64,000 nt of DNA from assembly GCA_016871725.1 (NCBI GenBank), contig VHCL01000001.1, forward strand, positions 62,001-126,000, given 5' to 3'. The stretch is from Verrucomicrobiota bacterium (lineage in GTDB: Bacteria; Verrucomicrobiota; Verrucomicrobiia; Opitutales; UBA953). The stretch's first letter is position 1; each line of letters starts with the position of its first letter. Under the pieces are notes generated by a model. It was not told the origin of the DNA, did no database searches, and saw only the letters and a list, made by a program, of their open reading frames with translations. A program made the translations under genes and the position numbers. Of this stretch, positions 1 through 64,000 are shown one piece after another.

Positions 1-544
1 CGCCGGCCTGCGCGACGGCGGCTCGACGGTCGAGAACCTGGGCATGGCGCGTTCGCTCGAACAAGCGCGCGGCGCGCACCTGCTGCTCCTCGTGGTCGAC
101 GCCGCGGCCGAGCCCCCCGCCCTGCCCGCGGAACTCGTCGCGCTGCTCGATCCCGCGCGCACGCTCGTGGTCGCGAACAAGGCCGACCTGCCCGCGCACC
201 CGGCGCAGAAAGATTTCCTGCCTCAGCTCATGAAGCTGTCGGCCTGCCTCCTGGACGGCCGCGACGCCGAGAAGCTGCGCGCCAAGCTCGGCGACTTCCT
301 GATCGCCCAGGAGATCGCCCCGGGCGCCGAAGAGCTCGTCGTCTCGGTCCGTCACGCCGAGGCCATGGCCCGGGCGGCGGTCGCCCTGACCGAGGCGGTC
401 GGCCACCTGAAGGCCCCGATCCAGACCGAGTTGGCGGCCGCCCAGGCCCGGGCCGCCCTGGACGCCCTGGGGGAGATCGTGGGCCGCATCGACAATGAGC
501 GTATGCTGGACAAGCTCTTTGCTTCCTTCTGCATAGGTAAGTGA
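1..544 (+). CDS. mnmE: tRNA modification GTPase MnmE, C-terminal part (5' truncated by window)
   Basis: Only the 3' part is present; the reading frame is open from base 2. The first residues ([18 protein letters not shown]) match the region after the G3 DTAG motif of the MnmE GTPase domain. NKADL about 45 residues later is the G4 motif, and the protein ends in FCIGK, the C-terminal signature whose Cys is conserved in the family. MnmE acts with MnmG to place the (carboxymethyl)aminomethyl group on U34 of certain tRNAs. The next gene, mnmG, is its partner, and the stop codon overlaps a possible GTG of that frame, so the two are probably one operon. Confidence 0.93.
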
Positions 545-567
545 TTCCCTCCGGTGAGGGAGCGCCC

Positions 568-2448
568 ATGCGACCTCACAAACAAATCCGCCTCGGGCCC
601 GACCGCCCCTACGACGTCATCGTCTGCGGGGCCGGCCATGCCGGCGTGGAGTCCGCCCTGGCCGCGGCCCGCATGGGCGTGGATGTCCTGCTCCTGACGG
701 GCAACATCGACACCATCGCCCAGATGAGCTGCAACCCCGCCATCGGGGGACAAGCCAAGGGGCACATCGTCCGGGAGATCGACGCCCTGGGGGGCGAGAT
801 GGGCCTGACCGCCGACGTCACCGGCATCCAGTTCCGCCTGCTCAACTCATCCAAGGGTCCGGCCGTCCAGGCCCCCCGCGCCCAGTGCGATAAGAAGGCT
901 TACCAGTTCCGGATGAAGCACCTCTGCGAACTGCAGGAGGGTCTGACCATCTTCCAGGCCCAGGTCACCGGCCTGATCTTCAAAGCGGGCGCCGTCGTCG
1001 GGGTGCAGACCAATCTGGACCTCGATTTCCACGCCAAGACCGTGGTCGTGACGACGGGCACCTTCTTGCGCGGCCTGATGCACATCGGGGCGAATAAAAC
1101 CGAAGGAGGTCGGCTGGGTGACTTTAGTGCTAAGTCATTGTCAGCCAGTTTCTTAGAGGCTGGCATTGAACTCCAAAGGCTCAAGACCGGCACCCCTCCG
1201 CGCATCCTCGGATCGTCCATTGATTTCACCAAGTGCGAGGAGCAACCAGGCGACGCCTCCCCTACCCTCTTCGCCTTCCATGACACCCGGCAGCAAACCG
1301 ATTTGTTCCACGTGGAACAAGCGGGCGAGCGACTCCCTGGATGGACCCCGGGAAGCGAGCAGGTCTCTTGTTGGATGACGGAAGCCACAGGCGCCACGGG
1401 TAAGATCGTCCAGGAGAATCTCCACCTCTCCCCCTTATACGGAGGCGAGATCACCGGGGTCGGCCCGCGCTATTGCCCCTCCATCGAGGACAAGTTCGTG
1501 AAGTTCTCAGATAAGGACGCCCATAAGCTCTACCTAGAGCCAGAAGGACGAAATACCGACGAATGGTACATCAACGGATTGTCCACCTCCCTGCCCTTCA
1601 CGGTCCAGCTGCAGATGCTGGCCTCCGTCCCTGGCCTGGAAAACGCCGTCATGCTGCGCCCGGCTTATGCCGTGGAGTATGATTTCGCGCCCCCTACCCA
1701 ACTCTACCCCACCCTGGAGTCTAAAAAGGTGGATGCCCTCTTCTTCGCAGGCCAGATCAATGGGACATCGGGCTACGAGGAAGCCGCCGCCCAAGGGTTG
1801 GTAGCCGGGGTCAATGCCGCCTGTAAGGTCAAAGGCCGGACCCCGATGGTCCTCGGCCGCGACGAAGCCTATATCGGCGTCCTGATTGATGATTTGGTGA
1901 CCAAAGGCACCCAAGAGCCTTATCGGATGTTCACGAGCCGAGCCGAATTCCGCCTTTTGTTCAACCACGGCAGCGCCGAACTCCGCCTAAAGGACAAAAT
2001 CGCCGAGTTCGGCTTGGTGCCGCCGGATCGGTTGGCTCGGATTCAAGCCAAGGCCCAAAAAGTGGCTCACTGGATCGAATACCTGGAAAAGCTGGCCATC
2101 CCTGGCGGCATCGCCGGCGACGTCATCCGTCGTAACTGGGAATCAACCCCTAAGGATTTACCGCCCACATTCCTTGCCGAAGCCCCCGAAGTGCAGGCGG
2201 AGGTCATGTATCGGGTCAAATACCGAGGCTATCTGGAACGCGAAACCCGCAACGCCCGTAAACTGCACGATCTGGACTCTTTTAAAGTGCCGGAGGGCTT
2301 TGATTTCTTGAAGGCCTACGGACTGCGGATTGAGGCGCGCCAAAAGCTCCACGCCATCCAGCCCAAGACCTTGGGCCAGGCCAGCCGGATCAGCGGGGTT
2401 AATCCGGCCGACATCTCGCTGCTGATGGTCCTTTTCCGCTCAAAATAA
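568..2448 (+). CDS. mnmG: tRNA uridine-5-carboxymethylaminomethyl modification enzyme MnmG (GidA)
   Basis: FAD-dependent partner of MnmE in U34 tRNA modification. From the ATG at 568 the protein has 626 residues, the usual length. The dinucleotide-binding GAGHAG is at residues 21-26, MSCNPAIGG follows near residue 53, and LKTGTPPR and [11 protein letters not shown] are present further on. The ATG has a GAGGGAG-like ribosome site; a GTG at 541 overlapping the mnmE stop is an alternative start. The segment after about 1084 is clearly lower in GC (two sampled lines near 2.2-2.3 kb give 55-57%) than neighbouring genes. A parS-like palindrome lies inside the gene at 1303-1320, in a stretch that looks inserted relative to the E. 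coli protein as I remember it. Confidence 0.96.
1303..1320. promoter_or_regulatory. parS: parS-like ParB-binding site inside mnmG
   Basis: The 16-bp core TGTTCCACGTGGAACA is a perfect palindrome at 1304-1319, extended to 18 bp by flanking T/A. It matches the ParB/Spo0J site family (consensus near TGTTTCACGTGAAACA; the TTCC/GGAA form is known from pseudomonads). It encodes residues around LFHVEQ of MnmG. A second copy at 2475-2496 makes chance unlikely. ParB occupancy is inferred. Confidence 0.85.
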
Positions 2449-2474
2449 GCGGGCAGAAAAAAGGGGGAGGGGAG

Positions 2475-2496
2475 GGGTGTTCCACGTGGAACACCC
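2475..2496. promoter_or_regulatory. parS: parS-like ParB-binding site downstream of mnmG
   Basis: This is the same 16-bp core as the site in mnmG (core 2478-2493), here sitting in a 22-bp perfect palindrome because GGG and CCC flank it. It starts 27 bases after the mnmG stop, in non-coding DNA. No parA or parB gene is present in the window. Confidence 0.88.
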
Positions 2497-2661
2497 TCTG
2501 TAAAGATTGTGGCCGCACCATGTAACGGTCGTGTATCTTAAATTCATAAGATGTTAATAGTGAATAATTTATGTTATAAATGTGCCTGCGTCACGCGACC
2601 GCCATCCTTGTCACCTAACTCTGGCGCTTCAGGGCAGGGTGCTCTTAAGTGAAGCCGCACC
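2497..2661 (+). promoter_or_regulatory. AT-rich upstream region of the PhoB-like regulator
   Basis: The non-coding stretch is unusually AT-rich for this genome, above all 2531-2582. It contains a short inverted repeat (ATCTTA 2535-2540 and TAAGAT 2547-2552) and a TTATAAAT -10-like element near 2574. It probably holds the promoter of the following two-component operon. I found no DnaA-box match and no clear Pho box, so the regulator is unknown. Confidence 0.45.
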
Positions 2662-3357
2662 ATGGACGCCGAACACCTCAAGCGCATCTTGATCGTCGAT
2701 GACGAAGCCGACGTCACCGAGCTCTTGGACTATAAGTTCAAGCAGGCGGGCTACGCCATCCGGACGCTCAACGACCCCCTCCGGGCCATCGGCCTGGCGC
2801 GCGACTTCCGCCCGGACCTCATCATCCTCGACGTGATGATGCCCGAACTCACCGGCGTGCAGCTCCTCCGCATGGTCCGCGCCGACGCGCTCCTCCAGGA
2901 CACACCGGTCATCTTCCTCACGGCCAAGGGCGAGACGGCCGACAAGGTCAAGGGGCTCGAATCCGGCGCCGACGACTACGTGACCAAGCCGTTCGACGCG
3001 CGCGAGCTGATGCTCCGCGCCCAGGCGCTCCTCCGCCGCGCGAAGTCGGCGGCGGCCAAGCCCACGACGCGGCTCGCCGCCGGGGCGCTGCTGCTCGACA
3101 TCGAACGCCACGAAGTGACCGCGGCCGGCAAGCCCGTCGAACTCACGGCGACCGAATTCAAGCTGCTGCGCCTGCTGCTCGAGCGCAAGGGCAGGGTGCA
3201 GTCGCGCGAAGAACTCCTGTCGGACGTCTGGAACTACTCGCCGGACCTCGAGACGCGCACCGTCGACACGCACGTGCGGCGCCTGCGCGAGAAGCTCGGG
3301 CCGGCCGGCGACGTGATCGACACGGTGCGCGGCGTCGGTTACCGCGTGAACGGCTGA
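2662..3357 (+). CDS. phoB: OmpR/PhoB-family response regulator
   Basis: The 231-residue protein has an N-terminal receiver with acidic pocket D13-D14, phospho-acceptor D57 (LIILDVMMPE) and the switch Thr and Lys in FLTAKGE and YVTKPFD. A C-terminal winged-helix DNA-binding domain follows (LTATEFKLLRLL ... RTVDTHVRRLREKLG ... VRGVGYRVN). A PhoR-like kinase starts 49 bases after the stop, so this is a cognate pair. A phosphate role is inferred from domain resemblance and from a PstS-like gene about 1.5 kb away on the other strand; another signal is possible. Confidence 0.85.
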   Translation: MDAEHLKRILIVDDEADVTELLDYKFKQAGYAIRTLNDPLRAIGLARDFRPDLIILDVMMPELTGVQLLRMVRADALLQDTPVIFLTAKGETADKVKGLESGADDYVTKPFDARELMLRAQALLRRAKSAAAKPTTRLAAGALLLDIERHEVTAAGKPVELTATEFKLLRLLLERKGRVQSREELLSDVWNYSPDLETRTVDTHVRRLREKLGPAGDVIDTVRGVGYRVNG

Positions 3358-3406
3358 ACCGCTTTGCGCTCGCGCGTCCCCGTCGCGACGACAGCATGAG
3401 AAGGCG

Positions 3407-4648
3407 ATGACCTGGCTCCCCTGGCTGCTCCTGTGCGCGCTCGGCGCGGCCGCCGTCTGGGCGCTGGGCGAACACGCCGCGCATCTCCGCTGGGCGCGGC
3501 GCGCGCTCCGCGGCGACACGGAGGCGCGCCGCCCCGAAGGCTGGCTCGTCCGCGCGCTGCGGCTCGAGGAGCTCTTCAAGGCGATCGAACGCCGCGCCGC
3601 GAACGAGGACGAGATCCGCGCCGCCGCGGGGCGACGCATCGAGGCGCTGCTGGCGCCGCTGACGGACGCGGTGCTCGTCGTCGACGCGCAGGACCGGCTG
3701 CGGCTCGCGAACCCCGCCGCGATGGCGCTCTTCGGGCTGGCCGAAGAGGACGTCGGCGGGCCCGTCGTGCCGCTCGTGCGCAGCGCCGATTTCATCGAGC
3801 TCATCCGCCGCGTCCGCGGCGAAGGCGACGCGCGCGCGACGCTGCTCCTGAACCGCGCGCCGCTGGCCGACGTCTGGCTGCAGGCCGCCGGCGCGCGCAC
3901 CGACCCGGAGGCCTTCGGGCCGGACGCCGCGATCTTCGTGCTGGCGGACGTGACCGCGCTCAAGCGCCTGCAGGCGATGGAGCGGGACTTCGTCACCAAC
4001 GTCTCCCATGACCTCCGGACGCCGGTGACGATCCTGCGCGGCTACGCGGAGACGCTCGCGGAAGACCAGGCGACGATGTCGGCCGAAGACCGCGCGCGTT
4101 TCACGCAGAAGATCGTGGCTTCCGTCGGCCGACTGCAGGGGCTCGTCGAAGGCCTGCTGGCGCTCGCGAGCCTGGAGTCATCGCAGGAAGTCCGCCGGGA
4201 GGCCGGCGCGCTGCACACGGCGGCGCGCGAGGTCGCCGCGGAATTCGACGCGCGCTGCAAGGCCGCGGGCGTGTCCCTGAGCCTGGACCTGGCGGCGCAG
4301 CAGGACGTCGGCGCCGATCCGCTCCAGGCCCGTCGGCTCATCCAGAACCTGATCGACAACGCGCTGGCCCATGCCGCCGGCCTGACCCGGCTCCGGATCG
4401 CGACCCGCGACACGACCGACGGGACCGAACTGAGCGTCGAGGACGACGGGGCGGGGGTCGCCCCCGCCGATCTCCCGCGGCTGTTCGACCGTTTCTACCG
4501 GACCGACAAATCCCGACGGGCCGGGGGCAGCGGGCTCGGCCTGAGCATCGTCCGCCAGGTCGCCGAACTCCATGGCGGCTCCGCCGGGGCGGAACCGGCG
4601 CGACCGAAGGGCCTCCGGATCATCGTCACCCTGCCGCGGGTCGACTGA
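3407..4648 (+). CDS. phoR: PhoR-like sensor histidine kinase
   Basis: The 413-residue membrane kinase has one N-terminal hydrophobic segment (about residues 2-20), then a PAS-like region (VLVVDAQDRLRLANPAAMALFG). The HisKA box NVSHDLRTPV carries phospho-accepting His201. The HATPase domain follows with the N box (NLIDNALAHA), DDGAGV and GGSGLGLSIV. A single N-terminal anchor without a periplasmic sensor domain is typical of PhoR, which senses through the Pst/PhoU system. The gene ends 14 bases before a strong terminator. Its partner is the response regulator just upstream. Confidence 0.86.
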   Translation: MTWLPWLLLCALGAAAVWALGEHAAHLRWARRALRGDTEARRPEGWLVRALRLEELFKAIERRAANEDEIRAAAGRRIEALLAPLTDAVLVVDAQDRLRLANPAAMALFGLAEEDVGGPVVPLVRSADFIELIRRVRGEGDARATLLLNRAPLADVWLQAAGARTDPEAFGPDAAIFVLADVTALKRLQAMERDFVTNVSHDLRTPVTILRGYAETLAEDQATMSAEDRARFTQKIVASVGRLQGLVEGLLALASLESSQEVRREAGALHTAAREVAAEFDARCKAAGVSLSLDLAAQQDVGADPLQARRLIQNLIDNALAHAAGLTRLRIATRDTTDGTELSVEDDGAGVAPADLPRLFDRFYRTDKSRRAGGSGLGLSIVRQVAELHGGSAGAEPARPKGLRIIVTLPRVD

Positions 4649-4662
4649 CTTCCCGATAATGA

Positions 4663-4689
4663 AAAACCCGCCGGGTTTCGGCGGGTTTT
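4663..4689. terminator. bidirectional intrinsic terminator
   Basis: An 11-bp perfect stem (AAAACCCGCCG / CGGCGGGTTTT) closes a 5-nt loop. The A-run and T-run at its ends let it work on both strands: after the kinase gene (+) and after tRNA-Gly(GCC) (-). Confidence 0.9.
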
Positions 4690-4705
4690 GGCTCCATTTT
4701 TAAAG

Positions 4706-4780
4706 TGGAGCGCGCGACTGGACTTGAACCAGCAACAGCCACCTTGGCAAGGTGGTACTCTACCATTGAGCTACGCGCGC
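4706..4780 (-). tRNA. tRNA-Gly (anticodon GCC)
   Basis: Read on the minus strand, the 7-bp acceptor stem GCGCGCG/CGCGCGC, the D arm, and the anticodon stem CCACC/GGTGG with loop TTGCCAA give anticodon GCC. The T arm has GGTTCAAGTCC. The discriminator is T and the 3' CCA is encoded. The tRNA lies 26 bases downstream of the PstS-like gene and 16 bases before the bidirectional terminator. Two more glycine tRNAs (TCC, CCC) occur at 54.5-54.7 kb. Confidence 0.96.
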
Positions 4781-4806
4781 GTTGGAGGGAGAGCAGACCA
4801 AACGGG

Positions 4807-5646
4807 TCACCGAGTGTCAAGCCTTTGGAGGAAGGCGGCCCGGGCGGCCGCCGGGGCGGGGGTCAGGCCTTGGTCCGCCAGCAGGCTGGCGGCGGCGTCC
4901 GAGCAGAGCCAACGGAGGGCCGGACGGAGGGCGGCGACTTTGTCCGGGCGGACATGAAGGATGAGGGGCAGCTGGAGGGGATAATCGCCATTGTGCACGT
5001 TGTTCTCATCCGGCCCGTAGGCGGTGGCGGACCGGCCAGGGCGGCCGTCGGCGACAGGAAGGACCCGGCCGCGGGCGGCCGGGGCTTTCGGCAGGAGGAC
5101 GATGCTACCGGCCCGCGAGGCGAGGAGATCCGCCGCCAAGGCGGGCTCCACGCGCAGCCGGACATCCGGACGGAACGCCTGTCCCTCGAGGACGAGGCCT
5201 TGGAAGATCTCCAGGACCAAGGTGCCGGGCGGGGAACTCAGCGCCGGCGTCATGAGTTCCGAACGCGCGGCCGGGTCCAGGTCGTTCCAATTGCGCGCCG
5301 GCGCGCGCGCATCGCGCGCGTACGCGTTGGCGAGCTGCTCGAAGCTGATCTGGTCCATCCGGTTGCTGCCGTGCGTCGCGACCACGACGACCGCGGACGC
5401 GAGCCGGAATTCCCGGGCGCCGGCGACGGGCGAGGCTTCGCCCGGACGCATGAGGAGGATGGCGGCCGCGGCGCGGCCTTCCGTGAAAGCGCGGCGGGCG
5501 GGCAGGGTGCCCGCGAAATCGGCGACGGCCGGGCCGGCCGCGGCGCGGAGGCCGGCGACGAAACGTCCGTCGAGCAGGTCGGTGCCGACGAGGTCCGCGC
5601 CTTCGGCGACCGCGCAGGCGAGCAGGGCGAGCAGGAGGCTCCTCAC
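4807..5646 (-). CDS. PstS-like periplasmic substrate-binding protein
   Basis: The 279-residue exported protein starts at a GTG that overlaps the stop of the upstream regulator gene (GTGA), so translation is probably coupled. The N-terminus has a short hydrophobic signal (SLLLALLACAVAEG). The body looks like the PBP domain of phosphate-binding proteins (FTEGRAAAAILLMRPG, SFEQLANAYA, YGPDENNVHNGDYPLQLPLILHV), but the Thr/Ser-rich phosphate-loop motif of classical PstS is not obvious. It has no pstC/A/B neighbours, so it may be a sensor or orphan binding protein. Family placement is by eye. Confidence 0.7.
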   Translation of the reverse strand: MRSLLLALLACAVAEGADLVGTDLLDGRFVAGLRAAAGPAVADFAGTLPARRAFTEGRAAAAILLMRPGEASPVAGAREFRLASAVVVVATHGSNRMDQISFEQLANAYARDARAPARNWNDLDPAARSELMTPALSSPPGTLVLEIFQGLVLEGQAFRPDVRLRVEPALAADLLASRAGSIVLLPKAPAARGRVLPVADGRPGRSATAYGPDENNVHNGDYPLQLPLILHVRPDKVAALRPALRWLCSDAAASLLADQGLTPAPAAARAAFLQRLDTR

Positions 5647-7025
5647 GCCGTCTCGGGGCCGGGATCGAGTTCCGGCCACTGCAGGAGTTTGCGATGCAAC
5701 GTGCGGCGCGAGATGCCCATGAGCTCCGCCGCGCGCGTGCGGTTGCCCGCGGCGGCGGCGAGCGCCTGCCTGAGCAGCTGCTTCTCGTTCAAAGTGCGGT
5801 CGAGGTTGGCCGTCGCGCCGGGGGCCGGCGCGGCGGGACCGCCCGGCACGGAGACGGGCGCGGTGAAACGGGCGTCGAGGTCGGCGGGACCGACCGTCTT
5901 GCCGGCGCGGAGGACCGCGAGGTTCTCGCACGCGTTGCGGAGTTCGCGGATGTTGCCCGGCCACGGATAGCGCACGAGGATCGCCAAGGCCTCGGGAGAG
6001 AGGCGCGGCGCCGCGGCGCCGTTCTCCTTCGCGAAACGTTCGAGGTAATGGGCGAGCAGGAGCGGGATGTCATCCGTCCGCTCGCGCAGCGGGGGCAGCC
6101 GCAGCGGCACGACGGAAAGGCGGTAGTAGAGGTCTTCGCGGAACTTGCCTTCCTTCACCATCTGGCGGAGGTCGCGGTTCGTCGCGCAGACGAGACGCAG
6201 GTCCAAGGCGATGGGACGGTGCGAACCCAGCCGTTCGACGGCGCGCGTCTCGAGGAAGCGCAGGAGCTTCACCTGGGTCGTCGCGTCGATCTCGCCGATC
6301 TCGTCGAGGAAGAGCGTGCCGCCGTCCGCGGACTCGAAGCGGCCGACGCGCCGCTCGTTCGCGCCGGTGAAGGCCCCCTTCTCATGGCCGAAGAGCTCGG
6401 ACTCCAGGAGGTTCGCCGGGATCGCGGCGCAATGGACGGCCATGAAGGGTCCCTTCGCGCGCGGGCTCGCCTGGTGGATCATCTGGGCGAAGAGCTCCTT
6501 GCCCGTGCCGGTCTCGCCGAGGAGGAGCACGGTCGCGTTGGACGGGGCGACGGAACGGACCTGCTCGATCGAATGCTGGAGCGCGGCGGAGGAGCCGACG
6601 ACTTCGCCGAGGGCGAACTTCCGGTCGAGCCGCGCCTTGAGCGTCACGACCTCCTTCTCGGTGGTGCGCGCCTTGAGGCCGCGCTCGAGGACGAGCTCCA
6701 CCTGGCGGAGGTCGACGGGCTTCTGGAAGAACCAGTAGGCGCCGCGGCTCATCGCGGTGACCGCCGTCTCGACGTCGCCGTAGGCCGTCATCATGATGCA
6801 CACCGGCTGCTGCGGCAGCTTGAGCGCGCGGTCGATCACCGCCAGGCCGTCCTCGCCGGCCATGCGGAGGTCGGTGAGCACGGCGTCCGGGGGCACGTCC
6901 TGCATGAGGCGCGCCGCTTCCGCGGCGTCCTTCGCGACGAAGGTCTCGTAGCGGTCCTCCAGCGCGGCGCGGAGGCCTTCGCGGATGTTCTTCTCGTCGT
7001 CGACGATGAGCACCGTGGGCTTCAT
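5643..7025 (-). CDS. NtrC-family sigma-54-dependent response regulator
   Basis: The 460-residue protein has three domains. The receiver has D9-D10, phospho-acceptor D52 and KPVD. The AAA+ sigma-54 activation domain has Walker A GETGTGKE, the GAFTGA loop that contacts RpoN, and GGTLFLDEIGE. The C-terminal Fis-type helix-turn-helix is NRTRAAELMGISRRTLHRKL. All catalytic motifs are intact. No kinase is adjacent. The gene lies 3 bases after hemA and overlaps the PstS-like gene, so a regulator, a haem-pathway enzyme and a binding protein are probably co-transcribed. Target promoters cannot be deduced here. Confidence 0.92.
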   Translation of the reverse strand: MKPTVLIVDDEKNIREGLRAALEDRYETFVAKDAAEAARLMQDVPPDAVLTDLRMAGEDGLAVIDRALKLPQQPVCIMMTAYGDVETAVTAMSRGAYWFFQKPVDLRQVELVLERGLKARTTEKEVVTLKARLDRKFALGEVVGSSAALQHSIEQVRSVAPSNATVLLLGETGTGKELFAQMIHQASPRAKGPFMAVHCAAIPANLLESELFGHEKGAFTGANERRVGRFESADGGTLFLDEIGEIDATTQVKLLRFLETRAVERLGSHRPIALDLRLVCATNRDLRQMVKEGKFREDLYYRLSVVPLRLPPLRERTDDIPLLLAHYLERFAKENGAAAPRLSPEALAILVRYPWPGNIRELRNACENLAVLRAGKTVGPADLDARFTAPVSVPGGPAAPAPGATANLDRTLNEKQLLRQALAAAAGNRTRAAELMGISRRTLHRKLLQWPELDPGPETA

Positions 7026-7028
7026 GGT

Positions 7029-8069
7029 TCAGGCTTCCGGGGAGGCTTGGTGGTTGGCGGCGCCCCAGACGCGCGCCGCCTTCTCGGCGAGGGCCGCGCG
7101 GGCGCGGTCGACCTCGGCGAGGCGGGCTTTCAGGTTGGCGTTGGAGACGGCCGCGAGGTCGTCGAGGTCGGAGAGGTAGGCGCCTTCGAGGGCGCGCGCG
7201 GCGACGTCGAAGTTGCGCGGCACGCCGAGGTCGACGAGCAGCAGCGGCCGGCCCTGGCGGCGGGCGACGGTCTCGCGGAGGGCGCCGACGTCGAGCAGGG
7301 CGCGCTCGACCGTGGCGCAACCGACGATCACGTCATGCGCGTGCGCCTGGCGGAGCGCGTCGGCGAGCGTGAGGGACGAGCCCGCGAACTCCTCGGCGAG
7401 CGCGCGGGCGTTGTCGAAGGTGCGGGAGGCGACGGAGACCTGCGCGGCGCCGCGCGAGACGAGGGCCTGGACGACCTGGCGGCCCACGTCGCCGGTGCCG
7501 AGCACCAGCACGCGCGCCTCGTCGAGCGAACCGAACACGCGCTGCGCGAGCTCGACGGCGACGTTGCCGAGGCTCACCTGGCCCTGGGAGATGCCGGTGT
7601 GCGTGCGCGCCCAGGCGCCGGCCTGGAAGGCGCGCTGGAAGACGCGGTTGAGCACCGGGCCGGTCATGCCGCGCGCGAGCGCGTCGGCGTAGGCGTCCTT
7701 CACCTGACCGGCGATCTCGACCTCGCCCACCATCTGGGATTCGAGTCCGGAGACGACGGCGAAGAGATGTTCGACGGCCGCGAGGCCGGGCACGGGGCGG
7801 AGATGCTGGTCGAGGACCGCGGGCGCCGCGCCCGTGGCCTTGATGAGGGCGGCGCGCACGTGGAGGGCGGCCGCTTCGTCGCCGACGCCGTAGGCTTCGA
7901 GCCGGTTGCAGGTCGCGAGCAGGACGGCTTCGGCGAGGCCCGCCTCGCGCGCGGCGGCGTAGAACGCCTCGGCGCCGCCGGCGGGGACGGTGAAGGCCGC
8001 GCGCTCGTCGAGGCCGGCGGTGCGGTGGGTGGCGCTGAGCGCCACGAGACTGCGGACGCGTTCGCTCAT
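7029..8069 (-). CDS. hemA: glutamyl-tRNA reductase, short form
   Basis: This enzyme reduces glutamyl-tRNA(Glu) to glutamate-1-semialdehyde, the first step of C5-type tetrapyrrole synthesis. The N-terminal catalytic domain has SATHRTAGLDERAAF and the nucleophile motif LLATCNRLEAY. The Rossmann domain has VLVLGTGDVGRQVVQALVSRG. At 346 residues it is much shorter than the usual roughly 420. The sequence stops soon after DDLAAVSNANLKARL, so most of the C-terminal dimerisation domain is missing. The start overlaps the stop of the upstream HemX/CcsA-like gene (ATGA), a neighbour often found next to hemA. Confidence 0.88.
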   Translation of the reverse strand: MSERVRSLVALSATHRTAGLDERAAFTVPAGGAEAFYAAAREAGLAEAVLLATCNRLEAYGVGDEAAALHVRAALIKATGAAPAVLDQHLRPVPGLAAVEHLFAVVSGLESQMVGEVEIAGQVKDAYADALARGMTGPVLNRVFQRAFQAGAWARTHTGISQGQVSLGNVAVELAQRVFGSLDEARVLVLGTGDVGRQVVQALVSRGAAQVSVASRTFDNARALAEEFAGSSLTLADALRQAHAHDVIVGCATVERALLDVGALRETVARRQGRPLLLVDLGVPRNFDVAARALEGAYLSDLDDLAAVSNANLKARLAEVDRARAALAEKAARVWGAANHQASPEA

Positions 8070-8893
8070 CGGGCGGCGGGGAGCGAGAGATACAGGGCGA
8101 CGAGCGCGGGGACGAAGACGAGCAACGACGCGCGGGCGTAGGCCGAACCGGCGAGACGATGACGGCGTCGCTGGACGGTGACGAAGAGGCAGGCGGCCCA
8201 GGCGAGCGAAGCGGCGGCGAGCTTGGGCAAGGCGACGAGGGCGAGGTCACGCTGGGCCCAGTCGGTCGCGCCGATGACGAGCGAGAGACCGAGGAGCCAG
8301 ACGGCGGCGCCCATGAGCTGGCCGCCGATGCGGTCGAGCGGCACCAGGGCGGGCAACAAGGCGTAGATCCCGCCGAACTCGCGGCGGGCCAGCGCGCGGT
8401 CCTGCAGGAGGTAGGCGGCGGAGTTCAGCGCCTGCGCGCCGAGGACGCAGTAAGCGAGGACCGCGGCGCCGACGTGGATGACGATCAGCGGCTTGTCGGC
8501 ATGATCGGCGGGCTGCCCGACGACGCCGAGCCACGCCGCCACGGTCAGGCAGAGCGTCGTCGCGCCGGCGATCGCCCAGGTCGGCAAGCGGTGGGTGAAG
8601 GTGAGGTCCAGGAACAGGGCCAGCCCGGCGAGCCCCCAGCCGATGGAAAGGAAGAGTTCCGAAGCGCTGCCGATGGGCAGGGCGTGCGCCCGCAGGCCCT
8701 GATAGGCCAGCATCGCGGTCAACATGATCCAACCCCCGCGCAGCAACCAGAGGCCGGCGGTCGGCCAGCGTCCCGAGGCATCCTTCGCAGCCAAGCCGTC
8801 CAGCAGCGCCGCCGCCAGGAAGACGGCGGCACAGCCCAGCAGGCATTCCCGCGTGAGGGGATGCTCGGCGATGGCTGCGGCCAAGGGTGTCAT
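8066..8893 (-). CDS. CcsA/HemX-like cytochrome c assembly family membrane protein
   Basis: The 275-residue integral membrane protein has about eight hydrophobic segments. The segment GSASELFLSIGWGLAGLALFLDL and a conserved-type His (LIVIHVGAAVLAYCVLG) fit the cytochrome c assembly (CcsA/CcmC/HemX) superfamily. I chose the ATG at 8893 (MTPLAAAIAEH); an ATG at 8929 would add 12 residues with no better ribosome site. It is the first gene of the minus-strand cluster with hemA, which favours a HemX role in tetrapyrrole metabolism over c-type cytochrome assembly. A short divergent promoter region separates it from the next plus-strand gene. Confidence 0.78.
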   Translation of the reverse strand: MTPLAAAIAEHPLTRECLLGCAAVFLAAALLDGLAAKDASGRWPTAGLWLLRGGWIMLTAMLAYQGLRAHALPIGSASELFLSIGWGLAGLALFLDLTFTHRLPTWAIAGATTLCLTVAAWLGVVGQPADHADKPLIVIHVGAAVLAYCVLGAQALNSAAYLLQDRALARREFGGIYALLPALVPLDRIGGQLMGAAVWLLGLSLVIGATDWAQRDLALVALPKLAAASLAWAACLFVTVQRRRHRLAGSAYARASLLVFVPALVALYLSLPAAR

Positions 8894-8990
8894 GGGAGTG
8901 ATGTATAGAGAGGTGTGACATTTTGGCAAACCTGCAAAACGTCCTGTTTTCTTGCGAAAGCAGGGCAGGGGGGTAGTTTTCCCCTTGTCT
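8894..8990. promoter_or_regulatory. divergent promoter region (HemX-like / DUF5069)
   Basis: This stretch of under 100 bases, lower in GC than its flanks, separates divergent genes. It contains GGGGGTAGTTTT (8969-8980), a 12-mer that recurs at 30277-30288 in another divergent intergenic region. Promoter function is inferred from gene orientation. Confidence 0.4.
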
Positions 8991-9446
8991 ATGGCCCACG
9001 ACCTCTACGACCTCACCCAGCACCCCCCTCGCAGCCCCCGGGTTCGCCTCGGTGGCCTGGTCATCCTCCCGCGCATGATCGATAAGGCCAGGGCCACGAA
9101 AGCCGGCAAAAATGGGGAATATACCTATGGTTGCTCCTTGGATCGCAACGTCCTGGACTTCCTCGGTATCGAGGCGGATGAACTTAAGGCTCAGATCGAC
9201 AAGGGTTTAGGTGATGGCGAAATCCTGGCCTGGATGATGGGGAATGCCAAGAAGCCGCGCCAAGCCTACGAAATCGCGGCGTTCAGCGCCTACCACGAGC
9301 AGCGCGCCCCGGGCGGTCCTTCGGGTCGGGGCAAGCTGACCGATTACCAGTCGTCGACTCCGGCCGGCGCCAAGCGCGAGGACATCGTCACTTGGTTCGA
9401 CGTCCTGGACCTGGACGACCACCAGAGCTTCGGCGGCAAAGTCTGA
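8991..9446 (+). CDS. DUF5069 family protein
   Basis: The 151-residue soluble protein of unknown function begins MAHDLYDLTQHPPRSPRV and continues LGGLVILPRMIDKARA, the typical opening of DUF5069, followed by the YGCSLDRNVLDFLGI segment. I chose the ATG at 8991 over an in-frame start at 8952 because homologues begin at this point. It lies four bases before the phosphatase gene, so the two are probably co-transcribed. No catalytic residues can be assigned from sequence alone. Confidence 0.82.
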   Translation: MAHDLYDLTQHPPRSPRVRLGGLVILPRMIDKARATKAGKNGEYTYGCSLDRNVLDFLGIEADELKAQIDKGLGDGEILAWMMGNAKKPRQAYEIAAFSAYHEQRAPGGPSGRGKLTDYQSSTPAGAKREDIVTWFDVLDLDDHQSFGGKV

Positions 9447-9449
9447 GCC

Positions 9450-9917
9450 GTGGCCAAGATGGGTCGGCCCCGTCGGGTGCTCCTCGTGTGCATGGGCAAC
9501 ATCTGCCGCTCCCCGACGGCGGAAGAAGTCCTCCGCGTGAAAGCCCGTCAGTCGGGCCTGCGCATCGAGTTTGATTCCGCCGGGACGGAGAACTACCACG
9601 TCGGCGACCCGCCGGATCCGCGCTCCGTGCGGCATGCGAGGGAGCGCGGCTACGATCTGTCCGCCCTGCGCGCCCGTCAGGTGCACGCCGCGGACTTCCA
9701 GGCCTTCGACCTGATCCTCGCCGCGGATGAACTCAACCTCCGCGAACTCCGTCGTCGTTGTCCCGCCGAGGAGCGGCATCGGCTGGCGCTCTTCCTCGGG
9801 GATGTCGCGTTGCCGGATCCGTATTACGGCGAAAGCGACGATTTCGAAAAAGTGCTGGATTTGGTGGAAAAACAAGCCGCCGCGCTGGTCTCCGCGTGGA
9901 CGCAGGCAACTGAATGA
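9450..9917 (+). CDS. low-molecular-weight protein-tyrosine-phosphatase family protein
   Basis: The 155-residue enzyme has the N-terminal CX5R phosphate loop CMGNICRS (C14 to R20) and the C-terminal general-acid motif DPYYG, the two hallmarks of LMW-PTPs. It should hydrolyse phosphotyrosine or related phosphomonoesters in the cytoplasm. The GTG start at 9450 is used here; an ATG at 9459 is equally plausible and neither has a strong ribosome site. It sits between a DUF5069 gene and a RelE-like gene; no tyrosine kinase is adjacent. Confidence 0.9.
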   Translation: MAKMGRPRRVLLVCMGNICRSPTAEEVLRVKARQSGLRIEFDSAGTENYHVGDPPDPRSVRHARERGYDLSALRARQVHAADFQAFDLILAADELNLRELRRRCPAEERHRLALFLGDVALPDPYYGESDDFEKVLDLVEKQAAALVSAWTQATE

Positions 9918-9957
9918 TTGCGGTGCGGACCCCCGTGGCGTTTGCTCGACCTCACCG

Positions 9958-10314
9958 ATGTACCAAGTGAACTTCAGCGATCAGGCGATGCGTGAGCTCG
10001 CGAAGCTGCCGACCTTGGAGCAGATGGAAGTCGTCGAGGCGTTCACGTCGCTCACCGCCGAGGAACTGCTGCGTGGCAGCTCGGACCTCGGCACCGTCCG
10101 CCGCGGCGGGCATACCTACCACCGCCTGCGCGTCGGCGAGTTCCGCATCTATTTCGAAGCCGGCGAAGGCTCGCTGCTCGCCCATTACGTGCTGCATAAG
10201 CACACGTACGCCGACTTCGCCTTCCGCTCCCACCTGCCTTTCCCGGAAGACGAGGCCCGCATCGAGCAAGAAGGCGGCTTCTGGAAATACCTCGACGAAC
10301 CCCCGAAGTCCTGA
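9958..10314 (+). CDS. RelE/ParE-superfamily-like protein without adjacent antitoxin
   Basis: The 118-residue protein opens MYQVNFSDQAMRELAKL and has TYHRLRVGEFRIYFE, the strand pattern of RelE/ParE-type ribonuclease or gyrase toxins (an Arg next to a GxxRIYF strand). It then extends by an unusual C-terminal tail of about 40 residues (HKHTYADFAF...WKYLDEPPKS). No antitoxin-sized ORF flanks it: upstream is a phosphatase, and downstream pssA starts 2 bases after the stop. It is probably a housekeeping-associated RelE-fold protein rather than a mobile toxin module; activity is unknown. Confidence 0.7.
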   Translation: MYQVNFSDQAMRELAKLPTLEQMEVVEAFTSLTAEELLRGSSDLGTVRRGGHTYHRLRVGEFRIYFEAGEGSLLAHYVLHKHTYADFAFRSHLPFPEDEARIEQEGGFWKYLDEPPKS

Positions 10315-10316
10315 CC

Positions 10317-11210
10317 GTGACGACCCCTCCCGAAAAACGTCCCTATGCGTCCCCGGAAGAGGCCGCCCGCATCTACCTGCTGCCCAACCTCTTCACGGCC
10401 GGCAACATGCTGTGCGGCTTCCTCGCGATCAAGAACTGCATCGAAGCCCGTTTCACGACGCTGACGCCCGAAGGACGGGCCGAACATTACAACATGGCGG
10501 TCTGGTTCATCCTGTTCGCCTGTCTCTGCGACCTCTTCGACGGTCGGGTGGCGCGCGCGACCAAGCGGGAATCCCTGTTCGGCGCGGAGTTCGATTCCAT
10601 CGCCGACACGGTCTCCTTCGGCGTCGCCCCGGCCCTGATGGCGTGCTTCCTGGTCATCAAGCCCGGCGCCACGGATAACGTCCAGCTCATCACCTGGCTG
10701 CTCGCCTTCATCTACCTGCTCTGCGCCGGCGTACGTCTGGCGCGTTTCAACGTCCTGACCAACCCGTTGGTCCCCGGCAACGAGAAGCGCGCCGCCGGGG
10801 GCGATTTCGTAGGTCTGCCGTCCCCGGCCGCCGCCGGGATGATCGCCTCGCTGGTCCTCGTCCTATCGAACGTCATCGTCAACCCCGACCAGAAGGACCC
10901 CTTCGAGCAGGCCGTGCATAAGTGGCCCTTCATCCTGCTGCCGGTCATGCTGGTCATCTCCTTCCTGATGGTCAGCAACGTCCGCTTCCCGAGCTTCAAG
11001 AAGCTCGACTGGACCACCCGGGCCAAGACCCGGGGCTTCATCCTCATCATCATCCTAGGCGCGGTGATCTTCCGTTACCCCCAGTACGCCTTTCCGGCCG
11101 TCTTCCTCGGTTACGTCTGCTACAGCCTTTTCCGTCACGCCTTCCTCCTGAAGAAGAGCGAGATGGACCCGGCGCCCGACGACGATGATGAACCGGTGTC
11201 CAAGGTGTGA
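10317..11210 (+). CDS. pssA: CDP-diacylglycerol-serine O-phosphatidyltransferase
   Basis: Inner-membrane enzyme making phosphatidylserine from CDP-diacylglycerol and L-serine, the step toward phosphatidylethanolamine. It has 297 residues and several hydrophobic segments. The CDP-alcohol phosphotransferase signature DGx2ARx8Gx3Dx3D is exact: DGRVAR, eight residues, G, then FDSIAD. The start is GTG at 10317, two bases after the previous stop. The last codons overlap a DnaA-box-like sequence of the intergenic region that follows. Confidence 0.93.
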   Translation: MTTPPEKRPYASPEEAARIYLLPNLFTAGNMLCGFLAIKNCIEARFTTLTPEGRAEHYNMAVWFILFACLCDLFDGRVARATKRESLFGAEFDSIADTVSFGVAPALMACFLVIKPGATDNVQLITWLLAFIYLLCAGVRLARFNVLTNPLVPGNEKRAAGGDFVGLPSPAAAGMIASLVLVLSNVIVNPDQKDPFEQAVHKWPFILLPVMLVISFLMVSNVRFPSFKKLDWTTRAKTRGFILIIILGAVIFRYPQYAFPAVFLGYVCYSLFRHAFLLKKSEMDPAPDDDDEPVSKV

Positions 11211-11459
11211 ACAGGCGGTGGACAATCCGTGCCCGTGACGGCCTGTGAACAAGCCGAGGGTTATTCACGCTTCGGGCACAAAAGCGGCCGGGACGGATGC
11301 TCCCTCTCACCAGCGTCTTGCGGAACTGTGTACGGACTTCCGACCCCTGCTGATGCTACGGGTATTTATAAATGAAGAGAGAATAGATACCGACAGGGCC
11401 GGGATGTGGGCAATGAGGGGTTGCCTCTGCCCCCGCCTCTGCTCAATTCTGACGTCATC
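11206..11459. other. oriC: candidate chromosomal origin (oriC) upstream of dnaN
   Basis: This gap before dnaN holds four DnaA-box-like 9-mers within 64 bases: TGTGAACAG (11206-11214), GGTGGACAA (11217-11225), TGTGAACAA (11244-11252) and TTATTCACG (11261-11269). Each differs from TTATCCACA or its complement at one to three positions. About 90 bases further on is an AT-rich patch (11361-11390, containing ATTTATAAATGAAGAG) that could serve as an unwinding element. Box cluster plus AT-rich patch beside dnaN, in a window with parS-like sites, fits an origin. None of the boxes is perfect and dnaA is not in the window. Confidence 0.5.
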
Positions 11460-12587
11460 ATGAAGTTCAAGGTCAACCGGAATCACTTTTTCAACGGGCT
11501 CTCGAGCGTGACCAACGTCGTCGGCAGCCGTGCGACGATGCCGATCCTCCAGAACGTCCTCATCGAAGCCGAAGGCGACACGGTCACCCTCACCACGACC
11601 AACCTCGACCTCGGCATCTGCTGCCGCATCAAGGCCGCGGTGTCTTCGCCCGGTCGCATCACCCTGCCGGTCAAGAAGCTCGTCCCGATCGTCCGCGCCC
11701 TTTCGAGCAGCGACACGATCGTCGAACTCACCGGCAAGGATCGCGTCAAGATCACCTCCGGAAGCTCCGTCTTCCAGGTCGCCGGCCTGCCCGCCGACCA
11801 GTTCCCGCCGATCTCCAACTTCGCCGGTCAGCCGACCATCTCGATCAACCAGGACGATCTCGGCGACATGCTCCGCAAGGTCAGCTACGCGCAGTCGTCC
11901 GACGAGAACCGTTACATCCTCAACGGCGTCTTCTTCGAATTCGCCGAAGGCAAGCTCACCGTCGTCGCCACCGACGGCCGTCGTCTGGCCAAGTGCGAAC
12001 GCAAGCTGGCCGGCACGGACAAGACCCTCGCGCTCATCCTCCCCGCCCGCACCATCATCGAACTGATGCGTCTGCTGAAATCCGGCGGCGAAGCCCACGT
12101 CTCGCACAACGAACGCCAGGTCGGCTTCACCATCGACATCCCGAAGAACGAGGAAGGCCTCGTGGACCGCATCCAGCTGGTCTCCAAGGTCGTCGAAGGC
12201 AACTATCCGAACTACCGCCAGGTCATCCCCAAGGACGCCGGCTCGAAGGTCCGCCTCGAACGCGAGAAGCTCCTCGAGAGCGTGAACCGCGCGGCGCTGA
12301 TGACCGACGACCGTAACAACACCATCCGGATGAGCGTCACCAAGAAGTCGCAGAACCTCGAGATTTCCGCGAAGTCCGACAGCGGCGACGCCCATGAGCC
12401 GATCGCCGTGAAGTACGAAGGCCCCGACGTGAACATCGCGTTCAATCCGCAGTACATCATCGACCCCCTCAAGGCGCTGACCGAGGACGAGATCGACTTC
12501 GAATTCAAGGACGAGATGTCCCCCGGCGTCATCCGCGGGCTCAAGGATGATTTCCTCTGCGTCGTGATGCCGCAGCGGATCTCCTGA
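11460..12587 (+). CDS. dnaN: DNA polymerase III beta subunit (sliding clamp)
   Basis: The 375-residue clamp begins MKFKVNRNHFFNGLSSVTNVVGSRATMPILQNVLIEA, the standard DnaN opening, followed by three repeats of the clamp fold. The ENRYILNGVFFE and VATDGRRLAKCE segments are characteristic of domain 2, and the protein ends with the usual VVMPQRIS-type terminus. I start at the ATG at 11460 because it gives the family N-terminus. It is not flanked by dnaA or recF here. The stop codon sits in a short inverted repeat shared with convergent plsC. Confidence 0.97.
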   Translation: MKFKVNRNHFFNGLSSVTNVVGSRATMPILQNVLIEAEGDTVTLTTTNLDLGICCRIKAAVSSPGRITLPVKKLVPIVRALSSSDTIVELTGKDRVKITSGSSVFQVAGLPADQFPPISNFAGQPTISINQDDLGDMLRKVSYAQSSDENRYILNGVFFEFAEGKLTVVATDGRRLAKCERKLAGTDKTLALILPARTIIELMRLLKSGGEAHVSHNERQVGFTIDIPKNEEGLVDRIQLVSKVVEGNYPNYRQVIPKDAGSKVRLEREKLLESVNRAALMTDDRNNTIRMSVTKKSQNLEISAKSDSGDAHEPIAVKYEGPDVNIAFNPQYIIDPLKALTEDEIDFEFKDEMSPGVIRGLKDDFLCVVMPQRIS

Positions 12588-12600
12588 GCGATCCGCTCAG
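12584..12600. repeat. short inverted repeat between convergent dnaN and plsC
   Basis: A perfect 7-bp inverted repeat (CTGAGCG / CGCTCAG, loop ATC) contains both convergent stop codons. There is no T-run, so terminator activity on either strand is uncertain. Confidence 0.45.
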
Positions 12601-13241
12601 AGGCCCGGCTCGGCGCAGTCCGGGAGCGACTTGATGCGCTCCAGGATGCGCCGTGACGCCTCGATGGACCGTTCGCGGTGCGCCGCGCCCGGATCGTATT
12701 CCGCGGGCAGCATCGCCTTGCCGAAGCGGACGCGGATGCGCGCCGAGCCCAGGGGGAAGTTGGCCCCGCGAGGCAGGACGTCGCGCGCGCCGCGGATGCG
12801 GATGGGGACGACGGGGACCCCGGACTTGCACGCGAGCAACCCGGCGCCGGCCTTGGCTTCCGCGATGACGCCGTCCTGGCTGCGCGTACCCTCCGGGAAG
12901 ATGAGCAGACCTTCGCCCATGGCGAGGGCCCCGAGGGCCGAGCGGATCGCGCCGATGTCGGCCTCGCCGCGGTCGACGGGGATGGAATGGCAGGCGCGGA
13001 TGACGAATCCGAAGACGGGGTTGTCGAAGAGGGAACGCCGGGCGATGAAGGAGATCTCGCGCGGCAGGCAGGAGCCGATCAGCGGCGGATCCAGCATGCT
13101 CTGATGGTTGGAGGCGAAGAGGCATGCGCCGGAAGGGACGTTCTCCCAGCCTTCGACTTCCAGCGTGGCGAAGACCTCGATGAACGAACGAGCGCCGTGG
13201 TAGACGGCCTTGTAGATCAGGTTCTTCGAGACGAGGATCAT
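12597..13241 (-). CDS. plsC: 1-acyl-sn-glycerol-3-phosphate acyltransferase family protein
   Basis: The 214-residue PlsC-type acyltransferase has the HX4D catalytic motif NHQSMLDP and the substrate-binding motif FPEGTRS, in the expected order. It should acylate lysophosphatidic acid to phosphatidic acid at the inner membrane. The start overlaps the stop of the fused aroA-cmk gene (ATGA), so it is the last gene of a translationally coupled tyrA, aroA-cmk, plsC operon. A cmk/plsC-type pairing occurs elsewhere among bacteria; here cmk is part of the fusion. Confidence 0.92.
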   Translation of the reverse strand: MILVSKNLIYKAVYHGARSFIEVFATLEVEGWENVPSGACLFASNHQSMLDPPLIGSCLPREISFIARRSLFDNPVFGFVIRACHSIPVDRGEADIGAIRSALGALAMGEGLLIFPEGTRSQDGVIAEAKAGAGLLACKSGVPVVPIRIRGARDVLPRGANFPLGSARIRVRFGKAMLPAEYDPGAAHRERSIEASRRILERIKSLPDCAEPGL

Positions 13242-15271
13242 CGGGGCAGGGCGACCGCCTGGATGAGTTCGCCGATCCGAGCCACCACCGCCTCCAAGGG
13301 CAGGTGCGTGTTGTCGAGGCGACAGGCCCCTTCCGGGCAGACCATCGGGGCGGTCTTGCGCGTCGCGTCGAGATGGTCCCGCTGGGTGACCTGATCCGCC
13401 TGGCCTTCGGCCGCGCGCCGCTGGGCGCGGGCGTCGGCGTCGGCTTCGAGGAAGACGCGCACTTCCGCGTCCGGCAGGACCACGGAGCCGATGTCGCGCC
13501 CCTCCATGACGATGCCGGCGAAGCCTTGTTCGTCGGCGAGCGTCACCTGCGAGCGCTGGTATTCGAGGAGGAAGGCGCGGACGGCGGGGAGGGCGGCGAT
13601 CTTGGAGACGGCCGCGTTGACCTCGGAGGTGCGGAGGTCGGCGTCGTCCGGCAGGACGCCGTCGAGGGTGAGCGCCGAGCTACGCGCGCCTTGGCGCGCC
13701 ACGATCCGTGAGCCGATGCGGAGCCTGGCCAGCGCCGTCCGCACCGAGGCCGGATCGTCGGCCGAAGCGCCCGCGAGCAGGAGCGCCCGGGTCAGGCTGC
13801 GGTAATGCGCGCCGGTGTCGACGTGCAGCAGGCCGTGGACCTGCGCGAGACGGCGGCTGGTGCTCGACTTGCCCGAAGCGGCGCCGCCGTCCACGGAGAC
13901 GCGTACGAAGCGTGTGCGCAAGGCCTCGAGGGCGCGGAAGAAATGCGGGAAGGTCTTGCCCGTGCAGGCGGGGTCCTGGATGGCGATCCAGGGCCGGCCG
14001 TCGCCGAAGAGGTCATGGCTGCCGAGGACGCCGAAGCTCATCGCCATGCGGTGGTCTTCGTAGGTGCGGATCTCGACGGGGCCGGCCGCGGCGGCCCGTC
14101 GTAGCGCGGCCTTGTCGGGGAAGATCGTCAGCGACGACAGGCTCTCGTCCGCGCGGAGCTGCGCGGCGGAAGGTTCGACCCCGATCCCGAGGCGTTCCAG
14201 TTCGGTCGCCATCGCCAGGACGCGGTCGGTCTCCTGCTTGCGGGTGTGGGCGATCCCGCGGATCCGCACGGGACCGTCCGCCAACGTGGCGACGGTCGCG
14301 AGCGTGAGGAAGGTGTCGGAGAACGCGTTGAAATCGAAATCACCGCCGCGGATGCCAGCCCAGGCCTCGGCGACCACCGTGCCGTCGGCCGGACGCAGAC
14401 GGGCTCCGCAGGCCGCGGCGACCTTGGCGAACGCCGTGTCGCCCTGGAGGCCGCCGTCAGCGTAGCCTTCGATGCGCACGGACGCTCCGGCGCCGGTGAC
14501 GGCCGGGAGCGCGATGAAATAACTGGCCGCGGTGGCGTCGGGTTCGATCGCGTAGGCGGGCCGGGCGACATAGGCGCCGGGCGTCGCGCACGTCCAGCTG
14601 CCGTCGGCGAGGCGGACGAGCGGGCGGCCGAACTGTCCGCACATCCGCGCCGTCATCTCGACGAACGGTTCGGAGACCGTCGAACCCTTCATGGTCACGG
14701 AAGCCCCGGCCGAAAGGGGGAGCACCATGAGGAGCGCGGAGAGGAGCTGGGAAGAGGCCGAAGCGTCGACCTCGAGCCGACCGAGCTTCCCGGTGGTATG
14801 CAGGGTGAAAGGGAAGCCGGCCGCGTCGGCGCCGTCCGGCGACACCGCGCGGCCGCCGGCCGCGCGCAGGGCGTCGAGGAGCCCGCGCATCGGGCGGGCC
14901 CGCATGGCTTCGTCGCCGTCGAGCTCGTACGCGCCGCCCGGGGCGAGCGCGAGGAAGGCGGTGAGGAAGCGCGCCGCGGTCCCGGCGTTGCCGACGTGGA
15001 GCTTCGCGCGGTCGCGCGGGATGCGGCCCCCGAGGCCGACGATCCGGATCGTGCCGGCGGCCTCGTCGTCGGCGACCTCGAAGCCGAGGGCGCGCAGGGC
15101 GGCGATGAGGATGCGCGTGTCGCGGCTGAACAACGCGCCGGTGAAGTGCGTGACGCCGTCGGCGAGCGCGGCGAGGATCAGCGCGCGGTTGGTGATGCTC
15201 TTCGAGCCCGGGACCTGGGCGACGCCGCGGGCGGGGGTCTGGAAGGGACGGATGACGAGGGTCGGGCTCAT
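13238..15271 (-). CDS. aroA-cmk: bifunctional EPSP synthase / cytidylate kinase (AroA-Cmk fusion)
   Basis: One 677-residue frame encodes two complete enzymes. Residues 1 to about 450 are EPSP synthase (shikimate pathway): VPGSKSITNRALILAAL with Lys24, HVGNAGTAARF, FSDTFLTL and TYEDHRMAMS. From about residue 456 follows CMP kinase: P-loop GGAASGKSS (462-470), DTGAHYRSLT, SEVNAAVSKIAALPAVRAFL, GRDIGSVVLPDA and the DNT motif. The joint is short (FFRALEALRTRFVRVSVDGG) with no stop or frameshift. The ATG at 15271 overlaps the tyrA stop. AroA-Cmk fusions are known in some betaproteobacteria; here both halves look catalytically intact. Confidence 0.95.
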   Translation of the reverse strand: MSPTLVIRPFQTPARGVAQVPGSKSITNRALILAALADGVTHFTGALFSRDTRILIAALRALGFEVADDEAAGTIRIVGLGGRIPRDRAKLHVGNAGTAARFLTAFLALAPGGAYELDGDEAMRARPMRGLLDALRAAGGRAVSPDGADAAGFPFTLHTTGKLGRLEVDASASSQLLSALLMVLPLSAGASVTMKGSTVSEPFVEMTARMCGQFGRPLVRLADGSWTCATPGAYVARPAYAIEPDATAASYFIALPAVTGAGASVRIEGYADGGLQGDTAFAKVAAACGARLRPADGTVVAEAWAGIRGGDFDFNAFSDTFLTLATVATLADGPVRIRGIAHTRKQETDRVLAMATELERLGIGVEPSAAQLRADESLSSLTIFPDKAALRRAAAAGPVEIRTYEDHRMAMSFGVLGSHDLFGDGRPWIAIQDPACTGKTFPHFFRALEALRTRFVRVSVDGGAASGKSSTSRRLAQVHGLLHVDTGAHYRSLTRALLLAGASADDPASVRTALARLRIGSRIVARQGARSSALTLDGVLPDDADLRTSEVNAAVSKIAALPAVRAFLLEYQRSQVTLADEQGFAGIVMEGRDIGSVVLPDAEVRVFLEADADARAQRRAAEGQADQVTQRDHLDATRKTAPMVCPEGACRLDNTHLPLEAVVARIGELIQAVALPR

Positions 15272-16122
15272 TCGGGCCGGTCGAGGTTCTGGCGGGCGAG
15301 GCGGGCTTCGGCGAGGAGGCGGCGCAAGGCGGCGGCGTCGCCGGCCTCGACGGCCGCGCGGAGTTCCGCGGCGCGGCGCTCGAGGTCGCGGAGGCCGGCG
15401 ACGGTATGGCGGGCGTTGGCGAGCATGATGCCCACCCACAGGTTCTCCTCGCCGGCGGCGATGCGGGTCGTGTCGCGGAGGCCGGCGCCGACCGCGAAGC
15501 GGCGGAAGCCGGGCTGGTCCATCACGGCGAGCATGAGCGCCGAGGCGGCCGCGTGCGGGACGTGGCTGATGGCCGCGACGATCTCGTCGTGCTGGGCGGC
15601 GTCCGTCTCATGCAGCACCGAGCCGAGTTCCTGCCAGAAGCGGCGGACCGCGGTCAGCGCCTGCGGGTTCTCGGCGCCCGTCGGGGTGAGGAAGCAGACC
15701 CGGCCTTCGAAAAGCTGCGCGGAAGCGTGCGCGGCGCCGGCCTTCTCCCCGCCGGCCATGGGATGCGCGCCGACGAACGGATTGGCGGCCGGCAGTCGAC
15801 GGGCGGCGAGCAGGATCGCGCCTTTCACGCTGCCGGCGTCGGTCACGACCGCGCCGGGGGCGAGTCCGGGGGCGATCGCCAGGAAAGTCTCTTCCGCGGT
15901 GTCGACGGGCGTCGTCACGACCACGAGGTCGGCGCCCCGGACGCAGTCGGCGGCGTTCTCGAACACTTCCGCCACGCCGAACGCGCGCAGCGTCTCCCGG
16001 GAGCCCGGCGAGCGCGACCAGCAGGCGAGCGAACCGGCCAGGCCCTTGCGCGCCGCCGCGAGGAGGATGGAGCCGCCGATGAGGCCGGCGCCGACGACGG
16101 CGATGCGCTTGAAGGAGGCCAT
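15268..16122 (-). CDS. tyrA: prephenate/arogenate dehydrogenase
   Basis: NAD(P)-dependent oxidative decarboxylation toward tyrosine. The 284-residue protein starts MASFKRIAVVGAGLIGGSI (Rossmann GxGxxGxS) and has VVVTTPVDTAEETF, VTDAGSVKGAI and the TyrA signature FVGAHPMAGGEKAG. A longer in-frame start upstream would add 37 unrelated residues and was rejected. It is the first gene of the tyrA, aroA-cmk, plsC operon and is divergent from the FGE-like gene, so the 89-base gap should hold promoters for both. Confidence 0.93.
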   Translation of the reverse strand: MASFKRIAVVGAGLIGGSILLAAARKGLAGSLACWSRSPGSRETLRAFGVAEVFENAADCVRGADLVVVTTPVDTAEETFLAIAPGLAPGAVVTDAGSVKGAILLAARRLPAANPFVGAHPMAGGEKAGAAHASAQLFEGRVCFLTPTGAENPQALTAVRRFWQELGSVLHETDAAQHDEIVAAISHVPHAAASALMLAVMDQPGFRRFAVGAGLRDTTRIAAGEENLWVGIMLANARHTVAGLRDLERRAAELRAAVEAGDAAALRRLLAEARLARQNLDRPE

Positions 16123-16211
16123 TTCCAAGGTTGAAGGGGGTTCTGTGATGAACCAGAGTAGCCAACCATTAAAGCAAACAAACCGCCAGCGACAAAGTTG
16201 CCGGTCCGCCC

Positions 16212-17969
16212 ATGAGCCACGGCCCACGACCACCCAGCCCCGACTTCGTCCCCGCCGCGGATCCCCGGGCGCGGCGCGGGCGCTTCTCCTTCGAGTCCCT
16301 GTGGGAACGGCTGCGGCTGCCCTTGTTGATCCTGGTGATCGCCGCCCTGGCCGTCACGTCGCTCCTGCTCTACACCGCGGAACGCCGGACGACCCGTCGG
16401 GCCGAGCTCACTGTCTCCGCCGCGGACGCCGAAGCCCTGCGGCAGCGCTCGCTCACGGCGGAGGCGGCCTTCGAGAAGATCCGCCAGGAGCGGTTCGAGC
16501 TCACCGAAGACGATATCCGGCTCCTGGAGCAGGCTTTCCAGGCGCAGGAGGAGTATCTGACGTCGCTCCGTTCCATCGGGACCGAAGATCCCCGTCTGGT
16601 GTCCCTCCGCCGCCGGTTGCATCTCCTCCGCGGCGAGCGCCTGCGTCAGGAATCGGCCATCCTTGAGGCCGCCGCGCTCACCCTCGCCAAGACCGACGAA
16701 GCCGCCGCCGCCGAGAAGCTGCGCCGGGCCGTCGCCTGCGAGCAGGAGATCGCGGACAAGTGGCAGTTTTCCGGTCTGGCCGACTCCGGTCGGCGCGCCC
16801 TGCTCGACACCCGCCTGCGGCGGCTCGAATCCTCGGCGCTCTGGCAGAAGGGGAGGGCCCTCGAAGCCGAGGCCGAAAAGTCCTTCGCCGCCGGACGTTA
16901 CGCCGAAGCCGCGGAACGCTTCACGGCCGCCCTCGACGCCGAGAACGAATTCCTCGCCCGTTTCCGCGACGTGCGTGACACCGCTTTCGGCCGCGCCGAG
17001 CAGCTCGCCGTGCGCCGCGAGACCGCGTTATCCGGCCTCGTCTGGGAGGAAGTCCGTCGACACCAGGCCGCCGCCGAGGCCGCCGAAGCGAAGGCCGACT
17101 GGCCCGGCGCCGCCCGGGGTTGGCAGGACGCGGTGGACGCGTTCGCGCGCCTGCTCACCGCGCACCCGCGCAGCCAGTTCGCCGACCGCGCCAAGGAAGC
17201 GGCGATGGCGACGCGTCTGAACTTCGCCCGTTTCCATGACGACATCACGCGGGTCCGCGCCGACGTCGGCCGGCTCCGTCAGGCCTTGCGGGCCCGGCAG
17301 GTCGACGACGCCCTCCGTCTGGCCGATAGGGTCCTCGCGGACGCGCGACGTGTCGCCGACGCGGGCACCGGGGTCTTCCGCCCGGAGGATGAAGAACGCC
17401 AGGAACTGGAATTCATCGCCTCCCATGCCGCGACGATCCGGGGTTACCTCCCGGCGGCGGACCGGCAGCTGCTCCCCGTTCCCGGACGGTCGGTCCGGAT
17501 GTACCGCACCGAGATTCCGCAAGGACTCTACGCTTCATTGATGGACGCCAATCCGAGCGCCTTGCGCCGGGAAGCCAATCCGGTGGAGTCGGTCGCCTAC
17601 GCCGACGCCGAACTTTTCGCCCGCCGCCTGGGTTGGATCCTCGGCGGACGCGCCCGTCTCCCATTCCTCGGCGAGCATGCGGCGGCGGCCGGCGACCTGA
17701 CCAAGCCGGCTCCGGCCGAGAGCGCCTGGACCTCGGCGAACACCGACGGCGTCGACGCCCGGCCCGTGGGCTCCGCCAAGGCCGATGCGCAGGGCTTCCA
17801 TGACTTGGTCGGCAACGTGGAAGAGTGGGTGGCGGCCGAAGAAGGCCACACCCGGGCTCCCGTCGTGGGCGGCAGCGTGGCCTCCGCGCCCGTCGCCGGG
17901 CTGGCAGTCCGCCAGGTCCATAAGCGCGAGAAAAGCCGCACGCTGGGCTTCCGCATCGTCATTGAATAA
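16212..17969 (+). CDS. membrane-anchored protein with degenerate FGE-sulfatase (SUMF1-like) domain
   Basis: The 585-residue protein has a short cytoplasmic N-terminus, one transmembrane helix (about residues 33-54, LRLPLLILVIAALAVTSLLLY) and a long alpha-helical, Ala/Glu/Arg-rich region with TPR-like repeats (SFAAGRYAEAAERFTAALDAE). The C-terminal domain of about 150 residues resembles formylglycine-generating enzyme: YRTEIPQGLYASLMDANPS, FHDLVGNVEEWVA, and TLGFRIVIE at the end. That domain has no cysteine, so the active-site Cys pair is missing and it is probably a non-catalytic carbohydrate- or protein-binding module. Function unknown. Confidence 0.75.
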   Translation: MSHGPRPPSPDFVPAADPRARRGRFSFESLWERLRLPLLILVIAALAVTSLLLYTAERRTTRRAELTVSAADAEALRQRSLTAEAAFEKIRQERFELTEDDIRLLEQAFQAQEEYLTSLRSIGTEDPRLVSLRRRLHLLRGERLRQESAILEAAALTLAKTDEAAAAEKLRRAVACEQEIADKWQFSGLADSGRRALLDTRLRRLESSALWQKGRALEAEAEKSFAAGRYAEAAERFTAALDAENEFLARFRDVRDTAFGRAEQLAVRRETALSGLVWEEVRRHQAAAEAAEAKADWPGAARGWQDAVDAFARLLTAHPRSQFADRAKEAAMATRLNFARFHDDITRVRADVGRLRQALRARQVDDALRLADRVLADARRVADAGTGVFRPEDEERQELEFIASHAATIRGYLPAADRQLLPVPGRSVRMYRTEIPQGLYASLMDANPSALRREANPVESVAYADAELFARRLGWILGGRARLPFLGEHAAAAGDLTKPAPAESAWTSANTDGVDARPVGSAKADAQGFHDLVGNVEEWVAAEEGHTRAPVVGGSVASAPVAGLAVRQVHKREKSRTLGFRIVIE

Positions 17970-18001
17970 TCGGCGGCGGAGCCTAATCATCGCCGGACCC
18001 C

Positions 18002-19903
18002 ATGGTCAACCCCGCCTCCCGCCTCAAGCGCGCCGCGTTCTTCTTCGCGGCCTACGGGATGCTGGCCGCGCTCTCCCTGTGGTTCGCCTACGAACTCCGC
18101 TTCGTCGGCGCCGACGAACCGACCACCGCGGAACACCTCGCCTTCGAGGCTTACCTGTATGAGCAGCGGCCGTTCGCCTTGCTGTGGCTCGTCCCGCTCA
18201 AGGTCGCCCTGCTCGCGCTCTGGGGGCAGACCCGCGGCGTGTTCTATTATTTCCGCCTCCCCGACGCCCTGCGCACGGCTCTCGCGCTCGCGACGGCGAC
18301 CTTCGCCGCGCTGGTCCTGCCGCCCCTGCTCGGCACCGGCGCGCCGGGCGACCCGTTCAGCCTGCCGCGCGGCGTCGCCCTGATCGACTTCAACCTCTCC
18401 TTGGTCTTCTTCATCGGTTTCCGCGTCTCCGTCCGCGCGCTGCGCGAAAGATTCTCCGCGGGCGCCGCCTCGTCGGCCGGCGTGGTCGAACGCATCGCCG
18501 TCGTCGGCGCCGGCCAGACGGGCGCCCAGCTCGTCGCCGACCTGCTCGGCCGGCGCGGCCACGGCCTCGAGCCGGTCTGCTTCCTCGACGACGACGTCGC
18601 CAAGCACGACCTCCATATCCACGGCGTCCCCGTGGTCGGCTCCCCCGCGCGCATGGGCGAGCTGGCCGAGAAGTTCGGCGTCACCGAAATCATCCTCGCG
18701 CTGCCGGCGACGAGCGTCCGTCGCGTCCGCGAGGTCAGCGCCCTCGCCGCCGCCGCCAAGCTGCGGGTGCTCGTCGTCCCGTCGATGGCGGAACTCGCCG
18801 GCGGCCGCGTCCGCGCCGCCGACATCCGGCCGATCTCCGTCGAGGACATCCTCGGCCGCGCGCCCGCGCAGCTCGACGACGCCGCCATCGCCGGGATGGT
18901 CCGCGGACGCGTCGTCCTCGTGACCGGCGCGGGCGGCAGCATCGGCCTCGAGCTCAGCCGGCAGGTCGCGGCCCACGGCCCGGCCCGCCTCCTGCTCCTG
19001 GACCAGTGCGAGGTGCTCCTCTATCAGGCCGAGCAGGAACTCATCGCCGCCGGCCACGGCGCCGTCATCACGCCCGTCGTGGGCGACGTCACGGACCTCG
19101 CCCGGATGACGGCCGTCTTCGCGGCGCATCGCCCGAGCCTCGTCCTGCACGCCGCGGCGCACAAGCACGTCCCCATGATGGAAGCGCAGCCGGGCGAGGC
19201 GCTGAAGAACAACGTCGAAGGCACCTGGGTCGTCGCGCACCTCGCCGCGGGCCACGGCGCGGAGAAGTTCGTGCTCATCTCCTCCGACAAGGCGGTCAAT
19301 CCCACCAACGTCATGGGCGCGACCAAGCGCCTCGCCGAGCTGATGCTCCGCTCGCTCCAGGCCCGGCCCGGCGGCGCCACGCAATTCATGGCCGTGCGCT
19401 TCGGCAACGTGCTCGGGTCGTCGGGCTCCGTGATCCCGATCTTCCGCCGGCAGATCGCCGCCGGCGGCCCGGTCACCGTCACGCATCCGGAGGTGAAGCG
19501 CTACTTCATGACGATCCCCGAGGCGGTCGGGCTCGTCCTCCAGAGCGCCACGCTCGGGGAGGGCGGCGACATCCTCGTCCTGGAGATGGGCCGTCCGCTC
19601 AAGATCATCGACGTGGCGCGGCAGCTCATCGAGCTCAGCGGTCTGCGCCCCGACGTCGACATCGAGATCCGCATCATCGGCCTGCGCCCCGGCGAGAAGC
19701 TCGTCGAGGAGCTGCAATGCGCCGGGGAGCTGTTCCGGCCGACGACGCACCCGCGGGTCTTCCGCTTCGTGGCCGCCGGCGAACCCGTCGCGTCGCCCGA
19801 GGCCTTGCGCGCGCAGGTCACCGAGCTCCTCGGACTGGAGCCCGGCGCCTGCAAGCAGGGCATCCGTCGGCTCGTCCCCGAGTACGTCCCGTTCGCGGAC
19901 TAG
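18002..19903 (+). CDS. CapD/WbpM-family membrane nucleotide-sugar epimerase/dehydratase
   Basis: The 633-residue protein has about four N-terminal membrane segments, a CoA-binding-like Rossmann domain (IAVVGAGQTGAQLVADLLG) and a second SDR domain (VLVTGAGGSIGLELSRQV). The catalytic region reads LISSDKAVNPTNVMGATKR, with Met where classical SDRs have Tyr, as in the WbpM/FlaA1 UDP-GlcNAc 4,6-dehydratases. It should supply modified sugars for surface polysaccharide or O-antigen. The downstream purE begins 51 bases later and is functionally unrelated, so it may be transcribed separately. Confidence 0.9.
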   Translation: MVNPASRLKRAAFFFAAYGMLAALSLWFAYELRFVGADEPTTAEHLAFEAYLYEQRPFALLWLVPLKVALLALWGQTRGVFYYFRLPDALRTALALATATFAALVLPPLLGTGAPGDPFSLPRGVALIDFNLSLVFFIGFRVSVRALRERFSAGAASSAGVVERIAVVGAGQTGAQLVADLLGRRGHGLEPVCFLDDDVAKHDLHIHGVPVVGSPARMGELAEKFGVTEIILALPATSVRRVREVSALAAAAKLRVLVVPSMAELAGGRVRAADIRPISVEDILGRAPAQLDDAAIAGMVRGRVVLVTGAGGSIGLELSRQVAAHGPARLLLLDQCEVLLYQAEQELIAAGHGAVITPVVGDVTDLARMTAVFAAHRPSLVLHAAAHKHVPMMEAQPGEALKNNVEGTWVVAHLAAGHGAEKFVLISSDKAVNPTNVMGATKRLAELMLRSLQARPGGATQFMAVRFGNVLGSSGSVIPIFRRQIAAGGPVTVTHPEVKRYFMTIPEAVGLVLQSATLGEGGDILVLEMGRPLKIIDVARQLIELSGLRPDVDIEIRIIGLRPGEKLVEELQCAGELFRPTTHPRVFRFVAAGEPVASPEALRAQVTELLGLEPGACKQGIRRLVPEYVPFAD

Positions 19904-19954
19904 TTTTTTCGCTTCGGGCTTCACAGGCGGGGGCGCCTCCGACAGGCTTCGGCC

Positions 19955-20476
19955 ATGGCTCGCGCGCATTCCTCCGCCCCTCAGGTCGGCATCATCATGG
20001 GCTCCCAGTCGGACTGGGAGACGATGGTCAACGCCGCCGACACCCTCAACCAGCTCGGCGTCGCCTTCGAAGCCGAAGTCGTCAGCGCCCACCGCACCCC
20101 GCTGAAACTGAAGGACTACGCCTTGGCGGCCCGGCGGCGCGGCCTGAAGGTCATCATCGCCGGCGCCGGCGGCGCGGCCCATCTCCCCGGCATGGTCGCG
20201 GCGATGACCTCGCTGCCCGTCATGGGAGTGCCGGTGCAGTCCAAGTCCCTCGACGGGATCGACTCGCTCCTCTCGATCGTCCAGATGCCGGCCGGCATCC
20301 CCGTGCACACCTTCGCGATCGGCCGCGCCGGCGCGATCAACGCCGCCCTCGGCGCCGCCGCGGTGCTCGCGCTCTCCGACGCGAAGCTCGCCAAGAAGCT
20401 CGACGAGTACCGCGCCGCGCAGACCAAGGCCGTCCTCGACAACCCGATTCCCGGCCGCAAGGGCAAGCAGCGCTGA
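19955..20476 (+). CDS. purE: N5-carboxyaminoimidazole ribonucleotide mutase
   Basis: The 173-residue class I PurE has the substrate loop [13 protein letters not shown] and the catalytic-His motif VSAHRTP, then [17 protein letters not shown] and [25 protein letters not shown]. It converts N5-CAIR to CAIR in purine synthesis. purK, encoding the enzyme that makes N5-CAIR, starts 3 bases after the stop, so the two-step route is encoded as an operon. Confidence 0.97.
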
Positions 20477-20479
20477 GCC

Positions 20480-21613
20480 ATGGAGCGACCCCTGCAGCCC
20501 GGCGGCACCATCGGCATCCTCGGCGGCGGCCAGCTCGGCCGGATGTCGGCCATCGCCGCCCGCCGCCTCGGTTACAAGGTCCGTACCTTCGATCCTTCCG
20601 CCGGCGCCTGCGCCGCCGCGATCGCCGACGAGCATGTCGCCGCCGACTGGGGCGACACCGCCGCGCTCACCCGTTTCGTCCAGGGCTGCGGCCGCGTCAC
20701 GCTCGAGTTCGAGAACATCCCGCCCGCGACGGTCGAGTTCGTCGCGCGGTCCGTGCCGTGCCACCCGTCGGCGTCCGTCCTGGCGACCTGCCAGAACCGC
20801 CGGCGCGAGAAGGAGTTCCTCCGGGCCGCGGGCATCCCCTGCGCGGTCTTCGCCGTCGTGTCCTCGCTCGACGAGCTGCGGGCCGCGGTGAAGACCATCG
20901 GCTTCCCCTGCGTGCTCAAGACCGCCGACTTCGGTTACGACGGCAAGGGCCAGGTCAAGCTGCCGACCGCCGCGGCCGACCTCGCCGCCGCGTGGGACAA
21001 GATCGGCGGAGCCGTGGGCGTGCTCGAGGCGTGGGTGCCGTTCCAGATGGAGATCTCCGTCCTCGTCGCGCGCACCGTCGACGGCCGCACCGCCGTCTAC
21101 GATCCCGCGGAGAACATCCACCGGAACCACATCCTGCACCTTTCGCTCTCCCCCGCCCGCGTCGCCGAAGCCACCGCCGCCGAGGCCCGCGCCCTGGCGC
21201 TCAGCATCGCCGCGAAGATCGGCCTGGTCGGCCTGCTCGCCGTCGAGATGTTCGTGCAGGACGGCCGCATCGTCGTCAACGAGCTCGCCCCGCGCCCGCA
21301 CAACAGCGGCCACCAGACCTTCGACGCCCACGAGACGAGCCAGTTCGAACAGCATGTCCGCGCCGTCTGCGGCCTGCCGCTCGGGGGGACCAAGCCCCTG
21401 GCGCCGTCCGCGATGGTGAACCTCCTCGGCGACGTATGGCGGGACGGCCGCGAGCCCGACTGGACCAAGGTCCTCGCCGATCCGTCGGCCAAGCTGCACC
21501 TCTACGACAAGGGCAAGGCCGCGCCGGGACGCAAGATGGGCCACATCACCGTCACCGCGCCGACCCTCGAGGAAGCGCTGCGCCGCGCCGAGGCCCTGCA
21601 CGCCGCGCTCTGA
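20480..21613 (+). CDS. purK: 5-(carboxyamino)imidazole ribonucleotide synthase
   Basis: ATP-grasp enzyme converting AIR, bicarbonate and ATP to N5-CAIR. It has 377 residues and begins GGTIGILGGGQLGRMSAIAARRLGYKV. VLKTADFGYDGKGQ is the ATP-binding segment, and VNELAPRPHNSGHQTFDAHETSQFEQHVRA is the family's C-terminal signature. Its neighbour purE uses the product. Domain order and length are normal. Confidence 0.97.
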   Translation: MERPLQPGGTIGILGGGQLGRMSAIAARRLGYKVRTFDPSAGACAAAIADEHVAADWGDTAALTRFVQGCGRVTLEFENIPPATVEFVARSVPCHPSASVLATCQNRRREKEFLRAAGIPCAVFAVVSSLDELRAAVKTIGFPCVLKTADFGYDGKGQVKLPTAAADLAAAWDKIGGAVGVLEAWVPFQMEISVLVARTVDGRTAVYDPAENIHRNHILHLSLSPARVAEATAAEARALALSIAAKIGLVGLLAVEMFVQDGRIVVNELAPRPHNSGHQTFDAHETSQFEQHVRAVCGLPLGGTKPLAPSAMVNLLGDVWRDGREPDWTKVLADPSAKLHLYDKGKAAPGRKMGHITVTAPTLEEALRRAEALHAAL

Positions 21614-21616
21614 CAG

Positions 21617-21991
21617 ATGTCGTCCCTGCAGGTCTTATTCTGCGCCAATATCCTCATCCTGGTGCCGATCGGTTTCGGGACCTTGCTCAAGCCTTCCCTG
21701 ACGGATCACGGGGTTTTCGCCGAGAGCGCCGGCTGGCGGACGTTGGTCGGCTCGCTCTGGGTGGGCATCCTCGCTTGTTCCGCCCTGGGCGTGGTCTGGC
21801 CCGCCGGCTTCGCCTGGCTGCCGCTCCTGCAGGTCATCTACAAATCCGTGTGGCTGCTCGTCTACGCCGCGCCCCGCCTCCTTGACGGCCGTCGTCGGGA
21901 GATCCCGGCGGGGATCGCGCTGTGCTTCCTCGCCATCGTCCTGCTCTGGCCTTGGCTCATCCCTTGGCGACAGCTCTTCGCCGCGCCCTGA
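21617..21991 (+). CDS. small four-helix membrane protein of unknown function
   Basis: The 124-residue protein has about four hydrophobic segments (LQVLFCANILILVPIGFG, LVGSLWVGILACSALGVVW, LLQVIYKSVWLLVYAAP, AGIALCFLAIVLLWPWLIPW). It starts 3 bases after purK and ends directly against the next, convergent gene. I do not recognise the family; no charged catalytic pattern is visible. Operon position suggests co-expression with purEK, which need not mean a functional link. Confidence 0.75.
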   Translation: MSSLQVLFCANILILVPIGFGTLLKPSLTDHGVFAESAGWRTLVGSLWVGILACSALGVVWPAGFAWLPLLQVIYKSVWLLVYAAPRLLDGRRREIPAGIALCFLAIVLLWPWLIPWRQLFAAP

Positions 21992-22444
21992 TCAGTCCAG
22001 CAGCTCCGGCTTGCGGCTGAACAGCTCGAGCGGGATCTGGCCGAGGCAGAGGAAGAGCAGGATCGCCTGGAAGACCGGGATGCGCGCCTTCATGCCGGCC
22101 GCCTGGGCCACGTAGTTCTTGGCCATCACCTCGGAGATCATCGCGAAGGCGAAGACGAGCGAGGCCACGCACAGCACGACGAAGAGCCGGTTCCAGGCCT
22201 TCGGCGACGTGATGCGCCGCCACGGCAGGAAGAGCAGGCCCGCGTAGGCGATGAGGAACCAGGATTCGGCGCGCAAAGCACGGGGGAAGGTGACGACCGC
22301 GGGATCCCAGCGCGGCGGGATACGCGCGAAGCCGAGGTCCAGCCCGCCGAGCAGCTCGTTCACGGCCATCAGCAGGCAGAAGACGCCGAAGGCCAGGGCG
22401 ATGAAGCGGCCGTAGCGGAGGCGGCGGGCGGTGTTCTCGTGCAT
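21992..22444 (-). CDS. membrane protein of unknown function
   Basis: The 150-residue protein is MHENTARRLRYGRFIALAFG... with four hydrophobic stretches (FIALAFGVFCLLMAVNELLGG, SWFLIAYAGLLFLPW, FVVLCVASLVFAFAMISEV, FQAILLFLCLGQIPLELF). The start is an ATG at 22444. The stop abuts the stop of the convergent upstream gene with no spacer. I do not recognise the family. The prmA and purN genes precede it on the same strand, 38 bases away. Confidence 0.72.
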   Translation of the reverse strand: MHENTARRLRYGRFIALAFGVFCLLMAVNELLGGLDLGFARIPPRWDPAVVTFPRALRAESWFLIAYAGLLFLPWRRITSPKAWNRLFVVLCVASLVFAFAMISEVMAKNYVAQAAGMKARIPVFQAILLFLCLGQIPLELFSRKPELLD

Positions 22445-22482
22445 GCGGGGAAGGTGGGGGCGTCGCGGACGGACGCAAATCC

Positions 22483-23370
22483 TCAGAGCGGGCGGAACAG
22501 CGCGACGTCGCTCCATTCGCCCATGACGCGGCCGTCGGCGCGGGCGCCGGGACCCCAGGCGGCCTGGCACTTCGCCTCGAAATGGGCGCGGACGGCGGCC
22601 TGCTCCTTCGCGAGGATGCCGCTCAGGGCGAGCACGCCGCCGGGGCTGACGGCGTCGACGAGGTTGTCGGCGTAGATGCAGAGGACGTCGCTGATGATGT
22701 TGGCCAGCACGACGTCGGCCCGGCCGGTCAGGCGGAAGCCTTCCTCGAGGCCGGCGTGGTGGAAGGCGGCCGCATCGGCGGCGAGGCCGTTCTCCTCGCG
22801 GTTGGCGATGCTCACGCGCACGGATTCCGGATCGCGGTCGAAGCCGGCGACGCGGCCGCAGCCGAGCTTGGCGGCGGAAAGGGCGAGGATGCCGGAACCG
22901 CAGCCCGCGTCGGTGACGGAGACCTGCGCGGCCGGATGCGTCCCGAGGAAGTCCAGCATGCGGATGGCGCAGAGGCGCGTCGTCGGGTGGTCGCCGGTGC
23001 CGAACGCCAGGCCGGCGTCGAACCAGATCACCGCGGCGTCGGCCGGGACGGCGTGCTGGCCGCGCATCCACGCGGGGACCCAGTGCAGGCGACCGTGGTC
23101 CCAGGGCTTGAGGTGCTCCTTGTAGGCTTCCTTCCAGTCCTTGTCGGCGAGGACGGTCTCGTCGTAGGCCTCGGGCAGTTTCTTGAACGCCTTGCGCAGG
23201 CCGGCCCACGCCTCGTCGGCTTCGGCCTTGGTCTCGAAGTAACCCATCACGAAGTGCGGCTTCCCGGGGCCTTCATGGAAGAGCATCCAGGAGGAACGGG
23301 TGAGTTCGCAGAAATGGTCCTCCAGCGGCTGGACCATGTCTTCGTGGATGGGGCACTTCAGTTCGATCAT
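22483..23370 (-). CDS. prmA: ribosomal protein L11 methyltransferase
   Basis: The 295-residue SAM-dependent enzyme modifies lysines of ribosomal protein L11. The family marker WFDAGLAFGTGDHPTTRLCAIRMLDF is present in pieces, followed by SAM motif I (VTDAGCGSGILALSAAKLG) and the LANIISDV catalytic-loop variant of the usual LANIL. The N-terminal domain that binds L11 is present. The ATG overlaps the purN stop by one base (TGATG), indicating coupled translation. Confidence 0.9.
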   Translation of the reverse strand: MIELKCPIHEDMVQPLEDHFCELTRSSWMLFHEGPGKPHFVMGYFETKAEADEAWAGLRKAFKKLPEAYDETVLADKDWKEAYKEHLKPWDHGRLHWVPAWMRGQHAVPADAAVIWFDAGLAFGTGDHPTTRLCAIRMLDFLGTHPAAQVSVTDAGCGSGILALSAAKLGCGRVAGFDRDPESVRVSIANREENGLAADAAAFHHAGLEEGFRLTGRADVVLANIISDVLCIYADNLVDAVSPGGVLALSGILAKEQAAVRAHFEAKCQAAWGPGARADGRVMGEWSDVALFRPL

Positions 23371-23948
23371 CAGGAAAGCGTCTCGCTCAGGCGGGCGATC
23401 ACGGCCGGCAGCAGGGCGTGCTCGGCCGCGTGGATCTTCTGCGCGAAGGTCTCGAGGGTGTCGTCCGGCGCGCGGGCGACGCGGGTCTGGCCGAGGTGGG
23501 CGCCGCCGTCGATCTCCGCGTTGACCCAGTGGACGGTGCAGCCGGCTTCGGGGACGCCGGCGTTCCACGCCTGCCCGATGCCGTCGAGACCCGGGAAGGC
23601 CGGCAGGAGGCTCGGGTGGAGGTTGATGATGCGGCCCGGGAAGGCGTCGAGGAGCGGCGCCTTGATCACCCGCATGAAGCCCGCGAGCACCACCAGGTCG
23701 ACCCGGGCGGCCTTGAGGGCGTCGGCCCAGGCCTGCTCGCGTTCGGGCGAGAACTTCGTCTTGAACGGACCGGTGTCGAGGAACCGGGCGGGGACGCCGT
23801 ACTTCGGGCCGAGCTCGAGCATCTTGCAGGTGGGGACGTCGCACCAGATCCCGACGACCTCGGCCTTGCCGAGGCGGCCTTCGGCCTGGGCGCGGAGGAC
23901 CGCGTCGGCGTTGGAGCCGCGACCGGAACCGAGGAGGGCGACGCGCAT
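23370..23948 (-). CDS. purN: phosphoribosylglycinamide formyltransferase
   Basis: The 192-residue enzyme transfers formyl from 10-formyl-THF to GAR in purine synthesis. It has VALLGSGRGSNADAVL at the start, LAGFMRVIKAPLLDAFPGRIINLHPSLLPAFPG (the Asn/His catalytic block), and the catalytic Asp region GCTVHWVNAEIDGGAHLGQ. Length is close to the usual 190-210. It is followed by prmA in the same operon and is divergent from namZ. Confidence 0.94.
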   Translation of the reverse strand: MRVALLGSGRGSNADAVLRAQAEGRLGKAEVVGIWCDVPTCKMLELGPKYGVPARFLDTGPFKTKFSPEREQAWADALKAARVDLVVLAGFMRVIKAPLLDAFPGRIINLHPSLLPAFPGLDGIGQAWNAGVPEAGCTVHWVNAEIDGGAHLGQTRVARAPDDTLETFAQKIHAAEHALLPAVIARLSETLS

Positions 23949-24049
23949 GGCGGGAAGGTGTCGGCGGGGGTCGCCGCCTGCAAACGGATTTTCGAATTCG
24001 GACTTTGAACCGTCCGGCGAAAAGCCGAAGATGCGGACACTGCTTCCCC

Positions 24050-25357
24050 ATGGACCGCCGCGACTTCCTTCACCTCACCGCCTTGGGTTCGCTGGGCGCC
24101 TACGCCCTGTCCGGTTGCGCCGGCGGCGGCGGCGCGGTCAGCGTGCCGTCGGCGCCGCCCGCGGCCCCGGCCGGCGCGGCGGCCGGCAAGGTGCTCCTCG
24201 GCATCGACGTCCTCGCGGCCGAAGGGTTCGCCCGGCTGCAGGGCCTGCGGGTCGGCCTCGTCACGCACCGCGCCGGCGTGAACGGCGCCGGCCAGCGCAC
24301 GGCCGACGTGCTCGCGCGCGCGCCCGGCGTGCGGCTGACGAAGCTCTTCGGTCCGGAGCACGGCATCGACGGCGTGGCCAAGGCCGACGCCAAGGTGGGG
24401 CACGCCAAGGACGCGCGCACCGGCCTGCCGGTCTATTCGCTCTACGGCGCGACGCGCAAGCCGACGCCGGAGATGCTGGCCGGACTCGACGCGGTCGTCA
24501 TCGACTTCCAGGACATCGGCGCGCGCTCCTACACCTACGTGAGCTGCATGCGCCTCGTGATCGAGGCCTGCTTCGCGGCGCCGCGTCCCGTGCGCGTCAT
24601 CGTGCTCGACCGGCCGAACCCGCTCGGCGGCGAGAAGGTCGACGGACCGTTCCTCGACCGCAAGTGGCGCAGCTACGTCGGCGCCTACGAGACGCCGTAC
24701 GTCCACGGCCTCACCATCGGCGAGCTCGCCCGCTGGGCCGTCGCCACGCCGGGCGTGCTCGAAGTCGACGAGGCCACGCGGCGTCGCGGCCAGCTCGAGG
24801 TCGTCGCGATGCGCGGCTGGCGCCGCGCCATGACCTGGAACCTCACCGGCCTCCGGTGGACGCCCACCTCGCCGATGATCGACAACCCGCAGGCCGCCCT
24901 CGGGTACGCGATGACCGGCCTCGGCTGCATGGATTCCGGCTTCAGCCACAGCGCCGGCGTCGGCCGCAACTTCCGTTTCCTCACCTACCCGCGCCGCAAG
25001 GCCGCCGAGCTCGTCGCCGCCCTGGGCTCCACGGTCCCCGGCCTGACGCCGCAGCCGCAGCAGCTCGCGGACGGCACGCAGGGCGTCTACCTCGCCGTCA
25101 CGGATTACGCCGTGTTCCGCCCCACCGCGATCTCGCTGCAGCTCTTCCGCCAGGCCTGCGTCTGGGCGCCGAACCCTTTCGCCGGGCTCACCGGCGGCAA
25201 GCGCGAGCTCTTCATCAAGCATCTCGGCAGCGAGGCTTTCTTCGAGGAGCTCCGCGCGCAGGGCGCGCGCGTCGACCTCGCCCGCTGGACGCGCCGCTGG
25301 GACGGCGACGCCGCGGCCTTCCGCGCGCGCGCCGCTCCGTTCCGCCTCTACGCCTGA
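24050..25357 (+). CDS. namZ: exo-beta-N-acetylmuramidase NamZ family (DUF1343), exported lipoprotein
   Basis: The 435-residue protein has a twin-arginine-like start (RRDFLHLT, R3-R4) ending in a lipobox with Cys23 (ALSGC). The catalytic domain matches DUF1343: LQGLRVGLVTHRAGVNGAG, LTKLFGPEHGIDG, VIDFQDIGARSYTYVSCM and VLDRPNPLGG. NamZ-type enzymes release N-acetylmuramic acid from peptidoglycan fragments. The start at 24050 gives the signal peptide; an upstream start at 24005 was rejected. The stop abuts the stop of convergent purF. Folding before export through Tat is inferred. Confidence 0.88.
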   Translation: MDRRDFLHLTALGSLGAYALSGCAGGGGAVSVPSAPPAAPAGAAAGKVLLGIDVLAAEGFARLQGLRVGLVTHRAGVNGAGQRTADVLARAPGVRLTKLFGPEHGIDGVAKADAKVGHAKDARTGLPVYSLYGATRKPTPEMLAGLDAVVIDFQDIGARSYTYVSCMRLVIEACFAAPRPVRVIVLDRPNPLGGEKVDGPFLDRKWRSYVGAYETPYVHGLTIGELARWAVATPGVLEVDEATRRRGQLEVVAMRGWRRAMTWNLTGLRWTPTSPMIDNPQAALGYAMTGLGCMDSGFSHSAGVGRNFRFLTYPRRKAAELVAALGSTVPGLTPQPQQLADGTQGVYLAVTDYAVFRPTAISLQLFRQACVWAPNPFAGLTGGKRELFIKHLGSEAFFEELRAQGARVDLARWTRRWDGDAAAFRARAAPFRLYA

Positions 25358-27271
25358 TCAGTAGGCGCGGCCTTCGCGCTTCTCCCAGTAGTTGATGTAG
25401 GCCTGGTTGAGCACGCCGAGACCGCCCGGGGTCGGGTAGTCGCCGGTGAAGTACCAGTCGCCGCGGCTCGTCGGGCAGGCCTTGTGCAGCGAGGCGATCT
25501 TCTGGAAGACCAGGACGAGCTCGCCCTTCCAGCCGCTCTTCGCGGGGTAGACGAGTTCGGCCGCCTTGGCGGCGATCTCTTCTTCCGTGAAGGCGTCATA
25601 GATGCGCTTCACGTGGTTGCGCATCTCCTTGGTCGGCTTCTTCGCCTGGGCGACGCAGTCCTCGTAGACCTCGCGGAGGAGGTCGGCCATCCCGCGCTCC
25701 TTGCAGAGCGCGACGGCCGCCTGGAAGGCGAGGAACTTGCCCATCTCGGACATGTCGATGCCGTAGCAGTCCGGGTAGCGGATCTGCGGGGCGGTCGAGG
25801 CGATGACGATGCGCTTCGGGTTCGGGCGGGCGAGGATGCGCAGGATCGACTGGCGGAGCGTCGTGCCGCGGACGATCGAGTCGTCGACGCAGACGAGCGT
25901 GTCGCCCTCGCGCACGGTGCCGTACGAGATGTCGTACACGTGCGAGGCCATCTGCATGCGGTTCTTCTCCTGGGAGATGAACGTGCGCAGCTTGACGTCC
26001 TTGTGGGCGACCTTCTCGCCGCGGGGCCAGCCGCCGAGCACGAGCTTCTCGATGAGGGCCTCGTCGAGCTTCCCGGCGCGCTGCGCCGCGATCAGCCGCT
26101 CGCTGACCTGCGCGCGGCGGCGCTTGCGGAGCTCCTCCATCAGGCCGTACCAGGCGATCTCCGCCGTGTTCGGGATGTAGGAGAAGACCGCGTTGTCGTG
26201 GTCGTCGCGGATCTGCGCGAGCACGTCGTCGGCCAGGGCGGCGCCCAGGGCCTTGCGTTCGGCGTAGATCTCGGGGTCGTTGCCGCGGGAGAAGTAGATG
26301 CGCTCGAACGAGCAGTGGCGGGTCTCGCCCGGGGCGTGGAAGGATTCGATCGAGTGGCGGCCGTCCGCCTTCATGATCAGCGCGTGGCCGGGCGGGAGCT
26401 CGTGGACGTCCTCCTGGCCGACGCCGACGATCGTCATGAGCGCGACGCGTTCGGACGCGACGGCGATGAGGTCCTCGGTGCGCGCGTACCAGCACGGGCG
26501 GATGCCGTTGGGGTCGCGGATGACGAAGCTGTCGCCGTTGCCGACGAGGCCGGCGATGGCGTAGCCGCCGTCCCAGTGCTTGGCGGCCCGGCGCAGGACG
26601 TTGCCGATGTCCATGTGCTTCGAGATCTCCGCCTGCACGGCGGCGCCTTCGAGGCCCTGGTCCTTGAACGCCTTGAAGAGGCGGTCATGCTCCTCGTCGA
26701 GCCAGAAGCCGATCTCCTCGAGGATGGACTGCGTGTCGGTCGAGTAGATGACGTGGGCGCCGCGCTGGGTGAGCGAGGCGTTGAGCTCGCCGGTGTTGGT
26801 GAGGTTGAAGTTGCCGGCGACGAGCAGGTTGCGGGTCGGCCAGATGGACTTGCGCGCGTAGGGGTGGCAGGAGACGGAGTCGAAGCTGCCGGAGGTGCCG
26901 TAGCGCAGGTGCCCGAGCAGGAGCTCGCCGCCGAAGTCGAAGTGGCGCTTCACGGTCTCGGGGAACTCCGGGACGATGACCGCCTCGCGCATCTTGTCGG
27001 AGTAGGCCTTGATCTGGCGGGTGAAGATCTGGGTCAGGCCCTGGGCGCCGATCTCGCGGTCGCGGAAGAGGAAGGCCTCGCCGTTCTCGGCGCCGATCTT
27101 GACGCAGCCGATGCCGGCGCCGTCCTGGCCGCGGTTGTGCTGCTTCTCCATCAGCAGGAAGAGCTGGTTGAAGCCGTGCAGCGGCGTGCCGTACTTCTCC
27201 TGGTACCATTTCAGGTCCTTGGTCAGCCGGACAAGGGCAATGCCGCATTCGTGCCTTAAGGAGTCGCTCAT
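25358..27271 (-). CDS. purF: amidophosphoribosyltransferase, long form
   Basis: The first committed step of purine synthesis: transfer of ammonia from glutamine to PRPP. The 637-residue protein is longer than E. coli PurF (505) and resembles the long form of Bacteroidetes and Verrucomicrobia. Cys9 (RHECGIAL) is the N-terminal nucleophile after a short leader. The glutaminase domain has NRGQDGAGIG. The phosphoribosyltransferase loop is TLVCVDDSIVRGTTLRQSI. The extension and C-terminal tail are family features. It is not next to purE/K/N but shares the purine theme. Confidence 0.92.
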   Translation of the reverse strand: MSDSLRHECGIALVRLTKDLKWYQEKYGTPLHGFNQLFLLMEKQHNRGQDGAGIGCVKIGAENGEAFLFRDREIGAQGLTQIFTRQIKAYSDKMREAVIVPEFPETVKRHFDFGGELLLGHLRYGTSGSFDSVSCHPYARKSIWPTRNLLVAGNFNLTNTGELNASLTQRGAHVIYSTDTQSILEEIGFWLDEEHDRLFKAFKDQGLEGAAVQAEISKHMDIGNVLRRAAKHWDGGYAIAGLVGNGDSFVIRDPNGIRPCWYARTEDLIAVASERVALMTIVGVGQEDVHELPPGHALIMKADGRHSIESFHAPGETRHCSFERIYFSRGNDPEIYAERKALGAALADDVLAQIRDDHDNAVFSYIPNTAEIAWYGLMEELRKRRRAQVSERLIAAQRAGKLDEALIEKLVLGGWPRGEKVAHKDVKLRTFISQEKNRMQMASHVYDISYGTVREGDTLVCVDDSIVRGTTLRQSILRILARPNPKRIVIASTAPQIRYPDCYGIDMSEMGKFLAFQAAVALCKERGMADLLREVYEDCVAQAKKPTKEMRNHVKRIYDAFTEEEIAAKAAELVYPAKSGWKGELVLVFQKIASLHKACPTSRGDWYFTGDYPTPGGLGVLNQAYINYWEKREGRAY

Positions 27272-27323
27272 CGCAGGCCTCGGAGTTTGCCCGTCCGGCG
27301 CGCGTCCTGTCCAGCGCTTACTA

Positions 27324-28376
27324 TTAAGAGCGCAGCAGGCGGTCGAGCCGGGCGAGGCTCTCGCCGATCAGGCCCGCCATGTCGGCGTGCTGCCGGAAGG
27401 CCGGGTCCCGGTGGTATTCGGCCAGCCCGTCGGCGAGTTCCCTGGCTTTTTCGGGCGCGGTCAGGGGATTGGCCCGCATCGCGGCCAGGAGGTCCTTGAC
27501 CCGGTCGGGCGCGGCGAGGTGCCGGCGGTGGATGAGCGACTGCTCCTCGCGCCGGTACTGGGCGGCGGAGGCGGCGTTGATGTGCTTGGCGCAGAGCTGG
27601 GCGAAGGGCCGGTTCTCCTTGAACGACCCGGGCAGGTAGAAGCGGAGGCGCCCGTCATAGCTCTGCTGGTCGAAGTCCATGGCGCGCACGCGGATGGCGG
27701 TGGCGTCGAAGTCCGGAGTGACGGCGATGACGAAGTTGTAGGCGCGCATGTCGCCGAGCAGGCGCACGAGGCAGCGCTCCTCGAACTTGATGAGCTCCTT
27801 GGCCAGGCGCACCGGGTGGTGGCCGTCGGCGTGCAGCCATTTCTCGGCGAAGATGTCGCCCGGGATCCCGGTGACGTGCTCCTCGACCAGGGTCTCGCCC
27901 CAGGTGAGGTAGAGCATGCGGTTCGGCGAGAGCAGGTGCTCGAGCTCGAGCCCGCACACGCGCGAGGCGTCGCCGACCTTCACGTAGAAGTAGTCGTGGT
28001 TCTCGTTGTACGCGTTGACGATGCGGACGCGGAAGGGCTGCGAGTTGCCGAAGGAGCAGAAGTCCACGCGGTCGACGTACACGTGGCTGAAGACCTTCAT
28101 GCCGCCTTCGCCGCGCAGGAGCGCATACGTCTCGAGCAGGCCCTGGGAGAGCCGGCCCATCTCCTCCGGCGGATAGGCCACGGTCTCCCAGAGGGTGTCC
28201 TTCCCGCGTTCGAGCAGCGGCATCGCCGCGGTGAACCGGCGGAGCTGCGCGTACGAGACGGGCAGGGGGACTTCGCGGCCTTCGCGCGAAAGGTAGGCGC
28301 GCAGCTCCTCGCCGATCGGATAGGCCGGCTTGCGGTTCGTCCGCTTGAACTCGGCTTCGCTTCCGGCGGCGTCCAT
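27324..28376 (-). CDS. conserved hypothetical protein, function unknown
   Basis: I do not recognise the 350-residue soluble protein. Visible features: a Lys/Arg-rich N-terminus (MDAAGSEAEFKRTNRKPAYPIGEELRAYLS kept short here), no signal or membrane segment, and LLGDMRAYNFVIAVTPD followed about ten residues later by RAMDFDQQSYDG. That arrangement resembles the D..N and DFD patterns of atypical kinases such as HipA-like folds, but the resemblance is weak. The start is the ATG at 28376. It lies 2 bases after the Nudix gene, so both are probably co-transcribed. Confidence 0.6.
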   Translation of the reverse strand: MDAAGSEAEFKRTNRKPAYPIGEELRAYLSREGREVPLPVSYAQLRRFTAAMPLLERGKDTLWETVAYPPEEMGRLSQGLLETYALLRGEGGMKVFSHVYVDRVDFCSFGNSQPFRVRIVNAYNENHDYFYVKVGDASRVCGLELEHLLSPNRMLYLTWGETLVEEHVTGIPGDIFAEKWLHADGHHPVRLAKELIKFEERCLVRLLGDMRAYNFVIAVTPDFDATAIRVRAMDFDQQSYDGRLRFYLPGSFKENRPFAQLCAKHINAASAAQYRREEQSLIHRRHLAAPDRVKDLLAAMRANPLTAPEKARELADGLAEYHRDPAFRQHADMAGLIGESLARLDRLLRS

Positions 28377-28378
28377 CG

Positions 28379-28900
28379 TCAGTCGAGGTGCGGCCGCGCG
28401 CTGGTCTCCTCGACCACGACGCGCAGCGGCGCGCCGGGGTGGCATTCGGCGCGGTAGGCGATGAAGCCGCGGCGGTGCTCGTCGTAGACCGGCCAGAGCA
28501 GGGTGCGGTCCGTCTCCGGCACGGCGACATCGCCGAGCTCCTCGCGCGCGAAGAAGGCGAAGCGGCCTTCGTCGATCGTCGCCGGCAGGGCCGTCAGCGG
28601 CTTGCGGCAGTCGAAGAGGAACATGAGCCAGTGCGACTGGCCTTCGTAGCCTTTCTCGGAGATCATCCCGAAGAGGTGCAGGTCCTCGGTCGCGACGGTC
28701 ACGCCGGTCTCCTCGAAGGTCTCGCGCACGGCGCATTCGAACGGCGATTCGCCGACGCCCATCTCGAGCTTGCCGCCGATCGGGCTCCAGCAGCCGAGGT
28801 TCGGCGCCTTGGTGCGCTGGATGAGCAGGAGGCGGCCCGCCTCGTCCCGCAGGAAGACGAGGACGCTGATCTTGAAGGGCAGGGCGGCGCCGGCGGTCAT
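28379..28900 (-). CDS. Nudix hydrolase
   Basis: The 173-residue enzyme has a full Nudix box (GGKLEMGVGESPFECAVRETFEETGV; Gx5Ex7REUxEExGU, in order). It should cleave a nucleoside-diphosphate-linked substrate; the substrate cannot be told. The start at 28900 has a good GGGTGAGG ribosome site; an ATG at 28933 would add 11 residues. It is 2 bases from the downstream hypothetical gene. Confidence 0.88.
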   Translation of the reverse strand: MTAGAALPFKISVLVFLRDEAGRLLLIQRTKAPNLGCWSPIGGKLEMGVGESPFECAVRETFEETGVTVATEDLHLFGMISEKGYEGQSHWLMFLFDCRKPLTALPATIDEGRFAFFAREELGDVAVPETDRTLLWPVYDEHRRGFIAYRAECHPGAPLRVVVEETSARPHLD

Positions 28901-28948
28901 GGCCTCACCCTTGCGGGCGGAGTCCGGCGGCACAACCCCGGAGTGCGC

Positions 28949-29941
28949 TCAGCCGGCCAGGATGGCGTCGATGCGCCGGAGTTCTTCCGCGGCGAACGGC
29001 GCCGACGAAGCCGCGGCCACGCACTGCTCGAGCTGGGTGACCTTGCTCGCCCCGATGAGGGCCGAGGTCACGCGGCGGTCCCGCAGGACCCAGGCGAGCG
29101 CCATCCCCGCGAGCGGCTGCCCGCGCTCCGCGGCGACCTCCGCGAGCCGGCGGACCTTCGCCATGCGCGCGGCGTCGAGCTGCTCGGGACGCAGGTAGCC
29201 GTGCGGCTTGCCGGCGCGCGCGTCGGCGGGGACGCCCCGCAGGTAACGGTCGGTGAGCATGCCTTGCGCGAGCGGCGAGAAGACCGCGCAGCCGAGGCCT
29301 TCCTTTTCCACGACGTCGAGGAGCCCGGCTTCCGGCGTCCGTTCGAAGAGGCTGTACTTGGGCTGGTGCAGCACGCACGGCGCGCCGAGCTCGCGCAGGA
29401 GCGCGCACGCGCGCACGGTGTCCTCCGGGCCGTAGTTCGAGATCGCGGCGTACAACGCCTTGCCCGAGCGCACCGCCTGGGCGAGCGCGCCCATGGTCTC
29501 CTCGAGCGGCGTCCGCGGGTCGCGCCGGTGGCTGTAGAACACGTCCACGTAGGGCAGCCCCATCCGCTTCAGCGACTGGTCGAGCGACGCGAGGAGGTAT
29601 TTGCGCGAGCCGAAATCACCGTGCGGCCCGGGCCACATGGTGTAACCGGCCTTGGTGGAGATGATGAGCTCGTCGCGATAGGCGCCCAGGTCTTCCCGTA
29701 GGATACGACCGAAGGTCTCCTCGGCGCTGCCGGGCGCAGGGCCGTAGTTGTTCGCGAGGTCGAAGTGCGTGACGCCGAGGTCGAAGGCGCGCAGGGCGAT
29801 CGCCCGCGCGTTGGCGTAGTCGTCGACGCTCCCGAAGTTATGCCAGAGGCCGAGCGAGATCTTCGGCAGGTGCAGGCCGGATTTCCCGCAGCGGGCCTGG
29901 AAGGAGGGCTGGGCGTAGCGGGCGGGGTCGGCCGAGTGCAT
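28949..29941 (-). CDS. aldo/keto reductase (YghZ-like)
   Basis: The 330-residue NADPH-dependent TIM-barrel oxidoreductase has ISLGLWHNFGSVDD, FDLANNYGPAPGSAEETFG (catalytic Asp/Tyr region), YVDVFYSHRRDPRTPLEETMGAL and VTSALIGASKVTQLEQ near the end. The ISLGLWHNFG start and the RTPLEETM segment are typical of the YghZ/GAP-reductase branch (methylglyoxal or L-glyceraldehyde 3-phosphate). I use the ATG at 29941; a TTG at 29953 is possible. No clear operon partner. Confidence 0.88.
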   Translation of the reverse strand: MHSADPARYAQPSFQARCGKSGLHLPKISLGLWHNFGSVDDYANARAIALRAFDLGVTHFDLANNYGPAPGSAEETFGRILREDLGAYRDELIISTKAGYTMWPGPHGDFGSRKYLLASLDQSLKRMGLPYVDVFYSHRRDPRTPLEETMGALAQAVRSGKALYAAISNYGPEDTVRACALLRELGAPCVLHQPKYSLFERTPEAGLLDVVEKEGLGCAVFSPLAQGMLTDRYLRGVPADARAGKPHGYLRPEQLDAARMAKVRRLAEVAAERGQPLAGMALAWVLRDRRVTSALIGASKVTQLEQCVAAASSAPFAAEELRRIDAILAG

Positions 29942-29979
29942 GCTCCCAATCAACGCACGGCCGACCGGCTTGCCAGCGC

Positions 29980-30246
29980 TTAACAGCCTGCCTGTTGGGC
30001 CTGGATGGCGGACTTCTTCGTGAGATCGGAGTTCTCAAGGGGTCCATCGATCAGGGTGCCGACCGAAGCGGCGACCAAGCTCAGGAGCCCGTGGCGGTCG
30101 ACCAAACGGAGAGCCCGGACGGTCTTGCGGGCGAACTCCTTACCTAAGGTCGCGGTGGCGTGGATATACGTCAGCACGCAGAACAGGATGATGGCCCATA
30201 ATCGGAGCATCGGGAAGAGGGATGGCGTGGATGAGCCCATGCCCAA
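29980..30246 (-). CDS. small predicted exported or membrane protein, unknown
   Basis: The frame of up to 88 residues has a hydrophobic segment (LRLWAIILFCVLTYIHATATLG) that looks like a signal peptide or membrane anchor, then a Lys/Arg/Asp-rich tail. GC is lower than in neighbouring genes and no clear ribosome site is seen; starts at 30246, 30240 and 30210 are all possible. It is divergent from mutM. I include it because the frame is open in a region that would otherwise be a gap of over 400 bases. Confidence 0.45.
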   Translation of the reverse strand: MGMGSSTPSLFPMLRLWAIILFCVLTYIHATATLGKEFARKTVRALRLVDRHGLLSLVAASVGTLIDGPLENSDLTKKSAIQAQQAGC

Positions 30247-30271
30247 TATTATGCAGACCCCGTGCCAACGT

Positions 30272-30316
30272 CCCTAGGGGGTAGTTTTGCCTAAAAATAG
30301 GCAAAACCTCCTAGGG
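30272..30316. promoter_or_regulatory. interrupted palindrome in divergent intergenic region (possible operator)
   Basis: A perfect 10-bp inverted repeat, GTTTTGCCTA (30284-30293) and TAGGCAAAAC (30298-30307) with a 4-nt AAAA loop, is flanked by outer CCCTAG/CTAGGG arms (30272-30277 and 30311-30316). A further half-site TGCCTAA follows at 30320-30326. It lies between divergent genes at about 70 bases from mutM, so it is probably an operator or promoter element rather than a terminator. Confidence 0.55.
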
Positions 30317-30388
30317 TCGTGCCTAATAATCTAAGAATCCCGCCGGCTTTCCTTCGCTCCCTCTTCCGCTTAGGTGAAACCAAGTCCC

Positions 30389-31204
30389 ATGCCTGAGCTC
30401 GCCGAAGTCGAATATTTCCGCCGTCGTTGGGACCCCGGCCTGGGTCGCAAGGTCTCCGCCGTCCGTCTCAATCCCAAGGCCCGGATCGGCCGGGGCGTCC
30501 CCGCGGCGGCGCTGACCAAGGCGTTGGTCGGAGCGAAGTTCGTCGAGTCCTTCGCCGCGGCGAAGCAGATGGCCTTCCGTTTCTCCGGCGGGACGTGGCT
30601 CGGCGTCCATCTCGGCATGACCGGTCGGCTCGAGGCCGGCGACGCGGAGCGCGAGCCGACGCCTTACGACCACTTCAAGCTGCGGATGACGGGCGGCAAG
30701 GAGCTCGTCTTCGTCGATCCGCGGCAGTTCGGCCGCGTCCAGTTCTGGCAGGGCGACGGCGTGCCGCCGTGGTGGGCGAAGATCCCGCCCGCGATCCTGT
30801 CGCCGGAGTTCACCGTCGGCGTCGTCGAGGTGTTCCTACGCCGGCGCGCGCGCACGGCGATCAAGCCCGTGCTCCTCATGCAGGAACGTTTCCCCGGCAT
30901 CGGCAACTGGATGGCCGACGAGGTCCTCTGGCGCGCGGGCTTCCATCCGCAGGCCAAGGCCGGAGCGTTCGGACCGAAGTCCGTGCGCAAGCTGCATGCG
31001 ACCTTGCGCGAGGTCTGCGCCGAAGCGATGGCCGTCATCGGCAAGGATTGGTCCGATCCGCCCGACACCTGGCTCTTCAACCACCGCTGGCGGGACGGCG
31101 GACGTTGTCCGCGCTCGAAGCAGCCGCTCGTCCGCGCGGACGTCGGCGGCCGCACCACGTGCTGGTCGCCCGCCCGGCAGGCGCTCGGCGCCGAACGCCG
31201 TTGA
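30389..31204 (+). CDS. mutM: formamidopyrimidine-DNA glycosylase family protein (Fpg/Nei), degenerate zinc finger
   Basis: Base-excision repair enzyme removing oxidised purines. The 271-residue protein must begin at the ATG at 30389, because processed Fpg needs Pro-Glu at its new N-terminus (MPELAEVEYF). The lesion Lys region is AAAKQMAF and the helix-two-turn-helix is GIGNWMADEVLWRAGFHP. The C-terminal zinc finger is abnormal: only two of the four Cys are visible (GRCPRSKQPLV...GGRTTCWSPARQ). It may fold as a zincless finger, as in some Nei-like enzymes. A longer upstream start at 30374 was rejected. Confidence 0.9.
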   Translation: MPELAEVEYFRRRWDPGLGRKVSAVRLNPKARIGRGVPAAALTKALVGAKFVESFAAAKQMAFRFSGGTWLGVHLGMTGRLEAGDAEREPTPYDHFKLRMTGGKELVFVDPRQFGRVQFWQGDGVPPWWAKIPPAILSPEFTVGVVEVFLRRRARTAIKPVLLMQERFPGIGNWMADEVLWRAGFHPQAKAGAFGPKSVRKLHATLREVCAEAMAVIGKDWSDPPDTWLFNHRWRDGGRCPRSKQPLVRADVGGRTTCWSPARQALGAERR

Positions 31205-31234
31205 CCTTCCGCGCGGCCGCGCGAACTTGAGGTC

Positions 31235-31801
31235 ATGCGCGTCACCGGCGGCATCGCCCGAGGCATCCCGCTCCGCGTCCCCACGCAGGGGGGCGTGCGC
31301 CCCGCCACGGATTACATCCGTGAGGCGGTCTTCAATTCGCTCGCCGCGTTCGTCCCGGGCACGGCGGTGCTCGACCTCTTCGCCGGCACCGGCGCCTACG
31401 GACTCGAATCGCTCAGCCGCGGAGCCTTGCGCGCCACGTGCGTCGACCAGCGCATCGGCGCGGAGCTGGCGGCCAACGCCGCCGCGGTCGCGAAATCGAT
31501 GGGCGTCGCCGAACTGCCTTTCACGAAGATCACCGGCGACGCGACCAAGCCCGGCGTGGCCGCCGGCCGCTTCGACCTCGTGTTCGCCGATCCGCCCTGG
31601 GAGCTCTGGCAGACGAAGGGCGCGGAGATCGCCGCGACGGCGGTGAGCTACGCCGAAGAGGGCGCGCACGTGCGCGTGGTCCTCGAGGCGCCCGGCGGCT
31701 ACGAAGTCCCGGTGCCCGCGGGCTGGAAGCTGCGCAAGGTCATCGGCAAAGGCAAAGGCCAGCCCGCCGCGTCCGTCCTCGTCCGCAAGGCCGCGGAGTG
31801 A
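31235..31801 (+). CDS. rsmD: 16S rRNA (guanine966-N2)-methyltransferase RsmD
   Basis: The 188-residue SAM-dependent methyltransferase has the RsmD opening MRVTGGIARGIPLRVPTQ, then RPATDYIREAVFNSL, motif I VLDLFAGTGAYGLESLSRGA and the catalytic motif FADPPWE. It modifies G966 of 16S rRNA in small-subunit assembly. It lies 30 bases after mutM and is convergent with rsmE, another 16S rRNA methyltransferase. Confidence 0.92.
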   Translation: MRVTGGIARGIPLRVPTQGGVRPATDYIREAVFNSLAAFVPGTAVLDLFAGTGAYGLESLSRGALRATCVDQRIGAELAANAAAVAKSMGVAELPFTKITGDATKPGVAAGRFDLVFADPPWELWQTKGAEIAATAVSYAEEGAHVRVVLEAPGGYEVPVPAGWKLRKVIGKGKGQPAASVLVRKAAE

Positions 31802-32536
31802 TCAGCCGCCGACCGGCCGGTGTTTCGTCCACGCGCGCAGGTGCGCGAGCAGGAGCGCGCCGCCGACCAGCGCCGCGGCCTCGACGCGCAGGATGCGGTC
31901 GCCGAGATGCGCGAACGTGAAGCCCGCCGCGTGCAGCGTGGCCCGCTCCGTCTCCGCGAAGCCGCGCTCCGGCCCGATCGCGAGCACCGCGGCCGTCGCC
32001 GGAGCCGAAGGCTCCGGCGTGCCGTTGGCTTCGTACGGATCGAGCGCGACCTTCCACGCGTCGGCCGCGACGAGCGCGACGGCTTCGGCGAGCGAACCGA
32101 CTCGCGTCACTTCCGGCACGAGCGTCGAGCAGGCTTGTTCGGTTCCCTTGATGACATGCTCGCGCCATTCGTCGTCTTTCCAGAGCGAGCTCGTGAGGTA
32201 GCCCGGGTCGCCTTTCGCCGATTCGAAGAAGATGATGCGCGCGGCGCCGAGGCTCGCGAGGTCGTGCAGGACTTTCTTCGCGGTCTGCGGACGCGGGAGG
32301 CCGACGAGCACCGTGAGCGGCAGGCGCGCCTGCGCGGCCTTCTCCCAGGCGACGGTGAACATCAGGCGCGGCGCGAGCGCGACGATCGTCGCGATGCCGC
32401 GCAGGCCGTTCTCGACGCCGACGTGGAACGCGCCCCCGACGGCGAGCCCGACGGTCTCGCGGAGATGGCGGGCGCGCCCGTCGTCGGCCGGCAAGCCGGT
32501 CGTCGCCTCCGCTGGGGTGATCAGCACCAAGTTCAC
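31802..32536 (-). CDS. rsmE: 16S rRNA (uracil1498-N3)-methyltransferase RsmE
   Basis: The 244-residue SPOUT-family (trefoil-knot) methyltransferase has RHLRETVGL near the N-terminus (PUA-like part), KVLHDLASLGAARIIFFESAKG, and the knot motifs LAIGPERGFAETE and LGDRILRVEAAAL. It methylates N3 of U1498 in 16S rRNA. Its stop directly abuts that of convergent rsmD. Confidence 0.93.
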   Translation of the reverse strand: MNLVLITPAEATTGLPADDGRARHLRETVGLAVGGAFHVGVENGLRGIATIVALAPRLMFTVAWEKAAQARLPLTVLVGLPRPQTAKKVLHDLASLGAARIIFFESAKGDPGYLTSSLWKDDEWREHVIKGTEQACSTLVPEVTRVGSLAEAVALVAADAWKVALDPYEANGTPEPSAPATAAVLAIGPERGFAETERATLHAAGFTFAHLGDRILRVEAAALVGGALLLAHLRAWTKHRPVGG

Positions 32537-32624
32537 TTCGTCAAAGGTGGACGCGCGGGTCCGAGTGGCGAGAGGGAAGGGTGCTAACGCTTGCGCGCGT
32601 GGCCGACCCTTTCATGATGGGGGC

Positions 32625-33260
32625 ATGGACCTTTCGGACTTCCGTAAAGAGTATGCCGCCCACGGGGTCGACCGGCACGAGCTGCTCGAGTCGCCTCTGG
32701 CCCAGTTCAAGGCCTGGTTCGACCAGGCCAAGGCGGCCGGCGTGGTGGAGCCGAACGCGATGGTCCTCTCGACCCTGGGGCTCGACGGCTTTCCTTCTTC
32801 CCGGACCGTCCTCCTCAAAGCCGCCGACGAGCGGGGCTTCTCCTTCTTTACTAACTATGGGAGTAAGAAGGGGGCCGAGATCGCGGCCAACCCTCGGGTG
32901 ACCCTGCTTTTCCCTTGGTTCGCCCTGGAGCGTCAGATTCACATAACTGGTTCACTGGTAAAGACATCGGAAGAAGAGTCGGTGGCCTATTTCGCCCGCC
33001 GCCCCTATGGCAGCCAGCTGGGCGCCCTCGCCTCGGATCAGAGTGAAATCATCGCCGACCGGAAGGTCCTGGAAACGCGCTTGGCCGAGCTCAAGGCCAA
33101 GCATGCCGAAGGCCAGGTCCCGAAGCCCCCGCACTGGGGTGGGTACCGCCTGATTCCGCATCATTTCGAGTTCTGGCAGGGCCGCACAAATCGTCTCCAT
33201 GATCGCTTCGTTTACACCCTAAAGGGCGACAAATGGGAGATCGTCCGGCTGTCGCCCTGA
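32625..33260 (+). CDS. pdxH: pyridoxamine/pyridoxine 5'-phosphate oxidase
   Basis: FMN-dependent enzyme making pyridoxal 5'-phosphate. The 211-residue protein has MVLSTLGLDGFPSSRTVLLKAADERGFSFFTNYGSKKGAEIAANPRVTLLFPW (family core, quoted in parts), PYGSQLGALASDQS, and the C-terminal HHFEFWQGRTNRLHDR. The ATG at 32625 gives the family N-terminus. The 3' half is lower in GC than its neighbours (about 52% in a sampled line). The stop sits in a 16-bp perfect palindrome. Confidence 0.95.
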   Translation: MDLSDFRKEYAAHGVDRHELLESPLAQFKAWFDQAKAAGVVEPNAMVLSTLGLDGFPSSRTVLLKAADERGFSFFTNYGSKKGAEIAANPRVTLLFPWFALERQIHITGSLVKTSEEESVAYFARRPYGSQLGALASDQSEIIADRKVLETRLAELKAKHAEGQVPKPPHWGGYRLIPHHFEFWQGRTNRLHDRFVYTLKGDKWEIVRLSP

Positions 33261-33382
33261 GGCCTCAGGGTAATTAGAATTACTAATGGCGTGGGCCTTG
33301 CTCCTCTTACTCTGGGGCAGGGGGTATGCGTAGGGTTGACCCCCGCCTATGGAATCATTCACCAATGCCTCTTTGCGTCTAA
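33255..33382 (+). promoter_or_regulatory. intergenic region upstream of the ATP synthase operon
   Basis: It begins with a perfect 16-bp palindrome around the pdxH stop (CCCTGAGGCCTCAGGG, 33255-33270), followed by an AT-rich TAATTAGAATTACTAAT stretch. A GGCAGGGGGTA element and a TTGACC hexamer near 33336 follow. It should contain the atp promoter; the exact start site cannot be fixed. Confidence 0.4.
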
Positions 33383-34228
33383 ATGCGCTCGCTTTCTCTC
33401 ATTGGTCTTTTCGCCCCGGCACTCGTTTTCGCTAGCTCCGAGGGCGTGCCGCAGGCCGCGACCGACCTCTTCCATCTCGGCGGGTTCCCGATCTCGAACT
33501 CCATCCTGACCACCTGGATCATCGCGCTGCTGATCATCGTCGGCGTCCGTCTCGCGGTGGGCACCCCGAAGCTCGTCCCGGGCAAGGGTCAGGCCGTCGT
33601 CGAAGGCATGGCGCAGGGCCTCCGTGACTCCCTCGAGCCGATCGTCGGCAAGAAGATGATCGGCAAGACCTTCCCGCTCCTCTGCGGTTTCTTCGTCTTC
33701 ATCCTCCTGATGAACTGGAGCGGCCTGCTCCCGGGCGTCGGCACGATCAAGTTCCAGCACGGAGGCCATTGGCTCGACGCCATCCGTCCGGCCAACTCCG
33801 ACCTCAACACCACGCTCGCGCTCTCGGTGCTCTCGTTCGTCGCCTGGACTTACTTCGTACTGCGTTACGCCGGCTTCAAGGTCCTGATCTTCGACCTCTT
33901 CGGCAACAAGGCCGACAAGAAGGAGATCGGCCTGCCCATGTGGCTCCTGCTGAGCTTCATCTTCCTCGGCGTCGGCGGCATCGAAGTCGTCTCCATCGCC
34001 TTCCGCCTCATCTCCCTTTCGTTCCGCCTCTACGGCAACGTCTTCGGCGGCGAGAACCTGATCCACTCCCTGGGCGGCATGGCCCCGTACGTCGTCCCCG
34101 CCGTGGCGGGCCTCCTCGAGGTCCTCGTCGGCGTCATCCAGGCCTTCGTCTTCACGCTGCTCTCCGCGGTGTACATCGGCCTCATCTGCAACCACGAAGG
34201 CGGCCACGACGACGAGCACGCCCATTGA
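33383..34228 (+). CDS. atpB: F1Fo ATP synthase subunit a
   Basis: The 281-residue Fo subunit has several transmembrane helices. The conserved region SLSFRLYGNVFGGENLIHSL carries the essential Arg of the proton path, and GLLEVLVGVIQAFVFTLLSAVYIGL is the C-terminal helix pair. The N-terminus begins with a signal-like hydrophobic segment. It is the first gene of an operon in the order atpB-E-F-H-A-G-D-C; no atpI-like gene is visible before it. Confidence 0.95.
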   Translation: MRSLSLIGLFAPALVFASSEGVPQAATDLFHLGGFPISNSILTTWIIALLIIVGVRLAVGTPKLVPGKGQAVVEGMAQGLRDSLEPIVGKKMIGKTFPLLCGFFVFILLMNWSGLLPGVGTIKFQHGGHWLDAIRPANSDLNTTLALSVLSFVAWTYFVLRYAGFKVLIFDLFGNKADKKEIGLPMWLLLSFIFLGVGGIEVVSIAFRLISLSFRLYGNVFGGENLIHSLGGMAPYVVPAVAGLLEVLVGVIQAFVFTLLSAVYIGLICNHEGGHDDEHAH

Positions 34229-34242
34229 CCTTTCGCTTTCGA

Positions 34243-34279
34243 GGCGCGCGACCTGCCGGGAATCCCCCGGCGGCGCGCC
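34243..34279. other. hairpin between atpB and atpE
   Basis: Two nested stems: a perfect 7-bp outer stem (GGCGCGC / GCGCGCC) and an inner CCGGG/CCCGG stem with a 5-nt loop. There is no T-run, so it is more likely an mRNA processing or stability element than a terminator. It sits just before the c-subunit gene. Confidence 0.5.
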
Positions 34280-34306
34280 GAGGAAAAACCAAAACACACA
34301 ACACAC

Positions 34307-34510
34307 ATGATCATCGCTGAAATCACCGGTTCCCTCCCCGCCGCCGTCGGCTGCTTCGCCGCCGCCATCGGCGTCGGTCTCGTCGGTGCCAAAGCCGTCG
34401 AGTCCGTGGGTCGCAACCCCGATGCTTCCGGTAAGATCCTCGTCCAGTCGATCCTGGGCATGGCTCTCGCCGAAGCCGTCGCGTTCTACGCGATCTTCCT
34501 CGCGAAGTAA
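34307..34510 (+). CDS. atpE: F1Fo ATP synthase subunit c
   Basis: The 67-residue two-helix ring subunit has an N-terminal helix GCFAAAIGVGLVGAKAVES, the polar loop RNPDAS (canonical RQP variant) and a C-terminal helix with the ion-binding Glu56 (MALAEAVAFYAIFLAK). The residue after the Glu is Ala and no Ser/Thr Na+-ligand pattern is seen, which favours proton specificity. It is short for the family. Hairpins on both sides set it off from atpB and atpF and may raise its expression. Confidence 0.94.
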   Translation: MIIAEITGSLPAAVGCFAAAIGVGLVGAKAVESVGRNPDASGKILVQSILGMALAEAVAFYAIFLAK

Positions 34511-34518
34511 TCGGTCCC

Positions 34519-34547
34519 GTGGCGCGGCCCCGCGAGGGGCCCGCCAC
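34519..34547. other. GNRA-loop hairpin between atpE and atpF
   Basis: A 12-bp GC-rich stem with one bulged C is capped by a GCGA (GNRA) tetraloop, beginning 9 bases after the atpE stop. It may stabilise the atpE message or lower downstream read-through; the pyrimidine-rich tract after it is not a classical T-run. Confidence 0.6.
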
Positions 34548-34595
34548 TTCTCTTTCCTCCGCGCTGATCCCAACCTCCCTTTCAAAGTCCTCACC

Positions 34596-35198
34596 ATGAC
34601 CTTCCTCTCCGCCCTCCTCGCCGCCGACGCCGCCAAGGCCGCGTCGCACGCCGCTCCGGCCGCCCCTGGCGCCGCCTCGTCCGGCCCCCTCGGCGACATC
34701 ATCAAGCTCTTCGGCGACTTCGGCGTCGACGGCCCGCACCTGCTCATCCAGGTCATCAACTTCTCGATCCTCGCCTTCGTCCTCTACCGCTTCGCCGTGA
34801 AGCCGGCCCTCGGCCAGATGGAAGAGCGCAACCGTCTCATCGAGAAAGGCCTCGCCGACGCCCAGGCCGCCACGCAGCGCCTCGCCGAAGCCCAGCAGGC
34901 GGCCGACGCCAAGCTGAACGCCGCCTCCGACGAAGCCGCCCGCATCCTCGCCGAAGCCCGCAACGCCGCCAAGGCCGCCGTCGAGGCCGCCCGCGCCGAA
35001 GCCCAGGCCGCCCAGACCGAAGTCATCGCCAAGGCCAAGGCCGCCATCGAGGCCGACCGCGTCAAGATGCTCGCCGAAGTCCGCGGCGAAGTCTCGCGCC
35101 TCGTCGTCGACACCGCCGCCAAGGTCCTCGCCGAGAACCTCGACGACGCCACGCGCGGCCGCCTCAACGAGGCCGCCGTCAAGCAGCTCGCCCGCTAA
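34596..35198 (+). CDS. atpF: F1Fo ATP synthase subunit b
   Basis: The 200-residue peripheral-stalk subunit has an Ala-rich N-terminus, one membrane helix (LLIQVINFSILAFVLYRFAV) and a long Ala/Glu/Lys/Arg coiled coil. The Ala-rich leader of about 40 residues before the helix is longer than in E. coli. The start is at the ATG at 34596. It joins Fo to the delta subunit encoded next. Confidence 0.92.
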   Translation: MTFLSALLAADAAKAASHAAPAAPGAASSGPLGDIIKLFGDFGVDGPHLLIQVINFSILAFVLYRFAVKPALGQMEERNRLIEKGLADAQAATQRLAEAQQAADAKLNAASDEAARILAEARNAAKAAVEAARAEAQAAQTEVIAKAKAAIEADRVKMLAEVRGEVSRLVVDTAAKVLAENLDDATRGRLNEAAVKQLAR

Positions 35199-35213
35199 GC
35201 CCGCCTTCTTCCG

Positions 35214-35609
35214 ATGTCCGCCGCCTCCGTCCGAGCCGAAGCCAAGCGCCTCCTCGCCCTCTCCCTCGAGGGCGGAGCGGTCTCGTCCGACCGCGTGGGC
35301 GCCGTGCTCGCCGCGCTCGCGAAGTCCCGCCCGGCCCACGTGCTCCGCCCGCTCCTCCGCGCGTACCTCGCCAACGTCCGCCGCGAGCTGACCCGCGGCG
35401 AAGCCCGCATCGAGCACGCCGGCCCCCTCGCCGCGGCCGACGCCGACGCGATCGCCGCGCATTTCTCCAAGGCCCTCGGCCGCCCCGTCCGTCCGGTCGC
35501 CCGTCGCAACGACGCGCTCCTCGGCGGTTTCCGCGTGCGCGTCGGCGACGACGTCACCGACCTCTCCGCCTCCCTGCGCCTGGCCACCCTCGCCAAGTCC
35601 CTTTCCTGA
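35214..35609 (+). CDS. atpH: F1Fo ATP synthase subunit delta, short
   Basis: The 131-residue protein is shorter than the usual roughly 177. The C-terminal part is recognisable (DALLGGFRVRVGDDVTDLSASLRLATL), matching the usual GGxxVxxGDxxxDxS signature. About 45 residues of the N-terminal helical domain that caps F1 appear to be missing or shortened. Position between atpF and atpA supports the call. Ribosome-site spacing is short (15 bases after atpF). Confidence 0.85.
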   Translation: MSAASVRAEAKRLLALSLEGGAVSSDRVGAVLAALAKSRPAHVLRPLLRAYLANVRRELTRGEARIEHAGPLAAADADAIAAHFSKALGRPVRPVARRNDALLGGFRVRVGDDVTDLSASLRLATLAKSLS

Positions 35610-35646
35610 AATCCTCCCCCAACCTTAACCCGCTTTACTAAACACA

Positions 35647-37173
35647 ATGAGCAACGCGATCGACCAGATCCAGAAAGCCATCGCCGGCCTTGATACCCGC
35701 GCCGGCAAGTCCAACGTCGGCACCATCGTCTCCCTCGCGGACGGCGTCGCCTCCATCGACGGCCTCTCGGGCGTCATGATGAACGAGATGATCGAGCTCC
35801 CCGGCGGCCTCCAGGGCGTCGCCCTCAACCTCGCCGAAGACACCGTCGGCTGCGTCGTCATGGGCGACATCTCCAGCCTCAAGGAAGGCATGGAAGCCAA
35901 GACCACCGGCCGCCTCCTCTCCGTCCCCGTCGGCAAGGGTCTCCTCGGCCGCGTCGTCGACGCCCTCGGCAACCCGCTCGACGGCAAGGGCCCCATCGTC
36001 TCCAGCGAGCGCTACCCCGTCGAGAAGATCGCCCCGGGCATCATCCCCCGCAAGTCCGTCGACCAGCCGATGCAGACCGGCATCATGGCCATCGACGCCA
36101 TGATCCCGATCGGCCGCGGCCAGCGCGAGCTCATCATCGGCGACCGCGCCACCGGCAAGACCACCATCGCGATCGACACCATCATCAACCAGGCGAACGC
36201 CAACCGCGTCGGCCTCGCCTCCGGCGACGCCAACTTCCGCCCGGTCTACTCCATCTACGTCGCCGTCGGCACGAAGAACTCCTCCATCGCCCGCACCATC
36301 GGCACCCTCGAGAAGGCCGGCGCCATGGAGTTCACCGTCGTCGTCGCCGCCTCGGCCGCCGACAACGCCGCCAACCAGGTCTTCGCGCCCTTCTCCGGCA
36401 CCGCCATCGGCGAGTGGTTCATGGAGAACGGCCAGGACGCGCTCATCGTCTACGATGACCTCTCCAAGCACGCCGCCGCCTACCGCCAGATCTCGCTCAT
36501 CCTGAAGCGTCCGTCCGGCCGCGAAGCCTACCCGGGCGACGTGTTCTACCTCCACTCCCGCCTCCTCGAGCGCTCCGCGCGCCTCGCCGGCAAGGGCTCG
36601 CTCACCGCGCTGCCGATCATCGAGACGCAGGCCGGCGACGTGTCCGCGTACATCCCGACCAACGTGATCTCGATCACCGACGGCCAGGTGTTCCTCCAGA
36701 CCGACCTCTTCAACCAGGGCATCCGCCCCGCCGTCTCCGTCGGCCTCTCCGTCTCGCGCGTCGGTTCCGCCGCGCAGATCAAGGCCTTCAAGCAGGTCGC
36801 CGGCAAGGTGAAGGGCGAGCTCGCCAACTACCGCGAACTCGCGGCCTTCGCGCAGTTCGGCTCCGACCTCGACGAGAAGACCAAGGCGATCCTCGACAAG
36901 GGCGACCGCTTCGTGGAGCTCTTCAAGCAGCCCCCGACCGCCCCGAAGTCCGCCGAGATCCAGTGCGGCATCATCTGGGCGATGCAGAACGGCTTCTTCA
37001 ACGACATGCCGGTGAAGTCCGTCCAGGCCGCCGCCGCCTCCCTCCAGACGCACCTCGAGACCGCCAAGCCGGCCGTCCTCGCCAAGATCCGCCTCGGCAG
37101 CAAGATCGAGAAGGACGGCGAAGCCGAGCTGAAGGCCGCCTGCGAGACCTGGCGCCGCAGCTTCAAGGCCTGA
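35647..37173 (+). CDS. atpA: F1Fo ATP synthase subunit alpha
   Basis: The 508-residue non-catalytic F1 subunit has the Walker A motif GDRATGKT at residues 165-172, and the characteristic [47 protein letters not shown] block (in parts). Length and order are normal for the family. It carries the nucleotide-binding sites that regulate the beta subunits. Confidence 0.97.
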
Positions 37174-37212
37174 GCCTCGTCGCCTCTCCTCACCTAGCCA
37201 CCGCCCCGCTCC

Positions 37213-38091
37213 ATGCCCAAAGGACTCCGCGAGATCCGCAACCGGATCAAATCGGTCAAGAGCACCGGCCAGATCACCCGGGCCATGCAGCTCGTGGCTT
37301 CGTCGAAGATGAAGCGCGCCCAGGACGCCGCCCGCGCGGGCCGCGCCTACGCCGAACTCCTCGGCGAGATCCTCGACACCGCCCAGGCCAAGGTCGGCGA
37401 ATTCTCCCACCCGCTCCTCACCAAGCGCGAGGTCAAGGTCCGCGGCATCCTCCTCGTCACGCCCGACAAGGGCATGGCCGGCGCGCTCAACGGCAACCTG
37501 ATCCGCCTCGCCGCCGAGCAGAAGGACGCCGTCTTCGTGTGCATCGGCCGCAAGGGCGCCCAGGCGCTCGCGCGCTCGGGCCGCAAGGTCCTCGCCGACT
37601 TCCCCGTCACCGACCGCGCGTCCTTCAACGAGGTCCGCCCGGCCGCCGAGTATCTCCTCAAGGCCTTCACCGAAGGCACGGTCGACACCGTCGAGGTCCT
37701 CTTCGCCCACTTCAAGAACACGATGGTGCAGACCCCGCGCGTCCAGCAGCTCCTGCCGGCCGACAGCCTCGTGCAGCAGGCCCGTGAGTTCCGCGCCAAG
37801 CTCGGCCTGCCCGAGCCGAAGTTCGAGGAGGACGAGCGCGACATGCTCTTCGAGCCCTCGCCCGCCGCGATCCTCGACCAGCTGCCGGCCCTCTTCTTCA
37901 AGCAGGCCGTCCATCAGGCCGTCCTCGAGTCCAAGGCCTCCGAGTTCAGCGCCCGCATGGTCGCCATGAAGGCCGCCACCGACAACGCCAAGAAGATCGG
38001 CGCCGCCCTCTCCCTCGAATACAACAAGGCCCGCCAGGCCGCGATCACCCAGGAGATCCTGGAGCTCACCGCCGGCGCCGCCGCCCAATAA
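37213..38091 (+). CDS. atpG: F1Fo ATP synthase subunit gamma
   Basis: The 292-residue central-stalk subunit begins MPKGLREIRNRIKSVKSTGQ and continues ITRAMQLVASSKMKRAQ, the N-terminal helix that turns inside the alpha/beta ring. The C-terminal helix is MKAATDNAKKIGAALSLEYNKARQAAITQEI, quoted in parts. An insertion around FEEDERDMLFEPSP matches the bacterial gamma fold. It sits between the alpha and beta genes, as usual. Confidence 0.95.
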   Translation: MPKGLREIRNRIKSVKSTGQITRAMQLVASSKMKRAQDAARAGRAYAELLGEILDTAQAKVGEFSHPLLTKREVKVRGILLVTPDKGMAGALNGNLIRLAAEQKDAVFVCIGRKGAQALARSGRKVLADFPVTDRASFNEVRPAAEYLLKAFTEGTVDTVEVLFAHFKNTMVQTPRVQQLLPADSLVQQAREFRAKLGLPEPKFEEDERDMLFEPSPAAILDQLPALFFKQAVHQAVLESKASEFSARMVAMKAATDNAKKIGAALSLEYNKARQAAITQEILELTAGAAAQ

Positions 38092-39543
<1,452 letters not shown>

Positions 39544-39552
39544 TCCGACCCG

Positions 39553-39984
39553 ATGTCCCTTAAGGTCGAAATCGTCACCCCTGACCGCCGCGCCTTCGAA
39601 GGCACGGCGGACAAGGTGACCCTGCCCACCGCGTTGGGCAGCATCGGCATCCTGCCCGGCCACCAGCCCATCACCGCGGTCATCGCCGCCGGCGAGGTCA
39701 TCCTGACGGTCGACGGCAAGGCCTCGCGCCTCGCCATCGACCAGGGTTTCGTCCGCGTCGTCGCCGACAAGGTCTCGGTCGTCACCGAGGCCGCCATCGA
39801 CGAGACGAAGATCGACCTGAAGGCCGTCGAGAACGCCGAGGCCCGCGCCCGCGAAGCCGTCGAGGCCGCGCGTAACCAGAAGGACGTGGACCCGGTCGAG
39901 GTCGCGAAGATGGAGCAGATCCTCCGCTTCGCCCTGGTGCAGCGTCTCGTCAAGAGCCGCACCTCGCCGGGGATGACGGAGTAA
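39553..39984 (+). CDS. atpC: F1Fo ATP synthase subunit epsilon
   Basis: The 143-residue inhibitory subunit has the N-terminal beta-sandwich (MSLKVEIVTPDRRAFEGTADKVTLPT, GSIGILPGHQPITAVI) and a C-terminal helical part with Ala/Glu-rich sequence (NAEARAREAVEAARNQ). It is the last gene of the operon, 9 bases after atpD, and is followed by a hairpin. Confidence 0.94.
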   Translation: MSLKVEIVTPDRRAFEGTADKVTLPTALGSIGILPGHQPITAVIAAGEVILTVDGKASRLAIDQGFVRVVADKVSVVTEAAIDETKIDLKAVENAEARAREAVEAARNQKDVDPVEVAKMEQILRFALVQRLVKSRTSPGMTE

Positions 39985-40023
39985 CCTGCCGTTTTTCGGC
40001 TAAACACCGTCGCAAGCGGAACT

Positions 40024-40047
40024 TGCCCCACCTTCCGCGGTGGGGCA
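40024..40047. terminator. hairpin after atpC (possible terminator or attenuator)
   Basis: A perfect 9-bp stem (TGCCCCACC / GGTGGGGCA) has a 6-nt loop but no T-run downstream. It lies between the ATP synthase operon and the sugar-catabolism operon and ends 10 bases before the GTG I use for the next gene. Confidence 0.5.
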
Positions 40048-40057
40048 GAGTTCCCTC

Positions 40058-40876
40058 GTGATTAAGTCCGCGATCACGGTCTCCCTCGTCGCCCAAGCCA
40101 AGGGTGGTCCGTTCGTCTATTGGGACGGGCTCGCTCCCGCCGCGGCCTCCGCCGCGCGGCTGGGTTTCGACGCGCTCGAGATCTTCGCCCCTTCGGCCGC
40201 GTCCATCGACCGGCCGGCCCTGCGTACGCTCCTGCAACAGCACGGCCTCGCGGCCGCGGCCTTCGGCACCGGCGGCGGCTGGCTCGTCCACAAGTGGCAC
40301 CTCACCCACGCCGATCCGGCGATCCGCTCCCAGGCCCGCGAGTTCATCCGCGCGATCATCGACGTCGGCGGCGAGTTCGGCGCCCCGGCGATCATCGGTT
40401 CGATGCAGGGCAAGGCCGAGGGCGACGTCTCCCGCGAGCAGGCGCTCGCCTGGCTCGCCGAAGCGCTCTCCGACCTCGGCGCCCACGCCGCCCGCCACGG
40501 CGTGCCGTTGCTCTACGAGCCGCTCAACCGCTACGAGACGAACCTCCTCAATCGCCAGCTCGACGCCGCGCAGTTCCTCGAAGCCCGCGGCATCAGGAAC
40601 GTGAAGCTGCTCTGCGACCTCTTCCACATGAACATCGAGGAGGTCTCGAACGCCGCCACGCTTCGCGCCTGCGGACGCCACGTCGGCCATGTGCACTTCG
40701 CCGATAGCAACCGCCAGGCGATCGGCTTCGGGCACACGGACGTCGCCCCGGTCGTCGCCTCCCTCAAGGACATCGGCTATGCCGGCTATCTCTCCGGCGA
40801 GATCCTCCCGCTGCCCGACTCCGAAGCCGCCGCCGCCCAGACCATCAAGGCCATCCGCGCCCACTTACCCCGCTAA
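40058..40876 (+). CDS. TIM-barrel sugar isomerase/epimerase (xylose isomerase-like)
   Basis: The 272-residue protein has SAARLGFDALEIFAP, GAPAIIGSMQGKAEGDVSREQALAWLAEAL, VPLLYEPLNRYETNLLN, LCDLFHMNIEEV and HVHFADSNRQAIGFGHTD, the metal-binding Glu/Asp/His pattern of the AP-endonuclease-2/sugar isomerase superfamily. I start at the GTG at 40058 because the GTG at 40040 lies inside the hairpin. It is the first gene of a five-gene operon whose other members fit a fucose-type pathway, so an L-fucose, L-rhamnose or ketose substrate is likely; specificity is not determined. Confidence 0.82.
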   Translation: MIKSAITVSLVAQAKGGPFVYWDGLAPAAASAARLGFDALEIFAPSAASIDRPALRTLLQQHGLAAAAFGTGGGWLVHKWHLTHADPAIRSQAREFIRAIIDVGGEFGAPAIIGSMQGKAEGDVSREQALAWLAEALSDLGAHAARHGVPLLYEPLNRYETNLLNRQLDAAQFLEARGIRNVKLLCDLFHMNIEEVSNAATLRACGRHVGHVHFADSNRQAIGFGHTDVAPVVASLKDIGYAGYLSGEILPLPDSEAAAAQTIKAIRAHLPR

Positions 40877-40880
40877 GACC

Positions 40881-41327
40881 ATGCTCAAGCACCAGCTCAT
40901 CCACCCGAAGATCTCCGAAGTGCTCGCCCGCGCGGGCCACCATTCGGTGATCCTCATCGCCGACGGCAACTACCCGGTCTGGGGCAAGAAGGGCCCGCAC
41001 GCCGAGCTGGTCTCGCTCAACCTCTCGCCGGGCATCCCGACCGTCGCCCAGGTCCTCCGCGCGGTGCTCAGCGCCGTCCCCGTCGACGCCGTCAACACGA
41101 TGGGCATCCCGGCCGACGACTCCTACGCGCAGAAGGGCGAGCCGCCCGTGTGGGCCGAGTTCCGCCAGGAAGTGAAGGCCGCCGGCCTGAAGCTCGAGCT
41201 GCAGCCGATCCTGAAGTGGGATTTCTACAAGGCCGTCGAATCCGCCGACCACATCCTCACCATCCAGACCGGCGACCAGGCGCTCTGGGGCAACGTGCTC
41301 CTCACCGTCGGCTGCCGCACCGCCTGA
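40881..41327 (+). CDS. fucU: RbsD/FucU-family sugar mutarotase (FucU-like)
   Basis: The 148-residue protein has MLKHQLIHPKISEVLARAGHHSVILIADGNYPVW (in parts), the His/Asp motif of RbsD/FucU sugar mutarotases, and DAVNTMGIPADDSYAQ. These enzymes interconvert sugar anomers (FucU: L-fucose). It lies 4 bases after the isomerase and is followed by an aldo/keto reductase. A sugar anomer as substrate fits the rest of the cluster. Confidence 0.86.
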   Translation: MLKHQLIHPKISEVLARAGHHSVILIADGNYPVWGKKGPHAELVSLNLSPGIPTVAQVLRAVLSAVPVDAVNTMGIPADDSYAQKGEPPVWAEFRQEVKAAGLKLELQPILKWDFYKAVESADHILTIQTGDQALWGNVLLTVGCRTA

Positions 41328-41338
41328 ACCTTCGCCCC

Positions 41339-42271
41339 ATGAAGACCCGCACCCTCGGCAAGACCGGGATCGAACTCCCGATCCTCAGCTTCGGCGCCTC
41401 GTCGCTCGGCCAGGAATTCCGCAGCGTCGCCCTCGACGACGCCCTGAAGTCCGTCCAGGTCGCCCTCGACTGCGGCCTCAACTTCATCGACACGTCGCCC
41501 TTCTACGGCCGCGGGATGTCCGAGGTGCTCCTCGGCATCGCCCTCCGCGGCGTCCCGCGAGACAGCTATAAGCTCTGCACGAAGCTCGGCCGTTACGACC
41601 TCCAGCACTTCGATTTCAGCGCCAAGCGCGTCGCCGAGAGCATCGACGTCTCCCTGCACCGCCTCGGCACCGACCACCTCGACATCATCCTCTGCCATGA
41701 CATCGAGTTCGTCCCGATGCAGCAGATCGTCGACGAGACGATCCCGGCCCTCCGCCGGGCCAAGCAGGCCGGCAAGGTGAAGGCCATCGGCTTCAGCGGC
41801 TACCCGCAGAAGATCTTCAAGTTCATCTGCGACCAGACCGAGGTCGACTGCGTGCTCAGCTACAACCAGCACACGCTCCAGAACACCCGTTTCTCCGACG
41901 AGACCGTGCCCTACCTTAAGGCCAAGGGCGTCGGCGTGATGAACGCCGGCCCCTTCAGCGCCCGCCTGCTCACCAACGCCCCGCTGCCCGCCTGGCTCAA
42001 GGAGCCGGAGGAAGTGAAGTCCGCCGCCCGCGCCGCCGCCGCCCATTGCGCCGCCAAGGGCAGCGACATCGCCAAGCTCGCGCTGCAGTTCTCGCTCCAG
42101 CATCCCGACATCGCCACGACGGTCTCGGGCAGCGCCAACCCGACGAACATCCGCAACTGGGCCAAGTGGGCCGCCGAGCCGATCGACCCGCAGCTGCTCG
42201 CCGAGGTCCAGGCGATCTTCGCCCCGGTGAAGAACCTCGGCCACCTCGAAGGCCTGAAGGAGAACAACTGA
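41339..42271 (+). CDS. aldo/keto reductase (L-fucose/D-arabinose dehydrogenase-like)
   Basis: The 310-residue TIM-barrel enzyme begins MKTRTLGKTGIELPILSFGASSLG. The FIDTSPFYGRGMSEVLLG segment carries the catalytic Asp and Tyr, followed by LDIILCHDIEFVPMQQIV and a NADPH-binding C-terminus. This subfamily includes L-fucose and L-galactose dehydrogenases that make aldonolactones. A lactonase-like gene two positions downstream would hydrolyse that product. Specificity is inferred from context. Confidence 0.86.
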   Translation: MKTRTLGKTGIELPILSFGASSLGQEFRSVALDDALKSVQVALDCGLNFIDTSPFYGRGMSEVLLGIALRGVPRDSYKLCTKLGRYDLQHFDFSAKRVAESIDVSLHRLGTDHLDIILCHDIEFVPMQQIVDETIPALRRAKQAGKVKAIGFSGYPQKIFKFICDQTEVDCVLSYNQHTLQNTRFSDETVPYLKAKGVGVMNAGPFSARLLTNAPLPAWLKEPEEVKSAARAAAAHCAAKGSDIAKLALQFSLQHPDIATTVSGSANPTNIRNWAKWAAEPIDPQLLAEVQAIFAPVKNLGHLEGLKENN

Positions 42272-42275
42272 GCCG

Positions 42276-43304
42276 ATGAAGGCCATCCGCCTCGACCAGC
42301 CGGGTCAGTTCGCGCGCATCGACCTCCCCGAGCCGCCCGCGCCCGCCCCCGGCGAAGCGGTCGTCCGCGTCCACCGCATCGGCATCTGCGGCACGGACTA
42401 CGGCGGTTACCTCGGCAAGATGCCGTTCTACTCCTACCCGCGCGTCCCGGGCCACGAACTCGGCGTCGAGGTCCTCGCCGTCGGCCCGGGCGTGACCAAC
42501 GTCAAGCCGGGCGACCGCTGCTCGGTCGAGCCCTACATCAACTGCCAGACCTGCTACAGCTGCCGCCGCGGTTTCACCAACTGCTGCGAGAACCACAAGA
42601 CGCTCGGCGTGATGTGCGACGGCGGCATGGCCGAGCAGTTCCTGCTGCCGGCCCGTAAGCTGCACATCTCGACGAAGCTCTCCTACGACCAGCTCGCGCT
42701 CGTCGAGACGCTCGCCATCGGCTGCCACGCCGTCGACCGCGCCACGCCCAAGTCGGGTGAGACGGTCCTCGTCATCGGCTCCGGCCCCATCGGCCTCTCG
42801 GCCGTGGAGTTCGTCAAGGTCTCCGGCGCGAAGTGCGTCGTGATGGACATGAACGCCGACCGCCTGAGGTTCTGCACCGACGTCATGAAGGTCGACGGCG
42901 TCATCCTGGCCAAGGGCGACGGCTCCGAGGTCGCCGCGCTCGCGGCCCTGACGGACGGCCAGCTCGCCGACGTGGTCATCGACGCCACGGGCAGCAACAA
43001 GTCGATGGTCGGCTGCTTCGCCTACGCGGCCTTCGCCGCCCGCGTCGTCTACGTGGGCATCACGCAGCAGGACCTCGTCTTCCCGCACGCGCCGCACCTG
43101 CATCGCCGCGAGCTGACGATCATGGCCAGCCGCAACGCCCATTCGAAGGACTTCGCCCGCATCATCAGGCTGATCGAAGATGGCGTGATCGACACGAAGC
43201 CGTGGATCACGCACCACGCGAAGTTCGACGACCTGATCGCGACCTTCCCGACCTGGCTCAAGCCGGAGTCCGGCGTGATCAAGGCGATCGTCGACGTGAC
43301 CTGA
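42276..43304 (+). CDS. zinc-dependent medium-chain alcohol dehydrogenase
   Basis: The 342-residue enzyme has the GHE zinc-ligand motif (RVPGHELGVEV), catalytic Cys in GICGTDY, the structural zinc Cys set (NCQTCYSCRRGFTNCCENHKTLG), and an NAD-binding site VLVIGSGPIGLSAVEF. This set is typical of threonine- or sorbitol-dehydrogenase-like enzymes. It lies 4 bases after the aldo/keto reductase; in an L-fucose-type pathway it could oxidise an intermediate such as 2-keto-3-deoxy-L-fuconate. That role is inference. Confidence 0.86.
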   Translation: MKAIRLDQPGQFARIDLPEPPAPAPGEAVVRVHRIGICGTDYGGYLGKMPFYSYPRVPGHELGVEVLAVGPGVTNVKPGDRCSVEPYINCQTCYSCRRGFTNCCENHKTLGVMCDGGMAEQFLLPARKLHISTKLSYDQLALVETLAIGCHAVDRATPKSGETVLVIGSGPIGLSAVEFVKVSGAKCVVMDMNADRLRFCTDVMKVDGVILAKGDGSEVAALAALTDGQLADVVIDATGSNKSMVGCFAYAAFAARVVYVGITQQDLVFPHAPHLHRRELTIMASRNAHSKDFARIIRLIEDGVIDTKPWITHHAKFDDLIATFPTWLKPESGVIKAIVDVT

Positions 43305-43308
43305 AGCC

Positions 43309-44136
43309 ATGCGCCTCGACGCCCACCAGCACTTCTGGTCGTACGACGCGGCGCAATACCCGTGGATCCCGCCGGGCTCGCCGCTGCACCGCAGCTGGCT
43401 GCCCGACGATCTCGCCGCGCTCCAGCGGCCGCTCGGCTTCGACGGCTCCATCGCCGTCCAGGCCCGCCAGGCCGTCGGCGAATCCGACTGGCTCCTCTCC
43501 CTCGCGGATAAGCACGCGAACGTGAAGGGCGTCGTCGGCTGGGTCGACCTCCGCTCCTCCCGCGTCGAGGCCGACCTCGCCCGCCTCGCCGCCCACCCGA
43601 AGTTCGTCGGCGTCCGTCACGTCGTCCAGGAAGAGCCCGACGTGGACTTCATGCTGGGGAAGGATTTCCAGCGCGGGATCTCGAAGCTCCACGCCTACGG
43701 ACTCACCTACGACATCCTGATCTACCCGAAGCAGCTCGAGACCGCCATCCGACTCGCGGAGAACTTCCCGCTCCAGCCCTTCGTCCTCGATCACCTCGCC
43801 AAGCCCCACATCAAGGACGGCACGATCGAGCCCTGGAAGTCGCAGCTCCGCCGGCTGGCGAAACTCCCGAACGTCCATTGCAAGGTGTCAGGCATGCTCA
43901 CGGAAGCGGACCACAAGCACTGGCGGGCCGAGCAGTTCCGTCCGTATCTCGACGTGGTCTTCGAGGCCTTCGGGCCGTCCCGCCTGATGTACGGCTCCGA
44001 CTGGCCGGTCTGTCTCTTCGCCGGCAGCTACGAGCAGGCTTTCCGTCTCGTCGATGACTACGCCCGCGGACTGACCGACGCCGAGCGCGCCGGCCTCTTC
44101 GGCGGCAACTGCGCGCGGTTCTACGGGATCGGTTAG
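43309..44136 (+). CDS. amidohydrolase family protein, L-fuconolactonase-like
   Basis: The 275-residue metallohydrolase begins MRLDAHQHFWSYDAAQYPW with the HxH metal motif, then VVGWVDLRSSRVEADLARLA, FVLDHLAKPHIKDG and LMYGSDWPVC, the COG3618/fuconolactonase pattern. It would hydrolyse the aldonolactone made by the upstream reductase. It is the last gene of the operon; its stop overlaps the stop of the convergent PA14-like gene by 3 bases. Confidence 0.86.
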   Translation: MRLDAHQHFWSYDAAQYPWIPPGSPLHRSWLPDDLAALQRPLGFDGSIAVQARQAVGESDWLLSLADKHANVKGVVGWVDLRSSRVEADLARLAAHPKFVGVRHVVQEEPDVDFMLGKDFQRGISKLHAYGLTYDILIYPKQLETAIRLAENFPLQPFVLDHLAKPHIKDGTIEPWKSQLRRLAKLPNVHCKVSGMLTEADHKHWRAEQFRPYLDVVFEAFGPSRLMYGSDWPVCLFAGSYEQAFRLVDDYARGLTDAERAGLFGGNCARFYGIG

Positions 44137-45428
44137 CGGGCCATTCCTGCGCCGGCATCCCGTGTCGCCTTGAAGATCCAGTCGCCTGCCGACATATCGA
44201 TATTGAGGCCGCGCTTGGCGCTGAGCACCGCCGAGGGCAGCGGGCCGGTGCCGCAGCGGAACAGCTTGAGGCGCCCCGTCCCCTCGAACTGGCCGTTCTT
44301 CGTGGTCTCGGACTTCGCTGGCTCGATCGCCAGGTACATGTCGAACACGCCCCCGGGGGTCTCGCCCATCAGCACCTCGAAGGCCACTTTTTGCCCCTTC
44401 ACCGGCCGGATCCAGGGTCCGGCCCGGAGGCGACCGAGCGTGCCGGGGCGACGGTCGATTTTGAATTCATCGGCGCAGGTCTGGCCGAAGTCCTTGTAGC
44501 GGTTGTCGCCGCCGACCTCGATGCGCTCATAGCCGTCGTCAAGGGCGACCTTGCGGTCCCAGCGTACGATCAGCCAGTCGTCTCCTGAGCCCACGAAGCG
44601 GAACGGCATCGAGCTCGGCGCCTCGATCATGCAGCGGTAATGTACGACCCAGCGAGAGGGTTTGACCTCTTTCTCGACGCCGAAGGCCTTCGGCGCGGCG
44701 TCGGCCCCTTGGGAGGGTATCCAGAGCTGCATGCTGACCAGTTGGTCCGGTGCTCGGTAGAATCCGGAGAAGCGTGACGCGTTCCAGCCGCCGTCGACGA
44801 AGGACTGCACCACCTTGCGGTAGGACGGGACGGCACCGCCGCCCGACATCGCCGCCGTCGGCTTCCGGTCCTTGGTCTGCTTGATGTCGTAGAAGGTGCC
44901 GATCATGCCGTCGAGCGTGGCGGTGCCGCCGCGGGCGCCGAACATCGAGACGAAGTTGCGGCCGCCGCCGGAGCCGATGCCTTTGCCCGACCCGATGCCG
45001 CCGCCGGAGCCTCCCCCGAAGCCCTTCGAGGCGCCGCCGCCGACCGCGCCCGCGGAGAGCAGGGGATTGGACAGGCTCGGCAGGCTCGCCACCGCGAGCG
45101 TGGCGTTGGCGTTCTTGCTGGTGATGCGGGTGTTCGTCTTGGCCAGGGACTTGATGTTCTTCGGCACCACCTTCGTCTTGAACTCCTTCGCCTTCTGGCC
45201 GCCCGCCCCGCCGCCCGCCCCGGTGGCGAAAGCATTCGGTTCTTTCTTGCCGGCCCCGTCGGTCACGGTGGAGACGACCCAGACGATCGCGATCAGCACC
45301 AGGATGACGTGGATGACGACCGACAACGCCAGGCCTTCGCCCCCGAGGCGTTGCCAAAGGGTGCGCTTGGGACGGGCCAAAGGCTCCGCCCCGCTTTCCG
45401 CGGGCGTGGCGTCCTGGGGTGTGGACAT
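44133..45428 (-). CDS. TonB-like membrane protein with Gly-rich linker and PA14-like domain (paralogue A)
   Basis: The 431-residue protein has a short cytoplasmic N-terminus (RPKRTLWQRLGGEG), a transmembrane helix at about 33-55 (LSVVIHVILVLIAIVWVVSTV), then Gly/Ala/Lys/Ser-rich linkers (GGGASKGFGGGSGGGIGSGKG). The C-terminal domain reads SMPFRFVGSGDDWLIVRWDRKVALDDG, close to a PA14-like fold. Single-pass anchor plus linker resembles TonB/energy-transducer proteins, but no TonB C-terminal box or exbB/exbD neighbour is seen. It shares a near-identical N-terminal half with the next paralogue. Function unknown. Confidence 0.7.
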   Translation of the reverse strand: MSTPQDATPAESGAEPLARPKRTLWQRLGGEGLALSVVIHVILVLIAIVWVVSTVTDGAGKKEPNAFATGAGGGAGGQKAKEFKTKVVPKNIKSLAKTNTRITSKNANATLAVASLPSLSNPLLSAGAVGGGASKGFGGGSGGGIGSGKGIGSGGGRNFVSMFGARGGTATLDGMIGTFYDIKQTKDRKPTAAMSGGGAVPSYRKVVQSFVDGGWNASRFSGFYRAPDQLVSMQLWIPSQGADAAPKAFGVEKEVKPSRWVVHYRCMIEAPSSMPFRFVGSGDDWLIVRWDRKVALDDGYERIEVGGDNRYKDFGQTCADEFKIDRRPGTLGRLRAGPWIRPVKGQKVAFEVLMGETPGGVFDMYLAIEPAKSETTKNGQFEGTGRLKLFRCGTGPLPSAVLSAKRGLNIDMSAGDWIFKATRDAGAGMAR

Positions 45429-45497
45429 TCCTAGGTTATCGCCCTAACACCGCGGGGAGACAAGTCCCTATGCGCTGAGGACGCACGTAAGGAAGCG

Positions 45498-46778
45498 TCA
45501 GCGCATTCCGGCCATCCTTACGGGGGTGAAGATCCACCCCTTCGCTTCCATGTCCACGTTCGGGATGCGCGAAAAACCGTTTGCGATCTGGGTCGGCAAT
45601 GCGCCGGAGGAGAATCGCAGCAGCTTCATTCCTTCGCCCTGGCCGTTCGTTCCCCGCGGCTCGATGCAGAGGAACGCGTAGAACCCTCCGCCCGGAGTTT
45701 CGCCGAGTACGATGTCGATCGGCACTTCCTGCCCCGCGGTGATTTCGATCCACGGCCCGCAGCGCATCGGCCTTCCGAGCGTCGAGGGGTGCGTCTCGTC
45801 GCAATTCTGTCCTTTGAACTGGGGGTAGACGTTATTCTTTACGATCACGTTCTCAAAGCCGGAATCCAGGGCGATGCGTCCGTTGAAGCGCACGACCATC
45901 CAGTCATCGCCCGAACCGACGAAGCGGAACTGTCCGGAACGAGGCACCTTGACCACGCCGCGGTAGTGCGCGATCCAGCGCGACGGCTTGACTTTCCCTT
46001 CGACGCCGTAGGCCTTGGGGGCTTCGGTGGCAGGGCAGGGAGGGATGAAGATCTGCTGCGCGTAGAGCGTATTCGGAGACTTGTACCTGTCGTTCAGGGC
46101 GCTGGCGTTGAAATTATTCTCGACCAGGAATTCTTTGACTTCCTTCCGGTAGGCGGCGATGGCTTTGCCGTTGGCCGGGTCGCGGTACACGTCCACGCCC
46201 ATCGCGCTCGTCGGCTTGCCCGAGCGATCCTGCTTGATGTCGTAGAGGGTACCGGAGATGCCGACGTCGAGGCCCATGCCGCGGACGCCGAAAACGGAGA
46301 CGAAGTTGCGCCCGCCGCCGACTCCGGTGCCTTTGCCGGCGCCGATGCCGCCGCCGGAGCCGCCGCCGAAGCCCTTCGAGGCGCCCCCGCCGATCGCGCC
46401 GGCGGAGAGCAGGGGATTGGAGAGGCTCGGAAGGCTGGCGATCGCCAGCGAGGCGTTGGCGTTCTTGCTGGTGATACGCGTATTCGTCTTGGCCAGCGAC
46501 TTGACGTTCTTGGGCACCGTCTTGGTCTTGAACTCCTTGGCCTTAGGGCCGCCCGCGCCGCCGCCGGCGCCGGTAGCGAAGGCGTTCGGGTCCTTCTTGC
46601 CGGCGCCGTCGGTCACGGTGGAGACCACCCAGACGATCGCGACCAGCACCAGGATCACGTGGATGACGACCGACATGGCCAAGCCCTCTCCCCCGAGGCG
46701 TTGCCACAGGGTACGCTTGGGACGGGCCAAAGGCTCCGCCGATGTTTCCACGGGGGGTGTGTCCTGGGGTTCGGACAT
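45498..46778 (-). CDS. TonB-like membrane protein with Gly-rich linker and PA14-like domain (paralogue B)
   Basis: The 426-residue tandem paralogue of the preceding gene lies 69 bases upstream on the same strand. The first half (LARPKRTLWQRLGGEGLAMSVVIH, VVSTVTDGAGKKDPNAFATGAGGGAGG, KSLAKTNTRITSKNA, GGGASKGFGGGSGGGIG) is almost the same in both protein and DNA; the C-terminal half is diverged (PRSGQFRFVGSGDDWMVVRFNGRIALDSG) but keeps the PA14-like core. The pattern fits gene duplication followed by divergence, or gene conversion of the 5' half. Function unknown; likely an outer-surface or envelope protein. Confidence 0.7.
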   Translation of the reverse strand: MSEPQDTPPVETSAEPLARPKRTLWQRLGGEGLAMSVVIHVILVLVAIVWVVSTVTDGAGKKDPNAFATGAGGGAGGPKAKEFKTKTVPKNVKSLAKTNTRITSKNANASLAIASLPSLSNPLLSAGAIGGGASKGFGGGSGGGIGAGKGTGVGGGRNFVSVFGVRGMGLDVGISGTLYDIKQDRSGKPTSAMGVDVYRDPANGKAIAAYRKEVKEFLVENNFNASALNDRYKSPNTLYAQQIFIPPCPATEAPKAYGVEGKVKPSRWIAHYRGVVKVPRSGQFRFVGSGDDWMVVRFNGRIALDSGFENVIVKNNVYPQFKGQNCDETHPSTLGRPMRCGPWIEITAGQEVPIDIVLGETPGGGFYAFLCIEPRGTNGQGEGMKLLRFSSGALPTQIANGFSRIPNVDMEAKGWIFTPVRMAGMR

Positions 46779-46896
46779 AGGGGTATTCCACTACGACTGA
46801 CGGCGGGATTCAACCCATAATCCTAGCCGTCAACCGCCACCTGCCGGAATCATCATGGCGCCTTGCCCTGCCGCCCGCCCCCCTCATCTTACCGGC

Positions 46897-47100
46897 ATGG
46901 ATGAACACCAGCGCGCCCTTGAGGAACGCCTCACTTTCTTGCAACGACACGTCGAACAGCAGGACCGCATCATCCTCGAGCTCTCCCGCGAGGTCTCGAA
47001 GCTGTCCGACCGGCTCGTCCGGGCCGAAGCGAAGCTGACCCAGTCCGCCGATGCCGGCGACCAGGCTCCGCCCGCCGACGAACGTCCGCCCCACTGGTGA
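46897..47100 (+). CDS. SlyX family small coiled-coil protein
   Basis: The 67-residue protein begins MDEHQRALEERLTFLQRHVEQ and continues LSREVSKLSDRLVRAEAKL, a heptad-rich coiled coil as in SlyX. An upstream ATG at 46855 would add 14 Pro-rich residues and was rejected. It lies 9 bases before the HMCES/YedK gene. Function unknown in the family. Confidence 0.75.
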   Translation: MDEHQRALEERLTFLQRHVEQQDRIILELSREVSKLSDRLVRAEAKLTQSADAGDQAPPADERPPHW

Positions 47101-47109
47101 ATCCCGGAC

Positions 47110-47811
47110 ATGTGCGGCCGTGTCACCCAGTTCTCGCGCTGGGAAGAAATCGTGAAAAGCCTGGGTGCCGCGGCACCCGAGGTGGCGCCGCGCTATAACA
47201 TCTCGCCCGGCACGCCGCTGCTCAGCGTGCGGCGCGAGCAGGGCGTGCTCCGCACCGAGGCGTTGACGTGGGGCTTCGTGCCCGCTTGGGCGCCGGCCGA
47301 CGAGACGGCCGGCCATGCCAACGCCCGCGTCGAGGGGATCTTCGACCGCCCGACTTTCCGCGAAGCCGCCCGCCTCCGTCGGTGTGTCGTGCCGCTCGAC
47401 GGCTATTACGAATGGAAGACGGAGGGGAAGCTGAAGGTGCCGTATTATTTCCGCGCGGCCGACGGCGGTCCGCTCGCGGTCGGCGGCTTGTGGTCGCTGC
47501 GTCCCGGCGCCGACGGCACGGCGCGTCGGACGCTCTGCCTCGTGACGGTCGCCCCCAACCGCGAGGCGGGCGAGGTGCACTCGCGCATGCCGGTGGTGCT
47601 CGCCGGCCCCGCCCGGCAGGCCTGGCTTTCGGAGCGCGCCTTCACGCCGGACGAGTTCGCGACGCTCGCCGTCACCGCCCCCGACCGGACGCTGTCCCTC
47701 CATCGCGTCTCGCCCGACGTCAACCGCGTCGCGGTCGACGCCGAACACCTGGTGCGGCCGCTGGTCGGCGCGATGGATCAGCCGGACTTCCTCGGGGATT
47801 TGCTTGGCTAA
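47110..47811 (+). CDS. SOS response-associated peptidase / abasic-site shield (HMCES/YedK family)
   Basis: The 233-residue protein has Cys2 after the initiator Met (MCGRVTQFS), which forms the thiazolidine link to abasic sites in single-stranded DNA. It has RYNISPGTPLL, the WGFVPAWAP block, NARVEGIFDRPTF, CVVPLDGYYEW and EVHSRMPVVL with the conserved His. All expected residues are present. It probably protects abasic ssDNA at replication forks. Confidence 0.93.
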   Translation: MCGRVTQFSRWEEIVKSLGAAAPEVAPRYNISPGTPLLSVRREQGVLRTEALTWGFVPAWAPADETAGHANARVEGIFDRPTFREAARLRRCVVPLDGYYEWKTEGKLKVPYYFRAADGGPLAVGGLWSLRPGADGTARRTLCLVTVAPNREAGEVHSRMPVVLAGPARQAWLSERAFTPDEFATLAVTAPDRTLSLHRVSPDVNRVAVDAEHLVRPLVGAMDQPDFLGDLLG

Positions 47812-47838
47812 CGGGCTGTTTTTCGGCAGAACAGAGTC

Positions 47839-48240
47839 ATGGCCGAACCCTCGCACCCTCCCAAGACCGTGGAGAAGCCATGGGGGCGGGAGATCTGGTT
47901 CGCCGACCAGGCGGCCTACGCCGGCAAGATCCTCGAGGTCAAGAAAGGCCGCCGCCTGAGCCTCCAATACCATGAGCGCAAGACCGAGACCCTCTACCTG
48001 ATCTCCGGCAAGATGGTCCTGACGCTCCGGCCGATCGCCCCGGGCGAGACGCCTTCGGCCGCGCTCGTCACGCCCGCCGACCAGAGCCAATGGCTTCCCG
48101 GCCGGTCCGTCCACATCCCGGCCCGCACCATCCACCGCTTCGAATCCCTCGAAGACAGCGTCTTGCTCGAAGTCTCCACGCCCGACCTGACCGACGTCGT
48201 CCGCCTGCAGGACGACTTCGGCCGTCCGGCCCGCGACTGA
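47839..48240 (+). CDS. cupin protein, mannose-6-phosphate isomerase type II-like
   Basis: The 133-residue single-domain cupin has KPWGREIWFADQ, LEVKKGRRLSLQYHERKTETLYLISGKM (metal-ligand His/Glu set of cupin motif 1) and VHIPARTIHRFESLED (motif 2). It corresponds to the C-terminal cupin of ManC-type mannose-1-phosphate guanylyltransferase/phosphomannose isomerase without the nucleotidyltransferase part. The next gene is a sugar kinase, 19 bases on, so a sugar-phosphate role is plausible. Confidence 0.85.
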   Translation: MAEPSHPPKTVEKPWGREIWFADQAAYAGKILEVKKGRRLSLQYHERKTETLYLISGKMVLTLRPIAPGETPSAALVTPADQSQWLPGRSVHIPARTIHRFESLEDSVLLEVSTPDLTDVVRLQDDFGRPARD

Positions 48241-48259
48241 CCCCTTTCCTCCTTCCCTC

Positions 48260-49228
48260 ATGCGCAAAGTATTGGCCTTTGACCTCGGCGGCACGAAGTT
48301 CGCCTTCGGCGTCGTCAACGAAGACGGCTCCGTCCTCGGTTCCGGCCGCGTCGAGACGTTCGCCGAAAAAGGCCCGCAGCAGGCCTGCGAGCGCGTCGCG
48401 GCAGCCGCCCACAAGCTCCTCGCCGAGCTCCGGCTCAAGCCGGCCGACTTCGTCGCCATCGGCGTCGCCTCCCCGGGTCCGCTCGACATGGCCCGCGGCT
48501 GCGTCGACGGTTCGCCGAACCTTCCCGGGTGGACCGGCTTCTCGATCACCGATCACCTGAGCAATTCCTTCGGCGGCCTGCCTGCCCGCATCGACAACGA
48601 CTGCAACGCCGCCGCTCTGGGCGAATATCGCTTCGGCGCCGGTAAGGGCAAGAAGAACGTCGTCTACGTCACCGTCTCCACCGGCATCGGCGGCGGCGCG
48701 GTCATCGACGGCCGCCTGATGCGCGGCGCCAACGGCAACGCGGCCGAGCTCGGCCATATCCCGCTCACCATGGACGGCCCGCGCTGCGGCTGCGGCAACC
48801 CGGGCTGCTGGGAGGTCTACGCCTCCGGCACCGCCATCGCGCGCCGCACCCGCGAGGCCCTCGCGGCCGGCCGCCCGTCGAGCATCGTGAAGTTCGCCGG
48901 CGGCGTCGAACAGGTCACCACGCACCACCTCTTCCAGGCGATGGCCGGAGGCGACGCGCTGGCCAAGGAGATCTGGGCCGAATCGATCAACTACCTCGGG
49001 CGCGGCCTCGGCGCGGTCATCAACACCTTCAATCCCGACGTCATCGTGGTCGGCGGAGGCGTCACCGCGGCCGGCGACGCGCTGTTCGTCCCGATGCGCG
49101 AGAGCGCGAACAAGTACGCCTTCCCGCGCCTGTCCGCGGTCTGCGCGATCGTCCCCGCCGGCCTCGGCGGCGAAGTCGGCGTCGTCGGTGCGGCCGCCTG
49201 CGCGCTGGAGGACGCGCCAGAGAGGTGA
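48260..49228 (+). CDS. ROK-family sugar kinase (glucokinase-like)
   Basis: The 322-residue kinase begins VLAFDLGGTKFAFGVV (ATP phosphate-binding 1) and has VASPGPLDMARG, IDNDCNAAALGEYRFGAG, VTVSTGIGGGAVIDG, and the ROK zinc motif CGCGNPGCWE. ROK kinases phosphorylate glucose, fructose, allose or N-acetylmannosamine; which one cannot be read here. Its stop overlaps the start of the next gene. Confidence 0.93.
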   Translation: MRKVLAFDLGGTKFAFGVVNEDGSVLGSGRVETFAEKGPQQACERVAAAAHKLLAELRLKPADFVAIGVASPGPLDMARGCVDGSPNLPGWTGFSITDHLSNSFGGLPARIDNDCNAAALGEYRFGAGKGKKNVVYVTVSTGIGGGAVIDGRLMRGANGNAAELGHIPLTMDGPRCGCGNPGCWEVYASGTAIARRTREALAAGRPSSIVKFAGGVEQVTTHHLFQAMAGGDALAKEIWAESINYLGRGLGAVINTFNPDVIVVGGGVTAAGDALFVPMRESANKYAFPRLSAVCAIVPAGLGGEVGVVGAAACALEDAPER

Positions 49229-50634
49229 TGTTCGCCGGCCTCGCCAGCTCGTTGCTGATCGCGGCGATACCGCCGGGCCTCGGCGCGTATGCCGAGGCCG
49301 GCTATGACTTCGGTGGCGAGCTGCCGAAGGCGCTCGCGCCGGCCGCTTCGGTCACGGACTTCGGCGCCTCGCCGAACGACAAGGTCGACGACACCGACGC
49401 GTTCGAGAAGGCGCTGCGCAAAGGCGGGGTCATCGCCGTTCCGGAGGGCGAATTCCTCCTTTCCCGCCGGCTCCATGCGCGCAAGCCCGGCACGGTGCTG
49501 CTGGGGTCTGGTTCGGCCAAGACCCGCCTGCGTTTCACCCGATCGCTTGAGGATCTCGATCCGACACCGGCCAAGAACGCCGGCGGAATGGCGACGACCC
49601 AGTGGTCCTGGATCGGCGGCCTGCTGACTTTCCATGGCGCCAGCAAGAACGGACCCACGCAGGCCGTCTTGCCGGCCAAGCGCGGGGACGTGAGCCTGAC
49701 CTTGGCCAAGGCCGGCCGTTTCAAGGCCGGCCAGGAGGTCGTCCTCTTCTTGAACGGCGGCGGCGACCGCTTGGTCCGCCACCTCTATGCGGGCGAACCG
49801 GGCAAGACCTCCAATCTGAAGCCCCCGCCCCGCGTCGAGCTGGCCGCCCGGATCGCCGCCGTCGACGGGCGCGTCTTGACCTTGAGCGCGCCCTTGCTCG
49901 CCGACCTGCCGGAGGAATTCGCGCCGACCATCGCCCTTGCGGGCGCGCGGGACGAATATGGCCTGCGCGGGATAGGCTTCGTGACCGACGCCAAGGCTTA
50001 CAAGGGCCATTTCAAGGAGGATGGTTGGAATCCGCTGGAGTTTCACGACGTCCATCATGGGTGGATGGAAGACCTTGCTTTCAACGGCGTGGACAGCGGG
50101 CCTTTCGTCTCCGGTTCGCATGTCACCCTCCGCCGGATCACGTGCGGAGCCGGCCGGCCGACCGGCCCCGGTGGTTTCATCGGCCACCACGGCGTCAGCT
50201 TGAAAGGCCAGGCTCATCGCCTGGAGGAGTTCGAGTTCAAGGTCCGGTTCCATCACGACGTGACCTTCTGCGATTGGTCGAGCGGCAATGTCGTCCGCGC
50301 CGGCTCGGGCGTCGACATCACGCTGGATTTTCACAAGCGCGGACCGTTCGCCAACCTCGTCACCAATCTCGTCTCCGCGGACGGCGCCAATTTCTTCACC
50401 TGTGGCGGCGGCGAGGGCCTCGGCCGATCCGCCGGGGCGTGGAATATTTTCTGGAACCTGAAAGGACGGAAGGGCATCGACTTTCCGGCGCCGGATTTCT
50501 GCCCTGCGGCGACCACTTTCGTCGGCGTCCCGATGCAGGCCCCGCGCGGTTCGCCCATCAAGGTACAGTATTTGAAGGCGGGTGACCCCGCCGATCTGTG
50601 GCTGGGGCTGCGCGCCAAGCCGCCCGGCAAGTGA
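49228..50634 (+). CDS. secreted pectate-lyase-like right-handed beta-helix protein
   Basis: The 468-residue protein has a signal-like N-terminus (FAGLASSLLIAAIPPGLGAYAEA) and the Pectate_lyase_3-type opening VTDFGASPNDKVDDTDAFEKALRKGGVIAVPEGEFLLSRRL (in parts). The body has repeated His/Asn/Gly-rich turns (WMEDLAFNGVDSGPFVSGSHVTLRRIT) typical of parallel beta-helix rungs. I use the ATG at 49228; a GTG at 49225 is an alternative. It lies between a sugar kinase and a glycosyltransferase, so a polysaccharide substrate is probable. Catalytic residues cannot be assigned. Confidence 0.75.
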   Translation: MFAGLASSLLIAAIPPGLGAYAEAGYDFGGELPKALAPAASVTDFGASPNDKVDDTDAFEKALRKGGVIAVPEGEFLLSRRLHARKPGTVLLGSGSAKTRLRFTRSLEDLDPTPAKNAGGMATTQWSWIGGLLTFHGASKNGPTQAVLPAKRGDVSLTLAKAGRFKAGQEVVLFLNGGGDRLVRHLYAGEPGKTSNLKPPPRVELAARIAAVDGRVLTLSAPLLADLPEEFAPTIALAGARDEYGLRGIGFVTDAKAYKGHFKEDGWNPLEFHDVHHGWMEDLAFNGVDSGPFVSGSHVTLRRITCGAGRPTGPGGFIGHHGVSLKGQAHRLEEFEFKVRFHHDVTFCDWSSGNVVRAGSGVDITLDFHKRGPFANLVTNLVSADGANFFTCGGGEGLGRSAGAWNIFWNLKGRKGIDFPAPDFCPAATTFVGVPMQAPRGSPIKVQYLKAGDPADLWLGLRAKPPGK

Positions 50635-51362
50635 TGCGCGTGTCGGTCGTCCTCCCGGCCTTCAACGAAGAGAAGCTGCTTCCGGCCGCCCTGGCGGCGG
50701 TGAAGGCGGCGGCGGCGGCGTTCACGGCCCGAGGCTGGGAGTGGGAATGCGTGGTCTGCGACAACAATTCGACCGACGCTACGGCGGCGGTCGCCCGCGC
50801 GGCGGGCGCGACGGTGGTCTTCGAGCCGGTCAACCAGATCGGCCGCGCCCGTGACGCGGGGGCGCGTGTCGCCACGGGCGACTGGCTCGTCTTCATCGAC
50901 GCGGACTCGACGCCTTCCGCGGAACTCTTCGCATCCATCGCGACCCGTATCTCGGAAGGCCGCGCGCTGGGCGGCGGCAGTACGGTCGAACTCGAGCCAG
51001 GTACGCCGCGCTACGCCCGCTTCGTCTGCGGGCTGTGGAATCTCTGGAGCCGCCTCGCCGGCTGGGCCGCGGGCTCGTGCGTCTGGGTCGAAGCTTCCGC
51101 CTTCCGCGCGGTGGGCGGTTTCGGGACCGAATACTACGCGGGCGAAGAGGTCTTCCTCAGCCGCCGCCTGAAGGCGCTGGCCCGCCGCTCCGGCCGCCGG
51201 TTCGTCATCCTCGCCGACCATCCGTTGCGCACGTCTTCGCGCAAACTGAAGCTCTACACGCTCACGGAGGCGGGCCGCTTCTTCTTCCGCATGCTCTTCA
51301 CCGCGGGCCGCGCGGCGAAGCGGCCGGAGCACTGCGGGATCTGGTACGACGGACGCCGCTGA
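50634..51362 (+). CDS. glycosyltransferase family 2
   Basis: The 242-residue GT-A enzyme has VSVVLPAFNEEKLLPAALAAV, CDNNSTDATAAVA and WLVFIDADSTPSAELF (DxD metal motif). VKIGGGSTVELEPGT-like core and AVGGFGTEYYAGEEVFLSRRLK follow. The start overlaps the stop of the beta-helix gene (TGATG), so they are coupled. Cytoplasmic or peripheral; donor and acceptor unknown. Confidence 0.9.
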   Translation: MRVSVVLPAFNEEKLLPAALAAVKAAAAAFTARGWEWECVVCDNNSTDATAAVARAAGATVVFEPVNQIGRARDAGARVATGDWLVFIDADSTPSAELFASIATRISEGRALGGGSTVELEPGTPRYARFVCGLWNLWSRLAGWAAGSCVWVEASAFRAVGGFGTEYYAGEEVFLSRRLKALARRSGRRFVILADHPLRTSSRKLKLYTLTEAGRFFFRMLFTAGRAAKRPEHCGIWYDGRR

Positions 51363-51365
51363 GGC

Positions 51366-52028
51366 TCAGAGCCGCTGGCGCTTCCACTTCGGGATCGGGA
51401 ACACGGTGACCTTGTCCGAGCGCACCTCGACGTCGTCGCGGTGCCGCAGGCGCCTGGCCTCCGCCGCGGTGACGATCTCGTAATGCGGCGCGGCGGTGAT
51501 GAGGTCGGCGATCTCCCAGCAGTCCTTCGGATTGTTCACCCACTTCTCGGCCGGCAGGCGGCTGAGGTCGTACGGCTTCGAGTAGCTGCGCAGGGTCTTG
51601 CGCGGACCCTTGGCGTATTCGTGGAAGTAGGACATCGCGAGTTCGCGCACGCTGCGGTAGACCGGATCGCGCCAGCGTAGGCAGACGTAATTGGTCTTGG
51701 AGATCGCGCCCCATTTGCCGTTCACGCGGAAGGGCGCGATGACGTGGTCCATGTCCTGGTGCGCGCTGAAGTCCAGCAGCAGGGGAGGGTGGCCCTGCAG
51801 CCAGAGCGCGAACGCCGCCACCATGGCGCCTTCGATGCAATGGGCGCGGCGATGTTTCAGGGTCTGTTCCACCGAGCGGGCCGTGTCGCCCTCCGGCTCG
51901 AAGTTCTGCGGGAAGTCCACGAGGAAGTCCTGGATGGCCTGCGGGGTGGTGAGCCGCGCGAGCGTGCGCGCCGCGGACAGGCTGAGGCCTCTCCGCTGGG
52001 CGAGTCGGGTGCGGGCGGCGTACGACAT
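51366..52028 (-). CDS. transglutaminase-like superfamily protein, function unknown
   Basis: The 220-residue soluble protein has HRRAHCIEGAMVAAFALWLQG (Cys at the start of a helix), LLLDFSAHQDMDHVIAPFRV with a following His, and a terminal Asp-rich stretch. The spacing of Cys, His and Asp resembles the papain-like transglutaminase fold. I start at the ATG at 52028; an ATG at 52064 would add 12 Arg-rich residues. It is convergent with the GT2 gene with 3 bases between stops. Substrate unknown. Confidence 0.65.
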   Translation of the reverse strand: MSYAARTRLAQRRGLSLSAARTLARLTTPQAIQDFLVDFPQNFEPEGDTARSVEQTLKHRRAHCIEGAMVAAFALWLQGHPPLLLDFSAHQDMDHVIAPFRVNGKWGAISKTNYVCLRWRDPVYRSVRELAMSYFHEYAKGPRKTLRSYSKPYDLSRLPAEKWVNNPKDCWEIADLITAAPHYEIVTAAEARRLRHRDDVEVRSDKVTVFPIPKWKRQRL

Positions 52029-52132
52029 GGCCTGAGGTCTAGGCCGCCGTCGCCGACGGCTCAAGGAGCGAGTGCGGAGGTGCTTTCGGATTGGCTAATC
52101 CGGTCGCGGCCGTTTGCTCATCGGCGTCCGCC

Positions 52133-52342
52133 ATGCCGATCTTCGACTACACCTGCGCCGACTGTGGCAAGACCAGCGAGCTGCTTGTCCGTAGCTCCCA
52201 AGACAAACCGGCCTGCCCCCTCTGCGGCTCGGAAAGGCTGGCGAAACAGCTCCCGATGGTGGCGGTCAAAGGATTGAAGTCCGACCACGTCCACACGAAC
52301 GGCTGCGGCTGCGGCAAGCCCCGCGGCGGCTGCGGCCACTGA
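52133..52342 (+). CDS. FmdB-family zinc ribbon protein
   Basis: The 69-residue protein has MPIFDYTCADCGKTSELLV and CPLCGSERLAKQLP: two CxxC knuckles, the FmdB zinc-ribbon pattern. The tail is Cys/Gly/His-rich (HTNGCGCGKPRGGCGH), an extra metal-binding-type sequence. The start at 52133 removes 14 residues from a longer frame. Regulatory or structural role unknown. The site-2 protease starts one base after it. Confidence 0.85.
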   Translation: MPIFDYTCADCGKTSELLVRSSQDKPACPLCGSERLAKQLPMVAVKGLKSDHVHTNGCGCGKPRGGCGH

Positions 52343-52343
52343 G

Positions 52344-52991
52344 ATGGACCTCGAGCACTTCCGCTGGGGCGCCCTCCAGCTCATCCTGCTGATCATCTCG
52401 ATCGGGCTCCATGAGTTCGGCCACGCCTGGATGGCGGATATGCGCGGCGACCCGCTCCCGCGCCTCCAGGGCCGCGTGACGCTCAACCCCTTCGCCCACA
52501 CGGATCCCATCGGCACCATCGCCCTCCCCGCGATCATGATCTTCCTCAGCCCCGGTTTCGGCCTCATCGGCTGGGGGAAGCCGGTCCAGGTCTCCCTGCC
52601 CAATCCCCGGACCCGTCGGATGGATGATATCTACATCACCCTCGCCGGCCCCGGGATGAACCTGGTGCTCTGCGGCGTCTTCGCCCTCATCGGCGGGCTG
52701 GGCGACTTCGACCCCCGCTCGCAGGCGGTGATCATCGATTTCCTGCAGATGGGTGTCTTCCTCAACGCCAGCCTGGTCGTCTTCAACCTGATCCCCGTCC
52801 CGCCGCTCGACGGCTCGCGCGTCGCCGTCCGGCTGGGTCTCTATTCGGAGGAGACGTTCCTGATGCTCGCCCGCTGGGGCTTCCTCATCCTGCTCGTCGC
52901 GGTGAACCTGCCGTTCTTCCGGGAGTTCATGCGCGAGGCGGTCGGCCTGGTCGCGACGCCTTGGTTCTGGCTCTGGCATTTCCTCTCCTGA
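52344..52991 (+). CDS. site-2 protease-like M50 membrane metalloprotease
   Basis: The 215-residue integral membrane protein has the zinc motif HEFGHAW (HExxH), DDIYITLAGPGMNLVLCGVF and the downstream ligand motif NLIPVPPLDGSR (NPDG-type), with about five hydrophobic segments. No PDZ domain is present, as in the small M50 subfamily. It should cleave a transmembrane regulatory substrate or remnant signal peptide. Neighbour genes do not suggest a specific target. Confidence 0.9.
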   Translation: MDLEHFRWGALQLILLIISIGLHEFGHAWMADMRGDPLPRLQGRVTLNPFAHTDPIGTIALPAIMIFLSPGFGLIGWGKPVQVSLPNPRTRRMDDIYITLAGPGMNLVLCGVFALIGGLGDFDPRSQAVIIDFLQMGVFLNASLVVFNLIPVPPLDGSRVAVRLGLYSEETFLMLARWGFLILLVAVNLPFFREFMREAVGLVATPWFWLWHFLS

Positions 52992-53046
52992 GCCGGCCGG
53001 CCACGAGAGGCTTGCCTATTTCCCGCCCGCGGGCGAAAGTCGGCCC

Positions 53047-53439
53047 ATGCAAACCCTCGGCGAACGTCTCCAAGAAGCCCGTCAGCGACTGGGCGTGACC
53101 CTCCGCGAGGCCGCGGAGTTCACCAAGATCCGCACCGATTACCTCCAGGCGATGGAAGCCAACCAGTTCGAATCCATCCCGCTCGCCGACGTCTACAAGC
53201 GCGGCTTCGTCAAGGTCTACGCGAAGTACCTCCGTCTCGACGACGAGAAGGCCGGCGCCGACTTCAACACGCACCACTCCGCCAAGGCTTCCCGCCGTCC
53301 GCTCGAGTCCGGCGCCGACGACGACGCCGCCTTCGAGCCCGAGGCCGGCGGCGCGCCGCTGGCGATCAGCCGCGACACGCTGATCTACGGCATCATCGGC
53401 ATCGCGGTCGTCGCGATCCTGCTCGCGTTTTTTATCTGA
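53047..53439 (+). CDS. rodZ: RodZ-like HTH protein, N-terminal part before a frameshift
   Basis: The 130-residue frame has the RodZ-type helix-turn-helix (LGERLQEARQRLGVTLREAAEFTKIRTDYLQAMEANQFESIP, quoted in parts), the YKRGFVKVYAKYL block, a linker, and a membrane helix (DTLIYGIIGIAVVAILLAFFI). RodZ links MreB to cell-shape control. The frame ends right after the membrane helix at the TGA of 53437-53439, next to a T6 run (53428-53433). The -1 frame continues without a stop into a Pro-rich, plausible periplasmic domain, so the gene is split or read by frameshifting. Confidence 0.75.
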   Translation: MQTLGERLQEARQRLGVTLREAAEFTKIRTDYLQAMEANQFESIPLADVYKRGFVKVYAKYLRLDDEKAGADFNTHHSAKASRRPLESGADDDAAFEPEAGGAPLAISRDTLIYGIIGIAVVAILLAFFI

Positions 53440-53819
53440 GCTCGCCGTCGCCGGCCCGGCGACCTGAGCCTCCGGCTCCCACGGTCGTCGCCCCGGTCAC
53501 GCCGGCGGGCCGTCCGCATCAGATCACGCTCCGGTCCGTCAAGGCGGGCGTCCAGTATCAGGTCATCGAACAGAACACGGGGGAGGTCCCTGGACGCGGC
53601 GTGCTTTCGCCCCGCGACAAGCCGGTGGTCATCAATGTGAAAGGGCCGAGCGAACTCCGTTCTTCGGCGGTCGAGAGCCTGCGCGTCCAGATCGATGGCA
53701 TCCCGTTCCCGCTCCCCCCCCATGTGAGCGGGGCGATGATCGTGGGCCTGCCTGACACCTTCACGACCCCGCCCGCGCCTAAGCCGGTACCGGCGGCGAA
53801 GGGAGCCAAGGGTCGTTGA
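53440..53819 (+). pseudogene. RodZ-like C-terminal periplasmic segment in the -1 frame
   Basis: In the frame shifted by -1 relative to the HTH part, an open reading runs from the T6 run to the TGA at 53817-53819. It encodes a Pro/Ala-rich linker (SSPSPARRPEPPAPTVV) then a compact beta-rich stretch (ITLRSVKAGVQYQVIEQNTGEVPGRGVL, VVINVKGPSELRSS, VQIDGIPFPLPPHV). It has no good independent start of its own and follows the membrane helix as RodZ's periplasmic domain would. One extra T at 53428-53433 would join the parts into about 257 residues. Sequencing error, real mutation and programmed slippage all remain possible. Confidence 0.65.
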
Positions 53820-53866
53820 TGCGGGGAGGTTGACCCTTCGCCGCGGCCGGTCATCTTGGAGGCGCA

Positions 53867-54487
53867 GTGCCCCCGCGCCTCGAACAACGCGTCCTCGTCC
53901 TCAACCGTCTCTGGCAGCCGGTGAACATCGTCGGCGTGCTCCGGGCGATGAGCCTGCTCTTCCGCGGCCGCGCTTCGGCCATCTACTCCGATCCCGCCGC
54001 CGGCCACCGCGTCCTCAGCGCCGCGGAGTGGCTGAAGTTCTCGGCGGAGTCGCCGCCGCCCGCGGGCGAGGCCGTGCGTTCGCCCTGCATCGTCGTGCGC
54101 GTCCCGCGCGTCCTCCTCCTCGGCGAGTACGACCGCGTCCCGCGCCGCGAGATCCGCTTCTCGCGCCGCAACGTCTACCTCCGCGACGCCAACACCTGCC
54201 AGTACTGCGGCCGGACCTTCCGCGACGAGGAGCTCAACCTCGACCACGTCGTCCCGCGCGACGTCGGCGGGAAGACCAACTGGGAGAACATCGTGACGGC
54301 CTGCGTGCGCTGCAACTCGCGCAAGGCCAACCGCCTGCCCGAGCAGGCGGGCATGACCCTGCGCCGCGCCCCGGCCAAGCCGAAGTGGCGCCTGGTGGTG
54401 GCGTCCTCGCTCTCGGCCGACGAGGTCGAGGCCTGGAAGGAGTTCCTTGAGGTCACGCCCGCGGGCCAGCTTCCCTGGCGGAACTGA
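53867..54487 (+). CDS. HNH endonuclease family protein
   Basis: The 206-residue protein has RLWQPVNIVGVLRAMSLLF and the C-terminal zinc/HNH region RDANTCQYCGRTFRDEELNLDHVVPRDVGGKTNWENIVTACVRCN (in parts): two Cys pairs, DH, and the N residue of HNH. Conserved widely as a single-copy gene; its role is unknown. The GTG at 53867 is supported by TGGAGG five bases upstream. It is not linked to any mobile element. Confidence 0.85.
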   Translation: MPPRLEQRVLVLNRLWQPVNIVGVLRAMSLLFRGRASAIYSDPAAGHRVLSAAEWLKFSAESPPPAGEAVRSPCIVVRVPRVLLLGEYDRVPRREIRFSRRNVYLRDANTCQYCGRTFRDEELNLDHVVPRDVGGKTNWENIVTACVRCNSRKANRLPEQAGMTLRRAPAKPKWRLVVASSLSADEVEAWKEFLEVTPAGQLPWRN

Positions 54488-54500
54488 GCGGCGAAGCCCT

Positions 54501-54574
54501 TGGTGCGGGTAACCAGATTCGAACTGGTGTATCCACTTTGGAAGAGTGGTGTCCTACCACTGAACGATACCCGC
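54501..54574 (-). tRNA. tRNA-Gly (anticodon TCC)
   Basis: On the minus strand the acceptor stem is GCGGGTA/TACCCGC, the anticodon stem CCACT/AGTGG has loop CTTCCAA (anticodon TCC), and the T arm is CAGTTCGAATCTG. The discriminator is A and CCA is encoded. It is 62 bases from the second tRNA-Gly and shares the same acceptor and T-arm sequence. Confidence 0.96.
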
Positions 54575-54636
54575 GTGGCCAAGGACGCCCACTATCCCGA
54601 GGGGGTCCGCCGGGGTCAAGCCTCGGCCCTCGGTCC

Positions 54637-54710
54637 TGGAGCGGGTAACCAGATTCGAACTGGTGTCACCACTATGGGAAAGTGGGGTCCTACCACTGAA
54701 CGATACCCGC
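54637..54710 (-). tRNA. tRNA-Gly (anticodon CCC)
   Basis: On the minus strand the acceptor stem is GCGGGTA/TACCCGC, the anticodon stem CCACT/AGTGG has loop TTCCCAT (anticodon CCC), and the T arm is CAGTTCGAATCTG. The discriminator is T and CCA is encoded. Its body is nearly identical to tRNA-Gly(TCC); differences concentrate in the anticodon arm, so the two probably arose by duplication. Confidence 0.95.
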
Positions 54711-54753
54711 GTCGCCAGGAACGAGTCCCATCGTGCGGGGTCCGTCGGGTCCG

Positions 54754-55272
54754 TCAAGCCGAGGCCCGGTGGATGACGCTGATGGTGCCGTTGGTCTCGA
54801 GGATCACGTCCTTGGCCTGCTCGATGTTGGCCAGGCCTGCCTGCCGCAGGGCCGACATGAGCTCGTGGTGCGTGATCCGTTCCCGGTGCATGACCTTCTC
54901 CTGGATGACGCCGTCGCGCACGAGGAACGCGGGGCGGCCGACCAGCGCCCAGTGCACGAGGCGGAAATGGCGCGAGAGCAGGAGCATGGCCCAGTTGATG
55001 ACGATGAGCGTCCCGGCGAGGAAGAGCCCGCCGCCGAGGCTGTTGTCGCCGCCGTTCATGGCGTTCTGGACGGTGTTGCTGAGGATGAGCAGCAGGATGA
55101 AATCGAACGGAGTCATCATCCCGGTCTGCCGCCGGCCGGTGAGCCGGATCAGGATCAGCAGGAAGGCGTAGACGATGACCCCGCGCAGCAGCAGTTCCCA
55201 CCACGGCAGCACCGGGATGAGCAGGGCGGTGAGGTCGAAGGGCTGGGCGGCGGCCGAGGGCAGGTGGGGCAT
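54754..55272 (-). CDS. DUF421 (YetF-like) membrane protein
   Basis: The 172-residue protein has two to three membrane segments (ELLLRGVIVYAFLLILIRLTGRRQTG, FDFILLLILSNTVQNAMNG, GTLIVINWAMLLLS) and a soluble domain (RPAFLVRDGVIQEKVMHRERITHHELMSALRQAG). This arrangement matches DUF421/YetF family proteins of unknown role in envelope or sporulation-like contexts. Its stop lies 43 bases from tRNA-Gly(CCC). Confidence 0.85.
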   Translation of the reverse strand: MPHLPSAAAQPFDLTALLIPVLPWWELLLRGVIVYAFLLILIRLTGRRQTGMMTPFDFILLLILSNTVQNAMNGGDNSLGGGLFLAGTLIVINWAMLLLSRHFRLVHWALVGRPAFLVRDGVIQEKVMHRERITHHELMSALRQAGLANIEQAKDVILETNGTISVIHRASA

Positions 55273-55354
55273 GTCGTCCAGCGAGGCGGCTCCCCGGCCG
55301 GCGGGCGATGCCGTTTGCGCTTCACGGGAAGCCGACTTCCGTCATCCTCCGCCC

Positions 55355-56530
55355 ATGGCCCGCTCCTCCGCTCCCGCCGTCCGTGACGTCCTCATGATGG
55401 CGACTCCTTCCAAGAACGCCGACCTGCGTTGGTTCGGCGGCTTCCACGCCTCGGACCCGTTCCCGGCCTTCTCCGTCGGCCGTCGCCGCGTGGGCCTGCT
55501 CCCGGGCATGGAGGTCGGCCGCGCGCAGGACGAATCCGCCTTCGACGAAGTCCTCAACCTCACGGCGATCATCGCCGACCTGCGCAAGACCAACCCGAAG
55601 GCGGGCGTGGCCGACGCGATCGTCTTCGCCGCCCTCCAGCGCGGCGTGCAGCGCTTCCGCGTGCCGGCGGATTTCCCGGTGGGCCTCTTCCAGCGCCTCC
55701 GCGAGCTCGGGCTCGAGCTCCACGCCGTCGGTGCGCAGCAGAACGAACGCGGCGCCCCCGAGCTCTTCCCCGAACGTCAGGTGAAGTCGAAGGCCGAGCT
55801 CGCCGGCATCCGCGCGGGCAACGCCGCCGCGGCCGCCGGCTTCCGGGCGGTCGAGCAGATCCTCGCCGAGTCCCGGGCCGACAAGAAGGGCGTGCTGCGG
55901 TGGCGCGGCCGCACCCTCACCGCGGAGATCCTCAAGGAGGAGGCGCAGGTCGCCATCCTGCGGAAAGGCGCGCTCTGCGACATCGGGCTGATCATCGCCC
56001 CGGGCGACCAGGCCGTCGATTGCCACTGCTCGGGCGCCGGCCCGGTCCGCGCCAACGAGCTCATCGTCTGCGACATCTATCCCCGTCACGTCGCCTCGTG
56101 CCAGTACGGGGACATGACCCGCACCTACCTCAAGGGGAAGGCGAACGCGTCCCAGCGCAAGATGGTGCTCGCGGTGCTCGAGGCCCAGCGCCGCGCGATC
56201 AAGGCCATCCGCGCGGGCGTGTCCGGCGCCAAGGTCCACACGGTGGTGCAGGCGTATTTCAAGTCGCTCGGCTACGAGACCGGCCTGAAGAAGGGCGTCT
56301 ACGTCGGTTTCTTCCACGGCACGGGCCACGGCCTCGGCTACGACATCCACGAGGACCCCGCGCTCTCCACGCGCAATCCGCTGCCGCTCGTCGCCGGCCA
56401 CGCGGTCACCGTCGAGCCGGGGCTTTACTATCCGGGCATCGGCGGCTGCCGCTTCGAGGACTGCGTGGTGGTCACGAAGAAGGGCTGCGAGTTCCTCTCC
56501 TCCCATCCCTATAGCTGGGAGATCGCCTGA
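55355..56530 (+). CDS. M24-family metallopeptidase (Xaa-Pro aminopeptidase-like)
   Basis: The 391-residue protein has an N-terminal creatinase-like domain and a pita-bread peptidase domain with the five metal ligands in order: IVCDIYPRH (Asp), YGDMTRTYL (Asp), GTGHGLGYDIHEDP (His), VTVEPGLY (Glu) and FEDCVVV (Glu). It should cleave N-terminal Xaa-Pro or related bonds with two metal ions. I start at the ATG at 55355 because the upstream extension is non-homologous and Ser/Arg-rich. It lies 2 bases before the next gene. Confidence 0.92.
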   Translation: MARSSAPAVRDVLMMATPSKNADLRWFGGFHASDPFPAFSVGRRRVGLLPGMEVGRAQDESAFDEVLNLTAIIADLRKTNPKAGVADAIVFAALQRGVQRFRVPADFPVGLFQRLRELGLELHAVGAQQNERGAPELFPERQVKSKAELAGIRAGNAAAAAGFRAVEQILAESRADKKGVLRWRGRTLTAEILKEEAQVAILRKGALCDIGLIIAPGDQAVDCHCSGAGPVRANELIVCDIYPRHVASCQYGDMTRTYLKGKANASQRKMVLAVLEAQRRAIKAIRAGVSGAKVHTVVQAYFKSLGYETGLKKGVYVGFFHGTGHGLGYDIHEDPALSTRNPLPLVAGHAVTVEPGLYYPGIGGCRFEDCVVVTKKGCEFLSSHPYSWEIA

Positions 56531-56532
56531 GC

Positions 56533-56829
56533 ATGGCCAAGGGGCGGGGCAGGGCGGGCACGCACACGTCGTTGACCGACGCCGCCCGTCCCGTGGCCGA
56601 AGCCCTCGAGCGCCACGGCCGCGTGTCGCGCGGCGTGATCAGCGCCCGCGTGGGCGCGAAGACGCTTTCGATCAAGGTGATGACGCTCGGCGGCGGCCTG
56701 CGCGTGACGGTGGTCTCCAAGGGCTCGCGTCAGGAACTGCACGTCTACGGGCTCACGGCCGAGCGCGCGGGCGAGATCCTGTCGGGGCCTGACTTTGCCG
56801 GCTACAAGCTGAACTTCGCCGATGAGTGA
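56533..56829 (+). CDS. small conserved protein, DUF2103-like
   Basis: The 98-residue protein has GTHTSLTDAARPVAEALERHGRVSRGVISARVG then a beta-strand-rich IKVMTLGGGLRVTVVSKGSRQELHVYGL. The His/Ser start plus the KGSRQELHV segment resembles the DUF2103 family, predicted to bind metal; I am only moderately sure. Its stop overlaps the start of pabB by 8 bases, so they are co-translated. No folate link is known for the family. Confidence 0.6.
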   Translation: MAKGRGRAGTHTSLTDAARPVAEALERHGRVSRGVISARVGAKTLSIKVMTLGGGLRVTVVSKGSRQELHVYGLTAERAGEILSGPDFAGYKLNFADE

Positions 56830-58294
56830 CGCGCCCGCCGTCCTGGCCGAGGTCTCGGCCTCCGACTGGGCCGACGCGGGTCCCGGTTGGACGCATCTGC
56901 CGTATCTCGCGCGCTTCCCCGCCGCGCGCCTGCCGGCCGCCTGGTCGGCCTTCCTCACGGGCCGTCACCACGCGGTGCTCGAGAGCGGCCGCACGGGCAC
57001 CCTCACGATCGCGGTGCCGGCCGCGCCGCGCGCGACGCTCTTCTTCGCCGACGGCCGCGTGGTGCTCCACGCCGAGGACGGCGCCCACGAGGAGACGACC
57101 GAAAAGCCGCTGGCCTACCTGCGACGCTGGTCCCGGGAGGTCCGCGCCCCGCGCCTCCCCGGCTGGCCCGCCTTCCAAGGCGGCCTGCTCGCGCTGCTGG
57201 GCTACGAGCTCGCCGCGCAGTTCGAGCCGGTCCGTCCCGCGCCGGCCGATGTCCGCGCGCCGCTCGCCGCTTTCCTCGAAGCCCACGAGGCCTGCGTCTT
57301 CGACGCCGCGAAGCAGGAGCTCACCGTCGTCGTGCTCTGTCCCGCGGGCGCGCCGAACGCTGCCCTCCGCGCGGCCCGCGCCCGCGCCCGCGAACTCGCC
57401 GCGCGCTGGCACGCCGCGTGCGGCGCGCCCGGCCCCGCGTCGCCGGCGGCGCCCGCCGTCCCCGCCGCGCCCCTCGCCGCGTCGTTCGACGAAGCCGGCT
57501 TCGTCCGCGCGGTCGCCCGCTGCCAGGAATACATCGCCGCCGGCGACACCTATCAGGTCAACCTCTCCACGCGGCTCGAGGTCCCGCCGGTCGACGCGCT
57601 GGCCGCCTACGAGGCGCTCCGTTCCGCCAATCCTTCGCCGTACATGGGCTTCGTCCGCCTGCCCGGCGTCTCCCTCGCCTGCGGTTCGCCCGAGCTCCTC
57701 GTCGAGGTCGCGGGCGGCCGCGTCGCCTCCCGGCCGATCGCCGGCACGCGCCCGCGCGGCGCCGACGAGGCCGCCGACCTCGCCTGGGCCCGCGAGCTCG
57801 CCGGCGACACCAAGGAGAAGGCCGAGCACCTGATGCTCGTCGACCTCCTGCGCAACGACGTCGGCCGCGTCTCCCGTCCCGGCACGGTGCGCGTGCCGGA
57901 GTTCATGGCGGTCGAACGCTACTCCCACGTGATGCACCTCGTCTCGCAGGTCGAAGGCGACCTCGCCGCGGGCGCCGGCCCGGCCGACGTGGTCCGCGCG
58001 CTCTTCCCGGGCGGCACGGTCACGGGCGCGCCGAAGGTGCGCACGATGCAGGTCATCGCCGAACTCGAACCGGTGGCCCGCGGCTACTACACGGGCTCCC
58101 TGGGCTGGATCGGCGCCTCGGGCGAACTCTGCCTCAACATCATCATCCGCTCGCTCTGGACCGCGGAAGGCCGCGCGTTCGTCCAGGCGGGCGCGGGCGT
58201 CGTCGCCGATTCGGTGCCCGCCCGCGAATACGCCGAGAGCCTGCGCAAGGCCCAGGCGCCGCTCCTCGCCGCCGCCCGCGCGGCCCTCCCATGA
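56822..58294 (+). CDS. pabB: aminodeoxychorismate synthase component I
   Basis: The 490-residue chorismate-binding enzyme has AGDTYQVNLSTRLEV, SPYMGFVRLPGVSLACGSPELLVEV, RPIAGTRPRGADEAADL, LMLVDLLRNDVGRV and LFPGGTVTGAPKVRTMQVIAELEP. The set and the adjacent pabC favour PabB (4-amino-4-deoxychorismate, folate pathway) over anthranilate synthase component I. No pabA/trpG glutaminase is in the window. Its stop overlaps the pabC start (ATGA). Confidence 0.92.
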   Translation: MSDAPAVLAEVSASDWADAGPGWTHLPYLARFPAARLPAAWSAFLTGRHHAVLESGRTGTLTIAVPAAPRATLFFADGRVVLHAEDGAHEETTEKPLAYLRRWSREVRAPRLPGWPAFQGGLLALLGYELAAQFEPVRPAPADVRAPLAAFLEAHEACVFDAAKQELTVVVLCPAGAPNAALRAARARARELAARWHAACGAPGPASPAAPAVPAAPLAASFDEAGFVRAVARCQEYIAAGDTYQVNLSTRLEVPPVDALAAYEALRSANPSPYMGFVRLPGVSLACGSPELLVEVAGGRVASRPIAGTRPRGADEAADLAWARELAGDTKEKAEHLMLVDLLRNDVGRVSRPGTVRVPEFMAVERYSHVMHLVSQVEGDLAAGAGPADVVRALFPGGTVTGAPKVRTMQVIAELEPVARGYYTGSLGWIGASGELCLNIIIRSLWTAEGRAFVQAGAGVVADSVPAREYAESLRKAQAPLLAAARAALP

Positions 58295-59094
58295 GCCAGG
58301 TCTGCCGCAACGGCGTCCTCGTCGCGGGCGACGCCACGCCCGGCAGCTTCCCCGTCGGCGCCGCGTTCTTCGAGACGGTCGCGCTGCGCGCCGGCGCGGC
58401 GGAGTGCCTCGAGGATCATCTGGCCCGCCTGCGCGCGGGTCTGGACCGCGCCGGTCTCGCGCCCGGACCGCTCGCCGTCGGCGACCTCGCCGCCTGGCGC
58501 GACGCGCTCCGGCTCCTCGGCGGACGCGACGGCGTGCTGCGGCTCGTCGTCGGCGCGGGCTTCGAGGAGCTCGGCCTGCGCGCCCTGCTGCCGTCGCCCG
58601 AGGTCTTCCGCCTGCGTTCCTTGCGCACCGTGCGCGACGCCGCCGAATGGCTGCCGCGGCCGAAATCCGCGCCGTGGGCCAATTCCCTGGCCGCCTCCGT
58701 CGAGCTCCGCGCGCTCGGCGTCGGGGCCGGCGTCGAAGGCGTGCAGTTCGACGCGCGAGGCTTCGTCAGCGAAGGTTCCCGCTCGAGCCTGGCGTGGGTC
58801 GAGGCCGGCGTGCTGCACGTCCCGGCCGAAGCCACCGGTCGCCTCCCGGGCACGGCGCTCGGCCAGCTGGTCCGCTGCGCCGGCCGGCCCGTCCGCGCGA
58901 CCGAGTCGCCGGTCCCCGTCCGCGCCGAGGCGATCCTCATCCTGCGATCGACGTTGCCGGGCGGCGCGGCCGCGGTCTCGCAGTGGGACGACGTCGACGG
59001 CCGGCCGCTCTGGTCCGGCGATCCCGCCGCCGCCCGCCCGCTCCTCGCGGCCCTGGCCGCGTGGCGCGCTCAGCGCTGCATCAGCTTGGCGTAG
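58291..59094 (+). CDS. pabC: 4-amino-4-deoxychorismate lyase (PabC), PLP fold-type IV
   Basis: The 267-residue enzyme has GAAFFETVALRAGAAECLEDHLARL, a catalytic-Lys region RPKSAPWANSLAA (the usual K-T-x-N-Y context is modified), and FVSEGSRSSLAWVE before the PLP-phosphate site. It converts aminodeoxychorismate to p-aminobenzoate and pyruvate. Start overlaps pabB stop, so synthesis of PABA is encoded as one unit. The 3' end overlaps the convergent membrane protein gene by 25 bases. Confidence 0.88.
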   Translation: MSQVCRNGVLVAGDATPGSFPVGAAFFETVALRAGAAECLEDHLARLRAGLDRAGLAPGPLAVGDLAAWRDALRLLGGRDGVLRLVVGAGFEELGLRALLPSPEVFRLRSLRTVRDAAEWLPRPKSAPWANSLAASVELRALGVGAGVEGVQFDARGFVSEGSRSSLAWVEAGVLHVPAEATGRLPGTALGQLVRCAGRPVRATESPVPVRAEAILILRSTLPGGAAAVSQWDDVDGRPLWSGDPAAARPLLAALAAWRAQRCISLA

Positions 59095-59447
59095 GCCGGC
59101 AGCGCCGCGGCGAGCACGAAGAGGGCGAGGAAGGCGACGCTGACGAGCGCCGCGCAGCAGGTCGCGACGAGCAGCTTGGTCATGCGCACGACGTCGTCCG
59201 TCTCGCGCAGGTGGGCGCGCGCGGCGTACGCGGTCACGCCGAGGCCGGCGACGAGCAGGCCGAGGAGCGCGCCCGTGAAGTGGTTGAAGAAGACGCCGGT
59301 GAGCGCCGGCAGCGCGCCGGGTTCGCCGACGATCCCGCCCACGAGGACGGGCTGCGCGCGGAAGGCGATCGCGCCGGCGGCCGCGGGCAGCCCCGCGGTG
59401 AGGAAGACGGCCAGGGCGGAGACGATCCGGAGCTCGCGGGGGTTCAT
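59070..59447 (-). CDS. small membrane protein of unknown function
   Basis: The 125-residue protein has about four hydrophobic segments (VSALAVFLTAGLPAAAGAIAF, LTGVFFNHFTGALLGLLVAGLGV, LLVATCCAALVSVAFLALFVLAAAL). Start at the ATG at 59447. It is convergent with pabC and overlaps it by 25 bases, and lies 87 bases from the next plus-strand gene. I do not recognise the family. Confidence 0.65.
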   Translation of the reverse strand: MNPRELRIVSALAVFLTAGLPAAAGAIAFRAQPVLVGGIVGEPGALPALTGVFFNHFTGALLGLLVAGLGVTAYAARAHLRETDDVVRMTKLLVATCCAALVSVAFLALFVLAAALPAYAKLMQR

Positions 59448-59534
59448 GCGCGCAGTCTCGGCCCGGGTCTCCGCAGGGTCAACGCCGGGATTCTCCCTCG
59501 CCAAACCGGGCCGCCTCGCCTATCCCAGCCACAC

Positions 59535-60629
59535 ATGGAATCCGTCTGGTATCTCTGGCTGGTCTTCGTGCTCCTCAACGGCAGCGCGGCGGGCATCTCC
59601 CTCGTCGCCGGCGTCGTCTCGGCCCTCTCGCACGCCGAACTCGAGGACCTCCGCCGCCGGCAGGCCGCGGCCGCCGTCGCGCTCGAACGCTGCCGCGGCG
59701 ACCAGGGCAACACCCTCGCGGCCTTCGAGGTCCTGTCCGCCGCGTTCGTCGGCATGAGCGCGCTGCTCGGCGGCGTGCTCGTCGGCGTGCGCTTCCTCCC
59801 CCGCATCGGCGAGAGCTGGGGCTTCGCCGTCGGCACCGTCCTGGGCGTCATCGCGGTGTCGTTCTTCATGGCCTGGCTCACGATGATGCTCCCGCGCAAG
59901 GTCGGCATCCACTTCCGCGTGGCGCTCGCCCCGCGGGTGGCCGCCTCCCTCCCGCTCGTGCGGGGCGCCGCCAAGATGCTCCGCATGCTCGGCAAGCTGC
60001 ATGATTCGCTCGCCCCGCCCGAGGAGCCCGGCGTCGACCGCGCCGACGCCGACATCGGCAGCCTCGCGCAGGCCGCCGCCCGCGAAGGCAAGATCACCCA
60101 GGCCGAGAGCAACCTCGTCGCCAACGCGGTCCGCCTCGACGACATCCCGGTCTCGCAGGTGCTCACGCCCCGCTCCGTCGTCACGTCGATCGAGGCCGAC
60201 CTCACGGTCGCCGACGTCCTCCGCCTCTACCCGAACGTGCCCCACGGCCGCATGCCCGTCTGGGAGCAGAACCCGGACCGCATCGTCGGCGTCGTCCGCC
60301 GCCGCGACCTGCTCAAGGCCGCCGGCGAGGGCCGCCGCGAGGTCCGCGTGCGCGAGCTCATGGGCAAGGCCCACGTCGTGCCCGAGAACGCGACCTTGTC
60401 CGACGCCCTCCATGATCTCGTCCGCGCCCACCAGCATCTCGCCGTCGTGGTCGACGAGTTCGGCGCCTTCGCCGGCGTCGTCACGCTCGAGGACGTCTTC
60501 GAGTCGCTCCTCGGCGTCGAGATCTACGAGAAGGACGACCCGCATCCCGACATGCGCGAGCTCGCCCGCCAGCGCGGCCATCGCGTGGGCCGGCGCCCGG
60601 GTCCGGAGGCCCCCAAGCCCGGCGCATGA
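59535..60629 (+). CDS. CNNM/HlyC-type membrane protein with CBS domain pair
   Basis: The 364-residue protein has a four-helix DUF21-type membrane region (VWYLWLVFVLLNGSAAGISLVAGVVSALSHAELEDLRR and VGTVLGVIAVSFFMAWLTMMLPRKVG, in parts), then paired CBS domains (VLTPRSVVTSIEADLTVADVLRL, RRDLLKAAGEG, HVVPENATLSDALHDLVRAHQHLAVVVDEFGAFAGVVTLEDVFESLLG). The DEFGAFAGVVTLEDV motif is typical of CorC/CNNM (magnesium or cation efflux) proteins. Its last 4 bases overlap the lgt start. Confidence 0.88.
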   Translation: MESVWYLWLVFVLLNGSAAGISLVAGVVSALSHAELEDLRRRQAAAAVALERCRGDQGNTLAAFEVLSAAFVGMSALLGGVLVGVRFLPRIGESWGFAVGTVLGVIAVSFFMAWLTMMLPRKVGIHFRVALAPRVAASLPLVRGAAKMLRMLGKLHDSLAPPEEPGVDRADADIGSLAQAAAREGKITQAESNLVANAVRLDDIPVSQVLTPRSVVTSIEADLTVADVLRLYPNVPHGRMPVWEQNPDRIVGVVRRRDLLKAAGEGRREVRVRELMGKAHVVPENATLSDALHDLVRAHQHLAVVVDEFGAFAGVVTLEDVFESLLGVEIYEKDDPHPDMRELARQRGHRVGRRPGPEAPKPGA

Positions 60630-61429
60630 ACGCGGCCCTGCTCGCCTACTGGACGCATGACCTCGACCCGGTCGCGTTCCGTTTCCCGGAGAGCTGGGGC
60701 CTGCGCGGGGTGCATTGGTACGGGCTGGCCTACGCGGCCGGCTTCATGGTGGCCGCCTGGCTGCTCGGCCGGTGGCGGCGTGCCGGCCTCACGCCGCTGC
60801 GCGCTGCCCTCGACGAGTCCGCGCTGATCACCGCGGTGATGGTCGGCGTGATCGCCGGCGGCCGTCTCGGCCACGTTCTGCTCTACGCCCGCGCGGAGTT
60901 CGCCGCCGATCCGCTGATGCTCTTCCGGGTCTGGGAGGGCGGCATGGCCAGCCACGGCGGCTTCCTCGGCGTGCTCCTCGCCGGCGTCTGGTTCGCGCGC
61001 CGCGTCCGGGCCGATTTCTTCGCGGTCGGCGACCTGCTCTGCGCCCTCGCGCCGGCCGGCCTCCTGTTCGGACGGATCGCCAACTTCATCAACGGCGAGC
61101 TCGTCGGCGACCCCTCGTACCTCCCTTGGGCGGTGATCTTCCCGCGCGAAGGCGCCGAGCCGCGGCATCCGTCGCAGCTCTACGAGGCCTTCGCCGAAGG
61201 GCTGCTCCCGCTCCTCTGGGTGCTCCGCCGCTATCCGCTGCGCCTGCCGTCCGGTCGTCTCGCCGGCGAATTCCTCCTGCTCTATTCCGTCGGCCGCATC
61301 GTCTGCGAGGCCTTCCGTTCGCCCGACGACGGCTACGTCCTCGGTCTCACGGCGGGCCAGTTCTGGACGCTCCCGCTCGCCGCCTTCGGCGCCTGGCTGG
61401 TCCTCCGCTCCCGGCGGCGGACTGAATGA
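60626..61429 (+). CDS. lgt: prolipoprotein diacylglyceryl transferase
   Basis: The 267-residue inner-membrane enzyme attaches diacylglycerol to the lipobox Cys of prolipoproteins. The family signature GRIANFINGELVG is present, as is the H-Y/P-S pattern (RHPSQLYEA) and about seven membrane segments. Length and order are normal. NamZ in this window carries a lipobox that would be a substrate. Confidence 0.95.
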   Translation: MNAALLAYWTHDLDPVAFRFPESWGLRGVHWYGLAYAAGFMVAAWLLGRWRRAGLTPLRAALDESALITAVMVGVIAGGRLGHVLLYARAEFAADPLMLFRVWEGGMASHGGFLGVLLAGVWFARRVRADFFAVGDLLCALAPAGLLFGRIANFINGELVGDPSYLPWAVIFPREGAEPRHPSQLYEAFAEGLLPLLWVLRRYPLRLPSGRLAGEFLLLYSVGRIVCEAFRSPDDGYVLGLTAGQFWTLPLAAFGAWLVLRSRRRTE

Positions 61430-61471
61430 TGTTGCCCGTGCGGGCCGGGGATGGGAAAACCCCCCTGCGCC

Positions 61472-62635
61472 ATGACGAACGTCCCGCTCCTTGACCTCGG
61501 CCCGCAGAACCGCGCCCTCGAAGCGCAGTTCGAAGCCGCCTTCCGCGACGTCCTCCGCTCGAACATGTTCATCATGGGCCCGCGCCTGGAGGCCTTCGAG
61601 AAGGACTGCGCCGCGTTCCTCGGCGTGAAGCACGCCCTCGGCGTCTCCTCCGGCACCGACGCGCTCCTGCTCGCGCTCATGGCGCTCGGCCTCGGCGAGG
61701 GCGACGAGGTCCTCATCCCGTCCTTCACCTTCTTCGCCACCGCCGGTTCCGTCGCCCGCCTCGGCGCCACGCCGGTCTGGGTCGACGTCGATCCGCACCA
61801 CTTCAACCTCGACCTCGCCGACGCCGCCCGGAAGGTCGGTCCGCGCACGCGCGCGGTCATGCCGGTGCACCTCTTCGGCCAGTCCGGCGACCTCGACGCC
61901 CTGCAGGCCTTCGCCGCCGCGCACCGGCTCCGCGTGGTCGAGGACGCCGCCCAGTCGATGGGCGCGCGCTGGAAAGGCCGCGCGACGATGTCGGTCGGCG
62001 ACTTCGGCGCGACGAGCTTCTTCCCGTCCAAGAACCTCGGCGGCATGGGCGATTCCGGCCTGGTCACGACCCAGGACGACGCGCTCGCCGAACGCGCCCG
62101 CATCCTCCGCGTCCACGGCATGCAGCCGAAGTATCATCACCGCGAGGTGGGCGCCAACTTCCGCATGGACCCGCTCCAGGCGGCGCTGCTGCACCTCAAG
62201 CTCCCGCACCTGCCGTCGTACAACTGCGCGCGCGCGGGCAACGCCATCTTCTACCAGACGGCCCTGAAGGGCGCCCGCGGGATCGCCGAGAACCGCCCCG
62301 GCGCCGACAAGGCCGCGAAGATCCTCCTGCCGGTCGACTTTTCCGGCCAGGGCATCTGGAACCAGTTCACGCTCCGCGTGCCCGGCGGCCGCCGCGACGC
62401 GCTCAAGGCCTTCCTCACCGCGCGCAAGATCGGCTGCGAGATATACTACCCGATACCGCTCCACCGCCAGCAGTGCTTCGTCGACCACAGGTACCGCGGC
62501 CACGACCGCGTGCCCGTCTCCGAGCAGCTCGCCGCCGAAGTCCTCAGCATCCCGATCTTCCCCGAGCTCACCGCCGAACAGCGCCAGTGGGTCGCCGACT
62601 CGCTCGCCGATTTCGCGGCGGGGAAGAGCGAGTAA
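61472..62635 (+). CDS. DegT/DnrJ/EryC1/StrS-family aminotransferase
   Basis: The 387-residue PLP enzyme begins MTNVPLLDLGPQNRALE. The family features are GVSSGTDALLLALMALGLGEGDEVLIPSFTFFATAGSV, VDVDPHHFNLDL, VEDAAQSMGARWKG, and SFFPSKNLGGMGDSGLV with the PLP-binding Lys. These enzymes aminate keto-sugars for surface polysaccharides. It follows lgt after a 42-base gap; an ATG at 61451 was rejected as 7 non-homologous residues. Substrate unknown. Confidence 0.92.
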   Translation: MTNVPLLDLGPQNRALEAQFEAAFRDVLRSNMFIMGPRLEAFEKDCAAFLGVKHALGVSSGTDALLLALMALGLGEGDEVLIPSFTFFATAGSVARLGATPVWVDVDPHHFNLDLADAARKVGPRTRAVMPVHLFGQSGDLDALQAFAAAHRLRVVEDAAQSMGARWKGRATMSVGDFGATSFFPSKNLGGMGDSGLVTTQDDALAERARILRVHGMQPKYHHREVGANFRMDPLQAALLHLKLPHLPSYNCARAGNAIFYQTALKGARGIAENRPGADKAAKILLPVDFSGQGIWNQFTLRVPGGRRDALKAFLTARKIGCEIYYPIPLHRQQCFVDHRYRGHDRVPVSEQLAAEVLSIPIFPELTAEQRQWVADSLADFAAGKSE

Positions 62636-62715
62636 AAGGTTTTAGCGGTTAGCGGTTGGCGGTAAGCGGTTGGGAACGTAACAAAAGCCTCAGGCGACGG
62701 GTGCCGAGTTCCGAG

Positions 62716-62740
62716 GTAGGGGCGCGACGGTGTCGCGACC
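62716..62740 (+). repeat. REP-like unit with GTAG head (forward)
   Basis: GTAG (62716-62719) is followed by a GC-rich palindrome: CGCGAC (62723-62728), 3-nt loop, GTCGCG (62732-62737). The layout of a conserved tetranucleotide followed by a hairpin is the standard REP architecture. It pairs with the reverse unit 15 bases on. Confidence 0.75.
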
Positions 62741-62755
62741 TTTTTGAGAATAGCC

Positions 62756-62780
62756 GGACGCGTCACCGACGCGTCCCTAC
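62756..62780 (-). repeat. REP-like unit with GTAG head (reverse)
   Basis: Read on the minus strand it begins GTAG (62780-62777) and continues into a perfect 9-bp hairpin (GGACGCGTC/GACGCGTCC, 3-nt loop). It is inverted relative to the unit at 62716-62740, giving a BIME-type pair. Confidence 0.78.
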
Positions 62781-62883
62781 CTCAAGACACCCCAGCCAAT
62801 GATCCGGTCTCCGGTTTCCCTTTGATGCGCAACTAGCCGCCAACCGCTAACCGCTAACCGCCAATACCTCGGCGCTTACGCGC

Positions 62884-63219
62884 TCAGAAGAACCGGATCG
62901 TCTTGATCCGCATCTTCTCGTGCTCCTCGTCGGTGCACGGGGCGTCGATCGGCACGGCCGGGGCCTTGTCGTTCGGGACGCCGAGCTTGTTGGCCAGGAG
63001 ATACTGCTCCACTTCGGCGCCGGAGACGTCGGGCAGCATGACGCCGTCGATCTCGACGCAGGGGGAGAGGCGCTGGCCGGACTTCTCGACCATCTCGGCG
63101 TAGTTCGCCGGGTTGTTGATGATGTCCACGTCCACGTAGTTCAGGGCGTACTTCGCCATGATGGCGCGCACGCCGTTGCTCCAGCCGCAGCTGGGTTTGA
63201 GGTAACAACGGATGTCCAT
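62884..63219 (-). CDS. glutaredoxin-like protein with CGWS motif
   Basis: The 111-residue protein has IRCYLKPSCGWSNGVRAIM: a thioredoxin-fold start with a monothiol-type CGWS in place of CPYC, then YVDVDIINNPANYAEMV, and a LSPCVEIDG segment with a cis-Pro position. It probably takes part in thiol or Fe-S chemistry; the exact subfamily is uncertain. A Cys-containing C-terminal stretch (APCTDEEHEKM) is additional. It lies next to the REP-type repeat, in the opposite orientation to the aminotransferase. Confidence 0.78.
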   Translation of the reverse strand: MDIRCYLKPSCGWSNGVRAIMAKYALNYVDVDIINNPANYAEMVEKSGQRLSPCVEIDGVMLPDVSGAEVEQYLLANKLGVPNDKAPAVPIDAPCTDEEHEKMRIKTIRFF

Positions 63220-63250
63220 GTCCCCACTGATGGCGGGGTTCTCCGGGGAA

Positions 63251-64000
63251 TCAAGCCCGGCGGGCCCTTCGGCCGCCGTTTTCTCCGCCGGCCTGGGCCG
63301 GTTCGTACCAGTAGCCGATGCCGTGGATCGTCCGCAGGCTGTCCAGCTTGCGCCCGTGGTCCTCGAACGCGTCGCGGATCTTGGCGACGTACTGGTCCAG
63401 GGAACGGCTGCGGATGTCGGCGTGCACGCCCCAGACGGCGTGGATGAGGCTGTGGCGGCTGATGATGACGCCGGGGTTGGCGTGCAGGTGGTAGAGGATG
63501 CCGAGCTCCTTGCGGCCGAGCTTGTGCTTCTTGCCCCCGGCGAAGACGAGCTCGAGGCGTTCGGGGTGCACTTCCGCCCCGTTGAAGAGGAAGACGTCGG
63601 TCCCGAGCGCGGCGTTGACCGTGAGGCGGCTGTCGCCCGCGGTCTCGCTGCGCCGGAGCACCGCGTGGATGCGCGCGATGAGCTCCGCGGGATGGTGCGG
63701 CTTGCCGACGAAATCGTCCGCTCCCGCCTCGAGCGCCTGGGCCACGTGCTCGCCGTCGCGCAGGGCGGAGAGGAAGATGACCGCCGGCGAATGCGGCAGC
63801 CGCCGGATCTTGTCGAGCACGGCGAGTCCGTCGAGGTCCGGCAGGTTCGGGTCGAGCAGGACGAGGTGGACGTAGGATTCGCCGACGAACTTGAGCGCGG
63901 TCGCTCCTTTGTGGAAGACTTGGGTGGAGAGGCCGGCGTTCAGGAGTTGATCGGCGAGCGCGGCGGCGAGGCTACGGTCGTCTTCAATGATGACCACCAA
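63251..64000 (-). CDS. OmpR-type response regulator (5' end at window boundary)
   Basis: At least 249 residues of a two-domain regulator. The receiver has IIEDDRSLAAALADQL and a phospho-acceptor region LVLLDPNLPDLDG; the switch Lys lies in VGKPHHP. The C-terminal winged-helix domain has LGRKELGILYHLHANPGVIISR and RSRSLDQYVAKIRDAFE, ending IHGIGYWYE. The first codon seen is a TTG at 64000, so the true start may lie outside the window. A Pro/Ala/Arg-rich tail follows. Partner kinase not visible. Confidence 0.86.
   Translation of the reverse strand: MVVIIEDDRSLAAALADQLLNAGLSTQVFHKGATALKFVGESYVHLVLLDPNLPDLDGLAVLDKIRRLPHSPAVIFLSALRDGEHVAQALEAGADDFVGKPHHPAELIARIHAVLRRSETAGDSRLTVNAALGTDVFLFNGAEVHPERLELVFAGGKKHKLGRKELGILYHLHANPGVIISRHSLIHAVWGVHADIRSRSLDQYVAKIRDAFEDHGRKLDSLRTIHGIGYWYEPAQAGGENGGRRARRA

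Follow-up and report, generated by a model that had tools for sequence, protein, structure and literature searches.

The intergenic region directly upstream of dnaN in a genome of the Opitutales is very probably its chromosomal replication origin (oriC). The anatomy of the region, its conservation, its location at a strand-skew switch in relatives and the absence of an adjoining dnaA are computed observations. A sequence-only reading had proposed a candidate origin here, and the conservation of its DnaA boxes, a DnaA-trio-like element, skew switches at dnaN in relatives and nearby parS sites all support that proposal.

Gene Neighborhood and the Location of dnaA

The window, i.e., the whole 64,000-nucleotide stretch that was analyzed (G000:C1:62001-126000), belongs to a 2.37-Mb assembly of 178 contigs with 69% GC; the contig carrying the candidate origin, C1, is 146,739 bp long. 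Among named relatives, the closest are metagenome bins assigned to Opitutae/Opitutales, and the names of many point to lakes. The genes follow in the order mnmE (assigned by sequence inspection only), mnmG with two parS sites, a two-component pair, a sigma-54 activator, a hemA-like gene, a low-molecular-weight phosphatase, a CDP-alcohol phosphatidyltransferase gene, the candidate origin and dnaN. The candidate had been placed directly before dnaN, and indeed dnaN starts at 11460 and matches all three beta-clamp domains of Pfam.

1304..1319, unstranded: parS-like palindrome TGTTCCACGTGGAACA inside mnmG (sequence match)
2478..2493, unstranded: parS-like palindrome TGTTCCACGTGGAACA just after mnmG (sequence match)
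10317-11210: CDP-alcohol phosphatidyltransferase gene, upstream neighbor of the candidate origin
11421..11450, plus strand: conserved blocks TTGCC and CAATTCT before dnaN, possibly the dnaN promoter (alignment of relatives)
11460..12587, plus strand: dnaN, DNA polymerase III beta clamp (Pfam PF00712, PF02767, PF02768)

The TTGCC and CAATTCT blocks, ~18 bp apart and without an obvious ribosome-binding site, may be a non-consensus dnaN promoter; a scan of the candidate region for sigma-70 consensus promoters gave no match.

As the first reading had it, no dnaA stands beside dnaN: the gene, which encodes the N-terminal, ATPase and DNA-binding domains of DnaA, sits on contig C36, so that the two genes are on separate contigs, as in a dnaN-linked oriC without dnaA. 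The genes are adjacent in 0 of 20 Opitutales genomes of one sample and in none of the further Opitutales genomes examined, vs. 39 of 93 other genomes of the class in the sample, in which they share one contig (a hand count). These counts, taken without a tree, therefore suggest that the separation is characteristic of Opitutales, with some other groups of the class split too. Elsewhere in the class, dnaA and dnaN are roughly 1 Mb apart in four genomes of genus g34 (G081, G089, G108, and G150), and two complete 0.9-Mb genomes (G079 and G088) have no match to the DnaA ATPase family.

The two parS-like sites, said to lie ~9 kb away, are real, being 9.0 and 10.2 kb off, and the 2.37-Mb assembly has no others. 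TGTTYCACGTGRAACA is present once or twice in 50 of the 57 genomes searched. In the 18 same-genus genomes examined that carry both on one contig, parS is always 8.9-10.7 kb from dnaN; the distance ranges from 5.5 to 75 kb in seven genomes of other families, and in G040, a complete genome of another family, it is 19 kb.

A Conserved Cluster of DnaA Boxes

The distal part of the candidate contains four DnaA-box-like 9-mers within 64 bases (11206-11269), where a box-like 9-mer has at most one mismatch to TTRTNCACA. All four are present as first described, and none is perfect, i.e., equals TTATCCACA.

11206..11214, minus strand: DnaA-box-like 9-mer 1, CTGTTCACA (conservation of at least 95% in 7 of its 9 columns across 50 related sequences)
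11217..11225, minus strand: DnaA-box-like 9-mer 2, TTGTCCACC (poorly conserved in the alignment of relatives)
11244..11252, minus strand: DnaA-box-like 9-mer 3, TTGTTCACA, the best box (9-mer match)
11261..11269, plus strand: DnaA-box-like 9-mer 4, TTATTCACG (9-mer match and related genomes)

Box 1 shares bases with the stop codon of the CDP-alcohol phosphatidyltransferase gene, and the distance from box 3 to dnaN is constant within 1-3 bp in most related genomes. The contig holds 37 box-like 9-mers; four in 64 bp is its maximum, the next best separate site has two, and 60 Markov-simulated contigs never had more than two in 64 bp. The cluster thus exceeds chance, and clustered intergenic boxes of this kind are typical of a bacterial oriC. 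A denser cluster of perfect boxes elsewhere had been named as one finding that would speak against the candidate. No denser cluster exists on the contig. Three rival sites inspected for boxes elsewhere, picked among the matches listed (100 of 120 genome-wide), hold two or three apiece: C5:25376-25406, where an rpiB-like gene has its 3' end, C3:27479-27553, and C34:2269-2845, where the boxes are spread out.

Comparing the 9-mers across related genomes, a check that the first reading had suggested, showed boxes 1, 3, and 4 to be conserved and box 2 poorly so. The alignment covered the 420 bp preceding dnaN in related loci and the window, and its 50 closer sequences were used for statistics; information reaches 1.6-1.8 bits per column at boxes 1, 3, and 4, vs. 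0.4-0.8 in the intervening DNA. Boxes also accumulate in other Opitutales families: the 330 bp before dnaN hold 95 box-like 9-mers in 34 genomes, vs. 20 expected from shuffles. Many of these genomes have a box followed by a CATAATAAGAATA-like sequence, without a clear CTA-type trio, and the unwinding element may therefore differ between families. At dnaN of G042 and G052, no box or no recognizable arrangement was found.

A Proximal Box, Trio-Like Repeats and an AT-Rich Patch

The feature is larger than the boxes and AT-rich patch originally delimited; both of these stand, and a further, degenerate box and trio-like repeats occupy 11326-11361 between them.

11326..11334, plus strand: trio-proximal DnaA box, degenerate here (CTGTGTACG) (alignment columns)
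11335..11346, unstranded: 12-bp spacer with conserved TTCCG (98-100%) (alignment)
11347..11361, minus strand: DnaA-trio-like element of five trinucleotides (alignment of 50 sequences)
11362..11390, unstranded: AT-rich patch, probable duplex-unwinding element (76% AT here, 78% mean in related sequences)

The proximal box reads YTRTNCACG in most sequences; its forms in relatives include CTATCCACA, TTATCCACG, and TTATACACG, and several lineages have a near-consensus version (TTATCCACG or CTATCCACA). The proximal box is flanked by an inverted repeat, CGGAA...TTCCG, which was dropped because relatives do not conserve it. The trio-like element reads CTG CTG ATG CTA CGG on the top strand and 3'-GAC GAC TAC GAT GCC-5' on the bottom strand, for which the consensus is 3'-GAT GAC NAN GAT GAC-5'; three relatives carry CTACTACTACTG here. 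A central top-strand T occupies all five trio centers in 28 of 50 sequences and four of five in 20, with frequencies of 1.00, 0.78, 0.96, 1.00, and 0.78 at 11348, 11351, 11354, 11357, and 11360; the window has it at four of five, all consecutive. The AT-rich patch, placed near 11361-11390 by the first reading, is found at 11362-11390 in surroundings of about 63% GC, adjoining the boxes as an unwinding element of oriC would.

The order of putative box, spacer and trios matches that of the basal unwinding system (BUS), oriented towards dnaN. The published BUS rules call for a box with at most two mismatches, a spacer of up to 16 bp (peak 10-13) and at least three NAN trios (PMC8287927). The 12-bp spacer of the window falls within this range, and runs of at least three consecutive trios with a central A on the bottom strand are present, with 48 of 50 sequences having at least four of five centers. 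A box of at most two mismatches within 16 bp of the trios occurs in many relatives (e.g., CTATCCACA) and is absent from the source genome. The candidate thus resembles a BUS, and strict membership is not claimed for the source genome because its proximal box, CTGTGTACG, has five mismatches to TTATCCACA.

Strand Asymmetry and Alternative Explanations

In relatives, strand skew changes sign at or near dnaN. In G058, a genome of the same genus (also G148) with 54% GC, GC and T-A skew both turn from negative to positive at 80-100 kb, and the cumulative GC-skew minimum is at 93,807, with the dnaN start at 92,408. In G040, samples between 1,040 and 2,230 kb have negative skew and those from 2,340 kb through the start have positive skew, the only sampled negative-to-positive change falling between 2,230 and 2,340 kb; the fine minimum, 2,293,674, sits 399 bp upstream of where dnaN starts (2,293,275, minus strand). 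The complete genome G131 switches between 2,088 and 2,120 kb, with a fine minimum at 2,097,018 and dnaN starting 1.9 kb off at 2,098,871. The cumulative GC minimum is thus 0.4-1.9 kb from the dnaN start in all three genomes. In G143, also complete, the sampled sign change near 1,100-1,130 kb and dnaN at 1,169 kb are about 50 kb apart, and the skew of G055 is too noisy to be strong evidence. At least two complete records, those of G131 and G143, begin their numbering at dnaA (base ~400), with the skew switch at or near dnaN; the two genes are 2.1 Mb apart in G131 and 1.2 Mb apart in G143.

These data bear on the possibility that the conserved boxes form only a DnaA-regulated dnaN promoter and that the origin lies elsewhere, e.g., beside dnaA. 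Promoter regulation by DnaA does occur, and the region upstream of dnaA in relatives (L106-L115) has conserved boxes of its own, ~650-730 bp before the part that encodes the DnaA ATPase domain (CTATTCACA, TTATCTACA, and TTATTAACA in a stretch of about 80 bp, with TTGTTCACA beyond it); the source contig, which ends about 100 bp upstream of dnaA, gives a partial view of this region. The dnaA-upstream boxes probably serve autoregulation. However, the sampled skew sign stays constant at dnaA and changes at or near dnaN in G040, G131, and G143 (in G058, skew at dnaA is weakly negative), parS is near dnaN, and a promoter alone leaves the box-spacer-trio-AT-rich order unexplained, making a promoter-only role very unlikely. 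An origin near dnaN but outside the intergenic region, e.g., beside mnmG and parS, is even less likely: mnmG (gidA) is an origin neighbor in many bacteria, and skew minima resolve the switch to about 2 kb, worse on the contig itself, yet there is no comparable box cluster near mnmG on the contig, and the minima of G058, G040, and G131 lie 0.4-1.9 kb from the dnaN start, with parS 19 kb away in G040.

On the contig of the source genome, one of 178, raw GC skew is mostly positive on the left and negative on the right. The cumulative GC-skew minimum proposed as a check on the candidate is found near dnaN in G040, G131, and G058; on the contig itself the curve has its maximum in the neighborhood of dnaN, owing to a local GC skew that is inverted in this high-GC lineage. 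Gene calling used a simple hexamer model built in-house, and neighboring genes are non-independent, so that the following values are approximate. T3 exceeds A3 in leading-strand genes (median 0.140, vs. -0.047 in lagging genes; P = 0.0004), and the coding-strand T3-A3 contrast is greatest when the origin is placed at 70-73 kb, dnaN being at 73.5 kb. Gene orientation switches from 28 plus and 32 minus on the left to 52 plus and 15 minus on the right (P = 0.0004). T-A skew and gene orientation on the contig thus behave as expected of an origin. G3-C3 is lower in leading genes (median -0.301 vs. -0.217; P = 0.0007), inverted relative to G057 and G058; the GC-skew sign is normal in relatives with 54% and 62% GC and inverted in the 69% GC source genome. 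One guess is that the inversion comes from a stronger preference for C-ending codons in leading-strand genes.

A Model for Initiation and Its Implications

At the intergenic oriC preferred here, which most likely works through DnaA boxes and a trio-like unwinding element, DnaA binding, unwinding and initiation would proceed as follows. DnaA made from its distant gene would bind the distal boxes (11206-11269) and be passed on to the proximal box (11326-11334). A DnaA oligomer would then assemble on the trio-like bottom strand (11347-11361) and open the adjoining AT-rich DNA (11362-11390), where the helicase and then the DnaN clamp would be loaded. Segregation of the new origins would fall to ParB bound at the parS sites, 9-10 kb away.

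How this arrangement arose can be proposed only tentatively. In an Opitutales ancestor, dnaA may have moved away while oriC stayed with dnaN; the proximal box may have decayed in one high-GC branch, in which unwinding may use the distal boxes or a reverse-strand site. This scenario is possible, if rather doubtful; if true, it offers a natural experiment on the extent to which an origin requires the basal unwinding system.

We found no paper describing an Opitutales origin in the open-access literature searched. The candidate would locate the origin across an entire order of bacteria, common in freshwater and soil, for which dnaA misleads as a landmark; coverage-based growth-rate estimates, strand-bias analyses and genome rotation in Opitutales should then use dnaN. 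It would also add Opitutales, represented by about 50 aligned natural variants, to the groups with a box-spacer-trio layout.

Comparison with Known Origins

In Bacillus subtilis, the BUS is located just before dnaN. As in B. subtilis incC/BUS, where the trio consensus is 3'-GAT-5' with a central A (strand and direction per PMC8287927 and PMC6669920), the Opitutales candidate has a DnaA box, a short spacer, repeated DnaA-trios and then AT-rich DNA. Unlike in B. subtilis, where dnaA adjoins the BUS, dnaA is elsewhere in the source genome, and the proximal box is degenerate there (five mismatches), though near-consensus in several relatives. The oriC of Methylacidiphilum infernorum, likewise of the phylum Verrucomicrobiota and found by GC skew, lies 250 nt upstream of dnaA and not at dnaN (PMC2474590).

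In Synechococcus elongatus, too, the origin is close to dnaN, at a skew shift point, and dnaA is encoded separately (PMC7198777; PMC6323995). Cyanobacteria differ in being another phylum with another box type (TTTTCCACA), and the separation of dnaA was probably independent in the two groups. In arrangement, the candidate comes closest to the cyanobacterial origin near dnaN; a dnaN-linked oriC without dnaA is already known.
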